A DNA stretch of 64,000 bases, taken from contig NCHQ01000009.1 of the NCBI GenBank assembly GCA_002281855.1, positions 1 to 64,000 on the forward strand, written 5' to 3'. Origin of the DNA: Rhodospirillales bacterium 24-66-33 (lineage in GTDB: Bacteria; Pseudomonadota; Alphaproteobacteria; Reyranellales; Reyranellaceae). Positions 1-64,000 of this stretch are shown in pieces. The position numbers were made by a program, and so were the translations under genes. The notes below the pieces were generated by a model that worked only from the letters and a program-made list of their open reading frames with translations, was not told the origin of the DNA and made no database searches. Every line of letters starts with the position of its first letter. The stretch's first letter is position 1.

Positions 1-371
1 ATGCCATCGTCGACAACTATGCCACCCACAAGCATCCGAAAGTGCAGCAATGGCTCGCCCGCCATCCCCGGTGGACCTTCCACTTCACCCCCACATCGGT
101 GTCCTGGCTCAACGCCGTCGAAGGCTTCTTCGCAAAGCTCTCACGGCGCCGGCTCAAACGCGGCGTCTTCCGATCGCTCACCGACCTTCAGGCCGCCATC
201 AATCGCTTCGTCGCCGAAACCAACAACGACCCAAAGCCTTTTGTCTGGACCGCCGATCCAAAGAAGATCATTGCCGCCGTCAGAAGAGGGTACCAAGTGT
301 TAGATTCGTTCCACGAGGATGAAGGCAGCTGTGCCCAGAACAAGTCGCAGGACGGGCGTAGGTCCGGCTAA
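1..371 (+). CDS. IS630-family transposase, C-terminal part (cut by window edge)
   Basis: The frame is open from the window edge (codons from position 3) and reads through the last part of an IS630-type DDE transposase. It starts with the [11 protein letters not shown] segment holding the second catalytic Asp, then the [17 protein letters not shown] block with the final acidic residue, then a basic RRRLKRGVF stretch. The family usually ends shortly after the VLDS segment; here the frame runs about 20 residues further to a TAA, suggesting the natural end is altered or the copy is decaying. The N-terminal two thirds lie outside the window. No terminal inverted repeat was recognised downstream. 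Confidence 0.8.
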
Positions 372-436
372 GAACCGGACCTCCACACGCGGCGCGCGGT
401 CACGGCACCGCATCCCATGACTTCTGGAAAGATCGC

Positions 437-766
437 ATGGCCAAAGCTCTCTTGATCTATACGCGTGCGGCACTGGCGGAAGTTGCTGGTTGCTTTGCTT
501 TCTGGGTTTGGCTGCGGAACGGTAAGTCGCCAGTCTGGGTCTTGCCGGGAATCGTCAGTCTGGTCGCGTTCGCCTGGCTACTGACGTTGATCGACTCTGA
601 CTATGCTGGCCGTGTCTATGCTGCCTACGGCGGCATCTACGTAGCGGCCTCTATCGCTTGGCTCTGGTTTCTCGAGGGAGCGCGGCCCGATCGATGGGAC
701 ATTGTTGGAGCCACCGTAGTGTTCGTCGGGGCCGCCATCATCCTTTTCGGGCCCCGTTCGACGTAG
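437..766 (+). CDS. YnfA/UPF0060-family small membrane protein
   Basis: A 109-residue, very hydrophobic protein with four predicted membrane spans (about residues 7-27, 32-52, 60-80 and 88-106). It has the UPF0060 hallmarks [14 protein letters not shown] near the N-terminus and [17 protein letters not shown] in the middle. The family is related to small drug/metabolite transporters in the inner membrane; some members are linked to efflux, but the substrate here is unknown. The ATG at 437 is preceded by a GGAAAG ribosome site. It stands alone just downstream of the transposase fragment, inside the presumed mobile segment. Confidence 0.85.
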
Positions 767-848
767 GTCGCGGTCCAAGGTCTCACGAGCCATTTGGTGG
801 CCGATCACGCGCAACCAACTGCGATGCACTGACTGCATCACGCCGACT

Positions 849-1667
849 TCAGCTCGTTTCGCCGCCCTTCGCGGCAAACCGCTTTGCCGCCGCAAGGATC
901 ACGACAAGCGCATCGACGGTGCCGTCGGCTTCACCCTTCTCGAAGTCGCCGTGGGCCTGGGCCATCTGATTCGTGACATGCGCGAAGCAGAGCACCGGCT
1001 TCTCGCGCGCCGCAGCAAAGGCATAAAGAGCGGCGGCCTCCATCTCGACGGCAAGCAGCCCGCGCGAGCGCATCGCCTCGACCGTTTCCGCGGTTTCGCG
1101 GAAAGGCGCGTCTGTGGTCCAGGTTGCGCCGCGTTCGACCGGCACACGCAGCGTATCGAAGGCGCCGGCTACGACGGAGAGCATGTCAATCGGCGCCGTG
1201 CTGAACTCTGCGGACGGCTGATAGTGATAGCTCGTGCCCTCGTCGCGCAGCGCGCGCTCGATCAGCACGAAGTAAGGCGGTGGCCGCAGCGGCTTCAGTT
1301 GGCCCGCTGAGGTCATGCTCACCAGGAAGCGGCAGCCCGAGGCGAAGAGCTGTTCAGCGACCAGCACCGCGAACGACGCGCCGACGGCACAGCCGACGAG
1401 GCCGAGTTCGATGTCGTCATGAATGCTCCGGTAGAGCTCTGTGTGGTAGCAGGCCCAGGTCGGGTCGCGCCATGCCGCTCCGTCGGCGATCAGCCGACGC
1501 ACCAAGTCGCCGTCCGGATCGAGGATGCAGACCGGCGGCACGGCCGAGGGGTGCAGGCCCTTCTGGCGCCGCGCCTCGCGCAAGAGGTTCTCCGGCGTGA
1601 AAGCCGACGGAGCGGTGTAGCGCTTGTCGGCCAGGATCGGCGGCTTCGTGGTGCGGCTTTCGGGCAT
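849..1667 (-). CDS. Nucleoside phosphorylase (PNP/UDP family)
   Basis: A 272-residue protein of the PNP_UDP_1 fold, which splits nucleosides with phosphate into base and pentose 1-phosphate in the cytoplasm. Support comes from the glycine-rich VGCAVGASFAVLVAEQL segment (about 91-107), a following Ser-Ala-Gly segment, and the family signature VEMEAAALYAF near residues 207-217, where the second Glu contacts the ribose. The N-terminal extension of about 50 residues is longer than in E. coli Udp. Substrate preference (uridine or purine nucleosides) cannot be assigned. It is co-directional with the methyltransferase downstream of 2428 but spaced from it by 23 bp. Confidence 0.8.
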   Translation of the reverse strand: MPESRTTKPPILADKRYTAPSAFTPENLLREARRQKGLHPSAVPPVCILDPDGDLVRRLIADGAAWRDPTWACYHTELYRSIHDDIELGLVGCAVGASFAVLVAEQLFASGCRFLVSMTSAGQLKPLRPPPYFVLIERALRDEGTSYHYQPSAEFSTAPIDMLSVVAGAFDTLRVPVERGATWTTDAPFRETAETVEAMRSRGLLAVEMEAAALYAFAAAREKPVLCFAHVTNQMAQAHGDFEKGEADGTVDALVVILAAAKRFAAKGGETS

Positions 1668-1690
1668 GACGCAAAGGTCTTATCGTTGAT

Positions 1691-2428
1691 TCATTTCGCT
1701 GGCTTGCTCGCTGTCACGGCGATGAACGCCGCGCCAAAAGTCGTCCACTGGGCGATCCGGGGATCGAATCGGGCGAGCAGGCTCGCCGCCCTTTCCCACG
1801 GCGGATAGTAGATCGATCCCCGCAACCGATGGACCACAAGGCCGTGCGCCTCCGGAAGTGCGCGCAGTTCCCTGGCCGTGCGAAAGCGCACAGACTTCCA
1901 CGTCGTGGCGCCGAGCCAGCCGCGGATGCGCCGGATTGCAGCCCACAGACTCCAGCGGCCGAACTCGCCGATGAGAACGCGGCCACCGGGCCGGAGAACG
2001 CGCGCCATCTCGGCGATGGCGCGATCAACATCGCGGACAAAACAAAGGACCGTTACGGCGACAACACGATCGAACGATGCGTCTGGAAAAGGCAGAGCCT
2101 CGACGCGGCCGAGAACGAGCGCGAACTCCATCGACTCGATCTCCGCACGGCGCCGCGCCGCGGTCAACATGCGCGGGTCGGCGTCGAGTCCCGTGACCCG
2201 AGCGCCAAGGCGCTCAAACCGCGACGCCATGTCGCCGTCGCCACAGCCGAGGTCGAGCACGTCCAGGCCATCGACAGGGCCCAGGAGGTCAAGGATGAGG
2301 CGTTCCTCCAGCGCGTCCGTGATGCGGCCCAGCCGGCTGCGCCGCCAGCGCTCGTAGGATTCAGGAAGCGCCTCGACCAGGCATTCGTCGGTTGCGCGCT
2401 TGTCCGGTAAGCTGGTGTTGCAAATCAC
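1691..2428 (-). CDS. Class I SAM-dependent methyltransferase
   Basis: A 245-residue protein with a Rossmann-like methyltransferase core of the Methyltransf_11/UbiE type. Motif I, LDLGCGDGD, lies at about 59-66, the acidic residue binding the SAM ribose is in GLDADPRML (about 80-88), and the VLRPGGRVLIGEF segment follows motif III. The acceptor substrate is unknown. The only start giving the full N-terminus is GTG at 2428, which lacks a good ribosome site, so the start is uncertain. It is in the same direction as the sulfur-related genes upstream (2529-5173) and could be the tail of that operon. Confidence 0.8.
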   Translation of the reverse strand: MICNTSLPDKRATDECLVEALPESYERWRRSRLGRITDALEERLILDLLGPVDGLDVLDLGCGDGDMASRFERLGARVTGLDADPRMLTAARRRAEIESMEFALVLGRVEALPFPDASFDRVVAVTVLCFVRDVDRAIAEMARVLRPGGRVLIGEFGRWSLWAAIRRIRGWLGATTWKSVRFRTARELRALPEAHGLVVHRLRGSIYYPPWERAASLLARFDPRIAQWTTFGAAFIAVTASKPAK

Positions 2429-2528
2429 GAGCGCAGGCGGGCGTTACGGCTGCATGGCCGCCGAAACCGCGGGATCGATCGGCGTGCTGGCGCTGTAGTA
2501 GCCATGGAAGGGCTCCGTCTAGGATGGG

Positions 2529-2882
2529 TCAGAACACCAGCACCTTGTCGGCCTCCGCCGTGGCGGCGGCCAGTTCGTCCATGGTGCTGCGCCGCGCGCC
2601 CGCCATCAGCTCGGCCTCGGCCAGGCCGCGCGCATCCATGCATGTGCCGCACAAAAGGACCTGCCCCTTGCCGACAAGCACCCGCTTCAGCATGCGTTCG
2701 ACGTTGTAGTAGCCATCCGGTGTCTTCTGGGCAGCCTTGGCGGCAATGACGGCATCGGCCATCAGAAAGACCGAGACCATGGTCTGCGGATCCTTCTTGA
2801 GGAGAGCGTGGGCAAGGCGAAGCGCATTGTAGCAGCGCTCCCTGCCGTACGGCGGGTCGTTGAGGATGAACAGCGTCTTCAT
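2529..2882 (-). CDS. DsrE-family sulfur-carrier-like protein
   Basis: A 117-residue single-domain DsrE/DsrF-like protein. Members act in cytoplasmic sulfur transfer, carrying sulfur as a persulfide on a conserved Cys. Here the N-terminal MKTLFILNDPPYG strand and the LLCGTCMDARG loop with Cys78 and Cys81 are visible; the Cys-X-X-Cys pair is the candidate sulfur-binding site. The ATG at 2882 follows a strong GAGGG ribosome site. Neighbours with rhodanese domains on both strands (3333-4334, 5266-5940) make a sulfane-sulfur role likely, although the exact partner is inferred. Confidence 0.85.
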   Translation of the reverse strand: MKTLFILNDPPYGRERCYNALRLAHALLKKDPQTMVSVFLMADAVIAAKAAQKTPDGYYNVERMLKRVLVGKGQVLLCGTCMDARGLAEAELMAGARRSTMDELAAATAEADKVLVF

Positions 2883-2911
2883 TGGCCCTCGCTCCTGCAG
2901 CAGCGTGTCGA

Positions 2912-3271
2912 TCAGTCACCAAGCACGCGCCGGCGCTCTTCGAACTCTTGCTTGTCGATCTCACCGCGGGCGAACCGCTCCTTGAGGATGTCGAGCGGCA
3001 TGCGGCACGGCGGCGCCTGATGCCATGCGCCGCCGTGCCACGGTCCGCCGAGCCAGCGTACGAGAAGCACAGCGACGGCAATGATCACCGCCAGCACGAG
3101 GATCATGAATAGTGGACCGAAAATCATCCCGTACCACCCTCCGCCCGACCACATCATGTGCGGCCCGTATCCGTATTTTTCGGCGTCCGACGGCGCCTGC
3201 GCCCACACCCACGTCGGCAACGTGGCGGCAGCTGTACCTGCCGCAGCGTAGATGGCATTCGAGAGTTTCAT
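2912..3271 (-). CDS. SHOCT-domain membrane protein
   Basis: A 119-residue protein with an N-terminal signal-like segment (about 1-25), one membrane span (about 50-73) and a C-terminal SHOCT motif (about 91-117, LDILKERFARGEIDKQEFEE). SHOCT is a short helical module of unclear, probably oligomerising, function. A Gly/His/Trp-rich stretch, GGPWHGGAWHQ, lies between span and SHOCT. The ATG at 3271 was chosen because it follows GAGGAGA and begins the hydrophobic segment; longer in-frame readings lack this. It lies between the TVP38-rhodanese and DsrE genes, in the same direction, suggesting one transcript. Confidence 0.8.
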   Translation of the reverse strand: MKLSNAIYAAAGTAAATLPTWVWAQAPSDAEKYGYGPHMMWSGGGWYGMIFGPLFMILVLAVIIAVAVLLVRWLGGPWHGGAWHQAPPCRMPLDILKERFARGEIDKQEFEERRRVLGD

Positions 3272-3332
3272 CGCCTGCTCTCCTCGCCGGTGACTCATAC
3301 GACAGCCGTACCGCTCAACGTTCAGGCGCCCA

Positions 3333-4334
3333 TCATGCCGATCCGACGGCGGCACGGTCGTTGACCGGCCGGCCGCTCCGGTTCCACTGCTCCATGCCGC
3401 CGTGCAACACCCGCACATCGCGAAATCCCGCACCCCGCAGCAAGGCCGCTGCGCTGGCCGATCGCTTGTCCGTTCTGCATACAAGAATCACAGGCCTGTA
3501 CTTGAGCGCCTTGATCTGCGTCAAGCGCTCCAGAAGCTCGCCGATTGGCATGTTCGACGCGGCCGCGATGTGGCCGAGCGGACCGGTGAACTCGTCCGGC
3601 CCGCGCACGTCGATCACGGCAATGCAGCCAGCCTCCTCGAGCCGGTTCGCGAGCTCATCCACCTCGATCCATCGAGTCTCCTCGCCGCCGCGCAGGCGTC
3701 GTATCAGTCGCGGCAGAAAGGCGATTGCAGCGAGCAGCGCGAGAGCGATGAGGGCGTAGCGGATTGCGGTGGCATTGCCGGCCGCGGCCTCGCGGCCGGC
3801 GTGGCCGAGCCAGGTAAAGGTCAGCGTGCCCGGCAGCATGCAGACGAGCGTCGCAAGTACGTAGTGTGTCAAGGATATGCGCGTAAGGCCGAACGCGTAG
3901 TTGCTGAGGTTGAACGGGAAGAGCGGCACGAGCCGCACGAAGGCGACGAACCGCCATCCCTCCGCTTCCACGCCGGCCACTAGTCGCTCAAGGCGCGGGC
4001 CGGCCCGGCGTCGCACCCAGTCTCCGGCCAGGTAGCGTCCGACCAGGAAAGCGGCGGTCGCTCCGAGCGTTGCGCCGATAAGGTTGAAGATCGTCCCCCA
4101 CAGCGGGCCAAAGAGCAGGCCGCCGGCCAGGCCGAAGACCGCACCGGGAAGGAAAAGGACCGTCGCGACCGCAAAGAGCACCACGTAGCCGACCGGCCCC
4201 CATGGCCCGAGATCGCGTATCGAGCTCTCGATGAGCGCCGGATCGAGGCTGTCGCGATGGAGCGCCAGCCAGATCGCGGCACCCGCGATCGTGGCGGCGA
4301 GCGCGAGCCGAGGAAGCATGCGCCATGCCGTCAT
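3333..4334 (-). CDS. TVP38/TMEM64 (DedA-like) membrane protein fused to rhodanese
   Basis: A 333-residue fusion. Residues 1-215 are a multi-span SNARE-associated/VTT domain with the typical FLPGAVFGLAGGLLFGPLWG and FVRLVPLFPFNLSNYAFG motifs. Residues 220-325 are a rhodanese domain with candidate catalytic Cys286 in the VCRTDKRS loop and the DVRGPDEF entry motif. The fusion suggests a membrane protein coupled to sulfane-sulfur handling at the inner face; the transported or sensed molecule is unknown. The ATG at 4334 overlaps the stop of the upstream gene as ATGA, indicating translational coupling. A longer open frame to 5087 exists but only shadows that gene. Confidence 0.85.
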   Translation of the reverse strand: MTAWRMLPRLALAATIAGAAIWLALHRDSLDPALIESSIRDLGPWGPVGYVVLFAVATVLFLPGAVFGLAGGLLFGPLWGTIFNLIGATLGATAAFLVGRYLAGDWVRRRAGPRLERLVAGVEAEGWRFVAFVRLVPLFPFNLSNYAFGLTRISLTHYVLATLVCMLPGTLTFTWLGHAGREAAAGNATAIRYALIALALLAAIAFLPRLIRRLRGGEETRWIEVDELANRLEEAGCIAVIDVRGPDEFTGPLGHIAAASNMPIGELLERLTQIKALKYRPVILVCRTDKRSASAAALLRGAGFRDVRVLHGGMEQWNRSGRPVNDRAAVGSA

Positions 4335-5173
4335 GTGGCAGGCTCCCGCCGGCCGAGCGGATAGCTGTGATCGTCGTCGCGGAACGGCTGCCACAGCATG
4401 CGGTCGAGGCGCAGCTCGCGCGGGTCGCGAAACTGCTCGATGCCGATCGTCATTGCCTGGTGGCCCGCTTGCGGCTGTGCCCGGTAGGTGCCGAACAACC
4501 GGTCCCACCACGGGAGATTGAACCCGAAATTGCTGTTGGTCTCGCGCGGCAGGATCGAATGGTGGACGCGGTGCATGTCGGGCGTGACGACGAGCCAGCG
4601 CAGCATGCGGTCGAGCCCCGCCGGAAGGCGGACGTTGCCGTGGTTGAACATCGAGGTGGCGTTGAGCAGCACCTCGAAGATCAGCACGGCCGCCGCCGGC
4701 GCACCGAGCGCGGCCACGACGCCGAGCTTGATCGCCATGGAGAGAAGGATCTCGATCGGATGAAAGCGTGCGCCGGTGGTCACATCGAACTCGAGGTCGG
4801 CGTGATGCATGCGGTGCAGCCGCCAGAGCACCGGCACGGCGTGGAACAGGACGTGCTGCAGGTAGATGGCGAGGTCGAGCAGGACCACGGCGGTGGCGAT
4901 GGCCAGCCACGGAGGCGCACCCAGCGCGGGAAGCAGGCCCCAGCCGCGCGATTCGGCCAGCAGCGCCAGGCCCACGGCCGCCGACGGGAAGGCGAGGCGG
5001 ACGAGCAGTGTGTTCAACACGACAATGCCGAGGTTGCTTGGCCAGCGCCGAAGTCGGCCGATGACCTGGTGTCGCCGTGGCGCCCAAAGCTCCCAGAGCG
5101 CCATCAAGGCGAGGATGCCAGCGAAGGCGCCGAGCCGGATCATGGGCTCGTGGGCGAGCAGGATGTCGGACAA
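4331..5173 (-). CDS. Sterol-desaturase/fatty-acid-hydroxylase family membrane protein
   Basis: A membrane di-iron hydroxylase-type protein. The His clusters HVLFH, HRMHH, HGN and HRVHH, which bind the two irons, lie at about 107, 120, 178 and 201 in the chosen reading. The family inserts oxygen or double bonds into lipids in the membrane; the substrate here is unknown. The TTG at 5173 was chosen because an AGAGAG ribosome site precedes it. The longer starts at 5218 and 5230 fall inside the operator palindrome and have no such site; an ATG at 5143 is also possible. It is the first gene of the leftward cluster, with coupled translation into the TVP38-rhodanese gene. Confidence 0.8.
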   Translation of the reverse strand: MSDILLAHEPMIRLGAFAGILALMALWELWAPRRHQVIGRLRRWPSNLGIVVLNTLLVRLAFPSAAVGLALLAESRGWGLLPALGAPPWLAIATAVVLLDLAIYLQHVLFHAVPVLWRLHRMHHADLEFDVTTGARFHPIEILLSMAIKLGVVAALGAPAAAVLIFEVLLNATSMFNHGNVRLPAGLDRMLRWLVVTPDMHRVHHSILPRETNSNFGFNLPWWDRLFGTYRAQPQAGHQAMTIGIEQFRDPRELRLDRMLWQPFRDDDHSYPLGRREPAT

Positions 5174-5216
5174 GATGAACTCTCTGCTAAAGTGGACTTG
5201 ACGAGCTAGGCTCGCC

Positions 5217-5252
5217 ATTACATCACTCAATTAATCACTTGAATGATGTAAT
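5217..5252. promoter_or_regulatory. Palindromic operator between divergent sulfur-module genes
   Basis: Two 14-base arms, ATTACATCACTCAA (5217-5230) and TTGAATGATGTAAT (5239-5252), are inverted repeats with one mismatch, separated by the 8 bases TTAATCAC. The outer nine bases match perfectly. The site is A/T-rich in otherwise GC-rich DNA and lies between the two divergent genes, just upstream of an ArsR-type regulator. This is the usual layout of an autoregulated ArsR/SmtB operator. A TTGACG box at 5198-5203 may be part of the rightward promoter; its -10 region would fall inside the palindrome but is poorly conserved. Confidence 0.75.
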
Positions 5253-5265
5253 GGTGGTGAGGCGA

Positions 5266-5940
5266 ATGTCAAGCGAGAGCCCCAAGCGGGTATTGTTCAA
5301 TCAGTTCGCTGCGGTAGCGAAGGCGGTGGCCCATCCGCATCGTCTTGAGCTTCTGGAGCAGCTCGCCCAGGGTGAGCGCAGCGTCGAAGTGCTGGCCGAC
5401 CGCATCCGGCTGTCGGTCGCCAACGCGTCGCAGCATCTACAGCATATGCGCCGCGGCGGGCTCGTGGCCGCCCGGCGGGAAGGCAAGTTCGTATTCTACC
5501 GGCTGGCCGACGATGCCGTGCTCAACCTGCTCGCATCGCTGCGGCGCGTGGCGGAAGCCCAATCGGCCGACGTCGAGCGCGTCGTGCGCAGCTATTTTCA
5601 GGACCGCGACGCGCTGGAGCCCGTTTCGCGGGCGGAGCTCATGGACCGGCTCCAGGCCGGACTCGTGACCGTGCTCGATGTCAGGCCCGAGGACGAGTTC
5701 GCCCTCGGCCACCTGCCTGGCGCCATCAACGTCCCGCTTGGCGAGCTCGAGCGGCGTCTTGCGGATCTCGATTCCGGGCATGAGATCGTCGCCTACTGCC
5801 GCGGCCCCTACTGCGTGCTGTCCTACGAAGCGGTCGCGCAACTGCGGGCACGCGGCTTCAAGGTACGCCGGCTCGAGGATGGCTATCCAGAATGGCGCGC
5901 CGCCGGGCTGCCGATCGAGGCGGTCTACAGATCTGACTGA
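5266..5940 (+). CDS. ArsR-family regulator fused to a rhodanese domain
   Basis: A 224-residue fusion. Residues 10-95 form an ArsR winged helix (recognition region LSVANASQHLQHMRRGGLV, wing REGKFVFYRL). Residues 115-220 form a rhodanese domain with DVRPEDEF and the loop YCRGPYCVLS, holding Cys178 and Cys183. The DNA-binding half has no Cys, so the usual ArsR metal or dithiol sites are absent and the rhodanese loop is the likely sensor of persulfide or sulfane sulfur. The ATG at 5266 follows GGTGAGG; the TTG at 5239 lies inside the operator and is rejected. It probably represses itself and the divergent genes. Confidence 0.9.
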   Translation: MSSESPKRVLFNQFAAVAKAVAHPHRLELLEQLAQGERSVEVLADRIRLSVANASQHLQHMRRGGLVAARREGKFVFYRLADDAVLNLLASLRRVAEAQSADVERVVRSYFQDRDALEPVSRAELMDRLQAGLVTVLDVRPEDEFALGHLPGAINVPLGELERRLADLDSGHEIVAYCRGPYCVLSYEAVAQLRARGFKVRRLEDGYPEWRAAGLPIEAVYRSD

Positions 5941-5951
5941 ACGGAAATAGG

Positions 5952-7014
5952 TGACTCTAGATGTTTAGTCCCGGCATTTGCTGGAGCGGATCGAGGGTGA
6001 AGCGGTCCGGCTCCTTTGTCCAGGGCTTGCAGATGTACTCGTACGGCGTGAGGCCTTTGAGGGTCTTGAGGCGCTTGGCGAAGTTGTAGGCTGTGACGAA
6101 GTCGGCGAGATGGCTTCGAAGCTGATCGTGGGTTTCGTAATAGAAGCGTTTGACCGTCGCATCCTTGATCGTTCGGTTCATGCGCTCGACTTGGCCGTTG
6201 GTCCAGGAATGCTTGGGCTTGGTAAGGCGATGGTCGATGTCGGCCTTGGCGCAGGTATATTCGAAGGCGTGAGCTCGGAAGGGCTCCTTACGAGCGATCA
6301 ACTCCTTGATCTCGGCCGCCGTCCAACTCGTGCCACGGGGATCGGTGAAGTGCAGACCGTTGTCGGTGAGCATGGTATGGATCTTGTAGGGAACAGCGGC
6401 GATCAGGTGTAGCAGGAACTCTCTCGAGACGGCCGTGGTGGCCTTCTCGTGCAGTTCGGTGAAGGCGAACTTTGAAGTCCGGTCGATGGCCACGAAGAGA
6501 TAGAGCCGCCCCTCCTGGGTGCGAACTTCGGCGATATCGACGTGGAAGTAGCCGATGGGATAGGCCTTGAACTTGCGCTTCTTGACCTTGCCGTCTTCGA
6601 CGTCCGGCAGCCGCGAGATGCCGTGGCGCTGGAGACAGCGGTGCAAGGACGAACGGGTCAGGTGCGGTATCGTGGCCTGAAGGGTGTAGAGGCAATCGTC
6701 GAGCGGCAAGAGCGTGTGCTTGCGGAAGGCGACGATGATCGCCTCGTCCTCGATCGAAAGCACTGTCGACTTCGCTTCCTTCGGCCCCGTCTTCAGATCA
6801 GCGACAGAGCCGCGCTTCTTCCACTTGGCAACAGTCTTGGGATTGATGCCGTATCGTTTGGAAAGGCTCCTCAGGCTCTCTTGACTATGCTGTATCGCTC
6901 GACGGATCGCCTCTGTCGTTGTGGCGCAGCCGTGAAGAACTTGTCCCATAGCGCATCCATCAAATCGCCCGACAAGGGTGCACCATCAAATCCCGGGATC
7001 AAACATCTAGCGAA
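5952..7014 (-). mobile_element. IS481-family insertion sequence with target-site duplication
   Basis: The ends contain imperfect inverted repeats beginning at CTAGATGTTT (5957) and at the complementary position 7010, matching over about 28 bases with roughly four mismatches (shared core TCCCGG, then ATTTG). The octamer GAAATAGG is present on both sides, at 5944-5951 and 7015-7022, as expected for a duplicated target. The exact termini between repeat and duplication (five bases left, four right) are not certain. The element holds one intact transposase gene and seems recent. Confidence 0.8.
5957..6949 (-). CDS. IS481-family transposase
   Basis: A full-length 330-residue IS481-type transposase. 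It has an N-terminal helix-turn-helix (about 10-48, including LSKRYGINPKTVAKWKKR) and a retroviral-integrase-like DDE core with Asp138 (FHVDIAEV), Asp196 (LTDNGLHF) and Glu255 (NGQVERMNRTIK). It ends with the family's usual C-terminal LTPYEYICKPW and MPGLN motifs. No frameshift or stop interrupts it, so it may be active. The stop codon overlaps the left terminal repeat, as in many members of this family. Confidence 0.95.
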   Translation of the reverse strand: MGQVLHGCATTTEAIRRAIQHSQESLRSLSKRYGINPKTVAKWKKRGSVADLKTGPKEAKSTVLSIEDEAIIVAFRKHTLLPLDDCLYTLQATIPHLTRSSLHRCLQRHGISRLPDVEDGKVKKRKFKAYPIGYFHVDIAEVRTQEGRLYLFVAIDRTSKFAFTELHEKATTAVSREFLLHLIAAVPYKIHTMLTDNGLHFTDPRGTSWTAAEIKELIARKEPFRAHAFEYTCAKADIDHRLTKPKHSWTNGQVERMNRTIKDATVKRFYYETHDQLRSHLADFVTAYNFAKRLKTLKGLTPYEYICKPWTKEPDRFTLDPLQQMPGLNI

Positions 7015-7227
7015 GAAATAGGACGGCCGGGCAACGCGGAAACACGCTAGGAATCGCGTATCCTCGGGTCAAATGGTCACCACCAACGAATGTCGGTCTC
7101 GGTGGCTGTGGGTTCGTGCCTTGAACCTAAGCGGCGGCTCGGAGAAGCAAGTTAAGCTGGTTGCGCTCCCCCGATTTGAACCTACTGGGCTGGGTGCGCG
7201 TCTGCTGCCGCCTGCACTGCATAAGAG

Positions 7228-8469
7228 CTAAGCAGCCATCCTGCGTTCCTTGCTCACCAGCAACGCTGTGACAAAGGCGTTCCACTTCTTCATGCCCTCG
7301 CGCTTCTCGGGCATGTACTGCCACCGATCGTAGTGCTTCGAGGATACGTCTTGTAACGTGTGGTTCTGCAAGCGGTCGCGGATTTCCTTCGGTACGCCTG
7401 CCTTGCCCGCGAGCGTTTTCCACGTCCGCCGTAAGTCTCGGTTGGTGACGACCGGGATCACGCCGCGGCCGCGCTGCCGCCACATGAATGCATAGAGAGT
7501 GCCGGCCGAGACGGGCCTCGTCGGGTCCATCGCCGACGGGAAAAACCACCCGTGCTCGTTTGGTTTGATAGAGTCCAGTAGGTCGGCCGCGAGGTCGGGA
7601 ACGGGAAGTGAGTGGGGCTTGCCATTCTTTGTCTTCGACCAGTCGAGGATGCGCTCTTCGGCATCCCACTGATCGACATGGAGTCGAGCCATCTCCTCGA
7701 CGCGTTGGCCGGTGAGCATCAGGATCCGAACGGCGCGGAGGTAGGGAGGGTGTACCGGCACGTCTGGGCACTCGAGCCACTTGTAGAGTTGCGAGAACTC
7801 GTCCTCGTCAAGCCAGCGCGTGCCGCGCACCTTTGGCTCGGTCGGGATGCTTGCGGCGGGGTTGTACGCGAGGCGAAAGCGACGGGGCGAGGCAGTGCGG
7901 TAGTCGTGCTCGGACTTCATGCCCCAGCTGAATGCGGAGCGGATGTATGAGCGGACGTGATCGGCCATGGAGCGCTTGCCGCGTTCGTAGATCGGACGGA
8001 GCAATTCGATAACCTCATCGGGCTCGATCTCGCGCGCCTGCCGATGACGGCCAAGCGTGTCAGCGATCTTGTTGAGGCCCTTCTCCGCGTCTTCCCACGA
8101 GGGTTTCCCCGCATCCTTGAGTGCCTTCACATAGGCATCGAAGAGGTCACCCACGCTGCCTGGCCGGGTGTCTCCGGCGATCTTGATGCTGCGCCCCTTC
8201 TGAATGACGTTGGCGTAGTCACGCTGGAAAATTTCGCGTGCCTGGGCGAGCGAAATGGACGGGTACGAACCAAGCTTCTTCTTGGTCCGTTTGCCATCGC
8301 GCCACTGCTGCGCCATCCAGTCGGCCGTCACGCGCGTCGGCATGGGTTTCAACACCAGCACAAGCCGGCCGGTGCCGCGGCCCTCGCCATCAACGAGGCT
8401 CTCCTGAGAGCTTTGTAGTTCGACCCGCTTCATGGCCTGCCGGATCGCTGCATCTGTAAGACTTGCCAT
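7228..8469 (-). CDS. Tyrosine-type phage/island integrase
   Basis: A 413-residue tyrosine recombinase with an N-terminal arm-binding domain (about 1-95), a core-binding domain (about 105-205) and a catalytic domain (220-400). Catalytic candidates are Arg256 (TGQRVEEM), Lys279 or Lys281, Arg344-X-X-Arg347 in NRDLRRTW (Arg where many members have His), His370 (LQNHTLQD) and Tyr380 (SSKHYDRW). The ATG at 8469 follows GAGAAGG. It points away from the truncated radC and probably serves the element ending near 8645. The 200 bp between it and the IS481 element hold no gene I recognise. Confidence 0.93.
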   Translation of the reverse strand: MASLTDAAIRQAMKRVELQSSQESLVDGEGRGTGRLVLVLKPMPTRVTADWMAQQWRDGKRTKKKLGSYPSISLAQAREIFQRDYANVIQKGRSIKIAGDTRPGSVGDLFDAYVKALKDAGKPSWEDAEKGLNKIADTLGRHRQAREIEPDEVIELLRPIYERGKRSMADHVRSYIRSAFSWGMKSEHDYRTASPRRFRLAYNPAASIPTEPKVRGTRWLDEDEFSQLYKWLECPDVPVHPPYLRAVRILMLTGQRVEEMARLHVDQWDAEERILDWSKTKNGKPHSLPVPDLAADLLDSIKPNEHGWFFPSAMDPTRPVSAGTLYAFMWRQRGRGVIPVVTNRDLRRTWKTLAGKAGVPKEIRDRLQNHTLQDVSSKHYDRWQYMPEKREGMKKWNAFVTALLVSKERRMAA

Positions 8470-8644
8470 CCTTCTCACCACCCTCACCAAATTGGGGGCG
8501 GTAACGAGGGTGCAGGGGTCGGCTACTGGGGGCGGCAGGCCCTCGCATCCCGCGAAAAACCGCTCCCATTTATGACTCTAACCGATCCCAGTGAACAAGG
8601 GATAAGTGTCGTGTTTAAGCGGTTTCTAGCGTGATTGAGCGTGA

Positions 8645-9487
8645 TCAGCCGGTTTGAGTAGGGTGGTTGTGGACGAGGATCAGGGCGGCTGCATTCAATG
8701 CCAGCGCCCGCTTCACCACCTCGCGCGGGTAGACCGGCGTGTGGTCGATGGTGCCGCGCTGCTGGACCTCGTCGGCGATCAGCACGTTCTTGCGGTCGAG
8801 GAAGAGGATGCGGAACTGCTCGGTCTTCTCGTGGGCAAGGGCTGCGTGGCAATAGTCGATGAGCTGCTGCCAGTTGGTCAGCACCGGCATGTCCTTGACC
8901 TTGCGCTCGGCCAGCCGCCGCCCGACCTCGCGCATCGCCTTGAAGTGCACGAGCGTGCGCTGGTCGATCTCGAATTCGCGCAGCTGCGCCGGTTCGGCGG
9001 CGAAGACGTCGCCCAGTGTGCCGAAGCGTTCCAGCAGCGCCTTGGCCATCGGCTTGGTGTCGATCCGCTCGATCGAATAGAAGAGCAGCAGCTCCAGCAG
9101 CTCGTAGTCGGCCAGCGGCTCGACGCCGGCCTTCAGCACGCGCTCGCGTACCCGGCTGCGATGGCCGTGATAGTGCGGCTTGGGCGGGGCCGGCTCGCCG
9201 CTGTTGTGGCCGGTCGTGGCCGCGGGCGCTGCCTCCAGTGCCGCGGCCAGCCGGGTCGTGGGGTCCTCGCCGGCGAAGTCCCAGCACTGGTCGAGCCGGT
9301 TCCAGGTCCCGCCGGCCTCGCGCAGCAGGATGCGGTGGGGCAGGGTGTTGCCGCTCACGCGCCACAGGCCTTCGGACGATTGCAGGCGGAGACCCTGGGC
9401 CAGCAGCGTCAACAAAGCCGCATCGTCGGGAGCCGTTGCGGGAGGGGGCGGCTCCGCGGGCTTGAGGTGAGGGCGACTCTTTGCCAT
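8645..9487 (-). pseudogene. radC: radC, truncated in the JAMM motif
   Basis: A 280-residue reading of a RadC-type protein. It has an extra N-terminal region (1-95), then the helix-hairpin region (RSRVRERVLKAGVEPLADYELLELLLF) and the MPN/JAMM fold. The family continues after HNHPSGD with roughly 40-50 more residues including a conserved Asp ligand. Here the frame goes HNHPTQTG and stops, exactly where unrelated DNA next to the integrase begins. The metal site is therefore incomplete. ATG at 9487 is the first start compatible with the sequence. The complementary 3' fragment was not found in the window. Confidence 0.85.
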
Positions 9488-9554
9488 GCCGCGCAACCTT
9501 GCCGGGTGAGCAAGGCAAAATCGCGGCGGTTGGTCGTTGTGATACGATGCCCCC

Positions 9555-10985
9555 ATGTCCGACCCAGAGTACCCGGCGACCGTCCGCGCCGAGATCGACG
9601 CGGCCTCCGCCGCCTTCGCCGAACAGGAACGAATTCCGGGGCTTGCCCTGGGGATCGTGCAGGAGGGGCGCCTCGTCCATGCGACGACGGTCGGCCTCGC
9701 CGACCGGGAGGCCGGACGGCGGGTGGAGGTGGGGACCGGCTTCCGCATCGCGTCGATGACCAAGAACATGACGGCGTTGGCCATCCTGTCGTTGCGCGAC
9801 CGGGGATGGCTGCAGCTCGACGCGCCGCTGGCCCACTACGTGCCGCAGTTCGCGGCGGTGAAACAGGCGACGCGCGACAGCGCGCCCGTCACGGTGCGCC
9901 ACCTGCTCACGCACACCGCGGGCTTCGTCACCGACGATCCGTGGGGCGACCGCGTGCTGGGCATGACACCGGCGGAGCTCGACACGGTGATTGCGACGGG
10001 CCACTTGTTCGCCCGCCCGCCGGGCCTCGCCTTCGAATACAGCAACCTGGGCTACGCGTTGCTGGGGCGCGTGCTGACCAACGTGAGCGGCGAGCCCTAC
10101 CAGGCCTATATGCGCCGCACCTTCCTCCAGCCGCTGGGCATGGCGCACACGACGTTCGATGCTCCCGCCGCCGCTTCGCGCGGGGACTATGCCTTCGGCT
10201 ACCGGCTGGACGGCGAGACCTGGTCGCGCGAGCGCATCGAGCCGGACGGCGAGGTCGGCGCCATGGGCGGCCTCGCGACCACCGTCCCGGACTATGCGCG
10301 TTATGTGTCCTTCCTGCTGAGTGCCTGGCCGGCACGTGACGAGCCGGAGTCCGGCCCGGTTCGCCGGTCGAGCGTGCGCGAGATGGTGCTGTGGCACGCG
10401 CCGCCCTTCGCGCCTGATTCCGCACCCGGCGCCCGCGCGGGACAGCCCAGCGCCTATGGTTACGGCCTCACCCATTCGACCGACGCGCTGCTCGGCATGC
10501 GCATCCATCATGCCGGTGGCCTGCCGGGCTATGGCTCGCACGTGTTGATGCTGCCGGAGCGCGGCTGGGGCGTCTTCGCCTTCGGCAACCGCACCTATGC
10601 GCCGATGTCGCGGCTCACGCTGGACGTCGCGGAGAAGCTGCACGCCGCCTCGCCGCCATCCGTTCTCGCGGACCCGTCGTCCGCACTCGTGCGCGCCGTG
10701 CAGGCGATCGTGGCGGCCTACGGCTCGGGACGCATCGAGGGCGGCGACCGGCCGTTCGCGGTGAATTTCCTGCTGGATACGCCGGCGCCGCTGCGTGACG
10801 CCGAACTCGCGTCGCTGAAGCAGCAGTTGGGTGAGGGGCGTCTTGAGCGCATCGAGCCGATCCATGCGCTCGCCGGCCGCTTCGTCCTGGCCTGTGCGAG
10901 GGGCCGGCTGAACGGCACCGTCACGCTGTCGCCCGAAGCCGACAGCGGCATCCAGAAGCTGGTCCTGTCGGTGGCTGGCGCCTGA
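9555..10985 (+). CDS. Serine hydrolase, class C beta-lactamase/esterase family
   Basis: A 476-residue member of the beta-lactamase/penicillin-binding-like serine hydrolases. The nucleophile motif is Ser67-X-X-Lys70 (RIASMTKNM), the second is Tyr-Ser-Asn (FEYSNLGYALLG, about 160), and the third is the HHAGGLPGYGS block (about 318), standing in for the KTG box. No signal peptide is evident, so it is probably cytoplasmic and more likely an esterase or peptidase than an antibiotic-resistance enzyme. A C-terminal extension of about 100 residues follows the catalytic core. It is transcribed away from radC. Confidence 0.85.
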   Translation: MSDPEYPATVRAEIDAASAAFAEQERIPGLALGIVQEGRLVHATTVGLADREAGRRVEVGTGFRIASMTKNMTALAILSLRDRGWLQLDAPLAHYVPQFAAVKQATRDSAPVTVRHLLTHTAGFVTDDPWGDRVLGMTPAELDTVIATGHLFARPPGLAFEYSNLGYALLGRVLTNVSGEPYQAYMRRTFLQPLGMAHTTFDAPAAASRGDYAFGYRLDGETWSRERIEPDGEVGAMGGLATTVPDYARYVSFLLSAWPARDEPESGPVRRSSVREMVLWHAPPFAPDSAPGARAGQPSAYGYGLTHSTDALLGMRIHHAGGLPGYGSHVLMLPERGWGVFAFGNRTYAPMSRLTLDVAEKLHAASPPSVLADPSSALVRAVQAIVAAYGSGRIEGGDRPFAVNFLLDTPAPLRDAELASLKQQLGEGRLERIEPIHALAGRFVLACARGRLNGTVTLSPEADSGIQKLVLSVAGA

Positions 10986-11009
10986 CGCCTGATGGTGGAA
11001 CCCGTCTGA

Positions 11010-11882
11010 TTATGCCGGCGTCGCCTGCAGGGGCTTGGTCTCCGCCAGATCGTAGGGCGGCTTGGCCAATTCCCTGGGCGACAGGGTGAAGAACTCGACG
11101 CCGGTCTCGGTGATCCCGACCGAGTGCTCGAACTGGGCGGAGAGCTGCTTGTCGCGGGTCACCGCGGTCCAGCCGTCGCTCAGCACCTTCACCTGCCAGG
11201 TCCCGGCATTCACCATCGGCTCGACGGTGAAGAACATGCCGGGCTTCAGCACGGGACCGGTGCCCTTCTTGCCGTAATGCAGGATGTTCGGCGCGTCGTG
11301 GAAGATGCGGCCGAGCCCATGGCCCGAGAAATCGCGCACGACCGAGAAGCGCTGCGCCTCGACATAGGACTGGATGGCAAAGCCGATGTCGCCGACATGG
11401 CCGCCGGGCTTGGCCGCCGCAATGCCGCGCATCATCGCCTCGTAGGTGACGTCGCACAGCCGCTTGGCCTTCACGCCGACATCGCCCGCGTAATACATGC
11501 GGCTGGTGTCGCCGTACCAGCCGTCGAGGATCACGGTGACGTCGATATTGACGATGTCGCCGTTCTGCAGCCGCTTATCCGACGGGATGCCGTGGCAGAC
11601 GACATGGTTGATCGAGGTGCAGATCGACTTCGGGAAGCCGCGATAGTTCAGCGGGGCGGGGATCGCCTTGTGGTCCAGGATGTACTCGTGGCAGAGCCGG
11701 TCGAGCTCGTCCGTCGTGACGCCCGGCTGGACGTGGGGCGTGATGAAGTCGAGGGTCTCGGCGGCCAGCCGGCCGGCTTTGCGCATGCCGGTGAACCCTT
11801 CGGGTCCATGCAGCTTGATGGTGCGCTCGTCGCGGCGCCAATAGTCGGCGCTGTCGTCGACGATTTCGCGTGAATTGGTCAT
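11010..11882 (-). CDS. map: Type I methionine aminopeptidase
   Basis: A 290-residue enzyme that removes the initiator Met from new proteins. The five metal ligands are in their usual contexts: two Asp in NIDVTVILDGWYGDTSRMY, His in DFSGHGLGRIFHDAPN, Glu in FTVEPMVN and Glu in QFEHSVGIT. The signature INHVVCHGIPS is also present. The N-terminal 30 residues form a short extension, common in alphaproteobacterial copies. The ATG at 11882 was chosen over longer frames because the family homology begins close to it and upstream DNA is shared with the divergent gene at 11995. Confidence 0.95.
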   Translation of the reverse strand: MTNSREIVDDSADYWRRDERTIKLHGPEGFTGMRKAGRLAAETLDFITPHVQPGVTTDELDRLCHEYILDHKAIPAPLNYRGFPKSICTSINHVVCHGIPSDKRLQNGDIVNIDVTVILDGWYGDTSRMYYAGDVGVKAKRLCDVTYEAMMRGIAAAKPGGHVGDIGFAIQSYVEAQRFSVVRDFSGHGLGRIFHDAPNILHYGKKGTGPVLKPGMFFTVEPMVNAGTWQVKVLSDGWTAVTRDKQLSAQFEHSVGITETGVEFFTLSPRELAKPPYDLAETKPLQATPA

Positions 11883-11994
11883 CCGCCTTATTTGGCATGC
11901 GATACCGGCGGTAACAAGGGCGGGACCGCGGCTTGGCCCGCCGGCCGGGGTCCGATAGGGTCCTGAAACCAAACGATAATTACGCAGGCATTGC

Positions 11995-12756
11995 ATGTCA
12001 GACCCGGCAAAAATCGTCACCGCCTGCATCCTCGTGATCGGCAACGAGATTCTGAGCGGCCGCACCCGCGATTCCAACATCCAGTATCTCGCCACCGAAC
12101 TGGGCAAGCTCGGCGTCCGGGTCATGGAGGCCCGGATCGTCCCCGACGTCGAGGCGACCGTGGTGGCGACCCTGAACGAGGTACGCGCCAAATTCGACTA
12201 CGTCTTCACCACCGGCGGCATCGGCCCGACCCATGACGACATCACGGCCGACTGCATCGCCAAGGCGTTCGGCGTCGGCATCTCCGAGCATCCCGAGGCG
12301 GTCGCCCGCATGACCCGGCACTACGGCGATCCGGCGCTGTTCACGCCGGCGCGGCGGCGCATGGCGCGGGTCCCCCATGGCGGCGTGCTGGTCGATAACC
12401 CCGTGTCCGTGGCGTCCGGCTTCCAGATGGAGAACGTTTTCACCTTCGCCGGCATCCCCAAGGTCGCCGAGGCGATGTTCCAGTCGATGAAGCACCGGCT
12501 GGTCGGCGGAACTCCCGTCCTCTCACGCACCGTGCGCACCAACCTCGCCGAAGGCATCATCGCCGAACCGCTGGGCGCGCTGCAGAAGCGTTACGAGGAC
12601 CTCGACATCGGCTCCTACCCGGCCTTCCGGGACGGCAAGCCCAGCGTCTCGCTGGTCCTGCGCGGCACGGATGATGCAAGGCTCGCCGTGGCGGTGGTCG
12701 AGCTGATGGCGACCATCCGCGACATGAACGGCGAGGCCGAGGAGTTCCTGACCTGA
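11995..12756 (+). CDS. CinA N-terminal-type molybdopterin-binding protein
   Basis: A 253-residue protein consisting of the MoCF/MoaB-like domain that forms the N-terminal half of CinA. Typical motifs are ILVIGNEILSGRTRDSN (about 12-28) and FTTGGIGPTHDDIT (about 70-84). The C-terminal nicotinamide-nucleotide amidase half of full CinA is missing, as is common in alphaproteobacteria, where it is a separate gene. A role in pyridine-nucleotide repair or salvage is possible but unproven. It is divergent from map; both promoters must lie in the 112 bp between. Confidence 0.88.
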   Translation: MSDPAKIVTACILVIGNEILSGRTRDSNIQYLATELGKLGVRVMEARIVPDVEATVVATLNEVRAKFDYVFTTGGIGPTHDDITADCIAKAFGVGISEHPEAVARMTRHYGDPALFTPARRRMARVPHGGVLVDNPVSVASGFQMENVFTFAGIPKVAEAMFQSMKHRLVGGTPVLSRTVRTNLAEGIIAEPLGALQKRYEDLDIGSYPAFRDGKPSVSLVLRGTDDARLAVAVVELMATIRDMNGEAEEFLT

Positions 12757-12811
12757 CGCGAGTGACCGGACGAGCAAGGCCTTCGCTTTCGTCCAAATCA
12801 CGGCCCAGCGC

Positions 12812-13876
12812 GTGAAACGCGTCGGCCGACACCTCACCTCATGGTCGGCGCTGATCGCGCTGACCGTGCCGGTGACGGCGTTGATGCTGTGGCTGCACGC
12901 GCCGGCCGCCCTGATGCTGGGTCCGCTGCTCGCCGGTGTCGCCTTCGCCTCGTGGGGCGGCAAGGTGACCTATCCCGTGCCGGTCTTCGCGGTGGCGCAG
13001 GGCATCGTCGGCAGCATGATCGCCAAGATGGTGCCGCTCACGATCGTGGGCGACATCCTCGGGCACTGGGCGCTGTTCACGGTCGGTGTCGTCTCGGTCG
13101 TCGCCGCCAGCACCTGGGTGGGCTGGCAGATGACGCGCTGGCAGATGTTGCCCGGCACGACGGCGCTGTGGGGCGTGAGCCCCGGCGCCGCCTCAGTGAT
13201 GACCTACATGGCGGAGGCCTATGGCGCGGACATGCGCATGGTGGCCTTCATGCAGTATCTGCGCGTCGTCATGGTGGCGGCTGTCGCGGCCGGGGTGGCG
13301 CGTTACTTCGGCGGGGCCTCCCAGCACGCGCCGGACGCCATCGTGTGGTTCCCCGAGGTCGCCTGGGTGCCGCTGCTCGAGACCCTGGCGCTGGCCGGCG
13401 TGGGCTCATGGCTGGCGCGGCGGCTGAGCATCCCGGCCGGCGCCTTCCTGGTGCCGTTGGTCGGCGGCATCGTGCTCACGCATATGGGCTGGCTGCGGCT
13501 CGAGCTGCCGACCTGGCTGCTCGCTGGCTGCTACGCGCTGGTCGGCTGGAACGTCGGCCTGCGCTTCACACGCGCGCTGCTGGTCCACGTGCTGCGCCAG
13601 CTTCCCGGCATTCTTCTGTGCATTTTCGCCATGCTGACGCTGTGCGGCGGCGTCGCGGCCTTCATGGTGTTCGCGGCCGGCATCGATCCGCTCACCGCCT
13701 ATCTCGCCACCAGCCCCGGCGGCGCCGATTCCATCGCCATCATCGCGGCCTCGACCGACGTCGACGTTTCCTTCGTCATGGCCATGCAGACGGTCCGCCT
13801 GCTCGTCGTGCTGTTCGTGGCGCCTTACCTGACCAAGATCATCGCCGATCGGATCGGCGACCTCGGCAAGGGCTGA
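12812..13876 (+). CDS. AbrB-family (ammonia-monooxygenase-like) membrane transporter
   Basis: A 354-residue integral membrane protein with about ten spans and the internal duplication of the AbrB/AmoA-like family. The repeated pattern GP(L/M)...A and the SPGGADSIAIIAAS segment (about 292-306) are diagnostic, with a parallel GVSPGAASVMTYMAEA segment (about 125-140) in the first repeat. The substrate is unknown; despite older database names it is not an ammonia monooxygenase. The start is GTG at 12812. A paralogue is cut by the right window edge (63522-64000). Confidence 0.85.
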   Translation: MKRVGRHLTSWSALIALTVPVTALMLWLHAPAALMLGPLLAGVAFASWGGKVTYPVPVFAVAQGIVGSMIAKMVPLTIVGDILGHWALFTVGVVSVVAASTWVGWQMTRWQMLPGTTALWGVSPGAASVMTYMAEAYGADMRMVAFMQYLRVVMVAAVAAGVARYFGGASQHAPDAIVWFPEVAWVPLLETLALAGVGSWLARRLSIPAGAFLVPLVGGIVLTHMGWLRLELPTWLLAGCYALVGWNVGLRFTRALLVHVLRQLPGILLCIFAMLTLCGGVAAFMVFAAGIDPLTAYLATSPGGADSIAIIAASTDVDVSFVMAMQTVRLLVVLFVAPYLTKIIADRIGDLGKG

Positions 13877-13881
13877 CGGCG

Positions 13882-14763
13882 TCAGTTCTGCCGGCTGCGT
13901 CCGACCTCGACGACCCGGCCATCCGGCATCAGAACCACCAAGCTCACGGATTCGATCCCGGGATCGACCGCCAGCATCGGCCGCTGGGCTTCGCGCAGCG
14001 CGTTCCAGGAGGTTCGGTCGAAGGACTCGGCGACGGTCGTCGTGAAGTCGCCCTGGGTGATTTCGCGTTCGGCCAGGCCATCCGGCCATTCCGGCAGTTT
14101 GCCGGTCGTGTCCTCCGTCATCGTCTCGATACCGGCCAACGCCTTCTTCATGTCCGCCCGCGTCCTGAGAGCGGAATGGTAGATCTCGACGATGAAGCCC
14201 GGCGTCGCGGCGCTGTAGAGCGGACGGCCGTCCGGCGCCCGGATCACCAGCGCGGTCGCGGCATTGATGCAGTCGGTGCCATCGGAGAAGGCGTCGATGT
14301 GATAACCGCGCCCTGCCGCCGTCCATGGCAGCGTGTCTGACACGCTGCAGTCACCCGTCGTTGGCCCCGCCGCGATCAGGGCGGCCCTGTTCGTCAGCTT
14401 CTGTGGCATCGCCTGCGCCCGCAACCACGCGCCGAGCGCGGCGGGCAGAGCCTTCGTCATCGCGGTCCCATCGCCCGCCCTGGCAAGCGCGGGAACACTC
14501 GCGACCGGCGTGATCTCCAGTGCAATGGGGGCATTGCCCGGTAAGACCTTGTCCGGTGCCTCATCGAACTTCGGCTCACCTCCCGGACGGCGCGCAACGA
14601 ACAACACGACCGCATCGGCGCAGCTCGGGCCGCGCACGAGGGCGTCCCCGGAATAGCCCGGACCGGCGGTCTCCCACGGGAGACTCACTCTCGTGTTGCA
14701 ATCGGCTGCCTGGGCGATGCCCGGAGAGAACAGGAGGCCAAGACACAGTGATCGAGAGATCAT
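13882..14763 (-). CDS. Secreted protein of unknown function
   Basis: A 293-residue protein with a signal peptide ending near residue 19 (GIAQA before ADCNT). I do not recognise its family. It seems to contain two related halves: each has an N-terminal Cys, the pattern LPW-(E/T)-A-A-G-(P/R)-GY and a later Cys (first copy about 22-50, second about 135-170), suggesting an internal duplication with one disulfide per half. The ATG at 14763 begins the hydrophobic signal. It lies 56 bp downstream of the CNNM/CBS gene in the same direction and faces the AbrB gene tail-to-tail with a 5 bp gap. Confidence 0.7.
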   Translation of the reverse strand: MISRSLCLGLLFSPGIAQAADCNTRVSLPWETAGPGYSGDALVRGPSCADAVVLFVARRPGGEPKFDEAPDKVLPGNAPIALEITPVASVPALARAGDGTAMTKALPAALGAWLRAQAMPQKLTNRAALIAAGPTTGDCSVSDTLPWTAAGRGYHIDAFSDGTDCINAATALVIRAPDGRPLYSAATPGFIVEIYHSALRTRADMKKALAGIETMTEDTTGKLPEWPDGLAEREITQGDFTTTVAESFDRTSWNALREAQRPMLAVDPGIESVSLVVLMPDGRVVEVGRSRQN

Positions 14764-14819
14764 GGCTCCAACTGTACCGCTCGAGCAGCCTCGCGCTCCC
14801 GAGCGACCGGCCCGGCCCC

Positions 14820-16127
14820 TCATGTATTCGCCGCCCGATGCACCGTCTTCGTGCGGGTCGCCAGAAGCTTGTCGATGCGGCGGCCGTCCATGTCGAGGAC
14901 CTCGAAGCGCCAGCCGCCCACGACGACGGAATCGCCCTCCTTGGGCAGGCGGCGCATGGCGGCCAGCACCATGCCGGCGACGGTGTGGAAATCGGCGGTG
15001 CGTTTGATGGGGATGCCCAGGAGTTCGATGAGCTCGTCGGCCGGCATGCTGCCCGCCACCAGCCACGACCCGTCGTCGCGTTCAGTCGCCTCGGGCTCGG
15101 CGGGTCCCTCGTCGGTCTGGAAGGCCCCGACGATCGCTTCCAGGATGTCGGCGGTCGTGACGATGCCCAGCAACTCGCCATACTCGTCCTGTACCAGGAC
15201 CATGTGAGCGGGTGAGTTCTTCAGTGTGTCGAGCACATCGAACCCGTCCATCGTATCGGGGACGATGGGCGCGGGCCTGACGAGGGCACGCGGATCGGCA
15301 GTACCGTCGCGGATGAAGGCGTCGAGCAGATCGTTCTTGCGGACGACGCCGGCGGCGTGGTTCGCGGCCGGGTCCCAGGCCAGCAGGCGGGAGTGGACGC
15401 TCGACTGGACGGTCTGCAGCAGGGCCTGCGGCTCGAGCGACAGGTCGACGATGTCGAGATCGTGTCGCGGCGTCATGATGGCCCGGGCGGGCCGGTCTCC
15501 GAGGCGCATGACGGCGCTGATCATGCCGCGCTCGCGCGGCTCGATGACGCCCGAGGATTCGCCGTCGGCGATCAGCGCCTTGATCTCCTCGGCCGTCACC
15601 GCGGCGTCTGCGCTCTGTCGCCCGCCCAGCAGACGCAGGATCGCCTTCCCCGAGATGTCGAGCAGCCACACGACCGGGGCGGAGATGCGCGCCAGCATCG
15701 TCATGCCGGGCGCCACCGTCGCGGCGACGGCTTCGGCGTTGCGCAGCGCGATCTGCTTCGGCACCAGTTCGCCGACGATCAGCGATAGGTAGGTGATGAG
15801 GGCGACCACGCCGCCATAGGCCAGCGGTTCGGCGAAGCGCAGGGGCATGCCGGAATCGACCAGCACCGTGGTCAGGCGGCCGCCCAGCGTGGCCCCGGAG
15901 AAGGCGCCGGCCAGGATGCCGACCAGGGTGATGCCGATCTGCACCGTCGAGAGGAAGCGACCCGGATCGTCGGCCAGCCGCAGCGCCGCGGTGGCGCCGC
16001 GAGAGCCGCCCTCGGCCATGGCCTTCAGCCGGCTCCGGCGCGCCGAGACGACCGCCAGTTCGGACATCGCGAGGACACCGTTGATCAGGATGAGTACGAG
16101 GGCGATCAGCAGTTCGATATAAACCAT
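14820..16127 (-). CDS. CNNM/HlyC-CorC family protein (DUF21, CBS pair, transporter-associated domain)
   Basis: A 435-residue membrane protein. Residues 1-190 are the DUF21/CNNM transmembrane domain (start VYIELLIALVLILINGVLAMSE, and GELVPKQIALRNAE near 118-131). Residues 205-335 are a CBS pair (IMTPRHDLDIVD and LVQDEYGELLGIVTTADILE). Residues 350-430 are the CorC_HlyC domain. Members are linked to magnesium or cobalt export; the older name hemolysin is misleading. All expected domains are present and intact. Confidence 0.92.
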   Translation of the reverse strand: MVYIELLIALVLILINGVLAMSELAVVSARRSRLKAMAEGGSRGATAALRLADDPGRFLSTVQIGITLVGILAGAFSGATLGGRLTTVLVDSGMPLRFAEPLAYGGVVALITYLSLIVGELVPKQIALRNAEAVAATVAPGMTMLARISAPVVWLLDISGKAILRLLGGRQSADAAVTAEEIKALIADGESSGVIEPRERGMISAVMRLGDRPARAIMTPRHDLDIVDLSLEPQALLQTVQSSVHSRLLAWDPAANHAAGVVRKNDLLDAFIRDGTADPRALVRPAPIVPDTMDGFDVLDTLKNSPAHMVLVQDEYGELLGIVTTADILEAIVGAFQTDEGPAEPEATERDDGSWLVAGSMPADELIELLGIPIKRTADFHTVAGMVLAAMRRLPKEGDSVVVGGWRFEVLDMDGRRIDKLLATRTKTVHRAANT

Positions 16128-16246
16128 CGCTTCAGTCTATCTGCGTTTCGGGTCGGAACGAAGGCGGCGCGGGGCGCGGGTTTTGCAAGGCCGTGTGCGG
16201 GAAATCGTCCCAAAACCCCTCACTCGAAATCGTGTACGTTCGTTCC

Positions 16247-17641
16247 ATGACCGCTTTGCATGACATGACCGCCGGCGAGTTGCTCGCCGCCTACAAATCC
16301 AAGTCGCTATCGCCCGTCGAGGCCACCGACGCCGTGATCGCCCGCATCGAGGCCTGGGAGCCCAGGCTGAAGGCGCTCTACGCGCCCGATTTCGAGGGCG
16401 CGCGCAAGGCCGCGAAGGTCTCCGAGGCGCGATGGCAGAAGGGCACGCCGCAGGGCGCGCTCGACGGCGTGCCCATCACCATCAAGGAGAACATCGCCAC
16501 CAAGGGCGTGCCGGTGCCGCTCGGAACGGCGGCGACCGAGCTGGTGCCCGCCGCCGACGATGCGCCCGCCTCGGCGCGCGTGCGCGAGGCGGGGGCGATC
16601 ATCCTCTCCAAGACCACCATGCCCGACTACGGCATGCTGTCCTCGGGCCGCAGCTCCTTCCATCCGCTGACGCGCAACCCGTGGAACCTCGCCTGGAATC
16701 CCGGCGGCTCCAGCGCCGGCGCGGGCGCTGCCGCGGCGGCCGGCTACGGCCCGCTGCATCTCGGCACCGACATCGGCGGCTCGGTCCGCCTGCCGGCGAG
16801 CTGGAACGGCATCTTCACCCTGAAGCCCAGCCTCGGCCGGATCGCCGTCGATCCGCCGTTCTTCGGCCGCGCCATCGGGCCGATGACGCGCAGCGTCGGG
16901 GATGCGGCCCTGCTTATGGCCGAGCTGTCGAAGCCCGACGTCCGCGACCACATGAACCTGCCGCCGGCCGACATCGACTGGGCCGCCGGACCTCTGTCGC
17001 CCAAGGGGCTGAAGATCGGGCTGCACATGGACGCGGGCTGCGGCATGCCGGTCGAGCCGGAAACCAAGGCAGCGATTGAGGCGGCGGCGAAGCTGTTCGC
17101 GGCGGCCGGTGCGCAGGTCGAACCCGTCGCGCCGTTCATGACCCCCGCCATGCTCGACCTCCAGGACATCTTCTGGCGGGTGCGCAGCTGGGTCGATTTC
17201 TCGGCGCTGAGCCATGCACGCCAGGCGAAGGTGCTGCCCTTCATCGCCGACTGGTGCCGCGCCGGCGCCGATGTTTCGGGGCCGATGGTGATCCGCGGCG
17301 TGAACAACTACATGGCCATCCGCGCCGCCACCGTGAAGGCGACGCAGCCGTTCGACTACGTGCTGTCGCCGACCTCGCCGGTGCCCACCTTCCCGGCCGA
17401 ATGGGAGATGCCCTCCAATGACGTCAACCGGGCGATGGACCACATCGGCTTCACTATGCCCTACAACATGAGCGAACAGCCGGCCGCCTCGATCAACTGC
17501 GCCTACACCAAGGAAGGCAAGCCGATCGGCCTGCAGATCTCGGGCCGCCGCTTCGACGATTCGGGCGTGATGCGCCTGTCGCGCTGGTTCGAGTCCGCGC
17601 GCGGCGAACAGAAGAAGTGGCCGGATCCGCCGACCTCGTGA
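16247..17641 (+). CDS. Amidase-signature family hydrolase
   Basis: A 464-residue amidase. The catalytic triad is in place: Lys80 (ITIKENIATKG), the cis-Ser155 (NPGGSSAGAG) and nucleophile Ser179 (TDIGGSVRLPA). The family hydrolyses carboxamides or aryl amides to acid and ammonia; there is no GatB or GatC gene nearby, so a tRNA-amidotransferase role is unlikely. The ATG at 16247 was preferred because the 18 upstream residues of the longer frame have no family match. The downstream neighbour is the Asp/Glu racemase-like gene, separated by palindromic repeats. Confidence 0.9.
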   Translation: MTALHDMTAGELLAAYKSKSLSPVEATDAVIARIEAWEPRLKALYAPDFEGARKAAKVSEARWQKGTPQGALDGVPITIKENIATKGVPVPLGTAATELVPAADDAPASARVREAGAIILSKTTMPDYGMLSSGRSSFHPLTRNPWNLAWNPGGSSAGAGAAAAAGYGPLHLGTDIGGSVRLPASWNGIFTLKPSLGRIAVDPPFFGRAIGPMTRSVGDAALLMAELSKPDVRDHMNLPPADIDWAAGPLSPKGLKIGLHMDAGCGMPVEPETKAAIEAAAKLFAAAGAQVEPVAPFMTPAMLDLQDIFWRVRSWVDFSALSHARQAKVLPFIADWCRAGADVSGPMVIRGVNNYMAIRAATVKATQPFDYVLSPTSPVPTFPAEWEMPSNDVNRAMDHIGFTMPYNMSEQPAASINCAYTKEGKPIGLQISGRRFDDSGVMRLSRWFESARGEQKKWPDPPTS

Positions 17642-17660
17642 TTCCCCGCAACAACAACCA

Positions 17661-17795
17661 CCTCACCCTGAGGAGCGGCCCCCTCGAATACCTCGGGGTT
17701 AAACTCCGGACCGCGTCTCGAAGGGTGGGGACCCGCACCATGCTTGTTGCCCATCCTTCGAGACGCATCGCTTTGCGATGCTGCTCAGGATGAGG
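17661..17795. repeat. Paired intergenic palindromes (Rhizobiales-type repeat)
   Basis: Two copies of the same palindromic unit in opposite orientation. Copy one (about 17661-17732) runs from CCTCACCCTGAGGAGC to GCGTCTCGAAGGGTG with a long divergent centre. Copy two (about 17751-17795) runs from CATCCTTCGAGACGC to CTCAGGATGAGG and folds into a hairpin with inner stem GCATCG/CGATGC. A third copy is at 57506-57552. The units fill the space between two genes and could act as RNA hairpins. They resemble the dispersed palindromes seen in Bradyrhizobium-like genomes. Confidence 0.8.
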
Positions 17796-17811
17796 GCGAG
17801 GGTGTTTGATC

Positions 17812-18519
17812 GTGATCCAAAAGCCCCTCGGCATCCTGATGCTCGATACGCGGTTTCCGCGGATCGTGGGGGATGTCGGGAATGCGGCGTCGTACGATTT
17901 CCCGGTGATCTTCCGGCGCATGGAAGGGATCGGATCGGCCGATGCCGTGGCGGCGCATCCGGACCGGCGCCGCGTGCTGGCGGCGCTGAAGGCGAATGCC
18001 GAGGCGCTGGCGGCGGCAGGCGCGGTCGGGCTTGGAACGAGTTGCGGGTTTCTGGCGCTCTATCAGGACGATCTCGCCGCGGTGTCGCCGGTGCCGGTGG
18101 CGACCTCGGCGCTGCTGCACATCAGGGACCTGAAGGATCGCAAGGTCGGCGTGATCACCGCCTCGGCGAAGAACCTGACGCCGGCGCATTTTGTGGCGGT
18201 GGGGGCGCCCGGCGATACGCCGGTGGTCGGACTGCCCGAGGACAGTTCCTTTGCCGCGACCTTCCTGCGCAACGGGCTGACGCTCGATCGCGAAGCGGTC
18301 GAGCGCGAGGTCGTCGCGGCCGGGCTAGAGTTGGTGGCGAAGCATCCGGCGGTCGACACAGTGGTGCTCGAATGCACCAACCTGCCGCCCTACAAGCGCG
18401 CGCTGGAGAGGGCGCTCGGTCTCCCGGTCCTCGATGTGCTCGATCTCCTGAAGGACTTTCATACCGAGCTCAACGGGGCAGCAAGCGGCGGTAGAGCGGC
18501 TGCAGCAGGGCCGGGATGA
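17812..18519 (+). CDS. Asp/Glu racemase-superfamily protein
   Basis: A 235-residue protein resembling aspartate/glutamate/hydantoin racemases, which invert the alpha carbon with two Cys acting as acid and base. Both are visible: Cys78 (GLGTSCGFLA) and Cys188 (VVLECTNLPPY). The start GTG at 17812 lies 9 bases after GAGGG; the TTG at 17806 is too close to that site. The ribosome site directly abuts the palindromic repeat. The last 50 bp overlap the convergent transporter gene. Substrate is unknown; it could also be a maleate-isomerase-like enzyme. Confidence 0.75.
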   Translation: MIQKPLGILMLDTRFPRIVGDVGNAASYDFPVIFRRMEGIGSADAVAAHPDRRRVLAALKANAEALAAAGAVGLGTSCGFLALYQDDLAAVSPVPVATSALLHIRDLKDRKVGVITASAKNLTPAHFVAVGAPGDTPVVGLPEDSSFAATFLRNGLTLDREAVEREVVAAGLELVAKHPAVDTVVLECTNLPPYKRALERALGLPVLDVLDLLKDFHTELNGAASGGRAAAAGPG

Positions 18520-19405
18520 TGTAGATCGGGAACTGCACGGCGGCGATGAACAGGAAGATGTCGGGATCGGCCGTCGCCGGCAGCACCGCCATGAGCAGTG
18601 CGTTGTGGCGCCCGCCCGAGCAGTAGCCCACGGTGAGCGCGCTGCGCCGATCGAGGAACGGCCAGCTCACGACCACCATCACCAGATTGCACAGGAGCAT
18701 TCCTGCGAAGGAGCCGGTGATGAAGCCCGCGAGCTTCACCGGCTCGGTGATCGCGCGGGCGACGACGCCATCCATCAGCGGGATGGCGAACACCATCAGA
18801 ACGACCACCGAGACTCCATCGAGGGTCGGGCCGGCCTCGACGAGGCGGGGCCCCAGCCAGCGGCGGATGACGATCGCTCCGGCCACCGCCAGGGCGACGA
18901 TCATCGCCAGCCTCATGCTCAGCTCGAACAGGCCGATCTTGAGGTCGAAGCCCAGCAGCCACAGCGCCAGCGGCGGCAGGGTGAAAGGCACCAGGAAGTT
19001 CGTGAACAGCGAGAGCAGCAGGGCGAGCGAGGAATCGAGGCGCAGGAAGGTGGCCGTCGTCGCCGCCGAGATGATGCCGGGGGCCATGGCGCTGAGGCAG
19101 AGCGCGGTGACGAGGCTTGGCCACAGGCCCAGCCCCTGCCAGACCGGCCAGACGACGAGCGGCACCGCAACGAGGTTGAGGACGGCCAGCAGCAACGCAG
19201 GACCGGGCCGGCGCAGCAGTGCGGAGAGGCGGTCCCAGTCCATCCGCGCCAGGGCCAGCATCAGCAGGATCACGACCAGCGGCAGCAGCAGCGGCCGCGC
19301 CGCGGCCGCAAGGTCCTGGAACAGCAGGCCCAGCAGGAGGGAGAAGGGCAGGAGGGTGGTGGCGCGACCTCCCATGCGCTGCAGGACCACGAGGAGCGGA
19401 TTCAT
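18470..19405 (-). CDS. BASS-type (bile acid:sodium symporter-like) transporter
   Basis: A 311-residue protein with nine or ten membrane spans and the BASS/arsenite-permease-like pattern. Support is the LSAMAPGIISAATTATFLRLD segment (about 105-125) and the YCSGGRHNALLMAVL segment (about 257-271) in the second half, where the family has its crossover helices. The substrate is unknown. The ATG at 19405 begins with a hydrophobic N-terminus; a longer reading adds 43 residues without family support. It overlaps the racemase gene tail-to-tail by 50 bp and is divergent from the creatininase-like gene with a 34 bp gap. Confidence 0.75.
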   Translation of the reverse strand: MNPLLVVLQRMGGRATTLLPFSLLLGLLFQDLAAAARPLLLPLVVILLMLALARMDWDRLSALLRRPGPALLLAVLNLVAVPLVVWPVWQGLGLWPSLVTALCLSAMAPGIISAATTATFLRLDSSLALLLSLFTNFLVPFTLPPLALWLLGFDLKIGLFELSMRLAMIVALAVAGAIVIRRWLGPRLVEAGPTLDGVSVVVLMVFAIPLMDGVVARAITEPVKLAGFITGSFAGMLLCNLVMVVVSWPFLDRRSALTVGYCSGGRHNALLMAVLPATADPDIFLFIAAVQFPIYIIPALLQPLYRRLLPR

Positions 19406-19439
19406 TGAAGCCAGCGTAGCACGTGCTAGCCTGCCGCCG

Positions 19440-19994
19440 ATGAACACTCTGCCCGGCGTCTGGCTCGACGATCTCACCCGACAGGAAGTCGCTTCCCGTT
19501 TCGATGGCAAAGCCGTCGCCCTCGTCCCCGTCATCTCGGCCGGACCTCCGGCGCCTCATCTACCGCTGAAGACGGCAGGGCTGATCGCCCGCGCGCTCTG
19601 CCACAAGCTGATGGAGCGGCTGGCCGTCGCGGTGGCGCCCGTCATCGACGCAGACTCCTTTTCGCGGCAGGAGACGCTGGGACAGGTTCTCGGCGATCGG
19701 CTCGCCGGGGTGAGGGCGCTCGGCGCGCGACGGATAGCGGTGCTCGAAATCTCGGCTTCTCCGCTCCGGACACTGGAGGTCCCCGGGGAAGCGCTGGTGC
19801 TGCGTGTCGGCGATCGCATCGGCGATGGCGAGTATCTCACCTCCTGTCTGATGGCCCTCGACCCGAGGAGCGTGCGTATGCCGCTGCTGCCGGCCGGTTC
19901 GAGCTCCCAGGCCTTCGCCGGCGAGCGCGGGATGGCGGCCGAGGTCGAGGCTCTGTTCGATGCACTCGTTGCGAAGTGGCCCGATCTCGCTTGA
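19440..19994 (+). CDS. Degenerate creatininase-like protein
   Basis: A 184-residue protein whose first 60 residues align by eye with the creatininase family: VWLDDLTRQEV followed by VALVPVISAGPPAPHLPLKTAG. The family's LPVGS(T)EQHGPHLPL(x)TD block carries three metal ligands, Glu, His and Asp. Here Glu and the first His are replaced (SAGPPAPHLP) and the Asp position is Ala. The protein is also shorter than the usual 240 or so residues. It is therefore unlikely to be a metal-dependent amidohydrolase; its present role is unknown. Confidence 0.6.
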   Translation: MNTLPGVWLDDLTRQEVASRFDGKAVALVPVISAGPPAPHLPLKTAGLIARALCHKLMERLAVAVAPVIDADSFSRQETLGQVLGDRLAGVRALGARRIAVLEISASPLRTLEVPGEALVLRVGDRIGDGEYLTSCLMALDPRSVRMPLLPAGSSSQAFAGERGMAAEVEALFDALVAKWPDLA

Positions 19995-20056
19995 GGGGGC
20001 GGCGCCGGGCACCGCAATCGGCTATGGTCGGCGCCTACGAGCCCTCAGGAGTATTC

Positions 20057-20515
20057 ATGAAGCTGTTCGGACTGCCGGCTCTCGCCGCCGTCTCTCTCTT
20101 TTCGTCACTGATTGCCGGTACCGCCGGTGCGCAGACGGCCATCCAGGCGGGCGAATGGGAGACGACGGAGAAGACCACGATGGAAGGCGTGCAGCCGATG
20201 CCCCCCTCGTCGAAGAAGGTCTGTCTCAAGGCCGACGAGGCCCAGCTCGAGCGGCTGCTGTTCCCGACGCCGGACGAAATCAAGCAGCATGGTTGCAAGT
20301 ACGAGCCCGGTGCCCGGAAGGCCGGCATGCTCACCGCGACGCTGACCTGCCCGCCGAACGACCAGACTCCCGGCGTGACGGCCAAGGCCGAGATCACCTA
20401 CACCCAGACGAGCTACCAGGGCCTTGGTCAGCTCGAGGCGGCCGACAAGTCCGGCACGACGCTGAAGGGCAAGAGCGAGTTGAGCGGCAAGCGCCTCGGC
20501 GACTGCCCGAAGTAG
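20057..20515 (+). CDS. Secreted DUF3617-family protein
   Basis: A 152-residue protein with a signal peptide (cleavage near AGTAGA-QT, residue 25) and a mature part typical of DUF3617: a GEWETTEKTTM start, a KKVCLKADEAQ segment and a final Cys close to the C-terminus (GDCPK). The four mature Cys probably form disulfides in the periplasm. The function of the family is unknown. An AGGAG ribosome site five bases upstream fixes the ATG at 20057; an upstream in-frame reading overlaps the previous gene and is rejected. Confidence 0.85.
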   Translation: MKLFGLPALAAVSLFSSLIAGTAGAQTAIQAGEWETTEKTTMEGVQPMPPSSKKVCLKADEAQLERLLFPTPDEIKQHGCKYEPGARKAGMLTATLTCPPNDQTPGVTAKAEITYTQTSYQGLGQLEAADKSGTTLKGKSELSGKRLGDCPK

Positions 20516-20527
20516 CGGCGGTCCGCC

Positions 20528-22507
20528 TCAGGCGCGGTTGCGACTGAAGAGACGCGACAGGCGCAGCTCGAGCGTGCTGCGCACGAACGGCTTCATCAGC
20601 AGTTCCGTTCCCGGACCCAGCGGCGTTGCGTTGGACTGGGCATACCCCGTCATCAGGACGATCCGCACGTCGGGACGCGCCTTGCGCATGTAGTCGGCGA
20701 CCTGCCAGCCATCGGTGCCGCCCGGCAGGCCGATATCCGTCATGAGCAGGTCGACCGGATGGCCGACATCGACATGGCTGCGGGCCGCCATGGCATCGGA
20801 CGCGGTCGCGACCTCGAAGCCGAGCTGTCGCAGCGATTCGGCGACATGCTCGCGCACGCCCTGCTGGTCTTCGACCACCAGCGCATGGCGGCCCTTGCCG
20901 TCGAACAGACCTTCGTCCGGCACGAACTCGCGCACGATGGCGGTGCCTTCCGGCAGGCGCGGGAAGGAGAGGCGGACGGTCGTACCCTTGCCCTCGGTGG
21001 AAACCAGGTCGAGCGAGCCTTCCGACTGCGCCATGAAGCCCGCCACCTGGGCGAGGCCGAGACCGGTGCCCTCGCCGTGACGCTTGGTCGTGAAGAACGG
21101 CTCCATGGCTCGCCGCTGCGTCTCCTCCGACATGCCGATGCCGGTGTCCGACACGGTGAGCAGAACGCGCTCGCCGCGCGACAGGGTGCGTATGACCAGC
21201 TTGCCGCCGCCCGGCATCGCGTCGCGCGCGTTCACCGCGAGGTTCAGCAGCGCAATTTCCAGCTGGTTGGAATCGATCGTGACCAGCGGCAGGTCCTGCT
21301 CAAGATCGATCTCGAGCTGGATGCTCTCGCCGATCGTGCGGTGGAGCATGTCGATCAGGCCGTCGACCAGGACGTTCAGACTGGCCGGCTTGGAATCGCT
21401 GGGCTGGCGGCGGGCGAAAGCCAGCAGGCGGTGGGTGAGCGCCGCGGCCTGGGTGGCTGCCTGCATGACCAGGTCGGCCCGCCGGTGTTGTGCCGCCTCG
21501 GTCGCTGGCAGCGCCTTCTTCAGGGACTCCGTGGAACCCAGCACGACCGTCAGCATGTTGTTGAAATCGTGGGCGATGCCGCCGGTGAGTTGACCGATCG
21601 CCTCCATCTTCTGGACCTGCCGCAGGGCGGCCTCGGCCTGCTGCCGCTCCTCGATCTCGGCGCGCAGTCGGCGGTTGGCCTCCGTCAACGCGCCGGTGCG
21701 CACCGCGACTTCGCGCTCGAGCCAGGCATTGGTGCGCTCCATGGCGTCCTGCTGCGTCTTCTCGATGGTGAGATCGCGAAGCACCAGGATGAACCCCTGG
21801 GCCAGTCCGCCGCGCGCGCGCATCGGCGCCATCACGCAGCTGGCCCAGATCGGTCGTCCGTCCTTGCGAAGATGCCACCGGTTCGAGGTCACGCTGGCCT
21901 CCGTCGCGGCCCGCTGACGTTCGGTATGCGGCACGCCGCCCGCCACGTCCTCGCGTGTGTAGATGCAATCCGCCGACTGGCCGAGCACCTCCACTTCCGC
22001 CCAGCCGAGCACGCGCTGGGCACCCTCGCTCCAGCTCTGGATCAGGCCGTTCTGGTCGACCGTGATGATGGCGTGGTCGACCACGCTCTGGACGATCATG
22101 CGATAGAGTTCGTTGCTCTGTTCCGCCGCCTGCTCCGCACGCTTCAGCCGAAGCAGGGCGCGGATGGTGGCAAGCAGTTCCGAGGGCTCGACCGGCTGGC
22201 TGAGATAGGCGTCGGCGCCGCTGTCGAGCCCGACCGCGCGGTCCTGGGGCGCTACGAAGGACGCCGAGATCTGCAGGACGAGGAGCTGGATGTCCTGCTT
22301 CTTGATGAGGCGACAGACCTCGAAGCCGTTGATGTCGGGAAGTTTGACGTCGAGTAGCACGAGGTCGGGTCGCTCTCGTCGCGCGACCTCCAGCGCTTCC
22401 ATACCTGTGCGCGCCTCGATGACTTCGTACCCGCCCTGGCGCAGCAAGCGAGTCTTTATGTATCGGCCGGATTCGTTGTCGTCGACGTTGAGGATCAGCG
22501 GCTTCAT
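20528..22507 (-). CDS. Hybrid histidine kinase: REC-PAS-HisKA-HATPase-REC
   Basis: A 659-residue soluble kinase. Domains: N-terminal receiver with Asp53 (LLDVKLPD); PAS (about 130-250); coiled coil (255-300); HisKA with His313 (GGIAHDFNNML); HATPase with N-box LNLAVNARDAMP (421-432), DTGIGMS and GEGTGLGLAQ; C-terminal receiver with Asp591 (MTDIGLPGG). With no membrane span, input must come through its receiver or PAS. Its ATG overlaps the previous gene's stop as ATGA, so it is translated with the stressosome genes and probably receives their output. No dedicated response regulator with a DNA-binding domain follows. Confidence 0.92.
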   Translation of the reverse strand: MKPLILNVDDNESGRYIKTRLLRQGGYEVIEARTGMEALEVARRERPDLVLLDVKLPDINGFEVCRLIKKQDIQLLVLQISASFVAPQDRAVGLDSGADAYLSQPVEPSELLATIRALLRLKRAEQAAEQSNELYRMIVQSVVDHAIITVDQNGLIQSWSEGAQRVLGWAEVEVLGQSADCIYTREDVAGGVPHTERQRAATEASVTSNRWHLRKDGRPIWASCVMAPMRARGGLAQGFILVLRDLTIEKTQQDAMERTNAWLEREVAVRTGALTEANRRLRAEIEERQQAEAALRQVQKMEAIGQLTGGIAHDFNNMLTVVLGSTESLKKALPATEAAQHRRADLVMQAATQAAALTHRLLAFARRQPSDSKPASLNVLVDGLIDMLHRTIGESIQLEIDLEQDLPLVTIDSNQLEIALLNLAVNARDAMPGGGKLVIRTLSRGERVLLTVSDTGIGMSEETQRRAMEPFFTTKRHGEGTGLGLAQVAGFMAQSEGSLDLVSTEGKGTTVRLSFPRLPEGTAIVREFVPDEGLFDGKGRHALVVEDQQGVREHVAESLRQLGFEVATASDAMAARSHVDVGHPVDLLMTDIGLPGGTDGWQVADYMRKARPDVRIVLMTGYAQSNATPLGPGTELLMKPFVRSTLELRLSRLFSRNRA

Positions 22508-24255
22508 GACTCACCGCCCTTCTTCATGGCCTGGACCACGTGGCCGGCAAGGATGGCGCGCGACAGGTTCGACTTGGAGAGGATCCCCACGGCGCCGCGC
22601 AGCCGCTCATGGTGCTCCGGTCCGAGCAGCGACGAGGTGAGGATCAGCACCGGAATGTGTGCGGTAGCGGGATCGCCCTTCAGGGAACGGAAGACCTCGA
22701 AGCCGGTCAGGCCCGGCAGATGGAGGTCGAGCAGGATGAAGTCGGGCATCTCGGCCTGCGCCAGGCGCAGCCCCTCCGTGCCGTCTGCCGCCTCGATCAG
22801 GGCCCAGGGCCCTTCACTGCGCAGCATGTGGGTGAGCACGTAGCGGGTGCTCTCCTCGTCGTCGACGATCAGGACCTTGCCCATGTCCTCGGCGGCCGCG
22901 GCGCTCTCGAGCGAGGCGCCCGGCAGGACGGCGGGAAGATCGAGGGTGAAAGCCGAGCCCTTGCCGGCCTCGCTCTCGACCGTGATGACGCCGCCCATGA
23001 TGCCGGCCAGCTTGCGCGACAGCGGCAGTCCGAGGCCGGAACCCTTGGTCCGGGTCTGGAGCGGGTTCCGGATCTGGATGAACTCGTCGAAGATCCGCTC
23101 GCGCTCCTGGTCGGGAATGCCGATGCCGCTGTCTCGGACCACGAACTCGATGCGGCCCGGCACCGGCGTGGCGACGGTCACGCTGACTTCGCCGCGTTCG
23201 GTGTACTTGAGTGCGTTCGAGACGAGATTGCGCAGGATCTGCTGGAGCTTGCCCTCGTCGGTATAGAGGAGGAGGCCGCCGGTGAGGTCCCGGAAGATCA
23301 GTTCGACGTCCGCGCCGGTCTGCAGGGGCTTCATGATGCCGCGCAGCGCCGAGAGAAGCTCGGCCACTTCGATCTTCACCGGATGCAGGTCGACGCGGCC
23401 GGCCTCGACCTTCGCGAGGTCGAGCAGGTCGTTTACGAGGCGGGTCAGCGTGTCCGCCGACTGGCGGACATAGGAGAGCTGGCGCTGCTGCTCTTCGTTC
23501 AGCGGCCCGTCGGTCTGGTCCGCCAGCATGCGGGTCAGCGCCGTGATGGAGTTGAGCGGCGTGCGCAGCTCGTGGCTGACGGCCGACAGGAACTGGCTCT
23601 TGACCTCGCTCGCGCGCTTCAGCTCGTCGGCGCGCTGCTCAAGCTCGGCATAGAGCGCGAGGACGCCTCGGTTGGTGCTGTCGAGTTCGGCGTTGAGTTC
23701 CGCGAGCTCCGCCCGGGCGGTTTCGAGGTCCGCCATGGTCGTGAGCAGGTCGCGGTTCTGCGCGAGAACTTCCTCGACCAGCACCTCCGGGCCCAACCGT
23801 GCGAGATCCGTCGCCACCCGTCCGACCGACATGTCGTTGGCCACAGCGCCGCGCGGAAGGCACTTGCCGAAGCGCACGAGGGTGCCGGTCGAATTGCTGT
23901 CGATTTCGAACTGGTCCATCAATCGGCGCGTGCCGACCAGGCCGATGCCCATGCCGGTCGGCGACACATAGGTACCGCCCAGAATGCTCTCCAGCTCCGA
24001 AATTCCGGGGCCCTGGTCGCGGAACGTCATTGTGAGCGCCTGCGCGGGCGGATCGCCCAGGAGGGCGAAGGACAGACCGCCGCCGCCGCCGTAGGTCACC
24101 GTATTGCGCGCCACCTCGGAAACCGCGGTGGCGATCGACGTCTGGGCCTGCCGGTCGAACCCCACGAGACGCGCGATATGGCGCGCGCGCTGGCGTGCTC
24201 GCACGATGTCCTGCTCGGTGTCGAGGCGCATGCTGAAGAGCGTCGCCTCGCTCAT
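22504..24255 (-). CDS. RsbT-like ATPase fused to a hybrid histidine kinase
   Basis: A 583-residue protein. Residues 8-130 are an anti-sigma/RsbT-like HATPase (SEVARNTVTYGGGG, FRDQGPGI, MGIGLVGTRRLMDQF). A coiled coil follows (155-215), then HisKA with His228 (SHELRTPLNS), a second HATPase (NLVSNALKYTE, DSGIGIP, GSGLGLPLS) and a receiver with Asp510 (FILLDLHLPG). Fusing an RsbT-like switch domain to a kinase suggests that the stressosome controls phosphotransfer directly. The ATG at 24255 overlaps the preceding stop as ATGA. A longer reading to 24378 lies inside the preceding gene and is rejected. Confidence 0.9.
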   Translation of the reverse strand: MSEATLFSMRLDTEQDIVRARQRARHIARLVGFDRQAQTSIATAVSEVARNTVTYGGGGGLSFALLGDPPAQALTMTFRDQGPGISELESILGGTYVSPTGMGIGLVGTRRLMDQFEIDSNSTGTLVRFGKCLPRGAVANDMSVGRVATDLARLGPEVLVEEVLAQNRDLLTTMADLETARAELAELNAELDSTNRGVLALYAELEQRADELKRASEVKSQFLSAVSHELRTPLNSITALTRMLADQTDGPLNEEQQRQLSYVRQSADTLTRLVNDLLDLAKVEAGRVDLHPVKIEVAELLSALRGIMKPLQTGADVELIFRDLTGGLLLYTDEGKLQQILRNLVSNALKYTERGEVSVTVATPVPGRIEFVVRDSGIGIPDQERERIFDEFIQIRNPLQTRTKGSGLGLPLSRKLAGIMGGVITVESEAGKGSAFTLDLPAVLPGASLESAAAAEDMGKVLIVDDEESTRYVLTHMLRSEGPWALIEAADGTEGLRLAQAEMPDFILLDLHLPGLTGFEVFRSLKGDPATAHIPVLILTSSLLGPEHHERLRGAVGILSKSNLSRAILAGHVVQAMKKGGES

Positions 24256-25262
24256 GGTAGCCGCCTCAGGACCAGGACCGTGGCGTCGTCCCGCCCGCGC
24301 GTGCCGTCCCGGTAGAGGATCGCCGCGATCAGCGCCGGATGCCGCGCCGCCAGCCTGGGATAGCGGTCGAGGGACCAATTGGTCCCGATGCCGTCGGAGT
24401 GCAGGATCACCACCAGCCCCGGACCGTCGCAGGGATAGACGAACTCCCTGACCTGCCCGGCGGTGTGGCCCGCGATGCCGTTCATCGAGACGAAGCGCCG
24501 GACCTGACCGCCCGCTGCGGCGAGGCCGGCGATGTTTCCGATGCCGCTGAAGGTGAGGGAGGAAGCGGCGAGATCGACGTTGGCAACGCCGATGGCCGCG
24601 CCGCGCGTTCCCCGCAGGCCGGCATGGATCCTCTGGGCGGCCATGACGGGGGACGAGACGACCCCCTTCTTGAACACCTCGCAGGCTGCATTGGCGGCCT
24701 GTTGCGCGGCGACGCCGTGACCGAGCCCATCCACCACCAGCAGGGAGACGACGCTTCCTGCGTGGACCACCGCCACACCGTCACCGCAAACCAGCTCCTC
24801 GGGCTTCGGCACGGAGACGGAGCCGATGAGCGCGTGCTTCTCGACCGGCGCCCGTCGGCCCGGCCAGAGCCGAACATAGATCGCGGTGCCATGGCCCGGC
24901 GCCGGTCCGGTCTGGGAATGAATGTCGAACTCGTCGGCCTGCCGGCGGATCGCGCCGAGGCCCGCACCGGCCGAGCCGTAGGTCGAGACTCCATCGCTCA
25001 TGCTATGTGCGACGTCGGCCATGCCGGGACCGCGATCGATTGAGATGAGCTCGAGTCCCTTGCGATCCTCGGCCGTCACCGCGCGCAACAGCAAATGACC
25101 GCCGCCGGCATGCCGTGCCACGTTGGTCGCCATCTCCAGGGCGACCAGGGCCGCGCGGCCGACATCCTCGTCACTGAAGCCACAGGCCCGCGCCACGCTT
25201 TCCACTTCGCGGCGCGCGGCATTGGCATGACTCGTGTCCGGGACAGGCACCAGGCGGTTCAT
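24252..25262 (-). CDS. RsbX-like phosphatase with N-terminal HATPase domain
   Basis: A 336-residue protein. Residues 1-135 are an RsbT/RsbW-like ATP-binding domain (ALEMATNVARHAGGG, DRGPGMADV, GAGLGAIRRQADEF). Residues 145-336 are a SpoIIE/PP2C-type phosphatase with metal-binding Asp in CGDGVAVV, VVDGLGHG and GRDDATVLVL. RsbX proteins dephosphorylate RsbR and RsbS to reset a stressosome; that role is inferred from position. The ATG at 25262 overlaps the rsbT stop as ATGA and has GGAAG upstream; another ATG at 25271 lacks one. Confidence 0.88.
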   Translation of the reverse strand: MNRLVPVPDTSHANAARREVESVARACGFSDEDVGRAALVALEMATNVARHAGGGHLLLRAVTAEDRKGLELISIDRGPGMADVAHSMSDGVSTYGSAGAGLGAIRRQADEFDIHSQTGPAPGHGTAIYVRLWPGRRAPVEKHALIGSVSVPKPEELVCGDGVAVVHAGSVVSLLVVDGLGHGVAAQQAANAACEVFKKGVVSSPVMAAQRIHAGLRGTRGAAIGVANVDLAASSLTFSGIGNIAGLAAAGGQVRRFVSMNGIAGHTAGQVREFVYPCDGPGLVVILHSDGIGTNWSLDRYPRLAARHPALIAAILYRDGTRGRDDATVLVLRRLP

Positions 25263-25660
25263 CGCTTCCATCGGGCGATCGTGACCGTCGTGCCGGCACC
25301 GACAATGCTCTGGATATCGAAGTCGTCGACCAGACGGCGGGCGCCGCCAAGCCCGTGACCGAGCCCGTTGCCTGAGGTGAATCCGTCGGTCAGGGCCTGC
25401 GGGATGTCCGGGATGCCGGGGCCGCGATCGCGGAAGATGACCCGCACGCCGCGCCGGTCGCCGAGGACGGTCTCGATATCGGCGTGGCCGCCCTTGCCGT
25501 AGTCGAGCGTATTGCGCGCAAGCTCGCTCGCCGCGGTGATGAGCTTGGTCTGGTCGACCAGCGACAGGCCGATCTCTGTCGCGCGAACGCGAACCTTCTG
25601 ACGGACCCGTACGACGTCGTCGCCCGAGGTGATCGGCAGGGTGTCAGTCGTCGTCGGCAT
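25259..25660 (-). CDS. rsbT: RsbT-type switch kinase
   Basis: A 133-residue GHKL-family kinase. Motifs: N-box SELARNTLDYGKGG with Asn50, G1 box FRDRGPGIPDI (77-86) and the ATP-lid GHGLGGARRLVDDFDI (101-116). In Bacillus, RsbT is held by the RsbR-RsbS complex, phosphorylates both under stress, then leaves to activate its partner. Here the partner is probably one of the downstream kinases, since no RsbU gene is present. The ATG at 25660 lies inside the end of rsbS (17 bp overlap). Confidence 0.92.
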   Translation of the reverse strand: MPTTTDTLPITSGDDVVRVRQKVRVRATEIGLSLVDQTKLITAASELARNTLDYGKGGHADIETVLGDRRGVRVIFRDRGPGIPDIPQALTDGFTSGNGLGHGLGGARRLVDDFDIQSIVGAGTTVTIARWKR

Positions 25661-26033
25661 CGTCCGCCGCTTCGCCCGCGGCCGACACGCCGCCGATGAG
25701 GGCAAGTCCGCGCTCGGCATTGAGTGCGGTCTTCACCCCGGGCAGGCCGAGGCCCAGCTCGACCAGCGTGATCGCGACCTCCGGACGCATCCCGACGACA
25801 ACCGTGTCGGCATCGAGCAGGCGAGAGACGTTGGCGATGTTGGCCAGCATGCGGCCGATGAAGCTGTCGACGATCTCGAGCGCCGAGATGTCGATCAGGA
25901 CGCCACGGGCGCGGTGCTGGACGATCTTCTCGGTGAGATCGTCCTGTAGACGCGTCGCGAGTTGGTCATGCATGTCGACCTGGATCGTCACGAGCAGTGC
26001 TGATCCGATTTTCAGGATGGGGATGCTGTCCAT
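25644..26033 (-). CDS. rsbS: RsbS-type STAS-domain stressosome scaffold
   Basis: A 129-residue single STAS domain. The segment LIDISALEIVDSFIGRMLANIA includes Ser57 in VDSFIGR, matching Ser59 of Bacillus RsbS, which RsbT phosphorylates. A GMRPEVAITLVELGL segment follows, also typical. The C-terminus ends in an acidic tail (EAADDADDD) beyond the domain. It would build the stressosome core with RsbR. Start ATG at 26033, 10 bp after the rsbR stop. Confidence 0.93.
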   Translation of the reverse strand: MDSIPILKIGSALLVTIQVDMHDQLATRLQDDLTEKIVQHRARGVLIDISALEIVDSFIGRMLANIANVSRLLDADTVVVGMRPEVAITLVELGLGLPGVKTALNAERGLALIGGVSAAGEAADDADDD

Positions 26034-26043
26034 GGTGCCGCGC

Positions 26044-26934
26044 TCAGCCGCGTGCCTCGGCTGCTGGCTCCTGGAGGGCAGGGAGGGATTTGGCCTTCAG
26101 CTTGCTCACGACGCGGCCGGTGCGCTTCAGCGCCAGCGCCAGGGCATCGGCGAGGGTGGCCTTGGAAACGACATTGAGCTCGACGCCCAGCTGCACGATC
26201 GTCTGTGCGATCTGAGGCCGGATGCCGCTGATGATGCAATCTGCACCCATCAGCCTGGCCGCCGACACGGTCTTGAGCAAATGCTGGGCGGTCAGCGTAT
26301 CGACCATGGGCACGCCTGTGATGTCGATGATGGCGATCTCGGCTTCGGTCTGGACGATGGTTTCCAGCAGGTTCTGCATGACGACCTGCGTGCGCCCACT
26401 GTCCAGGGTGCCGATCAGAGGAAGCGCCACGATCCCATCCCAGAGTTTCACGACCGGGGTGGAAAGCTCTTCGATCTCCTTGCTCTGCCTGGCAATCAGC
26501 TCCTCGCGGGTCTTCTGGTAGGTCTCGACAGTGAACAGGCCGAGTTGATCGATCAGCTGGTTCACGCGCCAGAGCAGGTCGAAGGCGTCCTCCGATTGCG
26601 CCGCCTTGCGGATCTGCCCCAACAACCCCCGCTTCAGGGATAATATGAAGGTGGCCGTTTCGGTCGGGGAGAAGCCCTGCAGGGCGCGATTGCGGGAGAA
26701 AGCATGCAGCACGTCGCGCACGTCGGCATACTCGGCGCTGCGCATGTCACCATGGTTGCCATGCGCAACGGCCTTCCCCAAGGCGTGAAGCACCGCGCGG
26801 CCCTGGCTCTCCGCCTCCTGCAACGTCATCTTGGTTTCCCCGAGATTCAGGGTCGACACCCATTCCGCGAGAATTTCGCTCTCGCGTTGGGTAAAAAGGC
26901 GCACGAGCGCCTGATCCTTGTCGGAATCGGCCAA
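26044..26934 (-). CDS. rsbR: RsbR-type stressosome sensor scaffold
   Basis: A 296-residue protein. Residues 1-150 form a helical, non-heme-globin-like N-terminal sensor domain (FTQRESEILAEWV start; LLWRVNQLIDQLGLFTVETYQKTREELI linker helix). Residues 157-275 form a STAS domain (LSTPVVKLWDGIVALPLIGTLD; IIDITGVPMVDTLTAQHLL). Thr213 in MVDT corresponds to the phosphorylated Thr205 region of Bacillus RsbR. The signal sensed is unknown. The start is TTG at 26934, with a GGGGGG ribosome site six bases upstream. It is the first gene of a six-gene overlapping operon. Confidence 0.93.
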   Translation of the reverse strand: MADSDKDQALVRLFTQRESEILAEWVSTLNLGETKMTLQEAESQGRAVLHALGKAVAHGNHGDMRSAEYADVRDVLHAFSRNRALQGFSPTETATFILSLKRGLLGQIRKAAQSEDAFDLLWRVNQLIDQLGLFTVETYQKTREELIARQSKEIEELSTPVVKLWDGIVALPLIGTLDSGRTQVVMQNLLETIVQTEAEIAIIDITGVPMVDTLTAQHLLKTVSAARLMGADCIISGIRPQIAQTIVQLGVELNVVSKATLADALALALKRTGRVVSKLKAKSLPALQEPAAEARG

Positions 26935-26994
26935 AATATCCCCCCTCGACTCCGGCTTCGTCCACGCGCACGCGGGCTCAGGCCGTCCAAACTA

Positions 26995-27019
26995 AACGCA
27001 GGCGCGGGGTTCCGGTTCC
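26995..27019 (-). promoter_or_regulatory. EcfG-type general-stress promoter candidate upstream of rsbR
   Basis: On the minus strand GGAAC (27019-27015) is followed after exactly 16 bases by CGTT (26998-26995). This matches the known alphaproteobacterial EcfG consensus, GGAAC-N16/17-CGTT. Predicted transcription would start near 26988, giving an RNA leader of about 55 bases before the TTG of rsbR. A second GGAAC at 27013-27009 has wrong spacing. Nine specified bases can occur by chance, so the support is spacing plus position in a 220 bp divergent gap. Confidence 0.6.
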
Positions 27020-27153
27020 GTCCGCGCCGCCAATTAGCCGTCCGGGCGCGGGGGCGTCTGTACGGTGTCCCGCACCGTCTCAGCTTGCCGAGGCCGCGCT
27101 CACTCGATCCTCGCGTCTGGATTGGTCCGGTCGGACGTACTAACAACCATGGC

Positions 27154-28683
27154 GTGGCGACCGTCCTGAAGAATGCTCTTTTGATCCTCCTGTCTGTCGT
27201 GCTCTGCACGGCGCTCGCCGAGGGAATGGTGCGCTGGCTCGATGCCCAGGAACCGAGTGCCGCGCTCAGGTATCTCGATGGGATCCCTTTGGCCGAGGGG
27301 GTGCAGCGGGCATGGTTCGCCGATGATCCGCCGCCGTTGCCGAACCGGCGGACGTTTTCGGCGAGCGATGCCGAACTGGTGCGGCGGGTCGAGGCGAGCG
27401 GGGTGACCGACGGCACGCGGCGCGCCGACATGTTCAAGGTCTGGAACAGCGTTTTCGTCGGTCCAGATCCCTGCGCGCATCCCTACCTCAAGGACGCGCC
27501 GGGTCAGATCTACGTCTACGATCCACCCGATGGCAGCCCGTGGCCGCGCTTCCGCTTCCTGCCCGACACGACGACACCGATCGGGCTGGTGACCAACGCC
27601 TATGGATTCCGTGGCGGGCCCGTCCCGCTCGCGCGTCAACCGAAGACGATTCGCATCGCCTTCCTCGGCGCGTCGACGACGGTGTCGTCTCACCACTTTC
27701 CCTATTCCTATCCCGAGCATGTCGGCTACTGGCTCAATCGATGGGCCGCCGAGAAGAAGCTGGACGTTCGCTTCGAGGTCCTGAACGCGGGGCGCGAAAG
27801 CATCGGGTCCCCCGACATCGCGGCCATCATGAGGAACGAGGTGGCGCCGCTCGCGCCCGATCTGGTGGTCTACTACGAGGGAGCCAATCAGTTTTATCTG
27901 GGGCCGCTCGTACCCGATCTTCCTCCGCGCCCCGCCAGACTGCCGGTCGCGACTCCGCCGCCTCCCGGCCTGTTCGCTCGAGTCCTGGAGGATCTCAGCT
28001 ACAGCTCCGTGCTCGCCAAGCGCCTGCAGAATCTGATTGCCGAGTACGCTTCGCCCAAAGACCCGACCCCTTCGGCCGCCGGCGGTGGCGCGCCGGGGGC
28101 CGACGGTCGCGAGTGGCCGAAGCCCGAGTACACGCTGGTTTGGCCGACCGGCGTCGACGAGACGGATCCGGACCTGGCGCGAAAGGACCTCCCGGTCAGC
28201 CTGTCGGAGATCCTGGCCGATCTGGGCCGCATCGATGCGACGACCGAAGCGGTCGGGGGCGAACTGGCGCTGGCCTCCTTCAAGTGGCTCGTCGCGGACG
28301 GGATGGTGCTCGATCCGGCGCGTCACCGCTTCATCCTGGAGTATCTGAACTTCGGCTATGCGCCGTTCCGCTACCGGGATCTTGAGCGGCTGGCGGTGTT
28401 CCAGAACCGCGTGCTGGAGAAGTATGCGAAGGAACACCGGATCGATTTCCTCGATCTCGCCCGGTTGATGCCGTCCGACCCGGACCTTTACATCGATGCG
28501 ATCCACGGCACTCCCGAGGGGATTCGGTTGCGCGGCTGGGTCATGCTGCAGCTCCTCGTGCCTGTGGTCGACCGGCACCTGGCCGACGGCACCTGGCCGA
28601 AGAAGAGCTTCCCGGCCGTGCCGCCGCCGGCTCCGTTCGAGCCACGCGTGGTCACCTTCCAGTGCGAGCGCAAGGCGGGGTAA
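27154..28683 (+). CDS. Membrane-anchored SGNH/GDSL-like hydrolase
   Basis: A 509-residue protein with one N-terminal membrane span (about 6-24), then a large extracytoplasmic SGNH-type domain. The nucleophile block is IAFLGASTTVSS (about 170-180), the third block is VVYYEGANQFY, and the C-terminal Asp-X-X-His pair is in DAIHGTPEGIRLRG. Acyl-group removal or transfer on an envelope polymer is a reasonable inference; the substrate is unknown. The GTG at 27154 starts the hydrophobic segment. The ATG at 27149 is out of frame. It is divergent from the stressosome operon. Confidence 0.75.
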   Translation: MATVLKNALLILLSVVLCTALAEGMVRWLDAQEPSAALRYLDGIPLAEGVQRAWFADDPPPLPNRRTFSASDAELVRRVEASGVTDGTRRADMFKVWNSVFVGPDPCAHPYLKDAPGQIYVYDPPDGSPWPRFRFLPDTTTPIGLVTNAYGFRGGPVPLARQPKTIRIAFLGASTTVSSHHFPYSYPEHVGYWLNRWAAEKKLDVRFEVLNAGRESIGSPDIAAIMRNEVAPLAPDLVVYYEGANQFYLGPLVPDLPPRPARLPVATPPPPGLFARVLEDLSYSSVLAKRLQNLIAEYASPKDPTPSAAGGGAPGADGREWPKPEYTLVWPTGVDETDPDLARKDLPVSLSEILADLGRIDATTEAVGGELALASFKWLVADGMVLDPARHRFILEYLNFGYAPFRYRDLERLAVFQNRVLEKYAKEHRIDFLDLARLMPSDPDLYIDAIHGTPEGIRLRGWVMLQLLVPVVDRHLADGTWPKKSFPAVPPPAPFEPRVVTFQCERKAG

Positions 28684-28753
28684 TCAGCCCGGCATGAACG
28701 TTGCAGTCGCAACGAGATAATCCTAGATTCTGCCGTCACTCGGGGGGAGCAAA

Positions 28754-29164
28754 ATGAAACTGGGACTAATGGGGATCGCCCTGATCGCCCTGGCCTCTGC
28801 GGGCGCCAGCCCCGCGGCAGCGCAACAGACCACTCATGGCTGTGCCTGTCTGCACAATCAGACGCAGGCGCAGATCAGCTATCGCTACAAGTGGGGCGAG
28901 GGCGAGTGGAAGACCATGCAGCTCAAGCCGGGCTACCAGAACTGGATCTGCTGGCAGTACCAGAACGCCCAGAAGAGCTCGCCGAACCTGCTGTTCCAGC
29001 TCGACGTCGACATGTCGAAGGGCAGCGCCTGGACGACCTACACCATTGGGCGCGTCCAGACAGTGGGCGCCAGCTGTGACGCCGTAGGCAAGGGCGGCCA
29101 CTACAATGTCAGCTACCGGCCCAACACCAACAACACGTTCATCCAGGTGACGAAGCGCAACTGA
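28754..29164 (+). CDS. Small secreted protein of unknown function
   Basis: A 136-residue protein with a clear signal peptide (about 1-23, ending SPAAA-QQ) and a mature part with four Cys (CACLHNQ near 30, WICWQY near 65, and one near 98). It is rich in Tyr, Trp, Asn and Gln and predicted to be beta-structured. I do not recognise the family. A ribosome site (GGGGGGAG) precedes the ATG at 28754. It stands between the SGNH hydrolase and the deacylase genes on the same strand, but its spacing gives no firm operon link. Confidence 0.75.
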   Translation: MKLGLMGIALIALASAGASPAAAQQTTHGCACLHNQTQAQISYRYKWGEGEWKTMQLKPGYQNWICWQYQNAQKSSPNLLFQLDVDMSKGSAWTTYTIGRVQTVGASCDAVGKGGHYNVSYRPNTNNTFIQVTKRN

Positions 29165-29242
29165 GTTCTGCGGCGCGACCCGCTCGCGTTGACAGGTCGA
29201 CAGCAGGCCCGCACGCTTCCGGCAAAACACCGGAGGAAACGA

Positions 29243-30940
29243 ATGGCGCGCTATGATCGCGTGATCCGCGGCGGGATGATCGTCGACGGCAGCCGGCTGC
29301 CGCGCTTTCGCGGCGACATCGGCATCAAGGATGGTCGCATCGCCGAGATCGGCCAGATCGCCGCCAGTGATGCCGACGAGGTCATCGACGCCGGCGGCCT
29401 GATCGTGGCGCCGGGTTTCGTCGACCTGCACACGCACTACGACGCCCAGCTCTTCTGGGATCCCTACTGCACGCTCTCCTCGTGGCACGGCATCACCTCC
29501 GTGGTGATCGGCAATTGCGGCTTCGGCTTCGCGCCGGTGAGGCCGGCCGAGCGCGAGCGCGCCATGATGTCGATGACGCGGGTCGAGGCGATCCCCATGG
29601 CTTCGATGAAGGAGGGCATGCCGTGGAACTGGGTGACCTTTCCGGAATTCCTCGACAGCGTCGATACCGCGCCCAAGGCCGTGAACGTCCTGCCCTATGT
29701 GCCGGTGTCGCCGCTGCTCATCTGGGTGATGGGCTTCGAGGCGGCCAAGGCCGGCCAGATGCCGACGCCGGAGCAGCACGCCGAAATGAAGCGCCTGCTC
29801 GGCGAGGCGATGGATGCCGGCGCCTGCGGCTGGTCGGCGCAACGCATGAAGCCCACCGGCCCGGCGGCCGTGCAGCGCGACTATGATGGCACCCCGATGC
29901 CGACCGACGTGATGCACGACGAGACCTGCCGGGAATTCGCGCGGGTGCTCGCCGAGCGCAACGAAGGCTTCATGCAGATGCTGCTGATCTCGGGTGACAA
30001 TGCGGCCGACCGCGCCTTCTACGAGGAGCTGTCGACACTGAGCGGCCGGCCCATGATCATGAACGTGATCCAGGCCTTCGATCACCGGCCCGAGATCCAT
30101 CGTCGCGGACTGGCCTGGCTGAAGAGCTGCCGCGAGCGCGGCATCAGGGTCGTGGGGCAGGGCCTCACCACCGATGCAGGCTTCACCTTCACCTTCGAGG
30201 ACTGGAACCTGTTCGACGATTCACAGGACTGGTGCGACGCGACGACCGGCACGCGCGAGGAGCGGCTGGCCAAGCTCGCCGATCCGGCGCGCCGCGCGAA
30301 GTTGCGCGAGAACCTGCCGATCACCGCCACGGGCCCGCTGCCGCAGATCGCCATCGTCGGTCCCAAGACCGAGCGTAACAAGAAGTGGCTCGATCACACG
30401 CTGGCCCATGCCGGCGAGAAGATGGGCAAGCATCCGGTCGACGTCATGCTCGACATGGCGGTCGAGGAGAATCTCGAGACCGAATTCTTCGCCGCCCCGC
30501 CCAACGGCAGCATCGAGTACCTCAAGGAACTGGTCGACGATCCCTACATCCTGTTCGGCGTGTCCGACGGCGGCGCCCACACCAAGTTCCTGACGGCCGG
30601 CCGCTATCCCACCGAAACGATCTGCAAGGTGGTGCGCCAGCACGGCATGCTGAGCCTCGAGGACGTGCACTGGCGGCTGTCGGCGCTGCCGGCCGAGGTG
30701 GCGGGCTTCCGCGGCCGCGGCATGCTGAAAAAGGGCGCCCCAGCCGACATCGTGATCTACGACTATGACGGGCTGAAGGTCCTGCCCGACGAGATCGCGC
30801 ACGATCTGCCGGGCGGCGAGTGGCGCCGCGTGCAACGGGCGTCAGGCTACAAGTACATCCTGGTCAACGGCGAGGTGACGATGCGCGACGACCGCCCGAC
30901 CAACACCTATTCGGGGCGGCTGCTGCGCCATGGAGCTTGA
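29243..30940 (+). CDS. N-acyl-D-amino-acid deacylase-type amidohydrolase
   Basis: A 565-residue metal-dependent amidohydrolase of the D-aminoacylase type. It has the beta-sandwich N-terminus (YDRVIRGGMIVDG), the metal motif GFVDLHTHYDAQLFWDP (about 62-78), the GITSVVIGNCGFGFAP block and a late Asp in LFGVSDGGAHTKFL. The family removes acyl groups from N-acyl-D-amino acids in the cytoplasm. Several D-aminoacylase-like proteins have other substrates, so specificity is open. CGGAGG precedes the ATG at 29243; upstream in-frame codons lack it. Confidence 0.88.
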   Translation: MARYDRVIRGGMIVDGSRLPRFRGDIGIKDGRIAEIGQIAASDADEVIDAGGLIVAPGFVDLHTHYDAQLFWDPYCTLSSWHGITSVVIGNCGFGFAPVRPAERERAMMSMTRVEAIPMASMKEGMPWNWVTFPEFLDSVDTAPKAVNVLPYVPVSPLLIWVMGFEAAKAGQMPTPEQHAEMKRLLGEAMDAGACGWSAQRMKPTGPAAVQRDYDGTPMPTDVMHDETCREFARVLAERNEGFMQMLLISGDNAADRAFYEELSTLSGRPMIMNVIQAFDHRPEIHRRGLAWLKSCRERGIRVVGQGLTTDAGFTFTFEDWNLFDDSQDWCDATTGTREERLAKLADPARRAKLRENLPITATGPLPQIAIVGPKTERNKKWLDHTLAHAGEKMGKHPVDVMLDMAVEENLETEFFAAPPNGSIEYLKELVDDPYILFGVSDGGAHTKFLTAGRYPTETICKVVRQHGMLSLEDVHWRLSALPAEVAGFRGRGMLKKGAPADIVIYDYDGLKVLPDEIAHDLPGGEWRRVQRASGYKYILVNGEVTMRDDRPTNTYSGRLLRHGA

Positions 30941-30957
30941 GGGCGGCTTGGCTGCGG

Positions 30958-32328
30958 TTAGGCAACCCAGACATCGATGGGGGCCTCGCGACCGCGCAGG
31001 CTGAGGGCCGGAACGCGTCGGAAATCGCCTCTCATACCGCCCTCACCACGAGACACCACCGCATCGCTGGCGACGATCTGGCATCCGAGATTGCGGGTCG
31101 CCGCCTCCAGGCGGCTGGCCACGTTCACGGTGTCGCCGAGCGTCGCGAATTCAAGTCGTCGCTCCGACCCGATATTGCCGATGATGGCCGGCCCGAAATG
31201 CACGCCGACCGAGATGCGCAGTTGTGGAAGACCGGACGTCGCCAAAAGGGCATTGCCGGATGCAATGCCGTCGACGATGTCCCTGGCGGCGGCGAGCGCG
31301 TTGGCGCAGTCGGCGGGCGAGACCCGCGGTGTGCCGAAGGTCGCCATCACGCCGTCCCCCAGATACTTGTCGAGAGTACCGCCGTTCGAGAAGATCGCCT
31401 CCTCGATAACGGCGTGGCAGCTTCTGAGGATCTGTATCACCGTTTCGGGCTTCTCGCGCTCGGCGAGCTGGGTGAATCCCACGATGTCTGCGAACAGCAC
31501 CGCAACCTCCTGCGAACGGACCGACCCGACGTCACCGCTGGCGGATGCCAATTCTTCCACCAGCGAGGGAGGAAAGTAACGCGAGAGGTTGGCGCGTTCT
31601 GCCGCGATACTGGCCTGGCGAATCAACAGGGCGTTCGACCGCTGGCCCCGGAGAGCGAGAATCGCCGAAACGAGGAAGAAGATGACGATCTCCTGTGCTC
31701 GGAGCGACCAGATCACGGAGTTTGGATCGACGAGGTCGCGCACGCCGGGCATGGCGGCGAAAGCCGCGGCGACCCTGCTCCCCAGTTCCGGGTCGGTCGT
31801 GCCGAACACGGCGACGCCCACCACCGACAGGAACCAGATCAACGCGGTGGCAACGCCCATGGTGAGGAGGGTGCGCCAGGAATAGGCGAGCGTCGCCAGC
31901 GCCAGGATGATGAAGAAGTAGGGAAACGTTTCGAACCGATAGATCATGGCCGTTGGAAAAGCGCCCGGCGCGAAGGGATTCGGAACAGTGAGGATAGCCG
32001 CCAGAAGCACCAGGTCGGCCATGATGAGCGTGAGCTCGATGCGGGAGTGGCCCACCGTCGCATAACGCAGCTGCGCCCAGCCCAAGGCGATGAAGACCAG
32101 CAGAAATCCATGAAAGTAGAGAACGCTCCAGCTCGGGTTCTGGAAGGCGATCAGGACGCCGCTTGCCGCCAGCGCCACCGTTCGCGCCCAGGCAGCGATG
32201 CGCTGCCCTTCGAGCTTTTCCTTGCGCAGGGCCTCGACCAGGAAGGGGTTCTGGCGCGCGGCCAATTCCTCTTCGATGCGCCGGGAGCGCAGAATGCGGA
32301 CGATGTCGGCAGCACCGGATGGCAGCAT
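30958..32328 (-). CDS. Membrane class III adenylate/guanylate cyclase
   Basis: A 456-residue protein. About six membrane spans occupy residues 45-235, followed by a short linker (ANLSRYFPPSLVEELA, about 255-270) and a class III cyclase catalytic domain (275-450). Metal-binding Asp are in VLFADIVGFTQLAE and the DKYLGDGVMATFG block; the transition-state Asn-X3-Arg is in LGDTVNVASRLE. The product is probably cAMP. The ATG at 32328 is well defined. Convergent with the deacylase gene (17 bp gap). Confidence 0.92.
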   Translation of the reverse strand: MLPSGAADIVRILRSRRIEEELAARQNPFLVEALRKEKLEGQRIAAWARTVALAASGVLIAFQNPSWSVLYFHGFLLVFIALGWAQLRYATVGHSRIELTLIMADLVLLAAILTVPNPFAPGAFPTAMIYRFETFPYFFIILALATLAYSWRTLLTMGVATALIWFLSVVGVAVFGTTDPELGSRVAAAFAAMPGVRDLVDPNSVIWSLRAQEIVIFFLVSAILALRGQRSNALLIRQASIAAERANLSRYFPPSLVEELASASGDVGSVRSQEVAVLFADIVGFTQLAEREKPETVIQILRSCHAVIEEAIFSNGGTLDKYLGDGVMATFGTPRVSPADCANALAAARDIVDGIASGNALLATSGLPQLRISVGVHFGPAIIGNIGSERRLEFATLGDTVNVASRLEAATRNLGCQIVASDAVVSRGEGGMRGDFRRVPALSLRGREAPIDVWVA

Positions 32329-32457
32329 TTCGGCCTTCCTTCGCAGATTCAGTCAGCTCCAACATGGTGGTGAAGCGAGGGCCGGTACAGTGCCCGCTGC
32401 GATCCAGCCAGGACGACGGCGCGGACGGCTGACTTTGCGTCAGCGTCGCTCAGGAGA

Positions 32458-32895
32458 TCACTCCACCACCGTCGTCTCGAAGTCGGCCGGCATGGTGATC
32501 TCGATCAGTTCGAGATCGTCGCTGTGGTCGATCTCCTTGTGCTTCACGCCGGGCGGTTGATAGACGGTCGAGCCCGCGACGAGCTTGTGCTGGCCGTAGC
32601 CCTCGTACTCGAAGATCGCCCAGCCCTTCAGCACGTAGACGAACTGGAAATCGAGCGCGTGGCTGTGGCGCGGGGCGTCGGGATGCTGGCCGGGCACGGC
32701 GCGGATCACGTGCGCGCCGACCTTGCCGCCGGTGAGCTCCTTCAGGCCGAGCGCACGGTATTCGAAGAAGGGCCGCAGCCCGTCCTTCTGGAAGGAGTCG
32801 GGACCGAGATGGCTCACGATGCCGGCGCCTGTCGCCGTCTCATCCTTGAGCTTCTCCTCCTCGGCCTCGCCGGTCGTCGAAAACAGGTCGGTCAT
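32458..32895 (-). CDS. Cupin-domain protein
   Basis: A 145-residue single cupin. The conserved strands are visible: PGQHPDAPRHSHALDFQFVYVLKGWAIFE with the first metal His pair (about 77-80), and GSTVYQPPGVKHKEIDHSDD with the second His (about 117). Cupins bind metal and catalyse or sense small molecules; the substrate is unknown. It is followed downstream on the same strand by the cyclase gene (129 bp gap). Confidence 0.85.
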   Translation of the reverse strand: MTDLFSTTGEAEEEKLKDETATGAGIVSHLGPDSFQKDGLRPFFEYRALGLKELTGGKVGAHVIRAVPGQHPDAPRHSHALDFQFVYVLKGWAIFEYEGYGQHKLVAGSTVYQPPGVKHKEIDHSDDLELIEITMPADFETTVVE

Positions 32896-32920
32896 GCCAT
32901 CCTCCCTCTGTCCGGCAAGG

Positions 32921-33355
32921 TTACGAGCCGGTCACGGACACGGTGAGCGTGTAGCTGGCCGCCTCGCGGCGGCTGTAGACGATCAGCAGATAAGGTCCGG
33001 TCTTGGGCAGGGCGCCGATCCAGGCGGCGGGCTCCTCGCTCGGCCCGGCATCGCGCATCGGCTTGCCGTTCAGAGCGAGCGTGCCATCGGCGTTGGTGCG
33101 GACGCCGGTACCCGGCTCCCAGACCTGGAATACGACAGTGTTCCCGGGCGAGGCGACCGAGACGTTCATGGTCTGGCCGGCCTGTCCCGGCACGTAGTAG
33201 AGGCCGCGCGCCTTGGTGTCGGCCAGGCTGCCGGTGACGTTCGTGCCGCCCGCGCCGGGCGTCACGGAGAGGGTGCGGATGGCGGGAAGCTGCTGGGCGA
33301 GGACGGGCGCGGCAGCGAGGAGCGGCAGGGTGCCGAGGAGGTAGCGTCTGTTCAT
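32921..33355 (-). CDS. Secreted beta-rich protein, pre-peptidase-like
   Basis: A 144-residue protein with an N-terminal MNRRYLLGTLPLLAAAPVLAQ signal peptide (twin Arg, cleavage near residue 21). The mature part (YVPGQAGQTMNVSV... GPYLLIVYSRREAASYTLTVSV) has the pattern of bacterial pre-peptidase C-terminal or jelly-roll domains with a C-terminal TGPYLL...YTLTV strand pair. Its role is unknown. It lies 25 bp upstream of the cupin gene on the same strand and may share its transcript. Confidence 0.75.
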   Translation of the reverse strand: MNRRYLLGTLPLLAAAPVLAQQLPAIRTLSVTPGAGGTNVTGSLADTKARGLYYVPGQAGQTMNVSVASPGNTVVFQVWEPGTGVRTNADGTLALNGKPMRDAGPSEEPAAWIGALPKTGPYLLIVYSRREAASYTLTVSVTGS

Positions 33356-33422
33356 CCCGCCACCCTAGCAGACAGTTCGCCCTGTGCGGACTATCGTCGG
33401 GAAAAACGGGGGAAAGGCGACC

Positions 33423-34337
33423 ATGCCCAGAACACTGTTCATCGATTCGACACCCGACATCGACCGCGTCTGGAAGCGGGTCCACGGGCCGGCGGACATC
33501 CCGATCACGGTCGCCATGGGCCCCGTCTCCGAAGAGGAAGTGCCGGGCAAGGTCGCGGGCTACGACACGGTCATCAACGACGCGACCTATTTCAGCGAGC
33601 CGACGCTGAAGCGCTGCACCGGCCTGAAGCACATCGTGTTCCTGGGCACGGGAGCCGCCAGCTTCGTCGACCTCGCGGCGGCGGAACGGCTCGGGATCAA
33701 GGTCTCGACCATCGGCGGCTACGGCGACACCACGGTTGCCGAGCATGCGATGGGCCTCGTGTTTGCCGCGGCCCGCCACATCGCGACCATGCACGGCATC
33801 GTGCGGGGCGGCGGCTGGCGGCCGATGCAGGGCATGGAACTCCGGGGCAAGACCTTGGGCGTGGTCGGGCTGGGCGGCATCGGCCGCGAGATGGCGCGCA
33901 TCGCCGGGGGCGTCGGCCTGAAGGTGATTGGCTACAACCGCTCGCCCGTCTCGGGCGGCGGCGTACCCATCGCGACCATCGACGAACTGCTGGCGCAGTC
34001 CGACATCGTGAGCCTGCATCTGGCGCTGAACGAGGGCACGCGCGGCTTCCTAGACCGCGCCAGGCTCGAGAGAACGAAGCCGGGCGTCGTCATCGTGAAC
34101 ACGGCACGGGCCGGCATCGTCGACGAGCCGGCGCTGGTCGAGCTGCTGCGCGCGGGCCGGATCGGCCACTACGCGACCGATGTCTTCGGCAAGGAGCCGC
34201 CTTCGCCGGAGGAGCCGCTGCTGACGCTCGACAACGTCACCCTCACCGCCCATGCGGGGTACAACACCCCCGAAGCCGCCATGACCATGTACCGCCGCGC
34301 CATCGACCTGGCCGCGAAGGGATGGTCTACGCCGTAA
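33423..34337 (+). CDS. D-2-hydroxyacid dehydrogenase, NAD-dependent
   Basis: A 304-residue member of the phosphoglycerate-dehydrogenase-like family. The dinucleotide fold is marked by GVVGLGGIGREMARIA (about 141-156). Catalytic residues are Arg in NTARAGIVDE (about 226), an acidic residue in DVFGKEPPSPEEPLL, and His in TAHAGYNTPEAA (about 277). It reduces 2-keto acids or oxidises D-2-hydroxyacids; substrate unknown. The ATG at 33423 follows GGAAAGG. The reading frame overlaps the relic ABC gene end by about 11 bp. Confidence 0.9.
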   Translation: MPRTLFIDSTPDIDRVWKRVHGPADIPITVAMGPVSEEEVPGKVAGYDTVINDATYFSEPTLKRCTGLKHIVFLGTGAASFVDLAAAERLGIKVSTIGGYGDTTVAEHAMGLVFAAARHIATMHGIVRGGGWRPMQGMELRGKTLGVVGLGGIGREMARIAGGVGLKVIGYNRSPVSGGGVPIATIDELLAQSDIVSLHLALNEGTRGFLDRARLERTKPGVVIVNTARAGIVDEPALVELLRAGRIGHYATDVFGKEPPSPEEPLLTLDNVTLTAHAGYNTPEAAMTMYRRAIDLAAKGWSTP

Positions 34338-34458
34338 TCGCGTTCTCGGTGTCGGGATCGAAGAAATGCAGGCGGCCGGGCTGGACACTCACGCGCACCT
34401 GGCCGCCCGCTGCGATGGCCGACTGGGGTGACACGCGCGCCGCGGTCACGCGCGTTGC
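34327..34458 (-). pseudogene. Remnant of a sugar-ABC-transporter ATPase (C-terminal end)
   Basis: About 43 codons on the minus strand read VTAARVSPQSAIAAGG... ending LHFFDPDTENAITA and a stop. This matches the C-terminal TOBE end of MalK/UgpC-type ATPases, where ARV, then GRLHxFDPxTxxAI is characteristic. No ATPase domain lies upstream, so it is a leftover of a deleted gene. The rest of the 34338-34664 gap shows no gene I can support; it must hold the promoter of the molybdoenzyme gene at 34665. Confidence 0.6.
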
Positions 34459-34664
34459 CAACGCTTGCTCCGCGCCGCTTTCACAACCGATCAATTGCTG
34501 GCAACGGCTGCGGGAAATGTTGCAATGGCGTGAACGCGAGCGTTCCGATAGCGAAGCGGGAAGCTGCATCCTTCGTATGCGATGGGCGCGACAGAAAGGC
34601 GTTGGTTCCACGCAATCTGTTGTGCGTAGTGTAGCGGCCAGCGTGGATGAACGGGCGTAACGCA

Positions 34665-35873
34665 ATGACGAGAACGACGCGGCGATCGTTTCTGGGGCAG
34701 GCCAGTGCCGGCGGCCTCATGGTGGTGTCCGGCTCGGCCTGGGGGCAGGCGGCGGTCGACCTGCCGTTCGCACCGTCCGAGCGTGCCCTGACGAAGGGCT
34801 TCCCGCAGAAGGGGCCGATGATCCTGCAGCGGACACGGCCGCCGCTGCTCGAGACGCCGTTCGAGGTCTTCGACCGTGGCGTCTTTACGCACAACGATTC
34901 ATTTTATGTGCGCTGGCACTGGGCGGTCATCCCGACCGAGATCGATGTCGGGACGTTCCGGCTTTCGGTGCGCGGCCATGTCGACAAGGAGCTGTCCCTT
35001 ACGTTGAAGGAGATCGTCGACGGGTTGCCGCGGGTCGAGCTGGCGGCGGTCAACCAGTGCTCGGGCAACTCGCGTGGCTTCACCGAGCCCCGGGTTCCCG
35101 GCGCGCAATGGGCCAACGGTGCGATGGGCAACGCGAAGTGGATGGGGGTGCGGCTGAAGGACGTGCTCGACCGGGCGGGTGTGAAGGCCGGCGCGACGGC
35201 GGTGCGCTTTGCCGGGCTCGACGATCCGGTGGTGCCCGAGGCGCCGAAGTTCATGAAGTCGCTGGCGCTCGACCATGCAAGCGATGGCGAGGTCATGATC
35301 GCCTACGCCATGAATGGCGAGCAGCTTCCGCTGCTCAATGGCTTCCCGCTGCGCCTTGTCGTGCCGGGCTGGTATTCGACCTACTGGGTGAAGATGCTGG
35401 CCCGTATCGAAGTGCTGGCCGCGCCCGACGAGAATTTCTGGACCAGGAACGCCTATCTGATTCCCGACACGCCGGGCGCCGACATGAAGCCCGGCCAGAC
35501 CGGCCTCACCATGGTGCCGATCACCCGCATGGTGCCGCGCTCGTTCGTGACAAACCTGAAAGACGGCGCGACCCTGAAGGCCGGCACGAAGACCCTGGTG
35601 CGCGGCATCGCCTTCGGCGGCGACACCGGCGTGAAGTCGGTCGAGCTTTCGGTGGATGGCGGCAAGAGCTGGCTGCCCACGGTGCTGGGCCGCGACGAGG
35701 GCAAGTACAGCTTCCGGCAATGGCAGGCCGAGGTGACGCCCTCTGCCGGCGACGTCGCGCTGATGGTCCGCTGCACCAACGACGGCGGGCTGGTGCAGCC
35801 AATGGCAAACAACTGGAACCCCAGCGGCTTCATGCACAACGGCATCGAGACCGTGCACCTGAAGGCGGCCTGA
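34665..35873 (+). CDS. SoxC/SorA-like molybdopterin sulfite dehydrogenase subunit
   Basis: A 402-residue molybdoenzyme of the sulfite oxidase family, exported folded by the Tat system (TRRSFLGQASAGG signal, residues 5-28). The Mo-coordinating Cys lies in AAVNQCSGNSRGF (about 130). The C-terminal dimerisation domain (from about 290, VPRSFVTNLKDGATLKAG...) is complete. It probably oxidises sulfite to sulfate in the periplasm and passes electrons to the cytochrome encoded 3 bp downstream. ATG at 34665 is chosen; 34647 is also possible. Confidence 0.9.
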   Translation: MTRTTRRSFLGQASAGGLMVVSGSAWGQAAVDLPFAPSERALTKGFPQKGPMILQRTRPPLLETPFEVFDRGVFTHNDSFYVRWHWAVIPTEIDVGTFRLSVRGHVDKELSLTLKEIVDGLPRVELAAVNQCSGNSRGFTEPRVPGAQWANGAMGNAKWMGVRLKDVLDRAGVKAGATAVRFAGLDDPVVPEAPKFMKSLALDHASDGEVMIAYAMNGEQLPLLNGFPLRLVVPGWYSTYWVKMLARIEVLAAPDENFWTRNAYLIPDTPGADMKPGQTGLTMVPITRMVPRSFVTNLKDGATLKAGTKTLVRGIAFGGDTGVKSVELSVDGGKSWLPTVLGRDEGKYSFRQWQAEVTPSAGDVALMVRCTNDGGLVQPMANNWNPSGFMHNGIETVHLKAA

Positions 35874-35876
35874 GCG

Positions 35877-36269
35877 ATGCAGATCAACGGTGCTGCCCTG
35901 GGTTTTGCCGTCGCAGCCATTGCCGGGCTGACGCTGGCGTTCATCGGCCATCCCGCGGTGCAACTTCCGCCGCCGCCGGCGCCAGCCGCCGTGGCCTCGT
36001 CCGGCGCGACGGCCTTCGTCCTGAAATCGGTGTCGGTCGATCTGCCGACCAGCACCGAGGTCTTTCCCGGGGGCGCGACCGCCGAGACGATCAACGCGAA
36101 CTGCCTGTCGTGCCATTCGGCCGGCATGGTGTTGACCCAGCCAAACCTGCCGAAGGCTGCCTGGCACGGCATCGTCGACAAGATGATCCATGCCTACAAG
36201 GCGCCGGTCGACGATGGCGAGATGACGGCGATCGTCGATTATCTTGCGACCACGAAGGGCTCGAAGTAG
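35877..36269 (+). CDS. Cytochrome c subunit partner of the SoxC/SorA-like enzyme
   Basis: A 130-residue protein with an N-terminal hydrophobic segment (about 7-25) and a Pro/Ala-rich linker, then a small class I cytochrome with one heme motif, Cys-Leu-Ser-Cys-His (about 77-81), and Met candidates after it as sixth ligand (IVDKMIHAYKAP). It resembles the SorB/SoxD-type cytochrome that accepts electrons from the molybdoenzyme. The 3 bp gap to the preceding stop indicates one operon. Confidence 0.87.
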   Translation: MQINGAALGFAVAAIAGLTLAFIGHPAVQLPPPPAPAAVASSGATAFVLKSVSVDLPTSTEVFPGGATAETINANCLSCHSAGMVLTQPNLPKAAWHGIVDKMIHAYKAPVDDGEMTAIVDYLATTKGSK

Positions 36270-36534
36270 GCCGCCGCCGCCGTCGCGGCCGTCCACCGTC
36301 CCGCTCTTGGCGCCGAAGGCGAACTAGGTTCGCCCCGGCACCGGAACCGGCGCGGCTGCCGTGGGTCCGCCTGGAAGGGCGATAAGAGCGAGAAGAGAGG
36401 CTGCGGCTGACGAGATCTTCATCATGGTGCGTGAAGGGTCCCCCGCCAAAGACGCAAGGGCGCAGCGTCTTCCTTTGGTCATCCGGCCGCTGTACACTTC
36501 ATCGCTTTCCAGCTCCCAGAGGACCGGAAAGCAC

Positions 36535-37770
36535 ATGGCGCATATCAGACTAAATACCCATCCCAGCCAGGGCGGCCAGCCGGCCCCTCCGGTGGTGTGG
36601 GGGGCGCGCGATCCTGCGGTCCGCGGACCGGTCGTCGGTACGGTCGGCCTCACGTCCCACCGCAACGTCATCGGCGTCCATTCCGGCAGCTACGGCATCT
36701 ATCGTGCGCTGGCCATTGCCGCGAAGGAACTCAAGGCCGATCACCGGCCCGACCTCACCAACACCTCGCCGGCCGAGATCATCGGGCCGTTCGAGAGCTG
36801 GTTCGATCCGAAGAAGATCGTGTCGCTCGATCCCTGGGGACACCTGGTCTCCGAGGTCTTCGCCGACAAGCTGGCGGCGGGGTGGGATATCCGGCCGACC
36901 ATCGCCATCACCAAGGCGCATGTGAACATGCCGGAGATCATGGAGGCGATGGCCGCCGGCCGGCTGAAGCCCGACAACGACATTCTGAGCGGCTCGGGCG
37001 ACGTGAAGGTCACCAAGGCGGCGATCGAGCCGGTCTGGTGGCTGCCCGGCATCGCCGAGCGTTTCGGCGTCAAGGAAGTCGACCTGCGCCGCACGCTCTT
37101 CGAGGAGACCGGCGGCATGTACACCGAGCTGGTGACGCGGCCCGACCTCGAACTGTTCCTGCCGCCGATCGGGGGCGCCACGATCTATTTCTTCGGTGAC
37201 GTGTCGAAGCTCGGCAAGGCGGAGACGAAGATCGCCTGCCGCCTCCATGACGAGTGCAACGGCTCCGACGTGTTCGGCTCCGACATCTGCACCTGCCGGC
37301 CCTATCTGGCGCACGGTATCGAGATCTGCATCGACATGGCCCAGAAGGGCGGCGTCGGCGTCGTCATCTACAATCGCAAGGAAGGCCGCGCGCTGGGCGA
37401 AGTGACGAAGTTCCTCGTCTACAATGCGCGCAAGCGCCAGCCCGGCGGCGATTCGGCGGCGCAGTACTTCAACCGCACCGAATGCGTGGCGGGCGTGCAG
37501 GACATGCGCTTCCAGGAACTGATGCCCGACATCTTCCACTGGCTGGGCATCAGCCGCATCGACCGCTTCGCGTCGATGAGCAACATGAAGTCCGACGCGT
37601 TGCGCGAGCAGGGCATCGAGATCGTCGAGCAGGTCCCGATCCCCGAGCACCTGATCCCCGCCGACGCGCTGGTCGAGATGGATGCCAAGAAGGCGGCGGG
37701 CTATTTCAGCCCGACCAAGCCGGGATCGAACGAGCTGGCGCGCGCCAAGGGACGTGGCCTCGATGAATGA
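36535..37770 (+). CDS. URC1-type GTP cyclohydrolase II-like protein (uracil catabolism)
   Basis: A 411-residue protein in which the C-terminal 220 residues resemble GTP cyclohydrolase II. The zinc Cys are in RLHDECNGSDVFGSDICTC (Cys241, Cys252, Cys254), and YNRKEGRALG follows. The N-terminal 190 residues are specific to the URC1 group, which acts on uridine nucleotides in the URC pathway rather than in riboflavin synthesis. Support for this is the URC4 gene overlapping downstream by 8 bp and the uracil phosphoribosyltransferase after it. GGAAAG precedes the ATG at 36535. A small hairpin AAGACGC/GCGTCTT lies at 36449-36471 in the 265 bp upstream gap. Confidence 0.88.
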   Translation: MAHIRLNTHPSQGGQPAPPVVWGARDPAVRGPVVGTVGLTSHRNVIGVHSGSYGIYRALAIAAKELKADHRPDLTNTSPAEIIGPFESWFDPKKIVSLDPWGHLVSEVFADKLAAGWDIRPTIAITKAHVNMPEIMEAMAAGRLKPDNDILSGSGDVKVTKAAIEPVWWLPGIAERFGVKEVDLRRTLFEETGGMYTELVTRPDLELFLPPIGGATIYFFGDVSKLGKAETKIACRLHDECNGSDVFGSDICTCRPYLAHGIEICIDMAQKGGVGVVIYNRKEGRALGEVTKFLVYNARKRQPGGDSAAQYFNRTECVAGVQDMRFQELMPDIFHWLGISRIDRFASMSNMKSDALREQGIEIVEQVPIPEHLIPADALVEMDAKKAAGYFSPTKPGSNELARAKGRGLDE

Positions 37771-38911
37771 TTCGCTGGCGTACCTGCGCACACCCGTCGC
37801 CATCCGCGAACGGGCGGCGAAGGTCCTGAAGTATGTCGAGGATGGGCAATCCCAGTGGTTCCAGCTCGATCCGAACGGGCTGGAGGCGGCCGTGCAGGCG
37901 ACGCTGGCCGTAACCCGCGAGCGCTTCCCCAATCCGGCGGCGATCCCGTTCCATTCGCGCTGGCGGCATTTCGAATCGGGCGGCCGTGACCGCTGGAGCG
38001 CGATGGCCGAGCGGCTGAAGCATCTGCAGCCCGAGGAGATCGCGCGTCGGCGCATGGACCTTGCGGTCGTGTCCGTGCTGCTCGACGCCGGCGCGGGCGC
38101 GGCCTGGAGTTTTCGCGAGCCGGGCACGGACGAAACCTACGCGCGTTCCGAGGGGCTGGGCGTGGCCAGCTTCCATATGTTCGCCAACGGTGCCTTCAGC
38201 CGCGATGCCAAGGGCGATCCCCTGCGGGTCGACGCCGAGCGCCTCGCGCAGCTGACGCCAATGGACATCGCCATGGGCTTCCAGGTGAAGGCGCACAATC
38301 CGCTTCTGGGCCTCGAGGGCCGCGCCGAGCTGCTGCGCAAGCTGGGCAATGTCGGGTTGGAGCGGCCAGGCGCGCTGTTCGACATCGTGGCCACCGGCGG
38401 CGAGGTGAAGGCGGAGGCGATCCTGGCCGCTGTGCTCGACAAGCTCTCGCCGATCTGGCCGTCGCCGCGCGGCGACGTGTGGGAGCATCCGGTGGTCGGG
38501 CTGGTGCCCTTCCACAAGCTTTCCCAGTGGATGAGCTACTCGCTGGTCGAACCCATCCAAGGAGCCGGCCTCGAGGTCGTGGCGCTCGATGCGCTGACCG
38601 GCCTGCCGGAGTATCGCAACGGCGGCCTTCTGGTCGATGCCGGCGCGCTCCGGCCCAAGCAGCGCGTGCTGCTGGAGAAGGCCTTCGCGCCGGGTGACGA
38701 GGCGATCGTGGAATGGCGGGCGCTCACCGTGGCGCTGCTCGACCGGATCGCTGAGCATGTCCGCCTGCACCTGGGTATGGATGCGGCGCGCCTGCCGCTG
38801 GTGAAGGTGCTGGAAGCCGGCACGTGGTTTGGGGGACGTCGACTGGCGGCGGAGCGCCGGCCCGGCGGTGGCCCGCCCATCACCGTCGAAAGCGACGGCA
38901 CGGTGTTCTAG
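37763..38911 (+). CDS. URC4/DUF1688-family uracil catabolism protein
   Basis: A 382-residue soluble protein of the DUF1688 family, whose yeast member URC4 is required for growth on uracil as nitrogen source. Family features include [16 protein letters not shown] (about 67-82), [34 protein letters not shown], and [15 protein letters not shown]. Its reaction has not been established. The ATG at 37763 overlaps the end of URC1 (ATGAATGA), so the two are translationally coupled. Confidence 0.9.
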
Positions 38912-38933
38912 AGAATTTGGGGAGAACGAGACG

Positions 38934-39572
38934 ATGTCATTGCCACACTCGATCCATGTCGTGACGCACCCGCTGGTCCAGCACAAGCTGACCAAGCTGC
39001 GCGACAAGGAGACGTCGAGCACCAACTTCCGCCGTCTGCTGCGCGAGATCGGGCTGCTGCTGGGCTACGACGCCACGCGCGACCTGCCGACGGTGCAGAC
39101 GCGAATCGAGACGCCGATCGAGGCGATGGACGCGCCGCTGCTCGACGGCAAGAAGCTGGTGGTCGTGCCGATCCTGCGCGCCGGGCTCGGCCTCGCCGAG
39201 GGCGTCACCGACCTCGTGCCGCTGGCAAGGGTCGGCCATGTCGGGCTCTATCGTGACCCGCGCACCCTGCAGGCGGTCGAATACTACCTGAAGATCCCGC
39301 AGGACATTTCCGACCGCGACGTCATCGTCTGCGATCCGATGCTGGCCACCGCCCATTCGGCCATCGCGGCGGTCGACCGGCTGAAGGAGTCGGGCGCACG
39401 GCGCATCAAGTTCATCTGCGTGCTGGGCTCGGAGCAGGGGGCGCGGACCTTCGCCGAGGTCCATCCCGACGTGCCGGTCTTCGCGGCAGCGATCGATGCG
39501 AAACTCAACGATCACGGGTATATTGTTCCCGGGCTCGGCGATGCGGGCGACCGTCTCTTCGGGACCAAATAA
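38934..39572 (+). CDS. upp: Uracil phosphoribosyltransferase
   Basis: A 212-residue enzyme that makes UMP from uracil and PRPP. Signatures include the [24 protein letters not shown]-terminus, [15 protein letters not shown], the PRPP-binding block [25 protein letters not shown], and the uracil-binding C-terminal [12 protein letters not shown]. In this operon it supplies the nucleotide input of the URC pathway. A GGGGAG ribosome site precedes the ATG at 38934. Confidence 0.97.
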
Positions 39573-39592
39573 CAACAACGGGAGAAACGCCG

Positions 39593-39988
39593 ATGTCGCC
39601 GGACCTGAAGTACCTGCTTTTCTCCGTGATCCTTACCTTCGCCCAGATGCTGGTGGCGGCCACGGGCGCAAACCGGGCGGTCGGCCTGCCCACGCTGGCA
39701 GGCAATCGCGAAGGCCTGCCCGAGATCAAGGGGTGGGCCGGGCGCGCCAAGCGAGCCCATCTCAACATGGTCGAGAACATGGTGCTGTTCGCGGCGCTGG
39801 TCTTGATCGCGGCGGTCGCCGGCAAGGCCAATGCCATGACCGCGATGGGCGCCGCGATCTTCTTCTGGGGCCGCGTCGCCTACGCCGTGATCTACATCGC
39901 CGGCATCGCCTGGCTGCGCACGGCGGCCTGGTTCGTCTCGGTCATCGGCATGGTGCTCATCGCGGTCGAACTGCTGAAGGCGATGTAA
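39593..39988 (+). CDS. MAPEG-family membrane protein
   Basis: A 131-residue protein with four membrane spans, matching the MAPEG family (glutathione-linked eicosanoid proteins). The typical RAKRAHLNMVENMVLFAALVLIA segment (about 51-73) and a FFWGRVAYAVIYIAGIAWLRTAAW segment (about 88-111) are visible. Bacterial members have unknown roles. GGGAG lies before the ATG at 39593. It could be the last gene of the URC operon by distance (20 bp), although its function does not fit the pathway. Confidence 0.85.
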   Translation: MSPDLKYLLFSVILTFAQMLVAATGANRAVGLPTLAGNREGLPEIKGWAGRAKRAHLNMVENMVLFAALVLIAAVAGKANAMTAMGAAIFFWGRVAYAVIYIAGIAWLRTAAWFVSVIGMVLIAVELLKAM

Positions 39989-39998
39989 TCCCTCATCT

Positions 39999-40021
39999 CC
40001 TCCCCCGTCACACGGGGGAGG
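39999..40021. terminator. Hairpin between convergent genes
   Basis: A perfect 10 bp stem CCTCCCCCGT/ACGGGGGAGG closes a CAC loop, in the 44 bp between the MAPEG gene (plus strand) and the PCuAC gene (minus strand). There is no T-run on either side, so classic intrinsic termination is not assured, but position and strength suit a bidirectional transcription end. Confidence 0.55.
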
Positions 40022-40032
40022 AAGGCTGGCGT

Positions 40033-40506
40033 CTAGTTCTTCCCGTGCCCCTGCGGCATGGCGCCCATGGCTTCGACGTTGAGCTGGACGTCGATGCTGC
40101 CGGCTTTCTCGAAGACCAGCGTCAGCGGCACCTTGGCGTCCTTGGCGAGCGGCGCCTTCAGTTCCATGAACATGATGTGATAGCTGCCGGGCTTCAGCAT
40201 CACGGTGGCGCCGGGCGGGATCTCGAGGCCCTTCGCCAGCTCGCGCATCCGCATCACGCTACCGTCCATCTGAACCTCGTGGATTTCGACCTTGTCCGAG
40301 GCGTTGCTGCGCGCGGAGACCAGCCGGTCTGCGACGGTCCCCATATTGGTGATGGTCATGAAGCCGCCGCCGGTGCGCGCCGACGGAGGCGTGGCACGGG
40401 TCCACGGCGTGGTGATCTCGATCGAACCGATCTTGTAGTCCTGGGCCATTGCGGGCAGGGCGAGGATGGTGGCAGCAGCCGTGAGGAAGAGGCGACGGAC
40501 GAGCAT
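40033..40506 (-). CDS. PCuAC-type periplasmic copper chaperone
   Basis: A 157-residue protein with a signal peptide (cleavage near AMA-QD, residue 21) and a PCuAC cupredoxin-like domain. The copper ligands are in the expected order: His in VEIHEVQMDG with the paired Met, and the later SYHIMFMELKAP His/Met. It delivers Cu(I) to cytochrome oxidase in the periplasm. It ends a leftward operon of copper- and thiol-related genes. Confidence 0.92.
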   Translation of the reverse strand: MLVRRLFLTAAATILALPAMAQDYKIGSIEITTPWTRATPPSARTGGGFMTITNMGTVADRLVSARSNASDKVEIHEVQMDGSVMRMRELAKGLEIPPGATVMLKPGSYHIMFMELKAPLAKDAKVPLTLVFEKAGSIDVQLNVEAMGAMPQGHGKN

Positions 40507-40551
40507 CGAAGGAACTCCTGGTGAGAATGGGCGAAGGAAGAGGTTGGGGCG

Positions 40552-41037
40552 TCAGCGCTTTTTCTGCGCGTCGAGCCAGGCGCGGACCTCGCCGAGATCG
40601 GCGACGCCCGTGAGGACGGTTTCCTTGCCGTCACGGTCGATCAGCATCGTGCGTGGCAGCTCGCCCGGCCAGTCGGGATCGATTTCATAGCGCAGCCGCT
40701 CGTTGAAACGGTCTGCGAAGGCCCAGTTCTCGGCCTTCGCGAGATTGGCCCGCGCCAGCATGTCGGAGACCCGCGCCGGATCCTGCGGCACGGGATCGGC
40801 GGCGACCATCACGAGGCGCATGTCGGGCCGCTCGGCCTGCAGCTTGCCCCATTCCGGCATCTCGACGAGGCAGGGCGCACAGGTCAGGCCCCAGAAATGC
40901 ACGACGGTCGGCTGGTCGTCATGGGCGGCGCGCAGCTTGGACCAGCTTCCCCGGCCGAAGGACTGCAGGTCGGCCGCCTGGGCGCCGGCCGAAGCGACCG
41001 CCAGCAGGAGGGCGAGGAGGAGGGGGCGAAACGTCAT
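40552..41037 (-). CDS. TlpA-like thiol-disulfide protein
   Basis: A 161-residue secreted protein with a signal peptide (about 1-21) and a thioredoxin fold. The active site is Cys53-X-X-Cys56 in FWGLTCAPCLVEM, with the cis-Pro loop GELPRTMLID. Such TlpA/ResA/Sco-like proteins reduce CuA site or metal-binding Cys in partner proteins. The ATG at 41037 overlaps the stop of the upstream gene as ATGA, suggesting coupled expression with the CECC protein. Confidence 0.9.
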   Translation of the reverse strand: MTFRPLLLALLLAVASAGAQAADLQSFGRGSWSKLRAAHDDQPTVVHFWGLTCAPCLVEMPEWGKLQAERPDMRLVMVAADPVPQDPARVSDMLARANLAKAENWAFADRFNERLRYEIDPDWPGELPRTMLIDRDGKETVLTGVADLGEVRAWLDAQKKR

Positions 41038-42221
41038 GGCTGGTCCTCGAGGGGGATCAAGCGATAGCCGTCGGCCTTGGTGAGCCACGACAGATAGGCA
41101 CGGCCGGCATTGGCAACGAGCAGGGGATGGTCGGAGGCGTCCGACGTGTCGGCCACGGTGCGCGGATCGCTCCAGGTGCGGCCGCTATCGTGGCTTACCT
41201 GCCAGCGCACGGTCGACCTGGTGCCGTCGAATTCCTTCCACACGAGGTGGAGCGCGGTGCCGTTGGCCAGGAGATACGGCCGCGCCGGCTGGCGCCTGGA
41301 TGTCGACAGGGCGCGCGGTGCGCCGAACGGCGTGTCGCCCGTGTCGGCGCGGGCATAGAACAGGCCCTTGCGCGCCGAGCCGGCGGTGAACCAGGCGACG
41401 TGATAGGAGCCGTCCGGCAGGATGGCGATGCTCGGCCCGTGATGGGGGCAGGCCTCGATCTTCCAGTCGTCGGCGCTGACGCGGCGTACGGGCCCCGGCG
41501 TCTTTTCGTCCTTGAAGGTGATGACGCCGTGGTCGCGGATCGAGCCGGGGAAGATGTTGCGGAACACCACGGCGGGCTTGCCGGGACCGGCGAAGGCCAC
41601 GCCGAGGCGGCAGCATTCGCAGGTATTGTCGAGGGCGATGGAGGTCGGGCCGAAGCCCGCGTCGCCATCCTCCCAGGCATAGGCGAGCGCAGCGCCGGGA
41701 TAGGGCTTCCCGGCGGCGCGCGCCTTGGCGACGTTGCGCTTGTCGAGCCAGACGGCGAACACCCGGCCGGTGGCGGGATCGACCGCCGCCGTCTCGAAGC
41801 GCTGGCTGGTCGTGTCCGCCGTGATCGGTCGCGGCTTGCTGAAGCTCGCGCCGTTGTCGTTGGAGCGCGCGAAGAAGGCGCGGCCGTTGAAGTTGCGGTC
41901 CTGGAAGATCGCAAAGGTGACAACCAGTCCGCCCTTGGGATCGACGACGATGCGGGCCCGTGCGTCGGGCCCCCAGTCGAGGTTCATCGGCTCCGGCGTG
42001 ACCGCGACCGGCTCGGAGAAGGTCTTGCCGAGGTCGCTGGAGCGCACGACGACGATCTTATCGGCCATGGCCCGGACCAGCCATAGCGTGCCGTCGGGAC
42101 CGAAGGCCGGCGTGGCGGTGAACGCCTCTGGTGCGGCGGCGCCCGGCTTGCCGTGCTGGTGCTGGGCGGCGGCGGGGCCGGCGAACAACAGGATGGCTGC
42201 GAAGGCGAGGAGTGCACGCAT
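41034..42221 (-). CDS. Secreted BNR-repeat protein with CECC motif
   Basis: A 395-residue protein with a signal peptide (about 1-20), then an exo-alpha-sialidase-like beta-propeller: Asp-box patterns occur as SSDLGKTFSEP, SNDNGASFSKP and SHDSGRTWSDP. Odd for a sialidase, it carries Cys201-Glu-Cys-Cys204 (NTCECCRLG), a CPHHG segment and an N-terminal HQHG, all suitable for metal binding. The gene lies between a TonB receptor and a TlpA-like gene, so a copper-linked role is more likely than sugar cleavage. The start shares one base with the receptor stop (TGATG). Confidence 0.8.
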   Translation of the reverse strand: MRALLAFAAILLFAGPAAAQHQHGKPGAAAPEAFTATPAFGPDGTLWLVRAMADKIVVVRSSDLGKTFSEPVAVTPEPMNLDWGPDARARIVVDPKGGLVVTFAIFQDRNFNGRAFFARSNDNGASFSKPRPITADTTSQRFETAAVDPATGRVFAVWLDKRNVAKARAAGKPYPGAALAYAWEDGDAGFGPTSIALDNTCECCRLGVAFAGPGKPAVVFRNIFPGSIRDHGVITFKDEKTPGPVRRVSADDWKIEACPHHGPSIAILPDGSYHVAWFTAGSARKGLFYARADTGDTPFGAPRALSTSRRQPARPYLLANGTALHLVWKEFDGTRSTVRWQVSHDSGRTWSDPRTVADTSDASDHPLLVANAGRAYLSWLTKADGYRLIPLEDQP

Positions 42222-44404
42222 CAGAATTTCACCCTCAGGCCGGCGGTGGCAGTCAGCGGCATGCCGAGCTGCGGGATGGCGGACGCGCTGACAGTCGAGC
42301 CCTCGAACGAAGTCCGCGTGTAGCCCTGCGCCAGGTACTGGACGTTGGTCAGGTTCTGGATACTGCCATAGATGTCGACGTCCTTCACGGGGGTCCAGCG
42401 CAGGCCGAGGTCGATCAGGGTGGCGCCGTCGTTCAACTGCGTATGGTTGGTGTCGTTCCAATATTGCGGGAACGACTTCATCGCAGCGCTCAGGACGAGG
42501 GTCTCGATCGGCCGCCATTCGACGCCGGCCGTGAACATGTAGCCCGGCACCTGCCCGAGCTGCACGCCGGTCCGCACCAGCGTGGGATTAACCGAGCTGG
42601 TGAGGTAGGCGTTCGTCTGGGTGAAGCCGCCGGTCAGCCGCAACTGCTCGAAAGGCTGCCAGGTGGCGATCAGCTCGAGGCCCTGGAAGGTGGCGTTGCC
42701 CACGTTCTGGTACTGGCGGACCGTCGTGAAGGCGGGCCCGAGCCCGGCGGCGCTGACATAGGGCGCGGCGCACGCCGGGCTGGTGTTGCAGACCGTGATG
42801 TAGTCGATGAAGTTGTTCAGGTTGTTGTTGAAGTAGGTGCCCGACAGGGTGAAGCCCTTCCACTCGAAGTCGAAGCCGACTTCCTGGCCGAAATTGTTCA
42901 TGGGCTGCAGGTTGGGATTGATCGTCGAGTAGCTCGTGCCGCTCGCGAACACCCGGTACATCTGGTTCATGCCGGGTGCCGAGAAGTTGCGGTAGACCGC
43001 GGCCCGCAGGGTCAGCTCGTCGCTGGCATAGAACTTCATGCCGATGCGCGGATCGAAGCTCGCCGCGCTGGCGTTCGGCACGACATTGAGATTGCTGGAG
43101 TTCGTCGTCAGCACACTGGCGTTCATCGCCTGCCAGAAGTCGCCGCGCACGCCGACCGTCACATCGACCGGAATGCCGGTGAACCGGTAAGTGCCCTGCC
43201 CGAAGATGCCCTGGAATCGATGCTCGCCATTGACGATGAACGTCGTCGGGTTGGCGGACACGCTGGCATAGAGATTGTTGTAGTCGGTCACCATCGTGCG
43301 GCGGGCATCGACGCCGACCTTGACGTCGCGCAGCGGGCCGAAATTGGCTTCGTAGAAGACCGAGCCGCCGATGTCCGAATTGGGCGCCGCCTCGATCTGG
43401 CTGACATACTGGTTGGTGGCGGTGGTGTTGTTCAGGTTGTAGGCGCCGCTCGCGACGTTGATGGTGCCGAACGAGCCGCCGCTCGCCCAGCCGCTGAAGT
43501 TCAGCGACTGGTTGTCGTCGAACTTGTAGCTGCCGCCGGCGAGCAGTCGATAGGTCGACCAGTTGTTGTGGGCATAGGTCCAGACCAGCCCGTCCTCGTA
43601 TGTCTGGTTCCAGTAACCCTTGGCGAAGAGCTTCAGCTTGTCGTTCGGCGTGAGGAACACGCTGGCGGCGATGTTGTCGGCCTTGGACGCCGTCGCGACG
43701 AGGTTGGCGTTTCGGTACTGGGCGGGGGTGAGGTTGTAGCCCGAGCTCTGGCCATGATTGTAGCTCGCCCCGACCTTTACCTTGTCGTTGATGACGTAGC
43801 TGCCGGCCGCTTCGGCGGTCGAGCTGTTGTAGCTGCCGTAGCTCGTGTCGGCCGAGGCGCCGGTGCTCGTCGGTTCGCGGGTGATGATGTTGATCACGCC
43901 GCCCATGGCCATGTTGCCCCACAGGCTGGTGGCGCCGCCGCCGCGGATGACCTCGATGCGCTCCACCGAATTCTTCGGGATGGTGCTCCAGTTCATGGTC
44001 CGGAAGTAGGGATCGTTGACCGGCACGCCGTCGACCATGATCAAGGTGTTGATCGTCGTGCTGGTGCCGAAGCCGCGGATGTTCACCGGCTGGGCGGTCG
44101 GATGCAGCTGGCCGGTCGGGATGGTCGGCAGCCAGACGCCCGGGATGCGGTTCACCAGCTGATCGACGCCGGTCTCGGGCGTCGCCTGGATCTGCTCGCG
44201 GGTCATCACGGTGGTGCTGACGTCGAGCTTCTGCAGATCGGAGCCGCGGCCGGCACTGACCGTGATCGGCGGCAGCGACACGGGCTGCTGCTGGCCGGTC
44301 GGGGATGGATCGGAGGCTGGCGGCGCGTCCTGCGCACGGGCAAGCATCGGGATCAGCCCGAGGGCTGCGAAGGCGGTGGCCGTGGCCACGCGGATGGACA
44401 ACAT
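42221..44404 (-). CDS. TonB-dependent outer membrane receptor
   Basis: A 727-residue receptor with a signal peptide (about 1-24), a Pro-rich N-terminus, a plug domain (about 55-165, with VNIRGFGTSTTINTLIMVDGVPV and RIEVIRGGGATSLWGNMAMGGVINIIT) and a 22-stranded barrel ending in the usual Phe (LRVKF). It imports a metal complex or other ligand across the outer membrane; copper is inferred from the neighbours. No carboxyl-terminal truncation. Its stop overlaps the start of the BNR-like gene. Confidence 0.92.
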   Translation of the reverse strand: MLSIRVATATAFAALGLIPMLARAQDAPPASDPSPTGQQQPVSLPPITVSAGRGSDLQKLDVSTTVMTREQIQATPETGVDQLVNRIPGVWLPTIPTGQLHPTAQPVNIRGFGTSTTINTLIMVDGVPVNDPYFRTMNWSTIPKNSVERIEVIRGGGATSLWGNMAMGGVINIITREPTSTGASADTSYGSYNSSTAEAAGSYVINDKVKVGASYNHGQSSGYNLTPAQYRNANLVATASKADNIAASVFLTPNDKLKLFAKGYWNQTYEDGLVWTYAHNNWSTYRLLAGGSYKFDDNQSLNFSGWASGGSFGTINVASGAYNLNNTTATNQYVSQIEAAPNSDIGGSVFYEANFGPLRDVKVGVDARRTMVTDYNNLYASVSANPTTFIVNGEHRFQGIFGQGTYRFTGIPVDVTVGVRGDFWQAMNASVLTTNSSNLNVVPNASAASFDPRIGMKFYASDELTLRAAVYRNFSAPGMNQMYRVFASGTSYSTINPNLQPMNNFGQEVGFDFEWKGFTLSGTYFNNNLNNFIDYITVCNTSPACAAPYVSAAGLGPAFTTVRQYQNVGNATFQGLELIATWQPFEQLRLTGGFTQTNAYLTSSVNPTLVRTGVQLGQVPGYMFTAGVEWRPIETLVLSAAMKSFPQYWNDTNHTQLNDGATLIDLGLRWTPVKDVDIYGSIQNLTNVQYLAQGYTRTSFEGSTVSASAIPQLGMPLTATAGLRVKF

Positions 44405-44468
44405 GAAAATCTCCCCACGAATGACAAATGAACGCCAGGCGCGGCGATGCGCGTGGCGGCTTCAGGCG

Positions 44469-44861
44469 TCAGACGGAGGAGGGTGGACCGCGTGGTCGGT
44501 GAGGCCCGTCGCGAATGCCGACGGGAGCGAGGGCTTCGTCGCTTGCCGCAAAGACAATCGTGTCGTCGATCGGCACCACGATCATAAAGGCGGTGGTGGA
44601 GGGCTCGGCCAGTACCGGCGCGTGCGCGAGGCCAAGGCAACATTCGTGAGCATTGCCCGCTTGTTGGCCGGGCGCCTGCGAACCGTCTTCGTCGGCGGTG
44701 GGCAGACAGAAGACGCCCCATGTTCGGGCGGCTGCCTCGGGGCCGCCGTCGCGCATCAAGACGGCGTGGGCCAATGGCTGGAAGAAGTTGAGCGTGATCG
44801 CAAACAGCGCCGCGGCGAATGCCGACGCACGCCAGCCCCGGTCGGGTCGTTTGCGAATCAT
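44469..44861 (-). CDS. DUF2946-type small secreted or membrane protein
   Basis: A 130-residue protein with an N-terminal hydrophobic segment (about 12-34) and Cys-containing motifs FCLPT and HECCLGLAHA (about 70-79) typical of DUF2946 proteins, which often accompany copper TonB receptors. The exact role is unknown. ATG at 44861 is preferred to GTG at 44876; neither has a clear ribosome site. It is the first gene of the leftward operon, 64 bp upstream of the receptor. Confidence 0.7.
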   Translation of the reverse strand: MIRKRPDRGWRASAFAAALFAITLNFFQPLAHAVLMRDGGPEAAARTWGVFCLPTADEDGSQAPGQQAGNAHECCLGLAHAPVLAEPSTTAFMIVVPIDDTIVFAASDEALAPVGIRDGPHRPRGPPSSV

Positions 44862-44953
44862 GGCCGAATTACGCACGAAAACGAGAGAGGTGGAAGAGGG
44901 CAGCTTGTCGCCTTATGGTCCGCAAAAAGCAGTCTCGGAGGGGGAAAATCTAC

Positions 44954-45379
44954 ATGGGCCGGAACGACATGCCGCGGGTCATCGCGGCTTTCCTGGACAG
45001 CGGGGTGGGCTGGTTTTTGGCCAGGCTGGTGCTGACCTTCGTCTTCTGGAGCGCGGGGCTCGGTCATCTCGCCGAGTTCGAGGGCAGTGCCGCCGAACTG
45101 GCGTCCCTTGGACTCCGGCCGGCGGACTTGCTCAATGTCGTGCTGATAGCGACGCTTCTGATCGGCTCGTTGCTGATCCTGCTGGATCGCTGGCTATGGC
45201 TGGGGTGCGGCATCCTGAGCGGCTTCCTGATCGTCGCCATCGTGCTCGCTCATCCATTCTGGACGATGCAGGAGCCGGCGCGCACGCCGCACTTTCGCGT
45301 CGCGATGGAGCATATCTCGCTGATCGGCGGATTCATGGTCTGCGCCGTCGCCGGCCGGTTACGCGGGCGGAAGCGCTAG
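44954..45379 (+). CDS. DoxX-like membrane protein
   Basis: A 141-residue protein with four membrane spans and the DoxX-like pattern: ARLVLTFVFWSAGLGHLAEF at the N-terminus and a later VAMEHISLIGGFM span. DoxX proteins are inner-membrane, thiosulfate- or quinone-related, often of unknown function. GGAGGGG lies well placed before the ATG at 44954, which fixes the start against longer readings that overlap the divergent gene. Confidence 0.8.
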   Translation: MGRNDMPRVIAAFLDSGVGWFLARLVLTFVFWSAGLGHLAEFEGSAAELASLGLRPADLLNVVLIATLLIGSLLILLDRWLWLGCGILSGFLIVAIVLAHPFWTMQEPARTPHFRVAMEHISLIGGFMVCAVAGRLRGRKR

Positions 45380-45386
45380 GCGCCCC

Positions 45387-45974
45387 TCAGGCCAGCACCG
45401 CCGCGAGACGCTCGTCCCTGGTCTTGCGGGCGTAGGCGTCGAGCAGCCACAGGGCGCCCCCCTGGAAGCCGTGGAAGGTGCGTCGCCCGGCGCGAAGCTC
45501 CTCGAGGAATTGCGGAAGCGGAACTTCGTGGGTCACGATGACCTCGCCGTCTTCGAGCGCGGGCTCGGCCACCTTGCGGGCGTCGAGGGCCAGGAAGCAG
45601 TGCACGCGGTTGCTGAGCCGCGGCGCATTGGCGAAGAAGGCCCCCAGCGGGTACCATTCCTCGCTCGCGAAGCCGGTTTCTTCCCGCAACTCGCGCTTCA
45701 TTTGGTCGACCGGGTCGGCTGACCCCTCCTGGATGCCGCTCGGCAGTTCGATCACTGCCTGTCTCGCCCCGTGCCGGTATTCCTCAACCAGGACGATCTT
45801 GCCCTCGCGCGTGATCGCCACGGCGGTGACCCAGTCGGGCTGCTCGATCACGTGGAAGGGCGTCAGCACGCGGCCGTTGGGCAGCTCGACCGTGTCGGAG
45901 CGCAGCGCCAGCCAGCGGTCGCGGTAGTTGTATCTCGAGTCCAGCACCTTCCAGGGAGCGACCTTGTCCTTCAT
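45387..45974 (-). CDS. NUDIX hydrolase
   Basis: A 195-residue pyrophosphohydrolase of the ADP-ribose pyrophosphatase-like group. The Nudix box reads GIQEGSADPVDQMKRELREETGF (about 81-103). It keeps the REL-x-EE-x-GF core that binds metal, but the first Glu of the consensus (after G and five residues) is Ala here. The preceding WVTAVAITREGKIVLVEEYRHG strands are typical. ATG at 45974 chosen; longer frames cross into the SMR gene. Confidence 0.9.
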   Translation of the reverse strand: MKDKVAPWKVLDSRYNYRDRWLALRSDTVELPNGRVLTPFHVIEQPDWVTAVAITREGKIVLVEEYRHGARQAVIELPSGIQEGSADPVDQMKRELREETGFASEEWYPLGAFFANAPRLSNRVHCFLALDARKVAEPALEDGEVIVTHEVPLPQFLEELRAGRRTFHGFQGGALWLLDAYARKTRDERLAAVLA

Positions 45975-45990
45975 TGGAAATGCGCAGCCT

Positions 45991-46308
45991 TCACGCGAGT
46001 TTAAGGCCGACGATTCCGGCCACGATGAGAGCGATCGAGACGATACGGAGGGTCGAGGCTGCATCGCCGAAGGCCACGATGCCGACGACGAAGGCACCGA
46101 CGGCGCCGATGCCAGTCCAGATTGCATAGGCGGTGCCCATCGGGATGGTTCGTTGTGCCCACATAAGAAGCGCCCCGCTCACCACGATGGCAACGCCGGC
46201 GAAAAGCAGCCACCCCGGCCGGACGCCCTGGTCCGTCCAGCCGAGTTTCAGGCCCACGGGCCAGCCGATTTCGCAGAGTCCCGCCAGGAAAAGTGAAATC
46301 CAAGCCAT
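45991..46308 (-). CDS. SMR-family small multidrug/guanidinium exporter
   Basis: A 105-residue protein with four membrane spans. The essential Glu13 is in LCEIGWPVGLKLGW, and the MGTAYAIWTGIGAVGAFVVGIVAFGD segment (about 57-82) is diagnostic of the family. The EIGWPVGLK form is closer to SugE/Gdx than to EmrE, suggesting guanidinium or quaternary ammonium export, but this is inference. It faces the peptide transporter operon across a region with two palindromes. Confidence 0.85.
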   Translation of the reverse strand: MAWISLFLAGLCEIGWPVGLKLGWTDQGVRPGWLLFAGVAIVVSGALLMWAQRTIPMGTAYAIWTGIGAVGAFVVGIVAFGDAASTLRIVSIALIVAGIVGLKLA

Positions 46309-46321
46309 TCAGTGTCTCCCC

Positions 46322-46364
46322 ACAGCAAGTGCTGTCATTGACGGCAACGTTACAGCCTGTAACG
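46322..46364. promoter_or_regulatory. Two palindromes upstream of the SMR gene
   Basis: CGTTACAG (46348-46355) and CTGTAACG (46357-46364) form a perfect 8+8 palindrome around one base, the layout of a TetR-type operator. A second perfect palindrome, ACAGCA (46322-46327) and TGCTGT (46330-46335), lies close to the SMR ribosome site. Both sit in the divergent gap, so they could regulate the exporter, the transporter operon, or both; as RNA they would form two hairpins in the SMR leader. No regulator gene is adjacent. Confidence 0.5.
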
Positions 46365-46437
46365 ATCAAGGATTGCACGCATCTTGCAGCATAGCGAGGG
46401 CGGCACCGGGAAGGGCATTGATCTTGGGAGTGTTGAA

Positions 46438-48228
46438 ATGAAGGAACGTGAACTGCGCGGCCTCATCGGCAAGGTGAAGGCCGGCAAACTCTCGCGACGT
46501 GGTTTCGTGCAGGCGATGATGGCGGTTGGCATCGGCGCGCCGGCGGCCGGCCAGATCCTCTTGTCGTCGGGCGTGGCGATGGCGCAGCCCGCCTCGACCT
46601 ACAAGCCGACCAAGCGCGGCGGCGGCGGTCCGCTCAAGCTGCTGTGGTGGCAGGGGCCGACCCTGCTCAACCCGCATTTTGCGGTCGGCACCAAGGACCA
46701 GGACGGTTCGCGCCTGTTCTACGAGCCGCTGGCGGCGTGGGATCCCGAGGGCAACCTCAAGCCGAAGCTCGCGGCCGAGATCCCGACCAAGGAGAATGGC
46801 GGCCTTTCCGCCGACGGCATGTCCGTGACCTGGAAGCTGAAGCAGGGCGTGACCTGGCATGACGGCAAGCCGTTCACGGCCGACGACGTCGTGTTCAACT
46901 GGGAGTATGCGAAGGACCCGGCGACGGCCGCCTACACGATCGCGTCCTACCAGGACGTCATGGTCGAGAAGGTCGACCAGTACACCGTCAGGGTGAAGTT
47001 CAAGAAGGCGACCCCGTTCTGGGCGGATGCCTTCGTGGGAACGCGCGGCATGCTGATTCCAAAGCACCTGTTCGCCGACTTCATCGGCGCCAAGTCGCGC
47101 GACGCACCCACCAACCTCAAGCCGGTCGGCACCGGCCCCTACATGTTCAAGGACTTCAAGCCGGGCGATCTGGTGACGGGCGTCATGAACCCGAACTACC
47201 ACCAGGCCAACAAGCCGTATTTCGACTCGGTCGAGATGAAGGGCGGCGGCGATGCCGTCTCGGCGGCGCGCGCGGTGCTGCAGACCGGCGAGTTCGACTT
47301 CGCCTGGAATCTGCAGGTCGAGGATGAAATCCTCTCGCGCCTGGAGAAGGGCGGCAAGGGTCGTGTCTCCGTCACGCCGGGCGGCAACATCGAGTTCTTC
47401 CTGATGAACACGACCGACCCGTGGACCGAAGTCGATGGCGAGCGGTCCAGTCTGAAGACCAAGCATCCGACGCTGAGCGATCCAGAAGTGCGCAAGGCGA
47501 TGGCGCTGCTGGTCGACAACAAGTCGATCCAGGACCACATCTACGGCCGCACCGGCCCGGCGACGCGCAACTTCCTGTACGGCCCGCCGCGCTTCGATTC
47601 CAAGAACAACCCGATCGAGTTCAACATCGACAAGGCCAACGACATCCTCGAGAAGGCCGGCTGGAAGAAGGGCTCCGACGGCATCCGAGCCAAGGATGGC
47701 AAGAAGCTCAAGTTCGTCTACCAGACCTCGATCAACCAGCCGCGCCAGAAGACGCAGGCCATCATCAAGCAGGCGGCACAGAAGGCCGGTATCGACATCG
47801 AGCTCAAGTCGGTGACGGCCTCGGTGTTCTTCTCGTCGGACGTGGCCAACCCGGACACGTACACGAAGTTCTACAGCGACCTCGAGATGTACACGACCAC
47901 CATGGGCCAGCCCGATCCGGGAACGCACATGCTGCAGTTCGTTTCATGGGAAGCGGCCACGAAGGCAAACAAGTGGCAGGGTCGCAACATCACGCGTTGG
48001 CAGAGCCCGGAGGCCGACAAGCTCTACCGCGAAACCGAGGTGGAACTCGATCCCGTCAAACGGGCCGCGTTGTTCATCAAGATGAACGACCTCGCCATCC
48101 AGAACCAGATCGTGCTGGGCATCGTGCAGCGGCCGACGGTCTCGGCGATGACGGCGAAGCTCAACGCTCGGATCAGCGGGTGGGACAACAACACCTCGGA
48201 CCTCAGCGACTGGTTCAAGGACGCCTAG
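46438..48228 (+). CDS. Peptide/oligopeptide ABC transporter substrate-binding protein
   Basis: A 596-residue SBP_bac_5-type periplasmic binding protein with a Tat-like signal (SRRGFVQAMMAVGIG, about 19-33). Typical motifs are TWKLKQGVTWHDGKPFTADDVVFNWEYAKD (about 130-160) and the PVGTGPYMFKDFKPGD block (about 229-245). It binds a peptide or related ligand and delivers it to the permeases encoded after it. The first gene of a five-gene operon of the Dpp/Opp type; the exact ligand is unknown. Confidence 0.92.
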   Translation: MKERELRGLIGKVKAGKLSRRGFVQAMMAVGIGAPAAGQILLSSGVAMAQPASTYKPTKRGGGGPLKLLWWQGPTLLNPHFAVGTKDQDGSRLFYEPLAAWDPEGNLKPKLAAEIPTKENGGLSADGMSVTWKLKQGVTWHDGKPFTADDVVFNWEYAKDPATAAYTIASYQDVMVEKVDQYTVRVKFKKATPFWADAFVGTRGMLIPKHLFADFIGAKSRDAPTNLKPVGTGPYMFKDFKPGDLVTGVMNPNYHQANKPYFDSVEMKGGGDAVSAARAVLQTGEFDFAWNLQVEDEILSRLEKGGKGRVSVTPGGNIEFFLMNTTDPWTEVDGERSSLKTKHPTLSDPEVRKAMALLVDNKSIQDHIYGRTGPATRNFLYGPPRFDSKNNPIEFNIDKANDILEKAGWKKGSDGIRAKDGKKLKFVYQTSINQPRQKTQAIIKQAAQKAGIDIELKSVTASVFFSSDVANPDTYTKFYSDLEMYTTTMGQPDPGTHMLQFVSWEAATKANKWQGRNITRWQSPEADKLYRETEVELDPVKRAALFIKMNDLAIQNQIVLGIVQRPTVSAMTAKLNARISGWDNNTSDLSDWFKDA

Positions 48229-48238
48229 GTGCGCTTCG

Positions 48239-48263
48239 CCCTCCCCGCCTCGAGCGGGGAGGG
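48239..48263 (+). terminator. Attenuator-like hairpin after the binding-protein gene
   Basis: CCCTCCCCGC (48239-48248) and GCGGGGAGGG (48254-48263) form a perfect 10 bp stem around CTCGA, followed by the pyrimidine-rich TCCTCTCTTT. It lies 11 bp after the binding-protein stop and 24 bp before the permease start. In ABC operons such stems commonly stop part of the transcription so that the binding protein is made in excess; that function is inferred here. Confidence 0.65.
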
Positions 48264-48286
48264 TCCTCTCTTTGCAGGTCCATCGC

Positions 48287-49249
48287 GTGAGCAGGCAGTA
48301 CGTAATCCGGAAGCTCCTGATCATGATCCCGAGTCTGCTCGGGATCAGCATCGTGCTCTTCAGCCTCCTGGCCATGGCGCCCGGAGATCCCTTCGACGAA
48401 TTGGCGACAAACCCGGCGGTTCCGCCCGAGGTGCGCGCCGCACTGCGTGCCAAGTTCGGGCTCGATGATCCGGTCTGGATGCGTTACTGGCATTGGCTGA
48501 TCGCCCTGCTGCAGGGCGACTGGGGCTTTTCCTTCGTCAGCCGCATGGATGTCAGCACGCTGATCATGCAGCGTCTGCCGGTGACCCTGGTGGTCATCGG
48601 GGCCTCGCAGATCCTGGCCATCGCCGTCGCCATTCCGGTCGGCGTCCTGGCCGCGACCCGGCCCTATTCGCTGTTCGACCAGATTGCCAACACCTTTGCC
48701 TTCATCGGCTTTTCGCTGCCGACCTTCTTCACCGGCCTGGTGCTGATTCTGGTCTTTTCGATCCAGCTCGACTGGCTGCCCTTCGTCTACCGGGCCGACA
48801 TCAGTGCCACCGGCTGGGAATTCTACTGGGAGCACATAAAGCAGTCGATCATGCCGGTAACGGTGCTCGGCCTTTTCCAGGGCGCGGCGCTGGTGCGCTT
48901 CGTGCGCTCCTCGGTGCTCGACGTCATCCGCCTCGACTACGTCACCACGGCGCGGTCGAAGGGCATCGGCGAGCGCAAGGTCATCACCCGGCACGTGGTG
49001 CGCAACGCGCTGATCCCGGTCGTGACGCTGGTCGCGCTGCAGATGCCCATCGTCTTCAGCGGCGCGGTCGTCACCGAGCAGATCTTCCGCGTCCCCGGCA
49101 TCGGCTCGCTGCTGATCACCTCGATGCTCTCCAACGACACGCCGGTCGTCATGGGCGTCACTTTCGTCTCGGCCTGTCTGGTCGTCATCTTCAACCTCAT
49201 TGCAGATATCCTTTATGGCTGGCTCGACCCCCGCATCGCTTACCGCTGA
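48287..49249 (+). CDS. Peptide ABC transporter permease 1 (DppB-like)
   Basis: A 320-residue integral membrane protein with six spans, the DppB/OppB pattern: RKLLIMIPSLLGISIVLFSLL at the start, the ALVRFVRSSVLDVIRLDYVTTARSKGIGERKVITRHVVRNALIPVV EAA-type cytoplasmic loop, and a periplasmic loop near the N-terminus. GTG at 48287 has an AGG at suitable distance; TTG at 48272 is an alternative. It overlaps permease 2 by 35 bp. Confidence 0.93.
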   Translation: MSRQYVIRKLLIMIPSLLGISIVLFSLLAMAPGDPFDELATNPAVPPEVRAALRAKFGLDDPVWMRYWHWLIALLQGDWGFSFVSRMDVSTLIMQRLPVTLVVIGASQILAIAVAIPVGVLAATRPYSLFDQIANTFAFIGFSLPTFFTGLVLILVFSIQLDWLPFVYRADISATGWEFYWEHIKQSIMPVTVLGLFQGAALVRFVRSSVLDVIRLDYVTTARSKGIGERKVITRHVVRNALIPVVTLVALQMPIVFSGAVVTEQIFRVPGIGSLLITSMLSNDTPVVMGVTFVSACLVVIFNLIADILYGWLDPRIAYR

Positions 49250-50168
49250 GGCGCCCGCAACGGCGGGGACCGCGCCCGCGGCCAAGCGGCAGAACTTCTC
49301 GCCCTGGCAGGAAGCCTGGCGGCGCTTCCGGCGCCACAAGATGGCGCTGTTCTCCGCCATCGCGCTCGCCGTGATCCTGTTCGCCGTGCTGTTCGGGCCG
49401 TTCATCTGGCGCGTGCCGATCAACGAGATCGACTTCGCCGCCAAGCTGCAGGGACCTTCCTGGAGCCATCCGCTGGGCACCGACGATCTCGGCCAGGACC
49501 TGCTGGCCCGCCTGATCTACGGCGGCCGCATCTCGATCGCGGTCGGCGTCGCGGCGATGGTCGTCGCCATCTTCTTCGGGCTGCTGGTCGGTTCCGTTGC
49601 CGGCATGGCGAGCGGACGGGTCGATGCGGCGCTGATGTGGGTCACCGACCTGTTCCTGTCGCTGCCGCAGCTGCCGCTCCTCTTGCTGGTGATCTACCTG
49701 TTTCGCGAACCGGTGAAGGGCGTGCTGGGGGTCGAGGGCGGAGCCTTCGTGCTGATCGTGGCCGTCATCGGCGGCACGCGCTGGATGTCGGCGGCCCGCC
49801 TGGTGCGCGCGCAGTTCCTGTCCCTGCGCGAGAAGGAGTTCGTCGAAGCGGCCCGGGCTCTGGGCGCCTCGCGGTTGCGCCAGGTCACGCAGCACATCCT
49901 GCCCAACGCACTCGGCCCGGTGATCGTGGTCGCGACCATCGACATCGCCGCCGCCATCATCGCGGAATCGACGCTGTCGTTCCTCGGCTTGGGCTTCCCG
50001 TCGGATGTTCCGACCTGGGGCAGCGTGCTGCGCGACGCCAAGGACTATCTCGATATCGCGCCGCATTGGGCGCTGTTCCCCGGCTCGCTGATCTTCATCA
50101 CCGTGCTGGCCATCAACTTCATCGGCGACGGGCTGCGCGACGCGCTCGATCCGCGACGTGTCCTCTAG
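49215..50168 (+). CDS. Peptide ABC transporter permease 2 (DppC-like)
   Basis: A 317-residue integral membrane protein with an extended cytoplasmic N-terminus (1-40), the OppC_N pattern [20 protein letters not shown], the conserved [24 protein letters not shown] block and the EAA-type loop [27 protein letters not shown]. The reading starts at ATG 49215 inside the end of permease 1. It pairs with permease 1 to form the channel. Confidence 0.93.
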
Positions 50169-50180
50169 TGCTGGTGTAGC

Positions 50181-51148
50181 GTGGCCGAACCTCTGCTCGA
50201 CATTCGCGGACTGAAAACCTGGTTCAAGACCGAGGACGGCATGGTGCGTGCCGTCGACGGGGTCGACCTGCACATCGACAGCGGCGAAACGCTGGGCGTG
50301 GTGGGCGAGTCGGGCTGCGGCAAGACCGTCACCGCGCGCTCGGTGCTGAAGCTGATCGACATGCCGCCCGGCCGCTTCGAGGCCGGCCAGATCCTGTGGA
50401 AGGGCAGGGACCTGATCCCGCTCGAAGCCTCGGAGATGAACTCGATCCGTGCCAAGGAGATCGCGATTATCTTCCAGGAGCCGATGACCTCGCTCAATCC
50501 GGTCTACACGGTGGGAGACCAGATCGCCGAGGTGATCGAGCTGCACCAGAAGCTGTCGCGCAAGCAGGCGCTGGTCGCCGCCGCGGAGATGCTGCGGCTG
50601 GTCAACATCCCCAATCCGCAGCGCCGTGTGCACGACTATCCACACCAGTTCTCCGGCGGCATGCGCCAGCGGGTCATGATCGCCATGGCGCTCTCCTGCC
50701 AGCCCAAGCTTCTGATCGCCGACGAGCCGACCACGGCACTCGACGTCACCATCCAGGCGCAGATCCTCGAGCTGATGCAGGAGATGAAGGATCGCTTCGG
50801 CATGGCGATCATGCTGATTACCCATGCGATGGGCGTGGTCGCCGAGACCTGCCAGAGGGTGACGGTCATGTATGCCGGCCTGGTGGTCGAGGAGGCGCCC
50901 GTCGAGGCGCTGTTCGGCAATCCGCGGCATCCCTATACGCAGGGTCTGATCCGCTCGATCCCGAGGGTCGATCGCAGCGCCGCCAAGAAGCAACGGCTGG
51001 AAGCGATCGCCGGCACCGTGCCCAACATGCTCGAACCGCCACCCGGATGCCGCTTCGCCGCGCGCTGCAAGTTCGCGATGGACATCTGCAACCAGGGCAT
51101 CCCGCCGCTCAAGGAAGTCGGAACGGGCCATTTCGTGCGGTGCGTGCT

Positions 51149-51152
<4 letters not shown>
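50181..51152 (+). CDS. Peptide ABC transporter ATPase 1 (DppD-like)
   Basis: A 323-residue ATPase. Walker A is GESGCGKT (about 43-50), the signature is FSGGMRQRV and Walker B is [12 protein letters not shown]. The C-terminal oligopeptide-transporter domain has the Cys cluster seen in the Opp/Dpp group ([14 protein letters not shown] near 290-303), a probable iron-sulfur site. GTG start at 50181. The last four bases, GTGA, overlap the start of the second ATPase gene. Confidence 0.95.
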
Positions 51153-52168
<1,016 letters not shown>

Positions 52169-52247
52169 CGCTGGGGGCAACCCGCTCGGGTCTCTGGACC
52201 CTCGAGGGGGCGACGGCTAGAAGTGCGCCCCCACAGCCGAGGTTCCC

Positions 52248-52529
52248 ATGTCAGAGGATGGCAAGAAGAGAGAGAATGCGATCCTCACCGAGAACGAGGA
52301 AGCGCTCTTTCAAATCATGAAGATCGTCATTGCGACCATTGCGGCGGGCGACGCGGTCAAGGGCAAGCAGCTGGACGAGCAACTCACCTATCTGAAGAAC
52401 GCCTTTTATTCGAACGGGAAGAAGAAGGCGGCGATCATGGCGGAGTCGATCCGGATCGCGGCATTTGCCTCGAGCCGCGATGCCGCTCGTCTGGCAGGCT
52501 TGCGGGGAAGCCCGAAGGGAAGGGCTTAG
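52248..52529 (+). CDS. Small protein of unknown function
   Basis: A 93-residue, charged, helix-rich protein (MSEDGKKRENAILTENEEALFQIMKIV start; a second Lys-rich helix near 55-65). I do not recognise a family. A GAGG site precedes the ATG at 52248. It separates the peptide transporter operon from the damaged ATPase copy, so it lies at the edge of a scarred region. Coding is plausible by codon use and ribosome site, but not certain. Confidence 0.55.
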   Translation: MSEDGKKRENAILTENEEALFQIMKIVIATIAAGDAVKGKQLDEQLTYLKNAFYSNGKKKAAIMAESIRIAAFASSRDAARLAGLRGSPKGRA

Positions 52530-52674
52530 GGCTTCCGTTTCAAGTCGACCCGCTAGGTGTTGGTGATTCGATCGTACTCGGAAAGACTCGAGTACTCCCG
52601 CTTCCACGGGCGGTTACCCCTGGGGGCCACGGAGATGCGACCGCCCGGTAGCGAGGGGTAGCAGGCTCGAGAAA

Positions 52675-53128
52675 GAGCCCAAGCTGCTCATCTGCGACGA
52701 GCCGGTCTCGGCGCTCGACGTGTCGATCCAGGCACAGGTCATCAACCTGCTGGAGGGCCTGCAGGAACAGTTCGGTCTCACCTACCTGTTCATCGCCCAC
52801 GATCTCAGCGTGGTGGAGCACATCTCGACCCGCATCGCGGTGATGTATCTCGGCCGCGTCGTCGAGATCGCGCCGGCGGCGGAACTCTACGACACGCCGC
52901 TGCATCCTTGTTCGGAGGCGCTGCTGTCGGCCGTGCCAATTCCCGGCCCGACGGTGAAGCGCAAGCGCAACATGCTGCAGGGCGACGTCCCCAGCCCGAT
53001 CCGCCCGTCCTCGGGCTGCCATTTCCACACCCGCTGCCCGATCGCCCGGCCGGACTGCAGCCAGCGTGCACCCGTTCGCGAGCAGAAGCGCCCGGGGCCA
53101 ATGGGCGGCGTGCCATTACAGCGGGTAG
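52675..53128 (+). pseudogene. Partial, frameshifted copy of the DppF-like ATPase gene
   Basis: The sequence repeats the second half of the gene at 51149-52168 (from about 51716), with about 93 percent identity by eye. It starts at the Walker B region ([15 protein letters not shown]) and lacks Walker A and the signature, so it cannot work as an ATPase. Near the end (about 53095) an extra G shifts the frame: the intact gene reads [11 protein letters not shown], and this copy would read [11 protein letters not shown] after correcting one base, with a stop at 53126-53128. It may be a decayed tandem duplication or a relic of a second transporter operon. Confidence 0.85.
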
Positions 53129-53235
53129 CGAGGGCCGGCGCGCGGATGCAGGCGGAGCTTCGCGCGGACTCATGAGAGTTGCGGCTTTCTCGTCAGTGTG
53201 AGAATTTCGCCCAGAATACTAGTACTGGCTAAATC

Positions 53236-53256
53236 ATAGAATGGCTTCCATTCTAT
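53236..53256. other. Perfect short hairpin next to the truncated rhamnosidase gene
   Basis: ATAGAATGG (53236-53244) and CCATTCTAT (53248-53256) pair perfectly around CTT. It sits just after the stop of the minus-strand GH78 fragment (53260) in an A/T-rich patch and could be a terminator stem (no clear T-run) or a relic of an insertion end. Nothing else is recognised between 53129 and 53260. Confidence 0.45.
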
Positions 53257-53259
53257 AGC

Positions 53260-54228
53260 CTAGGGTTCTGCTCCGGTACTGTCAGTTGGCCCCACAGACG
53301 AGCGGCTACGGAGTTCCATGAGCGCCTCGATATAGAAGGCGTTGACCACGGTATTCGCGTCGGTGAACACGTAGCCGTCGCGCTCGGACTTGGGCCAGTC
53401 GACGATGTCTCGCCGCCGCAGTTCAGGAGGTGTCCCCAGGAGCCCGTCCGCGCGCAGCCGCTCGGGCAGCAGCTTCGGAAGCAAGGCGTCGTAGCGTGCC
53501 GCCAGCCAGGACCGGTCCTTGGTATACATCCAGTCCGCGTGCGCCATGAACGGCATGTGGAGCGCCCATTCGGTCGGCCAGGTCGGATGGTCGAGGAGAT
53601 GATCGAACGTGGCGCGTGCGATCGCGGGATCTGGGTCGCAGGCCTGATGGCCGATCTGATTGAGATAGGCATCCGCCTCGTAGGCGATGCGTTCCCGGTC
53701 GCCATCCACATATATTCCGGCGAATGTCGTCGCCTTGATCGAATAGCGCGACAGCTCCCAGATATCGTTGAGCAGGGGATTGGAACTGGCGAAGGCGGCC
53801 GCGTCGTCCCTCCAGCCACGAGCGAAGGCAGCCTGTCGCTGGGCGCTCGCAAGATAAGCCAGGGCCGTCTCGGGCCAGCCTTCGACTTCGACCCACCGGA
53901 AGGGCATGACGGTCCCCCATTCCGCCGGCGTGGCGACGGCGGCTGGGAGCGTGTTCTTTGCATTCGGCGGGGGCGCTACGACGTTGCCACGCTCGGCTGT
54001 CGCCACGACCCGCGCATAGCGCACCGCTCCCGGGGGCGAGGTGTCGACCAGGCCGTTTGCCGTTGCCTCGCCGAAATGGAAGACAGCCTCGCCCGCAAAG
54101 CCGGGAGGCCAGTGAACCCGCAGATTGCCGAACGCCACCTTCCCGAAATCGAGTTGAAGTCGACCACCGGCAGTACGCCGAAGGCTCGCCGGCGGCTGCA
54201 GGATCAGATCTACGGGACCGCGCTTCAT
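53260..54228 (-). pseudogene. Alpha-L-rhamnosidase (GH78-like), truncated
   Basis: A 322-residue reading that contains the start of a GH78 (alpha/alpha)6 catalytic domain. NPLLNDIWELSRYSIKATTF and YVDGDRERIAYEADAYLNQ hold the acidic region expected of the active site. The family continues for 200 or more residues after the TDANTVVNAFYIEALMEL region; here the frame runs into unrelated codons (about GPTDSTGAEP) and stops. The N-terminal part is also shorter than usual. The gene is probably inactive. Between 54229 and 54454 I see no further gene. Confidence 0.65.
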
Positions 54229-54454
54229 GCGCGGGTCGGTTCGTCGAAGGTGGTTGGCATCATGGCTGGGCATTGCATTTGGGACGGGACTTGAAAATTA
54301 GGGGCAGATGGTTGCAGTTGATAGCTCTTTGGATGCAGGGTGGTCGGGTATTCGACGCCCGCTCCGGGCAGCCCCTGCGAACGACCGCTGGAATTCACCT
54401 CGGCACCCGTCTCGGCTTGGCCTGAATCGCTCCAATCGCTATACATCCTCCCGT

Positions 54455-54762
54455 GCGGACGTGGCGGAACTGGTAGACGCACCGGACTTAGACGCGACGT
54501 TTGAGTGCTCGCCGGGAAACCGGCGATGCAGAACTGCTCAAATTCGGGGAAACCTTTACTGGCAATCCCGAGCCAAGCCCGGTGACGGGAAGGTGTAGAG
54601 ACTAGACGGGCAGCACCTAAAGCAGGCGCCAAGGTGAAGGGATAGTCCAGACCACGAACGACCCTTCGGCCGCAGCCGGATGGATCGGCGGCAAAAGCCG
54701 AAGTGGTACGAAAATCCGTTGAGGGCAACCTCGTGAGGGTTCGATTCCCTCCGTCCGCACCA
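54455..54762 (+). tRNA. trnL: tRNA-Leu(UAA) interrupted by a group I intron
   Basis: Exon 1 (54455-54489) holds acceptor strand GCGGACG, a D arm and the anticodon stem CCGGA with loop C-U-U. Exon 2 (54711-54762) continues with AAAA, TCCGT, a long variable arm (GAGG-GCAA-CCTC), the T arm GAGGG-TTCGATT-CCCTC, CGTCCGC pairing with the acceptor start, and CCA encoded at 54760-54762. Joined, the loop is CUUAAAA with anticodon UAA, class II Leu. The anticodon stem has one C-T mismatch at its base (27-43). The tRNA would work only after removal of the 221-base intron. Confidence 0.92.
54490..54710 (+). ncRNA. Group I self-splicing intron in tRNA-Leu(UAA)
   Basis: The insertion splits the anticodon between U34 and A35. 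The exon end ACUU plus AGACG pairs with CGUUUGAGU through a CGA loop, giving a nine-pair P1 with the required U-G at the splice site. P2 is CGCCGG/CCGGCG with a GAAA loop. Core elements follow in order: P (ATTCGGGGAAACC), Q (AATCCCGAGCCAAGC), R (GTAGAGACTAGACGG) and S (AAGGGATAGTCC). The last base is G, as required. The size (221) and tRNA location fit subgroup IC3-like introns; there is no open reading frame inside, so no homing endonuclease. Confidence 0.92.
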
Positions 54763-54777
54763 TCTCTTCAGAACATC

Positions 54778-55914
54778 TCAGCCGGCCGCAAATCGCGCCG
54801 GCGACAATCCCTCTTCCGTGACCCCGAGATCGGCGACCTCGGCGGGCAAGGCCTTGCCCAGCGCCAGCGCGGCGGCGAGCTGGCCGGCGGCGTAGCCGGT
54901 CTGGATGCCATAGCCGCCCTGGCCGGCCAGCCAGAAGAAGCCCTCGACCTTGGGGTCGTAGCCCGCGACCAGGTTCTTGTCGTGCACGAAGGAGCGCAGG
55001 CCGGCCCACTTGTTCTTGATGCGGCGGATCTGCAGCGTGCTCGCGGTCTCGATGCGCTCGACGGCGGTGGCGACGTCGATTTCCTCGGGTTGGGCGTCGC
55101 AGGGCTGCGAGGGCGTCTCGTCGGCGAGCGAGCCCAGGAACTGACCGACCTCGGGTTTGAAATAGAAGCTCTCGTCGAAGTCGATCAGCATCGGCAATGG
55201 TCCGAGATCGAGCCCCTGGGGCGCGTCGAAGGTGAAGGCGGTGCGCCGCTTCGGCACCAGCCCGATCGGCACGCAGCCGGCGAGGCCGCCCAGCACGTCG
55301 GCCCAGGCGCCCGCCGCGTCGATGATGTTGGTCGCCCGCACGAGGTCGCCATCGCGCAAGGTCACATTCCACAGCCCGTCGAGGCGGACGAGGCCGAGGA
55401 CCTCGGCATCGAGGCGAAGCACCGCGCCGGCGGCGCGCGCACCCTTCAGGAAGCCGCCGTGGATCGCGGCCACATCCATGTCGTCGGCTTCGGGTTCGAA
55501 CACGGCGCCGCCGCCCGCCATCTCGGGCTTGAGGATGGGGAGGCGGCGCAGCACTTCGGCGGGCTCCAGCCAGCGGACCGAGGGCACGAGGCGTGCATAA
55601 TCCGCCGCGGCCGCCTTCACGGCCGCTTCCTGTCCGGCATGGCCGGCGACCAGCGCGCCGCGCGGCGTCAGCAGGGGATGGTCGGCAAAACCCGGCGGGG
55701 GATTGCGGTAGAAGCGGCCCGAGGCGACCGTGATGGCGCGGATCTGGGCGCTGCCGTAGGTCTCGGAGTGCAGCGCTGCCGAGCGTCCCGTCGTGTGATA
55801 GGCGGGCACGTTCTCGCGCTCGAGGATGATCACTTTCGCATGGGGCGCGAGGTGATAGGCGACGGAGACGCCGGCGATGCCGGCGCCGACAATGGCGAAA
55901 TCGAAATCCTGCAT
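54778..55914 (-). CDS. FAD-dependent oxidoreductase (DAO/glycine-oxidase type)
   Basis: A 378-residue flavoprotein. The FAD-binding GXGXXG lies at residues 9-14 (IVGAGIAGVSVAY), with the acidic ribose-binding ERENVPAYHTTGRSAALHSE region, and the C-terminal block FFWLAGQGGYGIQTGYAAGQ. The family oxidises amino acids or amines, often with a small secondary substrate; the present one is unknown. ATG at 55914. It faces the acyl-CoA synthetase across 63 bp. Confidence 0.9.
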   Translation of the reverse strand: MQDFDFAIVGAGIAGVSVAYHLAPHAKVIILERENVPAYHTTGRSAALHSETYGSAQIRAITVASGRFYRNPPPGFADHPLLTPRGALVAGHAGQEAAVKAAAADYARLVPSVRWLEPAEVLRRLPILKPEMAGGGAVFEPEADDMDVAAIHGGFLKGARAAGAVLRLDAEVLGLVRLDGLWNVTLRDGDLVRATNIIDAAGAWADVLGGLAGCVPIGLVPKRRTAFTFDAPQGLDLGPLPMLIDFDESFYFKPEVGQFLGSLADETPSQPCDAQPEEIDVATAVERIETASTLQIRRIKNKWAGLRSFVHDKNLVAGYDPKVEGFFWLAGQGGYGIQTGYAAGQLAAALALGKALPAEVADLGVTEEGLSPARFAAG

Positions 55915-55977
55915 GGGCGGCACATTGCAAGGTCGATGCCACGCCTGCAATAGTCGGCGCGCGAGGAAACGACGCCC

Positions 55978-57498
55978 ATGAACATCGCCCATCTGCTGCT
56001 GGGCTCCGCGCAGGAGTTCCGCGACCTGCCCGCGCTGGCCCGCGGGATGTCGACGCACCTCAACTATCGTGAGCTGTGGCGCAAGGTCTCGGTGATGAGC
56101 ACGCATCTCGTCGCCCGCTTCGGCCTCGCGCGCGGCGACCGCGTGGCCTTCGCCATGGCCAATTGCGTCGAATCGATCGAGGTCATGTACGCGATCTGGC
56201 ACGCCGGCCTGTGCGCCGTGCCGATGAACGCCAAGCTGCACGCCCGGGAATTCGCGTTCATCCTGGAGAATTCGGGTGCGAAGCTGTGTTTCGTGACACC
56301 CGACCTCGCCGGCACGATCGCCGAGGCCGCGAAGGAGGCGCCGGAGCTGAAGGAGATCGTCGACGTCACGACCCGCTCGTACAGCTTCATGGCGGTGGGC
56401 GATCCGAGCCCGATCGCCGATGCCCAACCCACCGACCTGGCTTGGCTGTTCTATACATCCGGCACCACCGGCCGGCCCAAGGGCGCCATGCTGACGCACC
56501 GTAATCTGCTGGCAATGACGCTCAACTACTATGCCGACGTCGACCGTCCGCCGCCCGGCGGCTCGATCGTGCATGCCGCCCCGATCAGCCACGGCTCGGG
56601 CCTGTGGAACTTCCCGATGCTGGCGCGCGGCTCGGTGCAGGTCTTCCCGGAGAGCGGCAAGTACGAGGTACCCGAGACGGTCGAGCTGATGAACCGCTGG
56701 CCGCAATGCTCGATCTTCCTCGCGCCCACCATGGTGAAGCGGCTGATCGAGCATGGCAGCGTGTCGGAGCTGAAGCCGGATGCGCTGCGGCTGATCACCT
56801 ATGGCGGCGCGCCGATGTACGTCTCGGACCTCAAGCGCGCGCTCGAGGTGCTGGGCAACAAGCTGGCGCAGCTCTATGGCCAGGGCGAGAGCCCGATGAC
56901 CATCACGCATCTCAGCCGCGAGTATCACGGGGACCGCACCCACCCGCGCTGGGAGCAGCGCCTGGCCTCGGCCGGCCGCGCCGACAGCTGCATGGAGGTT
57001 CGGATCGTCGACGAGGCGGGGCGTCCGCTGCCCGTGGGCGAGGTCGGCGAGATCATCTGCAAGGGCGATCCCGTGATGGCCGGCTACTGGAACAATCCCG
57101 AGGCCACGGCGCGCTCGCTGCGCGACGGCTGGCTGTGGACCGGCGATGTCGGCGCCTTCGACGAGGAGGGGCTGCTCACGCTCAAGGACCGCTCGAAGGA
57201 TATGATCATCTCGGGCGGGTCCAACATCTATCCGCGCGAGATCGAGGACGTGCTGAACCTCCATGCCGGCGTCGCCGAATGTTCGGTGGTCGGCCGCCCG
57301 CATCCGGAATGGGGCGAGGAGGTGGTGGCGTTCATCGTCGCCCGCGCTGGGCGAACCCTCTCGCCCGCCGAGCTCGACCAGCTCTGCCTCGACAACATCG
57401 CCCGCTTCAAGCGCCCCAAGGACTACCGGTTCATCGAGGCGCTGCCGAAGAACAACTACGGCAAGATCCTGAAGACGGAGCTCAGAAAACTCCTCTAG
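55978..57498 (+). CDS. AMP-forming acyl-CoA synthetase
   Basis: A 506-residue ANL-superfamily ligase. The P-loop-like motif is YTSGTTGRPKGAMLTHRNLL (about 159-178), the adenylation motif is YGQGESPMT, and the hinge and C-terminal Lys are in GDVGAFDEEGLLTLKDRSKDMIISGGSNIYPREIE and NNYGKILKTELR. It activates a carboxylic acid with ATP and CoA. The acid is unknown. The stop is followed by a palindromic repeat, then the dienelactone hydrolase gene, so a common transcript is uncertain. Confidence 0.92.
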   Translation: MNIAHLLLGSAQEFRDLPALARGMSTHLNYRELWRKVSVMSTHLVARFGLARGDRVAFAMANCVESIEVMYAIWHAGLCAVPMNAKLHAREFAFILENSGAKLCFVTPDLAGTIAEAAKEAPELKEIVDVTTRSYSFMAVGDPSPIADAQPTDLAWLFYTSGTTGRPKGAMLTHRNLLAMTLNYYADVDRPPPGGSIVHAAPISHGSGLWNFPMLARGSVQVFPESGKYEVPETVELMNRWPQCSIFLAPTMVKRLIEHGSVSELKPDALRLITYGGAPMYVSDLKRALEVLGNKLAQLYGQGESPMTITHLSREYHGDRTHPRWEQRLASAGRADSCMEVRIVDEAGRPLPVGEVGEIICKGDPVMAGYWNNPEATARSLRDGWLWTGDVGAFDEEGLLTLKDRSKDMIISGGSNIYPREIEDVLNLHAGVAECSVVGRPHPEWGEEVVAFIVARAGRTLSPAELDQLCLDNIARFKRPKDYRFIEALPKNNYGKILKTELRKLL

Positions 57499-57505
57499 CG
57501 ATTTC

Positions 57506-57552
57506 CCTCATCCTTCGAGACGCACGCCTTCGGCGTGCTCCTCAGGGTGAGG
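57506..57552. repeat. Intergenic palindrome, third copy
   Basis: CCTCATCCTTCGAGACGC (from 57506) and GTGCTCCTCAGGGTGAGG (to 57552) surround a GCACGCC-TTC-GGCGTGC hairpin. It is the same unit as copy two at 17751-17795, about 40 kb away, in the same orientation, and also sits in a short gap between co-directional genes. Confidence 0.8.
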
Positions 57553-57591
57553 TCGGTGTAGAGTTCAGGACATATTGCGGAGGACAATGAC

Positions 57592-58251
57592 ATGGGCAGT
57601 CTGATCGACTTCAAGCGTCCCGACGGATCGACCTGCAAGGGCTATCTGGCCGAAGCGGGCAAGGGCAAGCCGGGGATCGTCGTGATCCAGGAATGGTGGG
57701 GTCTCAACGACCAGATCTGCGGCGTCGCCGACCGTTTCGCGCGGCAGGGCTACAACGCGCTGGCGCCCGACCTCTACAAGGGCCGCGTGACCCAGAAGCC
57801 GGACGAGGCCAATCACATGATGAGCGGCCTCGACTTCGTCGGCGCCGCCGACCAGGACATCGCCGGGGCGGTGAAGCACCTCGCTGGAATGGGTGGGAAG
57901 GTCGGCGTGATGGGCTTCTGCATGGGCGGCGCGCTCACCATCGCAGCCTGCGCCCGCGTGGGCGGCATTTCCTGCGGCGTGCCCTTCTACGGCATCCCGC
58001 CGGGCCAGCTTGCCGACCCGGCCAAGATCACCGTGCCGCTGCAGGGCCACTTCGCGAACAAGGACGACTGGTGCACGCCGGCCGCCGTCGATGCGCTCGA
58101 GAAGACGATGAAGGGCGCCGGCCACAGCCCCGAGATCTTCCGCTACGACGCCGCGCATGCCTTCTCCAATGAGCGCAGCGAGGCCTACGATGTGAAGTCG
58201 GCCAACGCGGCGTGGGAGAGGATGCTCGAATTCCTGAAGAAGCACCTCTGA
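57592..58251 (+). CDS. Dienelactone hydrolase-family protein
   Basis: A 219-residue alpha/beta hydrolase. The nucleophile Cys110 is in GVMGFCMGGALT, the conserved Glu in IQEWWGLNDQ (about 34) and the His near the C-terminus in DAAHAFSNERSEAYD. The family hydrolyses dienelactone in chloroaromatic catabolism and related lactones or esters. No other aromatic-ring genes are seen nearby, so substrate is open. The ATG at 57592 is supported by the GGAGG at 57579. Confidence 0.92.
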   Translation: MGSLIDFKRPDGSTCKGYLAEAGKGKPGIVVIQEWWGLNDQICGVADRFARQGYNALAPDLYKGRVTQKPDEANHMMSGLDFVGAADQDIAGAVKHLAGMGGKVGVMGFCMGGALTIAACARVGGISCGVPFYGIPPGQLADPAKITVPLQGHFANKDDWCTPAAVDALEKTMKGAGHSPEIFRYDAAHAFSNERSEAYDVKSANAAWERMLEFLKKHL

Positions 58252-58264
58252 GCCGGCTGCGGGC

Positions 58265-59641
58265 ATGAAGCCCGCCTTCGGCCTTGCGATCGTCGGGCTG
58301 GGCGCGTCGCTCGCCCCGCTCGACATCGCCGTCAACGTGGCGCTGCCGGCGATCACGGCGCACTTCAAGGTGCCGCTGGGCGACGTTCAGTGGCTCGTGA
58401 TCTGCTACGTGCTGGTCTACGGCTCGCTGATGCTGGTCTGCGGCAAGCTGGGCGACCTGTTCGGGCACCGGCTGATCTTCCGCATCGGCCTCGCGATCTC
58501 CGCCGTCGGATGCGCTGCCTGCGCGGCGGCGCCGGACTGGCCGCTGTTCCTGTGGGCGCGCGGCGCACAGGGGATCGGCACGGCGCTGGCGCTGTCCTGC
58601 ACGCCCGCACTCGCCACCTCGCTGTTTCCCGAGAGCGACCGCACCAAGGCGCTGGCGGGGTTCGCGAGTACCATGGCGATTGCGGCCGCCATCGGCCCGT
58701 TCCTGGGCGGCGCACTGGTCGAACTCTGGGGCTGGCCCGCCGTCTACTGGGTGCGCGTGCCGCTTGCGCTCGCCACGCTCGCTCTGTCAGGCCTGCTGCC
58801 CTCGCCCAAGCCCGATTCGCGGCCGTTCGATGCCGTTGGGGCGGTGCTGCTGGCGGCCTGCATGAGCACGCTGCTCCTGTCGCTCACCTTCTCGCAGCGC
58901 AGGGAGATTCCGGGCCCGTGGGCGCTGGCGATGGCCCTCGTCGCGCTGGGCCTGATCGTGGCCTATGTCCGCCGCGCCAACCGGGTGCCGGAGCCGATCA
59001 TCCGGCCGTCGCTGTTCGCCGATCCGCGCTTCACGATCCCCAACGTGCTCAATGCGCTCGCCAACCTCGCGGGCTTCGCGATCCTGCTGCTGACGCCCTA
59101 TTACCTCGTGAACGTGCTGAAGCTGACGCCGCTGGGCGTCGGCATCGTGCTGGCGATGGCCTATGGCGGCAGCCTGACCGGAGCGCCGCTCTCGGCCTTC
59201 CTGGTGCGCCGCATCGGCCAGCGGCCGACCGTCTTTGCGGGCGTCGCCTGCGTCGGCCTCGGTCTGCTGCCGCTGGGCTTCACCGGGATCGACACGCCGG
59301 TGCTCGTCGTGGCGGCGTTGCTGGTCCTCGAAGGCATGGGGCAGGGCCTGCTGACGGTCGCCTATACCGACATCGTCACGGCCACCTTGCCGGCGCGCGA
59401 CCGCGGCGTCGCCGGAAGCCTGTCGCTCCTGACCCGCACGATCGGCATCGTGGCCGGCGCCTCGGTGCTGACGGCGCTGCAGGCCCACGGCGCGCAGGGT
59501 TTCATGAACATGGCCGGGTTCCTCGCCGGCTACCGCTTCGCCTTCATGGCGGCAGGCGGCGGCCTCCTGGTCGTGCTGCTGCTGTCGCTCCTCTGGCCGG
59601 GTGTCTGGTCCGCTAAGCCTCGCTCCGGTCGCAAATCGTGA
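58265..59641 (+). CDS. MFS transporter, DHA2/EmrB-like
   Basis: A 458-residue membrane protein with fourteen predicted spans. The DHA2-type motifs LDIAVNVALPAITAHF (span 1), GKLGDLFGHRLIFRIG (loop 2-3), and the alternate PFLGGALVE (motif C) are visible. It is probably a proton-driven exporter. The 13 bp gap to the preceding stop suggests co-transcription with the dienelactone hydrolase gene. Confidence 0.9.
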   Translation: MKPAFGLAIVGLGASLAPLDIAVNVALPAITAHFKVPLGDVQWLVICYVLVYGSLMLVCGKLGDLFGHRLIFRIGLAISAVGCAACAAAPDWPLFLWARGAQGIGTALALSCTPALATSLFPESDRTKALAGFASTMAIAAAIGPFLGGALVELWGWPAVYWVRVPLALATLALSGLLPSPKPDSRPFDAVGAVLLAACMSTLLLSLTFSQRREIPGPWALAMALVALGLIVAYVRRANRVPEPIIRPSLFADPRFTIPNVLNALANLAGFAILLLTPYYLVNVLKLTPLGVGIVLAMAYGGSLTGAPLSAFLVRRIGQRPTVFAGVACVGLGLLPLGFTGIDTPVLVVAALLVLEGMGQGLLTVAYTDIVTATLPARDRGVAGSLSLLTRTIGIVAGASVLTALQAHGAQGFMNMAGFLAGYRFAFMAAGGGLLVVLLLSLLWPGVWSAKPRSGRKS

Positions 59642-59661
59642 CGGGGTGAAGTCTCCCGTCC

Positions 59662-60621
59662 TCATGGCAGCTTGATGTCGCCCTTCTTGATGATCGCACC
59701 GAACATGGCGCTCTCGGCGCCGATCTGTGTCCTGAAATCCGCGGGGTTGAGATAGGTCACGCGCATGCCGCCATTGTGGACCTTGGTCATGATGTCGGGT
59801 GCGCGCAGGGCGTCAGCAATCGCCTGGTCGAGGCGCGCGACCGCCTCGGACGAGGTGCCGGCAGGGGCCAGGATACCGAACCAGGAATCGCCGCCTTCCT
59901 TGCCGTAGCCGGTCTCCTGCAGGGTGGGAACATCGGGGAAATCCGGATGCCGCACCTCGGCGAGCATCGCGAGGGCCCGCAGCTTGCCCGCCTTGATGTG
60001 CGGCAGGGTCGTCTGGTCGAACTGCGCCTGGATCTCGCCGGCCAGCAGCGCGTTGGTGGCGGGTGCGCTGCCGCGATAGGGCACATGGGTCATCCGGATG
60101 CCGGCTTCGAGGCACAGCATCTCGCCGAACAGGTGGGTGATGGTGGCCAAGCCGGCCGAGCCGTAGTTCAGTTTGCCCGGATTGGCCTTCGCATAGGCCA
60201 CGAACTCCGCGACCGTGTTGGCCGGTACCGACGGATGGACGGCGAAGGCGCCCCACGAGGTCGACATGCGCGATACCGGGACGATGTCGCGATCGGGGTC
60301 GAAGGGGATCGCCTGCAGGTGCCGCGTGATGCAGACCATGGCCGTCGTCGTCGTGAGGAACGTGTGGTGGTCGACCGGCTGGTTCTTCACGAACTCCGCC
60401 CCGATCATGCCCGAGGCGCCGGCCTTGTTGTCGAACAGCACGCCCTGGCCCAGCAGCTGGGCGGCACGCTCCATGACGATGCGGCTCGAGACGTCCGACG
60501 GTCCGCCGGGCGGATAGGGGATGACGAGGCGAAGCGGCTTGGCGGGCCAGGGCGCCTGTGCGATCGCGGGCGATGCGAGCGCGGTTGCAAAAGCCGAGGC
60601 GGTGAACGCACGACGACGCAT
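59662..60621 (-). CDS. Bug/TctC-family periplasmic solute-binding protein
   Basis: A 319-residue tripartite-tricarboxylate-transporter-type binding protein with a signal peptide (MRRRAFTASAFATALASPAIAQ, about 1-22), LRLVIPYPPGGPSDVSSRI and a C-terminal region typical of the family (FGILAPAGTSSEAVARLDQAI). No TctA or TctB gene is next to it, as is common for Bug proteins, which often lack their own membrane parts. Ligand unknown. Confidence 0.9.
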   Translation of the reverse strand: MRRRAFTASAFATALASPAIAQAPWPAKPLRLVIPYPPGGPSDVSSRIVMERAAQLLGQGVLFDNKAGASGMIGAEFVKNQPVDHHTFLTTTTAMVCITRHLQAIPFDPDRDIVPVSRMSTSWGAFAVHPSVPANTVAEFVAYAKANPGKLNYGSAGLATITHLFGEMLCLEAGIRMTHVPYRGSAPATNALLAGEIQAQFDQTTLPHIKAGKLRALAMLAEVRHPDFPDVPTLQETGYGKEGGDSWFGILAPAGTSSEAVARLDQAIADALRAPDIMTKVHNGGMRVTYLNPADFRTQIGAESAMFGAIIKKGDIKLP

Positions 60622-60717
60622 GGACGCTCCTCCGATTCATTCTTGCTTGGAGAGAGCCTCCCACACGAGCGCCCGGCTCGCCAGCCCGGCCCAGCAGCTT
60701 CGTGCTAGGCTCCTCCC

Positions 60718-61164
60718 ATGAAACGGTTTGACGATCCCAGGGTGGCCGCGACGTTCAAGGCCTATCCGCCGGAGGTGCGCGCCCGGCTGATGGCGCTGCG
60801 CGAGACCATCGTCGATGTGGCGGCCACGACCGACGGCGTCGGCGTGCTGACAGAGACACTGAAATGGGGCCAGCCAAGCTATCTCACCGAGGAGACGGGC
60901 AGCGGCACCACCGTGCGTATCGACCGGTTGAAGGGCGACAGCGGCGGCTACGCCGTCTACTTCCACTGCCAGAGCGGCTTGATCGGCCAGTTCCGCGAAC
61001 TCTATCCCGAGACTTTCGCCTACGAGGGCGAGCGCGCCATCCTGTTCGATCTCGGGACGCAGGCTCCGGCCAGAGAACTACGCCATTGCATTGCGCTGGC
61101 CTTGACCCATCATCTGCGAAAGAAGCGGAAGCGTGAGGGAGTGATCGTCTCCCCGGCGAGTTGA
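60718..61164 (+). CDS. DUF1801-family protein
   Basis: A 148-residue protein of the YdhG/DUF1801 type. The ALRETIVDVAATTDGVGVLTETLKWGQPSYLTE segment and the basic C-terminal part (ALALTHHLRKKRKREG) fit the family. Function unknown. ATG at 60718. A partial copy of the C-terminal half occurs in the chimeric remnant at 61776-61985. Confidence 0.85.
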   Translation: MKRFDDPRVAATFKAYPPEVRARLMALRETIVDVAATTDGVGVLTETLKWGQPSYLTEETGSGTTVRIDRLKGDSGGYAVYFHCQSGLIGQFRELYPETFAYEGERAILFDLGTQAPARELRHCIALALTHHLRKKRKREGVIVSPAS

Positions 61165-61180
61165 TGAGGAGCGATCGACC

Positions 61181-61771
61181 GTGATGCTCGCGGCGCAAAG
61201 GTCGCCTTGGACATGGTGGTTAGTCGTCTGGGGCTCGGTCGCGATCCTGCTTCTGGGACTCGGGTCCGGCATTCTGCCGTTCGGCGTTTATCTTGTCGGC
61301 CTGCTGATCGCAGGTCTCGCAGCGATCCCGGTGGGCATCGTCCAGTTGACATATCACTGCTCGGAGCGGCGCTGGCTTTCTGCGGTCTTTGGCGCGTTGT
61401 TGCCTTTTCCGTTGCTGCTTTTCTGGTCCTTCATCGACGGGGGTATTCTTGCCGGCGACTTGGCCCATTTCCGGTCGAAGCGCGAAGCCTTTCAGGCGCG
61501 TGTGGCCGAGTTGCCGACACGAAGCGAGCCGCGCTTCCTGGGCCTGGAGAGCGAGCCTCTCGGCTCGGCGCTGACAGGACCGATCGAAAGAAGCTTCGTC
61601 TATGACGAGAGTGGCCGGGTGGCCGGGCCGACTCCCGACGAGGCGGCGGAGTTTCGGGCACGCTTTTTCCCGAGCCGTGCCGCCGCAGACTATTGCACGA
61701 AGTTCCAGGAGGTGCGGCGGCTAGGCGGGAATTTCTACGTCATCCGCGGCATCTGCGAGTTTCCGCAATAA
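61181..61771 (+). CDS. Membrane protein of unknown function
   Basis: A 196-residue protein with three predicted spans (about 10-30, 32-52, 66-88), then a soluble C-terminal region (95-196) with Cys pairs (DYCTKF and GICEFPQ). Not recognised. ATG at 61181, 16 bp after the DUF1801 stop, so the two may share a transcript. The chimeric remnant begins directly after it. Confidence 0.65.
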   Translation: MMLAAQRSPWTWWLVVWGSVAILLLGLGSGILPFGVYLVGLLIAGLAAIPVGIVQLTYHCSERRWLSAVFGALLPFPLLLFWSFIDGGILAGDLAHFRSKREAFQARVAELPTRSEPRFLGLESEPLGSALTGPIERSFVYDESGRVAGPTPDEAAEFRARFFPSRAAADYCTKFQEVRRLGGNFYVIRGICEFPQ

Positions 61772-61775
61772 CAAG

Positions 61776-61985
61776 CAGGAAGATATTCAGGACCGGCAAG
61801 TTGACGGACAGGGTGGCGACCGTCGTCGGGGCGGGACGAGCGGCCAGTTCCGTGCGCTCTATCCGGACACCTTCGCGTATGACGGCAAGCGGGCTATCAC
61901 GTTCGGGCCCGAGGACCGGCCGCCCTTGGGTGCGCTAAGGCACTGCTTGGCCCTCGCGCTCACCCATCACTTGCGCGCGAAGTAG
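61776..61985 (+). pseudogene. Chimeric remnant: SDR 5' region joined to a DUF1801 3' region
   Basis: The first 70 bases (AGGAAGAT, then GGCAAGTTGA with GACAGGGTGGCGACCGTCG) are nearly the same as the start of the SDR gene at 62521-62604. From about 61842 the sequence reads GQFRALYPDTFAYDGKRAI, later LRHCLALALTHHLRAK and stop (61983-61985), matching the C-terminal part of the DUF1801 protein with changed residues. No single long frame spans it. It looks like a recombination scar made from diverged copies of the two flanking genes. Its end overlaps the convergent deaminase gene by 19 bp. Confidence 0.75.
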
Positions 61986-62419
61986 CGGCTGCGCAGAGAG
62001 AGGCACTCCTCCTCGAGGATGCCGGTCGTGAATTTGATGTCGGCGCCCACGAACTCGGCAAACGTCTCGACGGAGTAGCGGCCGAAGGTGCGTCCCACCG
62101 TCTTGAAGCGAAGGCCCAGCACCCAGTGGCCGACCTTGGCGTTCAACAAGGCGCCGGCGCACATCGGGCAAGGCTCTACCGTGGTGTAGAGCGTTGTGCC
62201 CGACAAATCGTCCGTGCCAAGCGTGCGGCATGCATCGGAAATGGCGTCGGTCTCCGCATGGATCAGCGAGTTGCCGGTGTGGATGCGGTTGCGTCCACGG
62301 CCGACGATTTCGCCCTCCCGCACGATCACCGCGCCAACGCCCATATCGCCTTCCTTGTCCGCGACGGCGGCGAGTTCGAGCGCCTGCCGCATCATCGTCT
62401 CGTGATGGTTCGTGTCCAT
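61967..62419 (-). CDS. Nucleoside/tRNA-type zinc deaminase
   Basis: A 150-residue cytidine/deoxycytidylate deaminase-fold protein. The zinc and catalytic motifs are intact: HAETDAI (about 61-67) and PCPMCAGALL (about 92-101). It could deaminate guanine, cytosine nucleosides or tRNA adenosine; the length and GRNRIHTGNSLIHAE context suggest guanine or a related base rather than TadA. ATG at 62419 fits family length; earlier starts at 62431, 62449 and 62458 are possible. Confidence 0.85.
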   Translation of the reverse strand: MDTNHHETMMRQALELAAVADKEGDMGVGAVIVREGEIVGRGRNRIHTGNSLIHAETDAISDACRTLGTDDLSGTTLYTTVEPCPMCAGALLNAKVGHWVLGLRFKTVGRTFGRYSVETFAEFVGADIKFTTGILEEECLSLRSRYFARK

Positions 62420-62527
62420 GGCCACGATCATGGACAGGGCGTGTCGCATCGTCACCATGATTCCAAACCGGCCGTTCGTGCTAGGCTCGATCTCAATCCT
62501 TCCGTCCCCAAAAGACGGGAGAGGAAG

Positions 62528-63370
62528 ATGAAGCGGGAGCGGAGCGGCATGAGCGGCAAGTTGAAGGACAGGGTGGCGATCGTCGTCGGGGCGGGCTCGA
62601 GCGGACCGGGCTGGGGCAATGGCAAGTGCACGGCCATCACCTTCGCGCGTGAAGGCGCCAGGGTGTTTTGCGTCGACCTGAAGCGGGCGGCCGCCGAGGA
62701 GACCGTGGGGCTGATCGAGAAGGAAGTCGGTCCCGGCTTCGCGGTCGCCTACGAGGCCAACGCCTCGAACAATGCCGACGTGAAGGCCATGGTCGGCGCC
62801 TGCATGGCGAAGTGGGGTCGGGTCGACATCCTCGACAACAATGTCGGCATCGGCTCCCAGGGTGGCCCGGTCGAGTTGAGCGAGGACGAGTGGCATCGCG
62901 TGTTCGACGTCAACGTAAAGAGCTTCTTCCTGACGGCCAAGCATGTGCTGCCGATCATGGAGAAGCAGGGCAAGGGCGCGATCGTGAACGTGAGTTCGAT
63001 CGCCTCGATCCGTAGCCCCAAGGGGATTTACTATCTGGCCTACAATGCCAGCAAGGGCGCGGTGAACTCGCTCACCATGGCGATCGCCTCGCAGTATGCG
63101 GAGAAGGGCATCCGCTGCAACGCGATCCTGCCCGGGCTGATGCACACGCCGATGATCGATTTCCTGGCCGAGCAGTATGCCAAGAGCGAGAAGGACCATA
63201 ACCAGGCCTACGAGAAGATGATCGCCATCCGCGACCACGCCTCGCCGACCGGCAAGATGGGCACCGGCTGGGACACCGCCAACGCCGCCCTGTTCCTCGC
63301 GTCGGACATGTCGGCCTATGTGAATGGCCACCTTCTGGTGGTCGACGGCGGCATCACCGTGCGGGCCTAG
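62528..63370 (+). CDS. Short-chain dehydrogenase/reductase
   Basis: A 280-residue classical SDR. Cofactor motif VVGAGSSGPGWGNG (about 19-32; wider than the usual TGxxxGIG), DNNVGI (NNAG-like), Ser in NVSSIASI, and catalytic Tyr-X3-Lys in YYLAYNASKGAVNS. The end MGTGWDTANAALFLASDMSAYVNGHLLVVDGG is typical. Substrate unknown. ATG at 62528 has GGGAGAGG upstream; ATG 62549 is the alternative. Confidence 0.9.
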   Translation: MKRERSGMSGKLKDRVAIVVGAGSSGPGWGNGKCTAITFAREGARVFCVDLKRAAAEETVGLIEKEVGPGFAVAYEANASNNADVKAMVGACMAKWGRVDILDNNVGIGSQGGPVELSEDEWHRVFDVNVKSFFLTAKHVLPIMEKQGKGAIVNVSSIASIRSPKGIYYLAYNASKGAVNSLTMAIASQYAEKGIRCNAILPGLMHTPMIDFLAEQYAKSEKDHNQAYEKMIAIRDHASPTGKMGTGWDTANAALFLASDMSAYVNGHLLVVDGGITVRA

Positions 63371-63437
63371 CGCGTCCGGGTTTGGAGCGGGCCCCTTTGT
63401 TGAGGGGCGCCGTGGTGGCATAGCCAGAGGGCGCAGT

Positions 63438-63473
63438 CGAAATAAACGAAATAAACGAAATAAATGAAATGAC
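63438..63473. repeat. Short tandem repeat of a 9-base unit
   Basis: CGAAATAAA occurs three times back to back (63438-63446, 63447-63455, 63456-63464), followed by a diverged fourth unit TGAAATGAC. It lies in the 151 bp gap between the SDR gene and the AbrB gene, is A/T-rich in a GC-rich genome, and may be a variable-number repeat or a site near the convergent gene ends. No gene is seen in the gap. Confidence 0.75.
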
Positions 63474-63521
63474 CTTGGGGGTATTCACCGGCAGGTACCC
63501 GGATACCGCGGGGAGGCGAGA

Positions 63522-64000
63522 TCAGCGGCGCGCGCGTCTCAGGATCGTACGGAAGACGATCGGTCCGGTGATGATGATCAGGAACAGCCGGAACAGATGG
63601 TGGGTCGCCACCATTGCGACCTCGACGCCGAGCGCGAGGCCGATCAGGCTCATCTCGGCGAAGCCGCCGGGGGCGTAGCTCAGCACGGTGGCGTCGAGGT
63701 TGAGGCCGGTCAGCGCGTGGGTGATCTCGGCAAAGCCGACCGCGCAGGCGATGAGGATGAAGGCGGCGCCGACCGACGCCGCCATCTCCTTGTGCAGCCG
63801 GTCGAAGTTGGTGCCGACGAAGCGGCAGCCGATGCCGGTGCCGACCACGACCTGCGCAGCCGCGACCAGGAACCCCGGTGGCTGCGAGCTGGTGAAACCG
63901 CCGAGATGAGCGATGGCGCTCACGATCATCGGGCCCATCATGAAGCTGGCAGGCAGGCGCAGCAGGCGGCCGAGGACCGCGCCGATCACGCCGCAGGCGA
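63522..64000 (-). CDS. AbrB-family membrane transporter (N-terminus outside window)
   Basis: The frame is open past the window end and contains the C-terminal about 158 residues of an AbrB-type transporter: the second repeat with GRLLRLPASFMMGPM, GFLVAAAQVVVGTGIGCRF and SYAPGGFAEMSLIGLALGVEVAMVATHHLFRLF. It is a paralogue of the gene at 12812-13876 (compare SPGGADSIAIIAAS), but clearly diverged. The 5' part lies to the right of the window. Confidence 0.85.
   Translation of the reverse strand, partial: ACGVIGAVLGRLLRLPASFMMGPMIVSAIAHLGGFTSSQPPGFLVAAAQVVVGTGIGCRFVGTNFDRLHKEMAASVGAAFILIACAVGFAEITHALTGLNLDATVLSYAPGGFAEMSLIGLALGVEVAMVATHHLFRLFLIIITGPIVFRTILRRARR

Follow-up and report, generated by a model that had tools for sequence, protein, structure and literature searches.

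Group I Introns in Bacterial tRNA Genes

How introns that lack an endonuclease spread through the tRNA genes of distant bacteria has been an open question since the 1990s, when "horizontal transmission and transposition" was invoked without a vehicle. Alphaproteobacterial group I introns in tRNA-Arg(CCU) were reportedly described from Agrobacterium by Paquin et al. in 1999. The tRNA-Arg(CCU) intron BbgpI of Bartonella was later found to splice in vivo and in vitro (PMC7717549), and putative group I introns in tRNA-Leu(TAA) were reported for Beggiatoa and Thiomargarita (PMC4853749). Further earlier reports of such introns may exist. Introns of this kind easily escape annotation, as those in tRNA-Ile2 and fMet genes were missed by tRNAscan-SE (PMC8450103). 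A second line of work concerns tRNA-dependent lysogeny in actinobacteriophages, which combines an integrase and a core of roughly 10 bp with a carried tRNA of the same isotype (Guerrero-Bustamante and Hatfull 2024, PMC10865867).

An Intron-Split tRNA-Leu(UAA) Gene in Reyranella

In the window, that is the whole stretch of 64,000 nucleotides that was analysed, a group I intron splits the tRNA-Leu(UAA) gene at 54455-54762 on the forward strand between U34 and A35. Its parts are as follows.

54455..54489, + strand: 5' exon of tRNA-Leu(UAA), with the acceptor 5' strand, the D arm, the anticodon stem 5' strand and C32 U33 U34 (alignment of relatives, L139 empty-site allele)
54490..54710, + strand: group I intron of 221 nt with the terminal omega-G at 54710 (RF00028 53.7 bits, covariation)
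54711..54762, + strand: 3' exon with A35-A36, the remainder of tRNA-Leu(UAA) and an encoded CCA (alignment of relatives, L139 empty-site allele)

ARAGORN detected no tRNA at this locus with the intron option off and a tRNA-Leu at 54455-54762 with the option on, with the junction misplaced; the anticodons it first proposed (AAG, and Phe GAA for the type B genes described below) were rejected as products of misplaced junctions. The splice junction was fixed unambiguously at CTT/AAAA by an intronless allele in another Reyranella genome (L139, G049), which has nearly the exons of the type B intron genes and an upstream flank in common with them, and from which the intron is absent. A sequence-only reading of the locus had claimed a good class II tRNA-Leu with anticodon UAA. 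Gene and anticodon stand; as a small correction, the mature anticodon stem contains a C27.U43 mismatch, which is found in other Alphaproteobacteria too.

The remaining tRNA-Leu genes in the genome of this soil bacterium, a Reyranella (6.12 Mb, 99.8% complete, 54 contigs), are intronless and have the anticodons UAG, GAG, CAG and CAA. An intact intronless tRNA-Leu(UAA) elsewhere, which the sequence-only reading had named as evidence that would count against it, was sought across the genome with a tRNA model and two contiguous patterns, and no second UAA gene was found. As the remaining tRNA-Leu genes do not read UUA by standard wobble rules, splicing of the window gene should be essential.

Fold and Class of the Intron

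The covariance search that had been proposed as a check matched RF00028 (Intron_gpI) at 54479-54670 on the forward strand with 53.7 bits (E 7.7e-11; gathering score 50); the genome contains no other match to RF00028. The fold z-score of the intron is -3.39. Over 35 divergent relatives, 98.2% of the pair cells are paired, compared with 27-43% in slid controls, and both sides have changed in 23 of 49 pairs, versus 10.1 pairs after shuffling and 6-8 in the slid controls. The following helices were located.

54486..54506, + strand: P1, exon ACUU (54486-54489) with the internal guide GAGU (54503-54506), U.G at the splice site and an AGACG/CGUUU extension (MFE fold, covariation)
54507..54529, + strand: P2 with a GAAA tetraloop (compensatory changes in 6/9 pairs)
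54534..54613, + strand: P3 (54534-54539 with 54608-54613), enclosing P4-P6 and the P7 5' strand (double changes in 4/6 pairs)
54598..54648, + strand: P7 (54598-54604 with 54643-54648), the guanosine-binding helix, and P8 (54614-54617 with 54633-54636) (covariation)
54651..54707, + strand: P9.0 (54651-54655 with 54703-54707) and the P9 hairpin (54689-54700) (alignment, covariation)

The helices follow each other in the order P1, P2, P3, P4, P5 (very short), P6, P7, P8, P9.0 and P9. Covariation was found for the core of P3, P4, P6, P7 and P8, to which P4 itself contributes no evidence because it never varies; one pair of P7 changes from A-U to G-C and to U-A among the relatives. The U-G pair of P1 at the splice site is invariant in 35/35 sequences, as is the G preceding the 3' exon among the aligned sequences. 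Gene, anticodon, group I class and the U34/A35 site, as well as the P1 with a U-G splice pair, the GAAA-capped P2 and the core elements in order that had been read by eye, are borne out by RF00028, covariation and the L139 allele. Class IC3 is read from the insertion in a tRNA anticodon loop, the GNRA L2 and the short core without large peripheral domains, the Rfam 15 model applied being general and not IC3-specific.

No homing-endonuclease ORF was found in the 221-nt window intron, and a homing-endonuclease hypothesis was discarded for this intron on that ground. The L9 tetraloop of the window (54693-54696) reads AAAA and that of the other aligned relatives GNRA; beside the very short P5, this may mean a weaker L9-P5 contact.

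The window gene is almost certainly a real gene with an intron of the self-splicing type. With the structure established, the folded transcript would be cut behind U34, positioned by the U.G pair of P1, through attack of exogenous guanosine; the freed 5' exon would then attack behind the terminal G, and its ligation to the 3' exon would yield the only UUA-reading tRNA of the genome.

Distribution

Host and gene had been described as unusual for this class of intron, a view that can no longer be held, because a class sample and a scan of name-bearing sequences show many carriers, and Beggiatoa and Thiomargarita had been published before. The tRNA-Leu(UAA) intron is present in 19 of 386 class-sampled alphaproteobacterial genomes (about 5%) and an IC3-like core motif in 52 of the 386. 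Hosts in this sample are Leu(UAA) (19 genomes), Leu(CAA), Arg(CCU), Lys(CUU/UUU) and Thr(GGU), and the splice site always follows a U. For the Leu(UAA) form alone, the name-bearing scan returned at least 118 stretches, with Bradyrhizobium, Sphingomonas, Caulobacter, Phenylobacterium, Paracoccus, Zymomonas, Tahibacter, gammaproteobacteria and cyanobacteria among the matches listed.

Within the family of the window, 13-15 of 75 genomes carry related introns. Type A (UAA) comprises the window, R. soli and two more genomes, type B (UAA) seven genomes, and type C two genomes with an intron in tRNA-Leu(CAA) that is spliced after U33. An apparent lack of tRNA-Leu(UAA) in thirty Reyranella genomes was dismissed as a pattern artefact; the resident gene of G048, for example, is intact with GGTAGACATA.

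Group I introns spliced after U33 occur in tRNA-Leu(CAA) at L003 (G031) and L010 (G057) and also at L094 and L100; G031 additionally retains, upstream of its intron gene, a displaced 5' half of the resident CAA gene. Apparent group I introns are also seen in alphaproteobacterial tRNA-Lys after U35 (L089, L090, L093, L099, L115, L121, L122 and L129) and in tRNA-Thr(GGU) after U36 (L101, L102, L105, L116 and L118). A Bdellovibrionales MAG (L226) takes the proteobacterial intron lineage in tRNA-Leu beyond the Alpha- and Gammaproteobacteria; a second 5' half of a tRNA-Leu lies upstream there. L067 (G049 contig C195) is an intron-like core without recognisable tRNA exons and probably a relic.

Origin of the Intron

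In the maximum-likelihood tree, a branch with 100/100 support sets off all cyanobacterial introns as one group, whose branch measures 2.0 changes per column. The window intron falls with Reyranella type A among the alphaproteobacterial Leu(UAA) introns. It is 90.5% identical to the closest intron, that of R. soli (NBRC 108950), at most 84% to other alphaproteobacterial Leu(UAA) introns, 73-74% to the best alphaproteobacterial Arg and Thr introns and 60% to the best cyanobacterial intron. Nesting of type A inside the cyanobacteria was rejected by the AU test (p 1e-4 and 3e-14), whereas cyanobacteria merely as neighbours of type A (p 0.2) and a clade of proteobacterial and cyanobacterial Leu(UAA) introns (p 0.29) were not rejected, and one clade of all proteobacterial Leu(UAA) introns came at no cost. 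These tests were run without L183 (Tatlockia MAG) and L092 (G143 contig C103). L183 is a cyanobacterium-like and L092 a plastid-like tRNA-Leu intron in proteobacterial bins, and both are probably assembly contamination.

The sequence-only reading had noted that the site is that of the cyanobacterial tRNA-Leu intron, and tRNA and U34/A35 position are in fact the same. This identity, and the fact that one pattern finds the cyanobacterial Leu(UAA) introns as well, would fit a recent lateral transfer from cyanobacteria or plastids into the same tRNA-Leu site. Such a transfer is nevertheless extremely improbable, given the 100/100-supported cyanobacterial group on its long branch, the rejected nesting and a best identity of only 60%, and for the sampled cyanobacteria a recent origin is ruled out. 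The phylogeny that had been proposed as a check therefore leaves the window intron outside the cyanobacterial and plastid group, and we assign it with great confidence to a proteobacterial lineage. Lateral spread or ancient retention had been offered as explanations; lateral spread is upheld within the Proteobacteria, where whole tRNA genes were swapped, and fails as transfer from the sampled cyanobacteria.

Islands That Break and Replace tRNA-Leu

In the Reyranella genome G033, the resident tRNA-Leu(UAA) is split, with nucleotides 1-37 at 26465-26429 and nucleotides 39-87 at 22652-22602; the halves are about 3.8 kb apart and a type B intron gene lies between them. A 5' relic of the resident tRNA-Leu is kept in four further Reyranella genomes. 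At about 20 of the named loci listed and at several Reyranella loci, the intron gene is preceded by a truncated 5' half of a tRNA-Leu. Where the gap is longer (about 1.4-1.6 kb), one co-oriented tyrosine recombinase of 387-449 amino acids was identified with Pfam at 13 of 14 examined loci, ending 58-180 nt before the intron gene; one longer-gap locus, L158, is without it. By similarity, an adjacent integrase is present at only 14 of the 85 named proteobacterial loci listed with enough upstream sequence, and such an integrase was found upstream of the intron gene at none of 15 cyanobacterial loci among the matches listed.

The displaced 3' half, which lacks the D arm, was found in 11 islands. 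It pairs with the displaced 5' half in 7/7 acceptor and 5/5 anticodon-stem positions in 10 of the 11, and in 6/7 and 5/5 positions at L149. In seven islands attL and attR lie on a single contig and on the same strand, and these islands measure 22.2, 27.1, 31.3, 34.6, 38.0, 49.5 and 58.3 kb. Devosia, Enterovirga, Caulobacter and Phenylobacterium are among the island carriers, with the integrases of the last two at L211 and L180. The sequence common to attL and attR narrows to CTTAAAA, the 7-nt anticodon loop, and the rejoined halves gave tRNA-Leu(UAA) in 10/10 cases. The islands carry a VirD2-like relaxase, T4SS coupling proteins, restriction-modification and toxin-like Fic genes, and with relaxase and T4SS coupling among this cargo they are mobilizable. 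Integrase and split resident tRNA thus flank the intron gene in these relatives, and as far as sequence can tell it is highly probable that island-borne rescue genes are involved.

A different model, in which the island gives only the 5' exon and the intron and the 3' half of the host completes the tRNA, was ruled out, as the two exons of the intron gene pair with each other in 7/7 and 5/5 positions wherever the 3' end is cleanly placed. The displaced 5' halves often mismatch the 3' exon of the intron gene, and the matching 3' half is kilobases away. Rescue genes need not carry an intron, since intronless ones exist: at L131 (G006), L134 (G012) and L135 (G021), a tRNA-Leu(UAA) without intron and with an altered anticodon stem is directly followed by the displaced 3' half of another tRNA-Leu.

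Relatives of the integrase on plasmids (about 50% identity) had no tRNA or intron nearby. One IMG/VR contig carries the integrase and a relic, with no rescue gene found within reach, and the IMG/VR scan and the plasmid integrase homologs yielded no further rescue-tRNA case; a phage collection gave no match.

The tRNA-Lys locus L089 has the same layout, with a displaced 5' half followed by AT-rich sequence. At L146, L147, L170, L189 and L003 a motif, TAGGTGCA-N-ATAGGTGCA, lies about 80-105 nt upstream of the intron. It also precedes the intronless tRNA-Leu(CAA) of the window genome (L050, C46), and a promoter or an integrase-arm site is possible. At L005/L145 (G038 contig C111), two tRNA-Leu(UAA) intron genes on opposite strands are separated by about 0.5 kb, one of them an intact type A and the other a degenerate type B gene, and this pair is two generations of replacement at one locus.

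The Window Locus

The surroundings of the window gene are made up as follows.

50181..52168, + strand: conserved upstream flank, oligopeptide ABC transporter ATPases
52522..54785: segment of 2.26 kb that is absent from eight close relatives and carries the intron-bearing tRNA gene (locus comparison)
52675-53175: truncated second copy of an oligopeptide ABC ATPase, within this segment
53263-54273, - strand: truncated alpha-L-rhamnosidase, within this segment
54778..57498: conserved downstream flank, FAD-dependent oxidoreductase (- strand) and AMP-binding enzyme (+ strand, 55978-57498)

At the same locus in the eight close relatives, the tRNA-Leu(UAA) gene has no intron, its body is a different one and its orientation is reversed, so the whole tRNA gene was exchanged and not the intron alone. 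No integrase and no second tRNA-Leu half was found in the window by similarity and by a search for tRNA halves. The locus has been hit by tRNA-Leu-breaking elements in sister species, as in G012 and G021 the ABC transporter of the window locus is adjoined by other rescue genes that have displaced 3' halves at their side. From the behaviour of the relatives and from these other elements at the same locus, we lean towards the window copy being derived from an integrative island, that is a leftover rescue gene.

The same exchange might have come about by homologous or illegitimate recombination of the whole gene on the 2.26-kb segment (52522-54785) without any integrase. The truncated ABC-ATPase and rhamnosidase pieces that adjoin the gene, the reversed orientation and the lack of an integrase in the window are what such a swap could leave behind; however, elements that break tRNA-Leu target this very locus in sister species and the same intron family rides on integrase islands elsewhere, which makes a swap of this kind rather unlikely. 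Less probable still is vertical retention of an ancient intron with loss in most lineages and without a role for mobile elements in the lineage of the window. It would agree with the phylogenetic tests, in which a single proteobacterial Leu(UAA) clade costs nothing and joining it with the cyanobacterial Leu(UAA) introns is not rejected (p 0.29), but the introns are patchy in the family (13-15/75 genomes), two intron types occur within one genus, and intron loss alone is insufficient to explain a gene of different body at the same locus in close relatives. Decay of the intron-bearing gene into a pseudogene is very improbable: the C27.U43 mismatch and the AAAA of L9 are visible against the relatives, but this is the sole UAA gene found, its core is intact, and anticodon stems with four of five pairs recur in other alphaproteobacterial intron genes.

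Proposed Mechanism and a Possible Role of the Intron

The reading preferred here combines a spliced, sole UUA-reading tRNA, a rescue gene carried by islands and the window copy as a leftover, and we give it as a whole a probability of roughly three in four. In Alphaproteobacteria, such intron genes move as whole tRNA genes. In the relatives, the tyrosine integrase of the island appears to insert into the anticodon loop of the resident tRNA-Leu and thereby destroys it, and the island's own intron-split tRNA-Leu(UAA) would replace the broken resident. The window copy would be such a leftover rescue gene, or a whole gene acquired from an element of this type, whose integrase and relics have since gone.

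The intron lies in the middle of the 7-bp attL/attR core, CTT^AAAA. Since it interrupts the core, the rescue gene would no longer match the core site of the integrase, and it is tempting, if speculative, to ascribe to the intron a masking role that shields the rescue gene from its own integrase. An island can carry a working essential tRNA only when its own integrase spares that copy, and an intron in the 7-bp core, if this idea is true, would spare it and leave the mature tRNA unchanged. Equally tentative is the broader idea that introns in tRNA anticodon loops are kept and spread largely by hiding the core site, with the window gene as a domesticated survivor. Against a strict masking rule stand the intronless rescue genes of G006, G012 and G021, whose difference lies in the anticodon stem. 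Nor is the site by itself proof of masking, because cyanobacteria have an intron there without such an integrase.

Comparison with Known Systems

The new part is the islands of the relatives that carry an intron-split rescue tRNA. These integrative islands, which disrupt tRNA-Leu and supply an intron-split copy in its place, make a vehicle for introns without endonuclease visible, and a selectable and testable role is suggested for a self-splicing intron. As tRNA finders miss such genes, essential tRNAs may be reported absent and island ends may go unrecognised.

The cyanobacterial tRNA-Leu(UAA) intron resembles the window intron in its tRNA, the U34/A35 site, the logic of P1 and the order of the core, but belongs to a separate lineage (about 60% identity, long supported branch) and has no integrase of the island family upstream (0/15 among the matches listed). 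The alphaproteobacterial introns in tRNA-Arg(CCU) belong to the same proteobacterial lineage as the window intron (at most 73% identity) and share the anticodon-loop site, the lack of an ORF and the sporadic distribution, whereas their host tRNA is a different one and splicing occurs after U36; displaced tRNA halves were not seen at eight Arg loci. Beggiatoa and Thiomargarita likewise have a proteobacterial tRNA-Leu(UAA) with a putative group I intron, besides tRNA-Arg(TCT) (PMC4853749), but are Gammaproteobacteria, and that report gives no fold of the tRNA introns, phylogeny or element context.

The islands themselves extend tRNA-dependent integration from actinophages, for which no intron was described (PMC10865867), to mobilizable elements of Proteobacteria, whose rescue tRNA is split by an intron in the core. 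IStrons (PMC4227781) are similar in that a group I intron is partnered with a mobile DNA element; there, however, the intron covers the insertion itself, whereas in the islands described here it interrupts the rescue gene that is carried.
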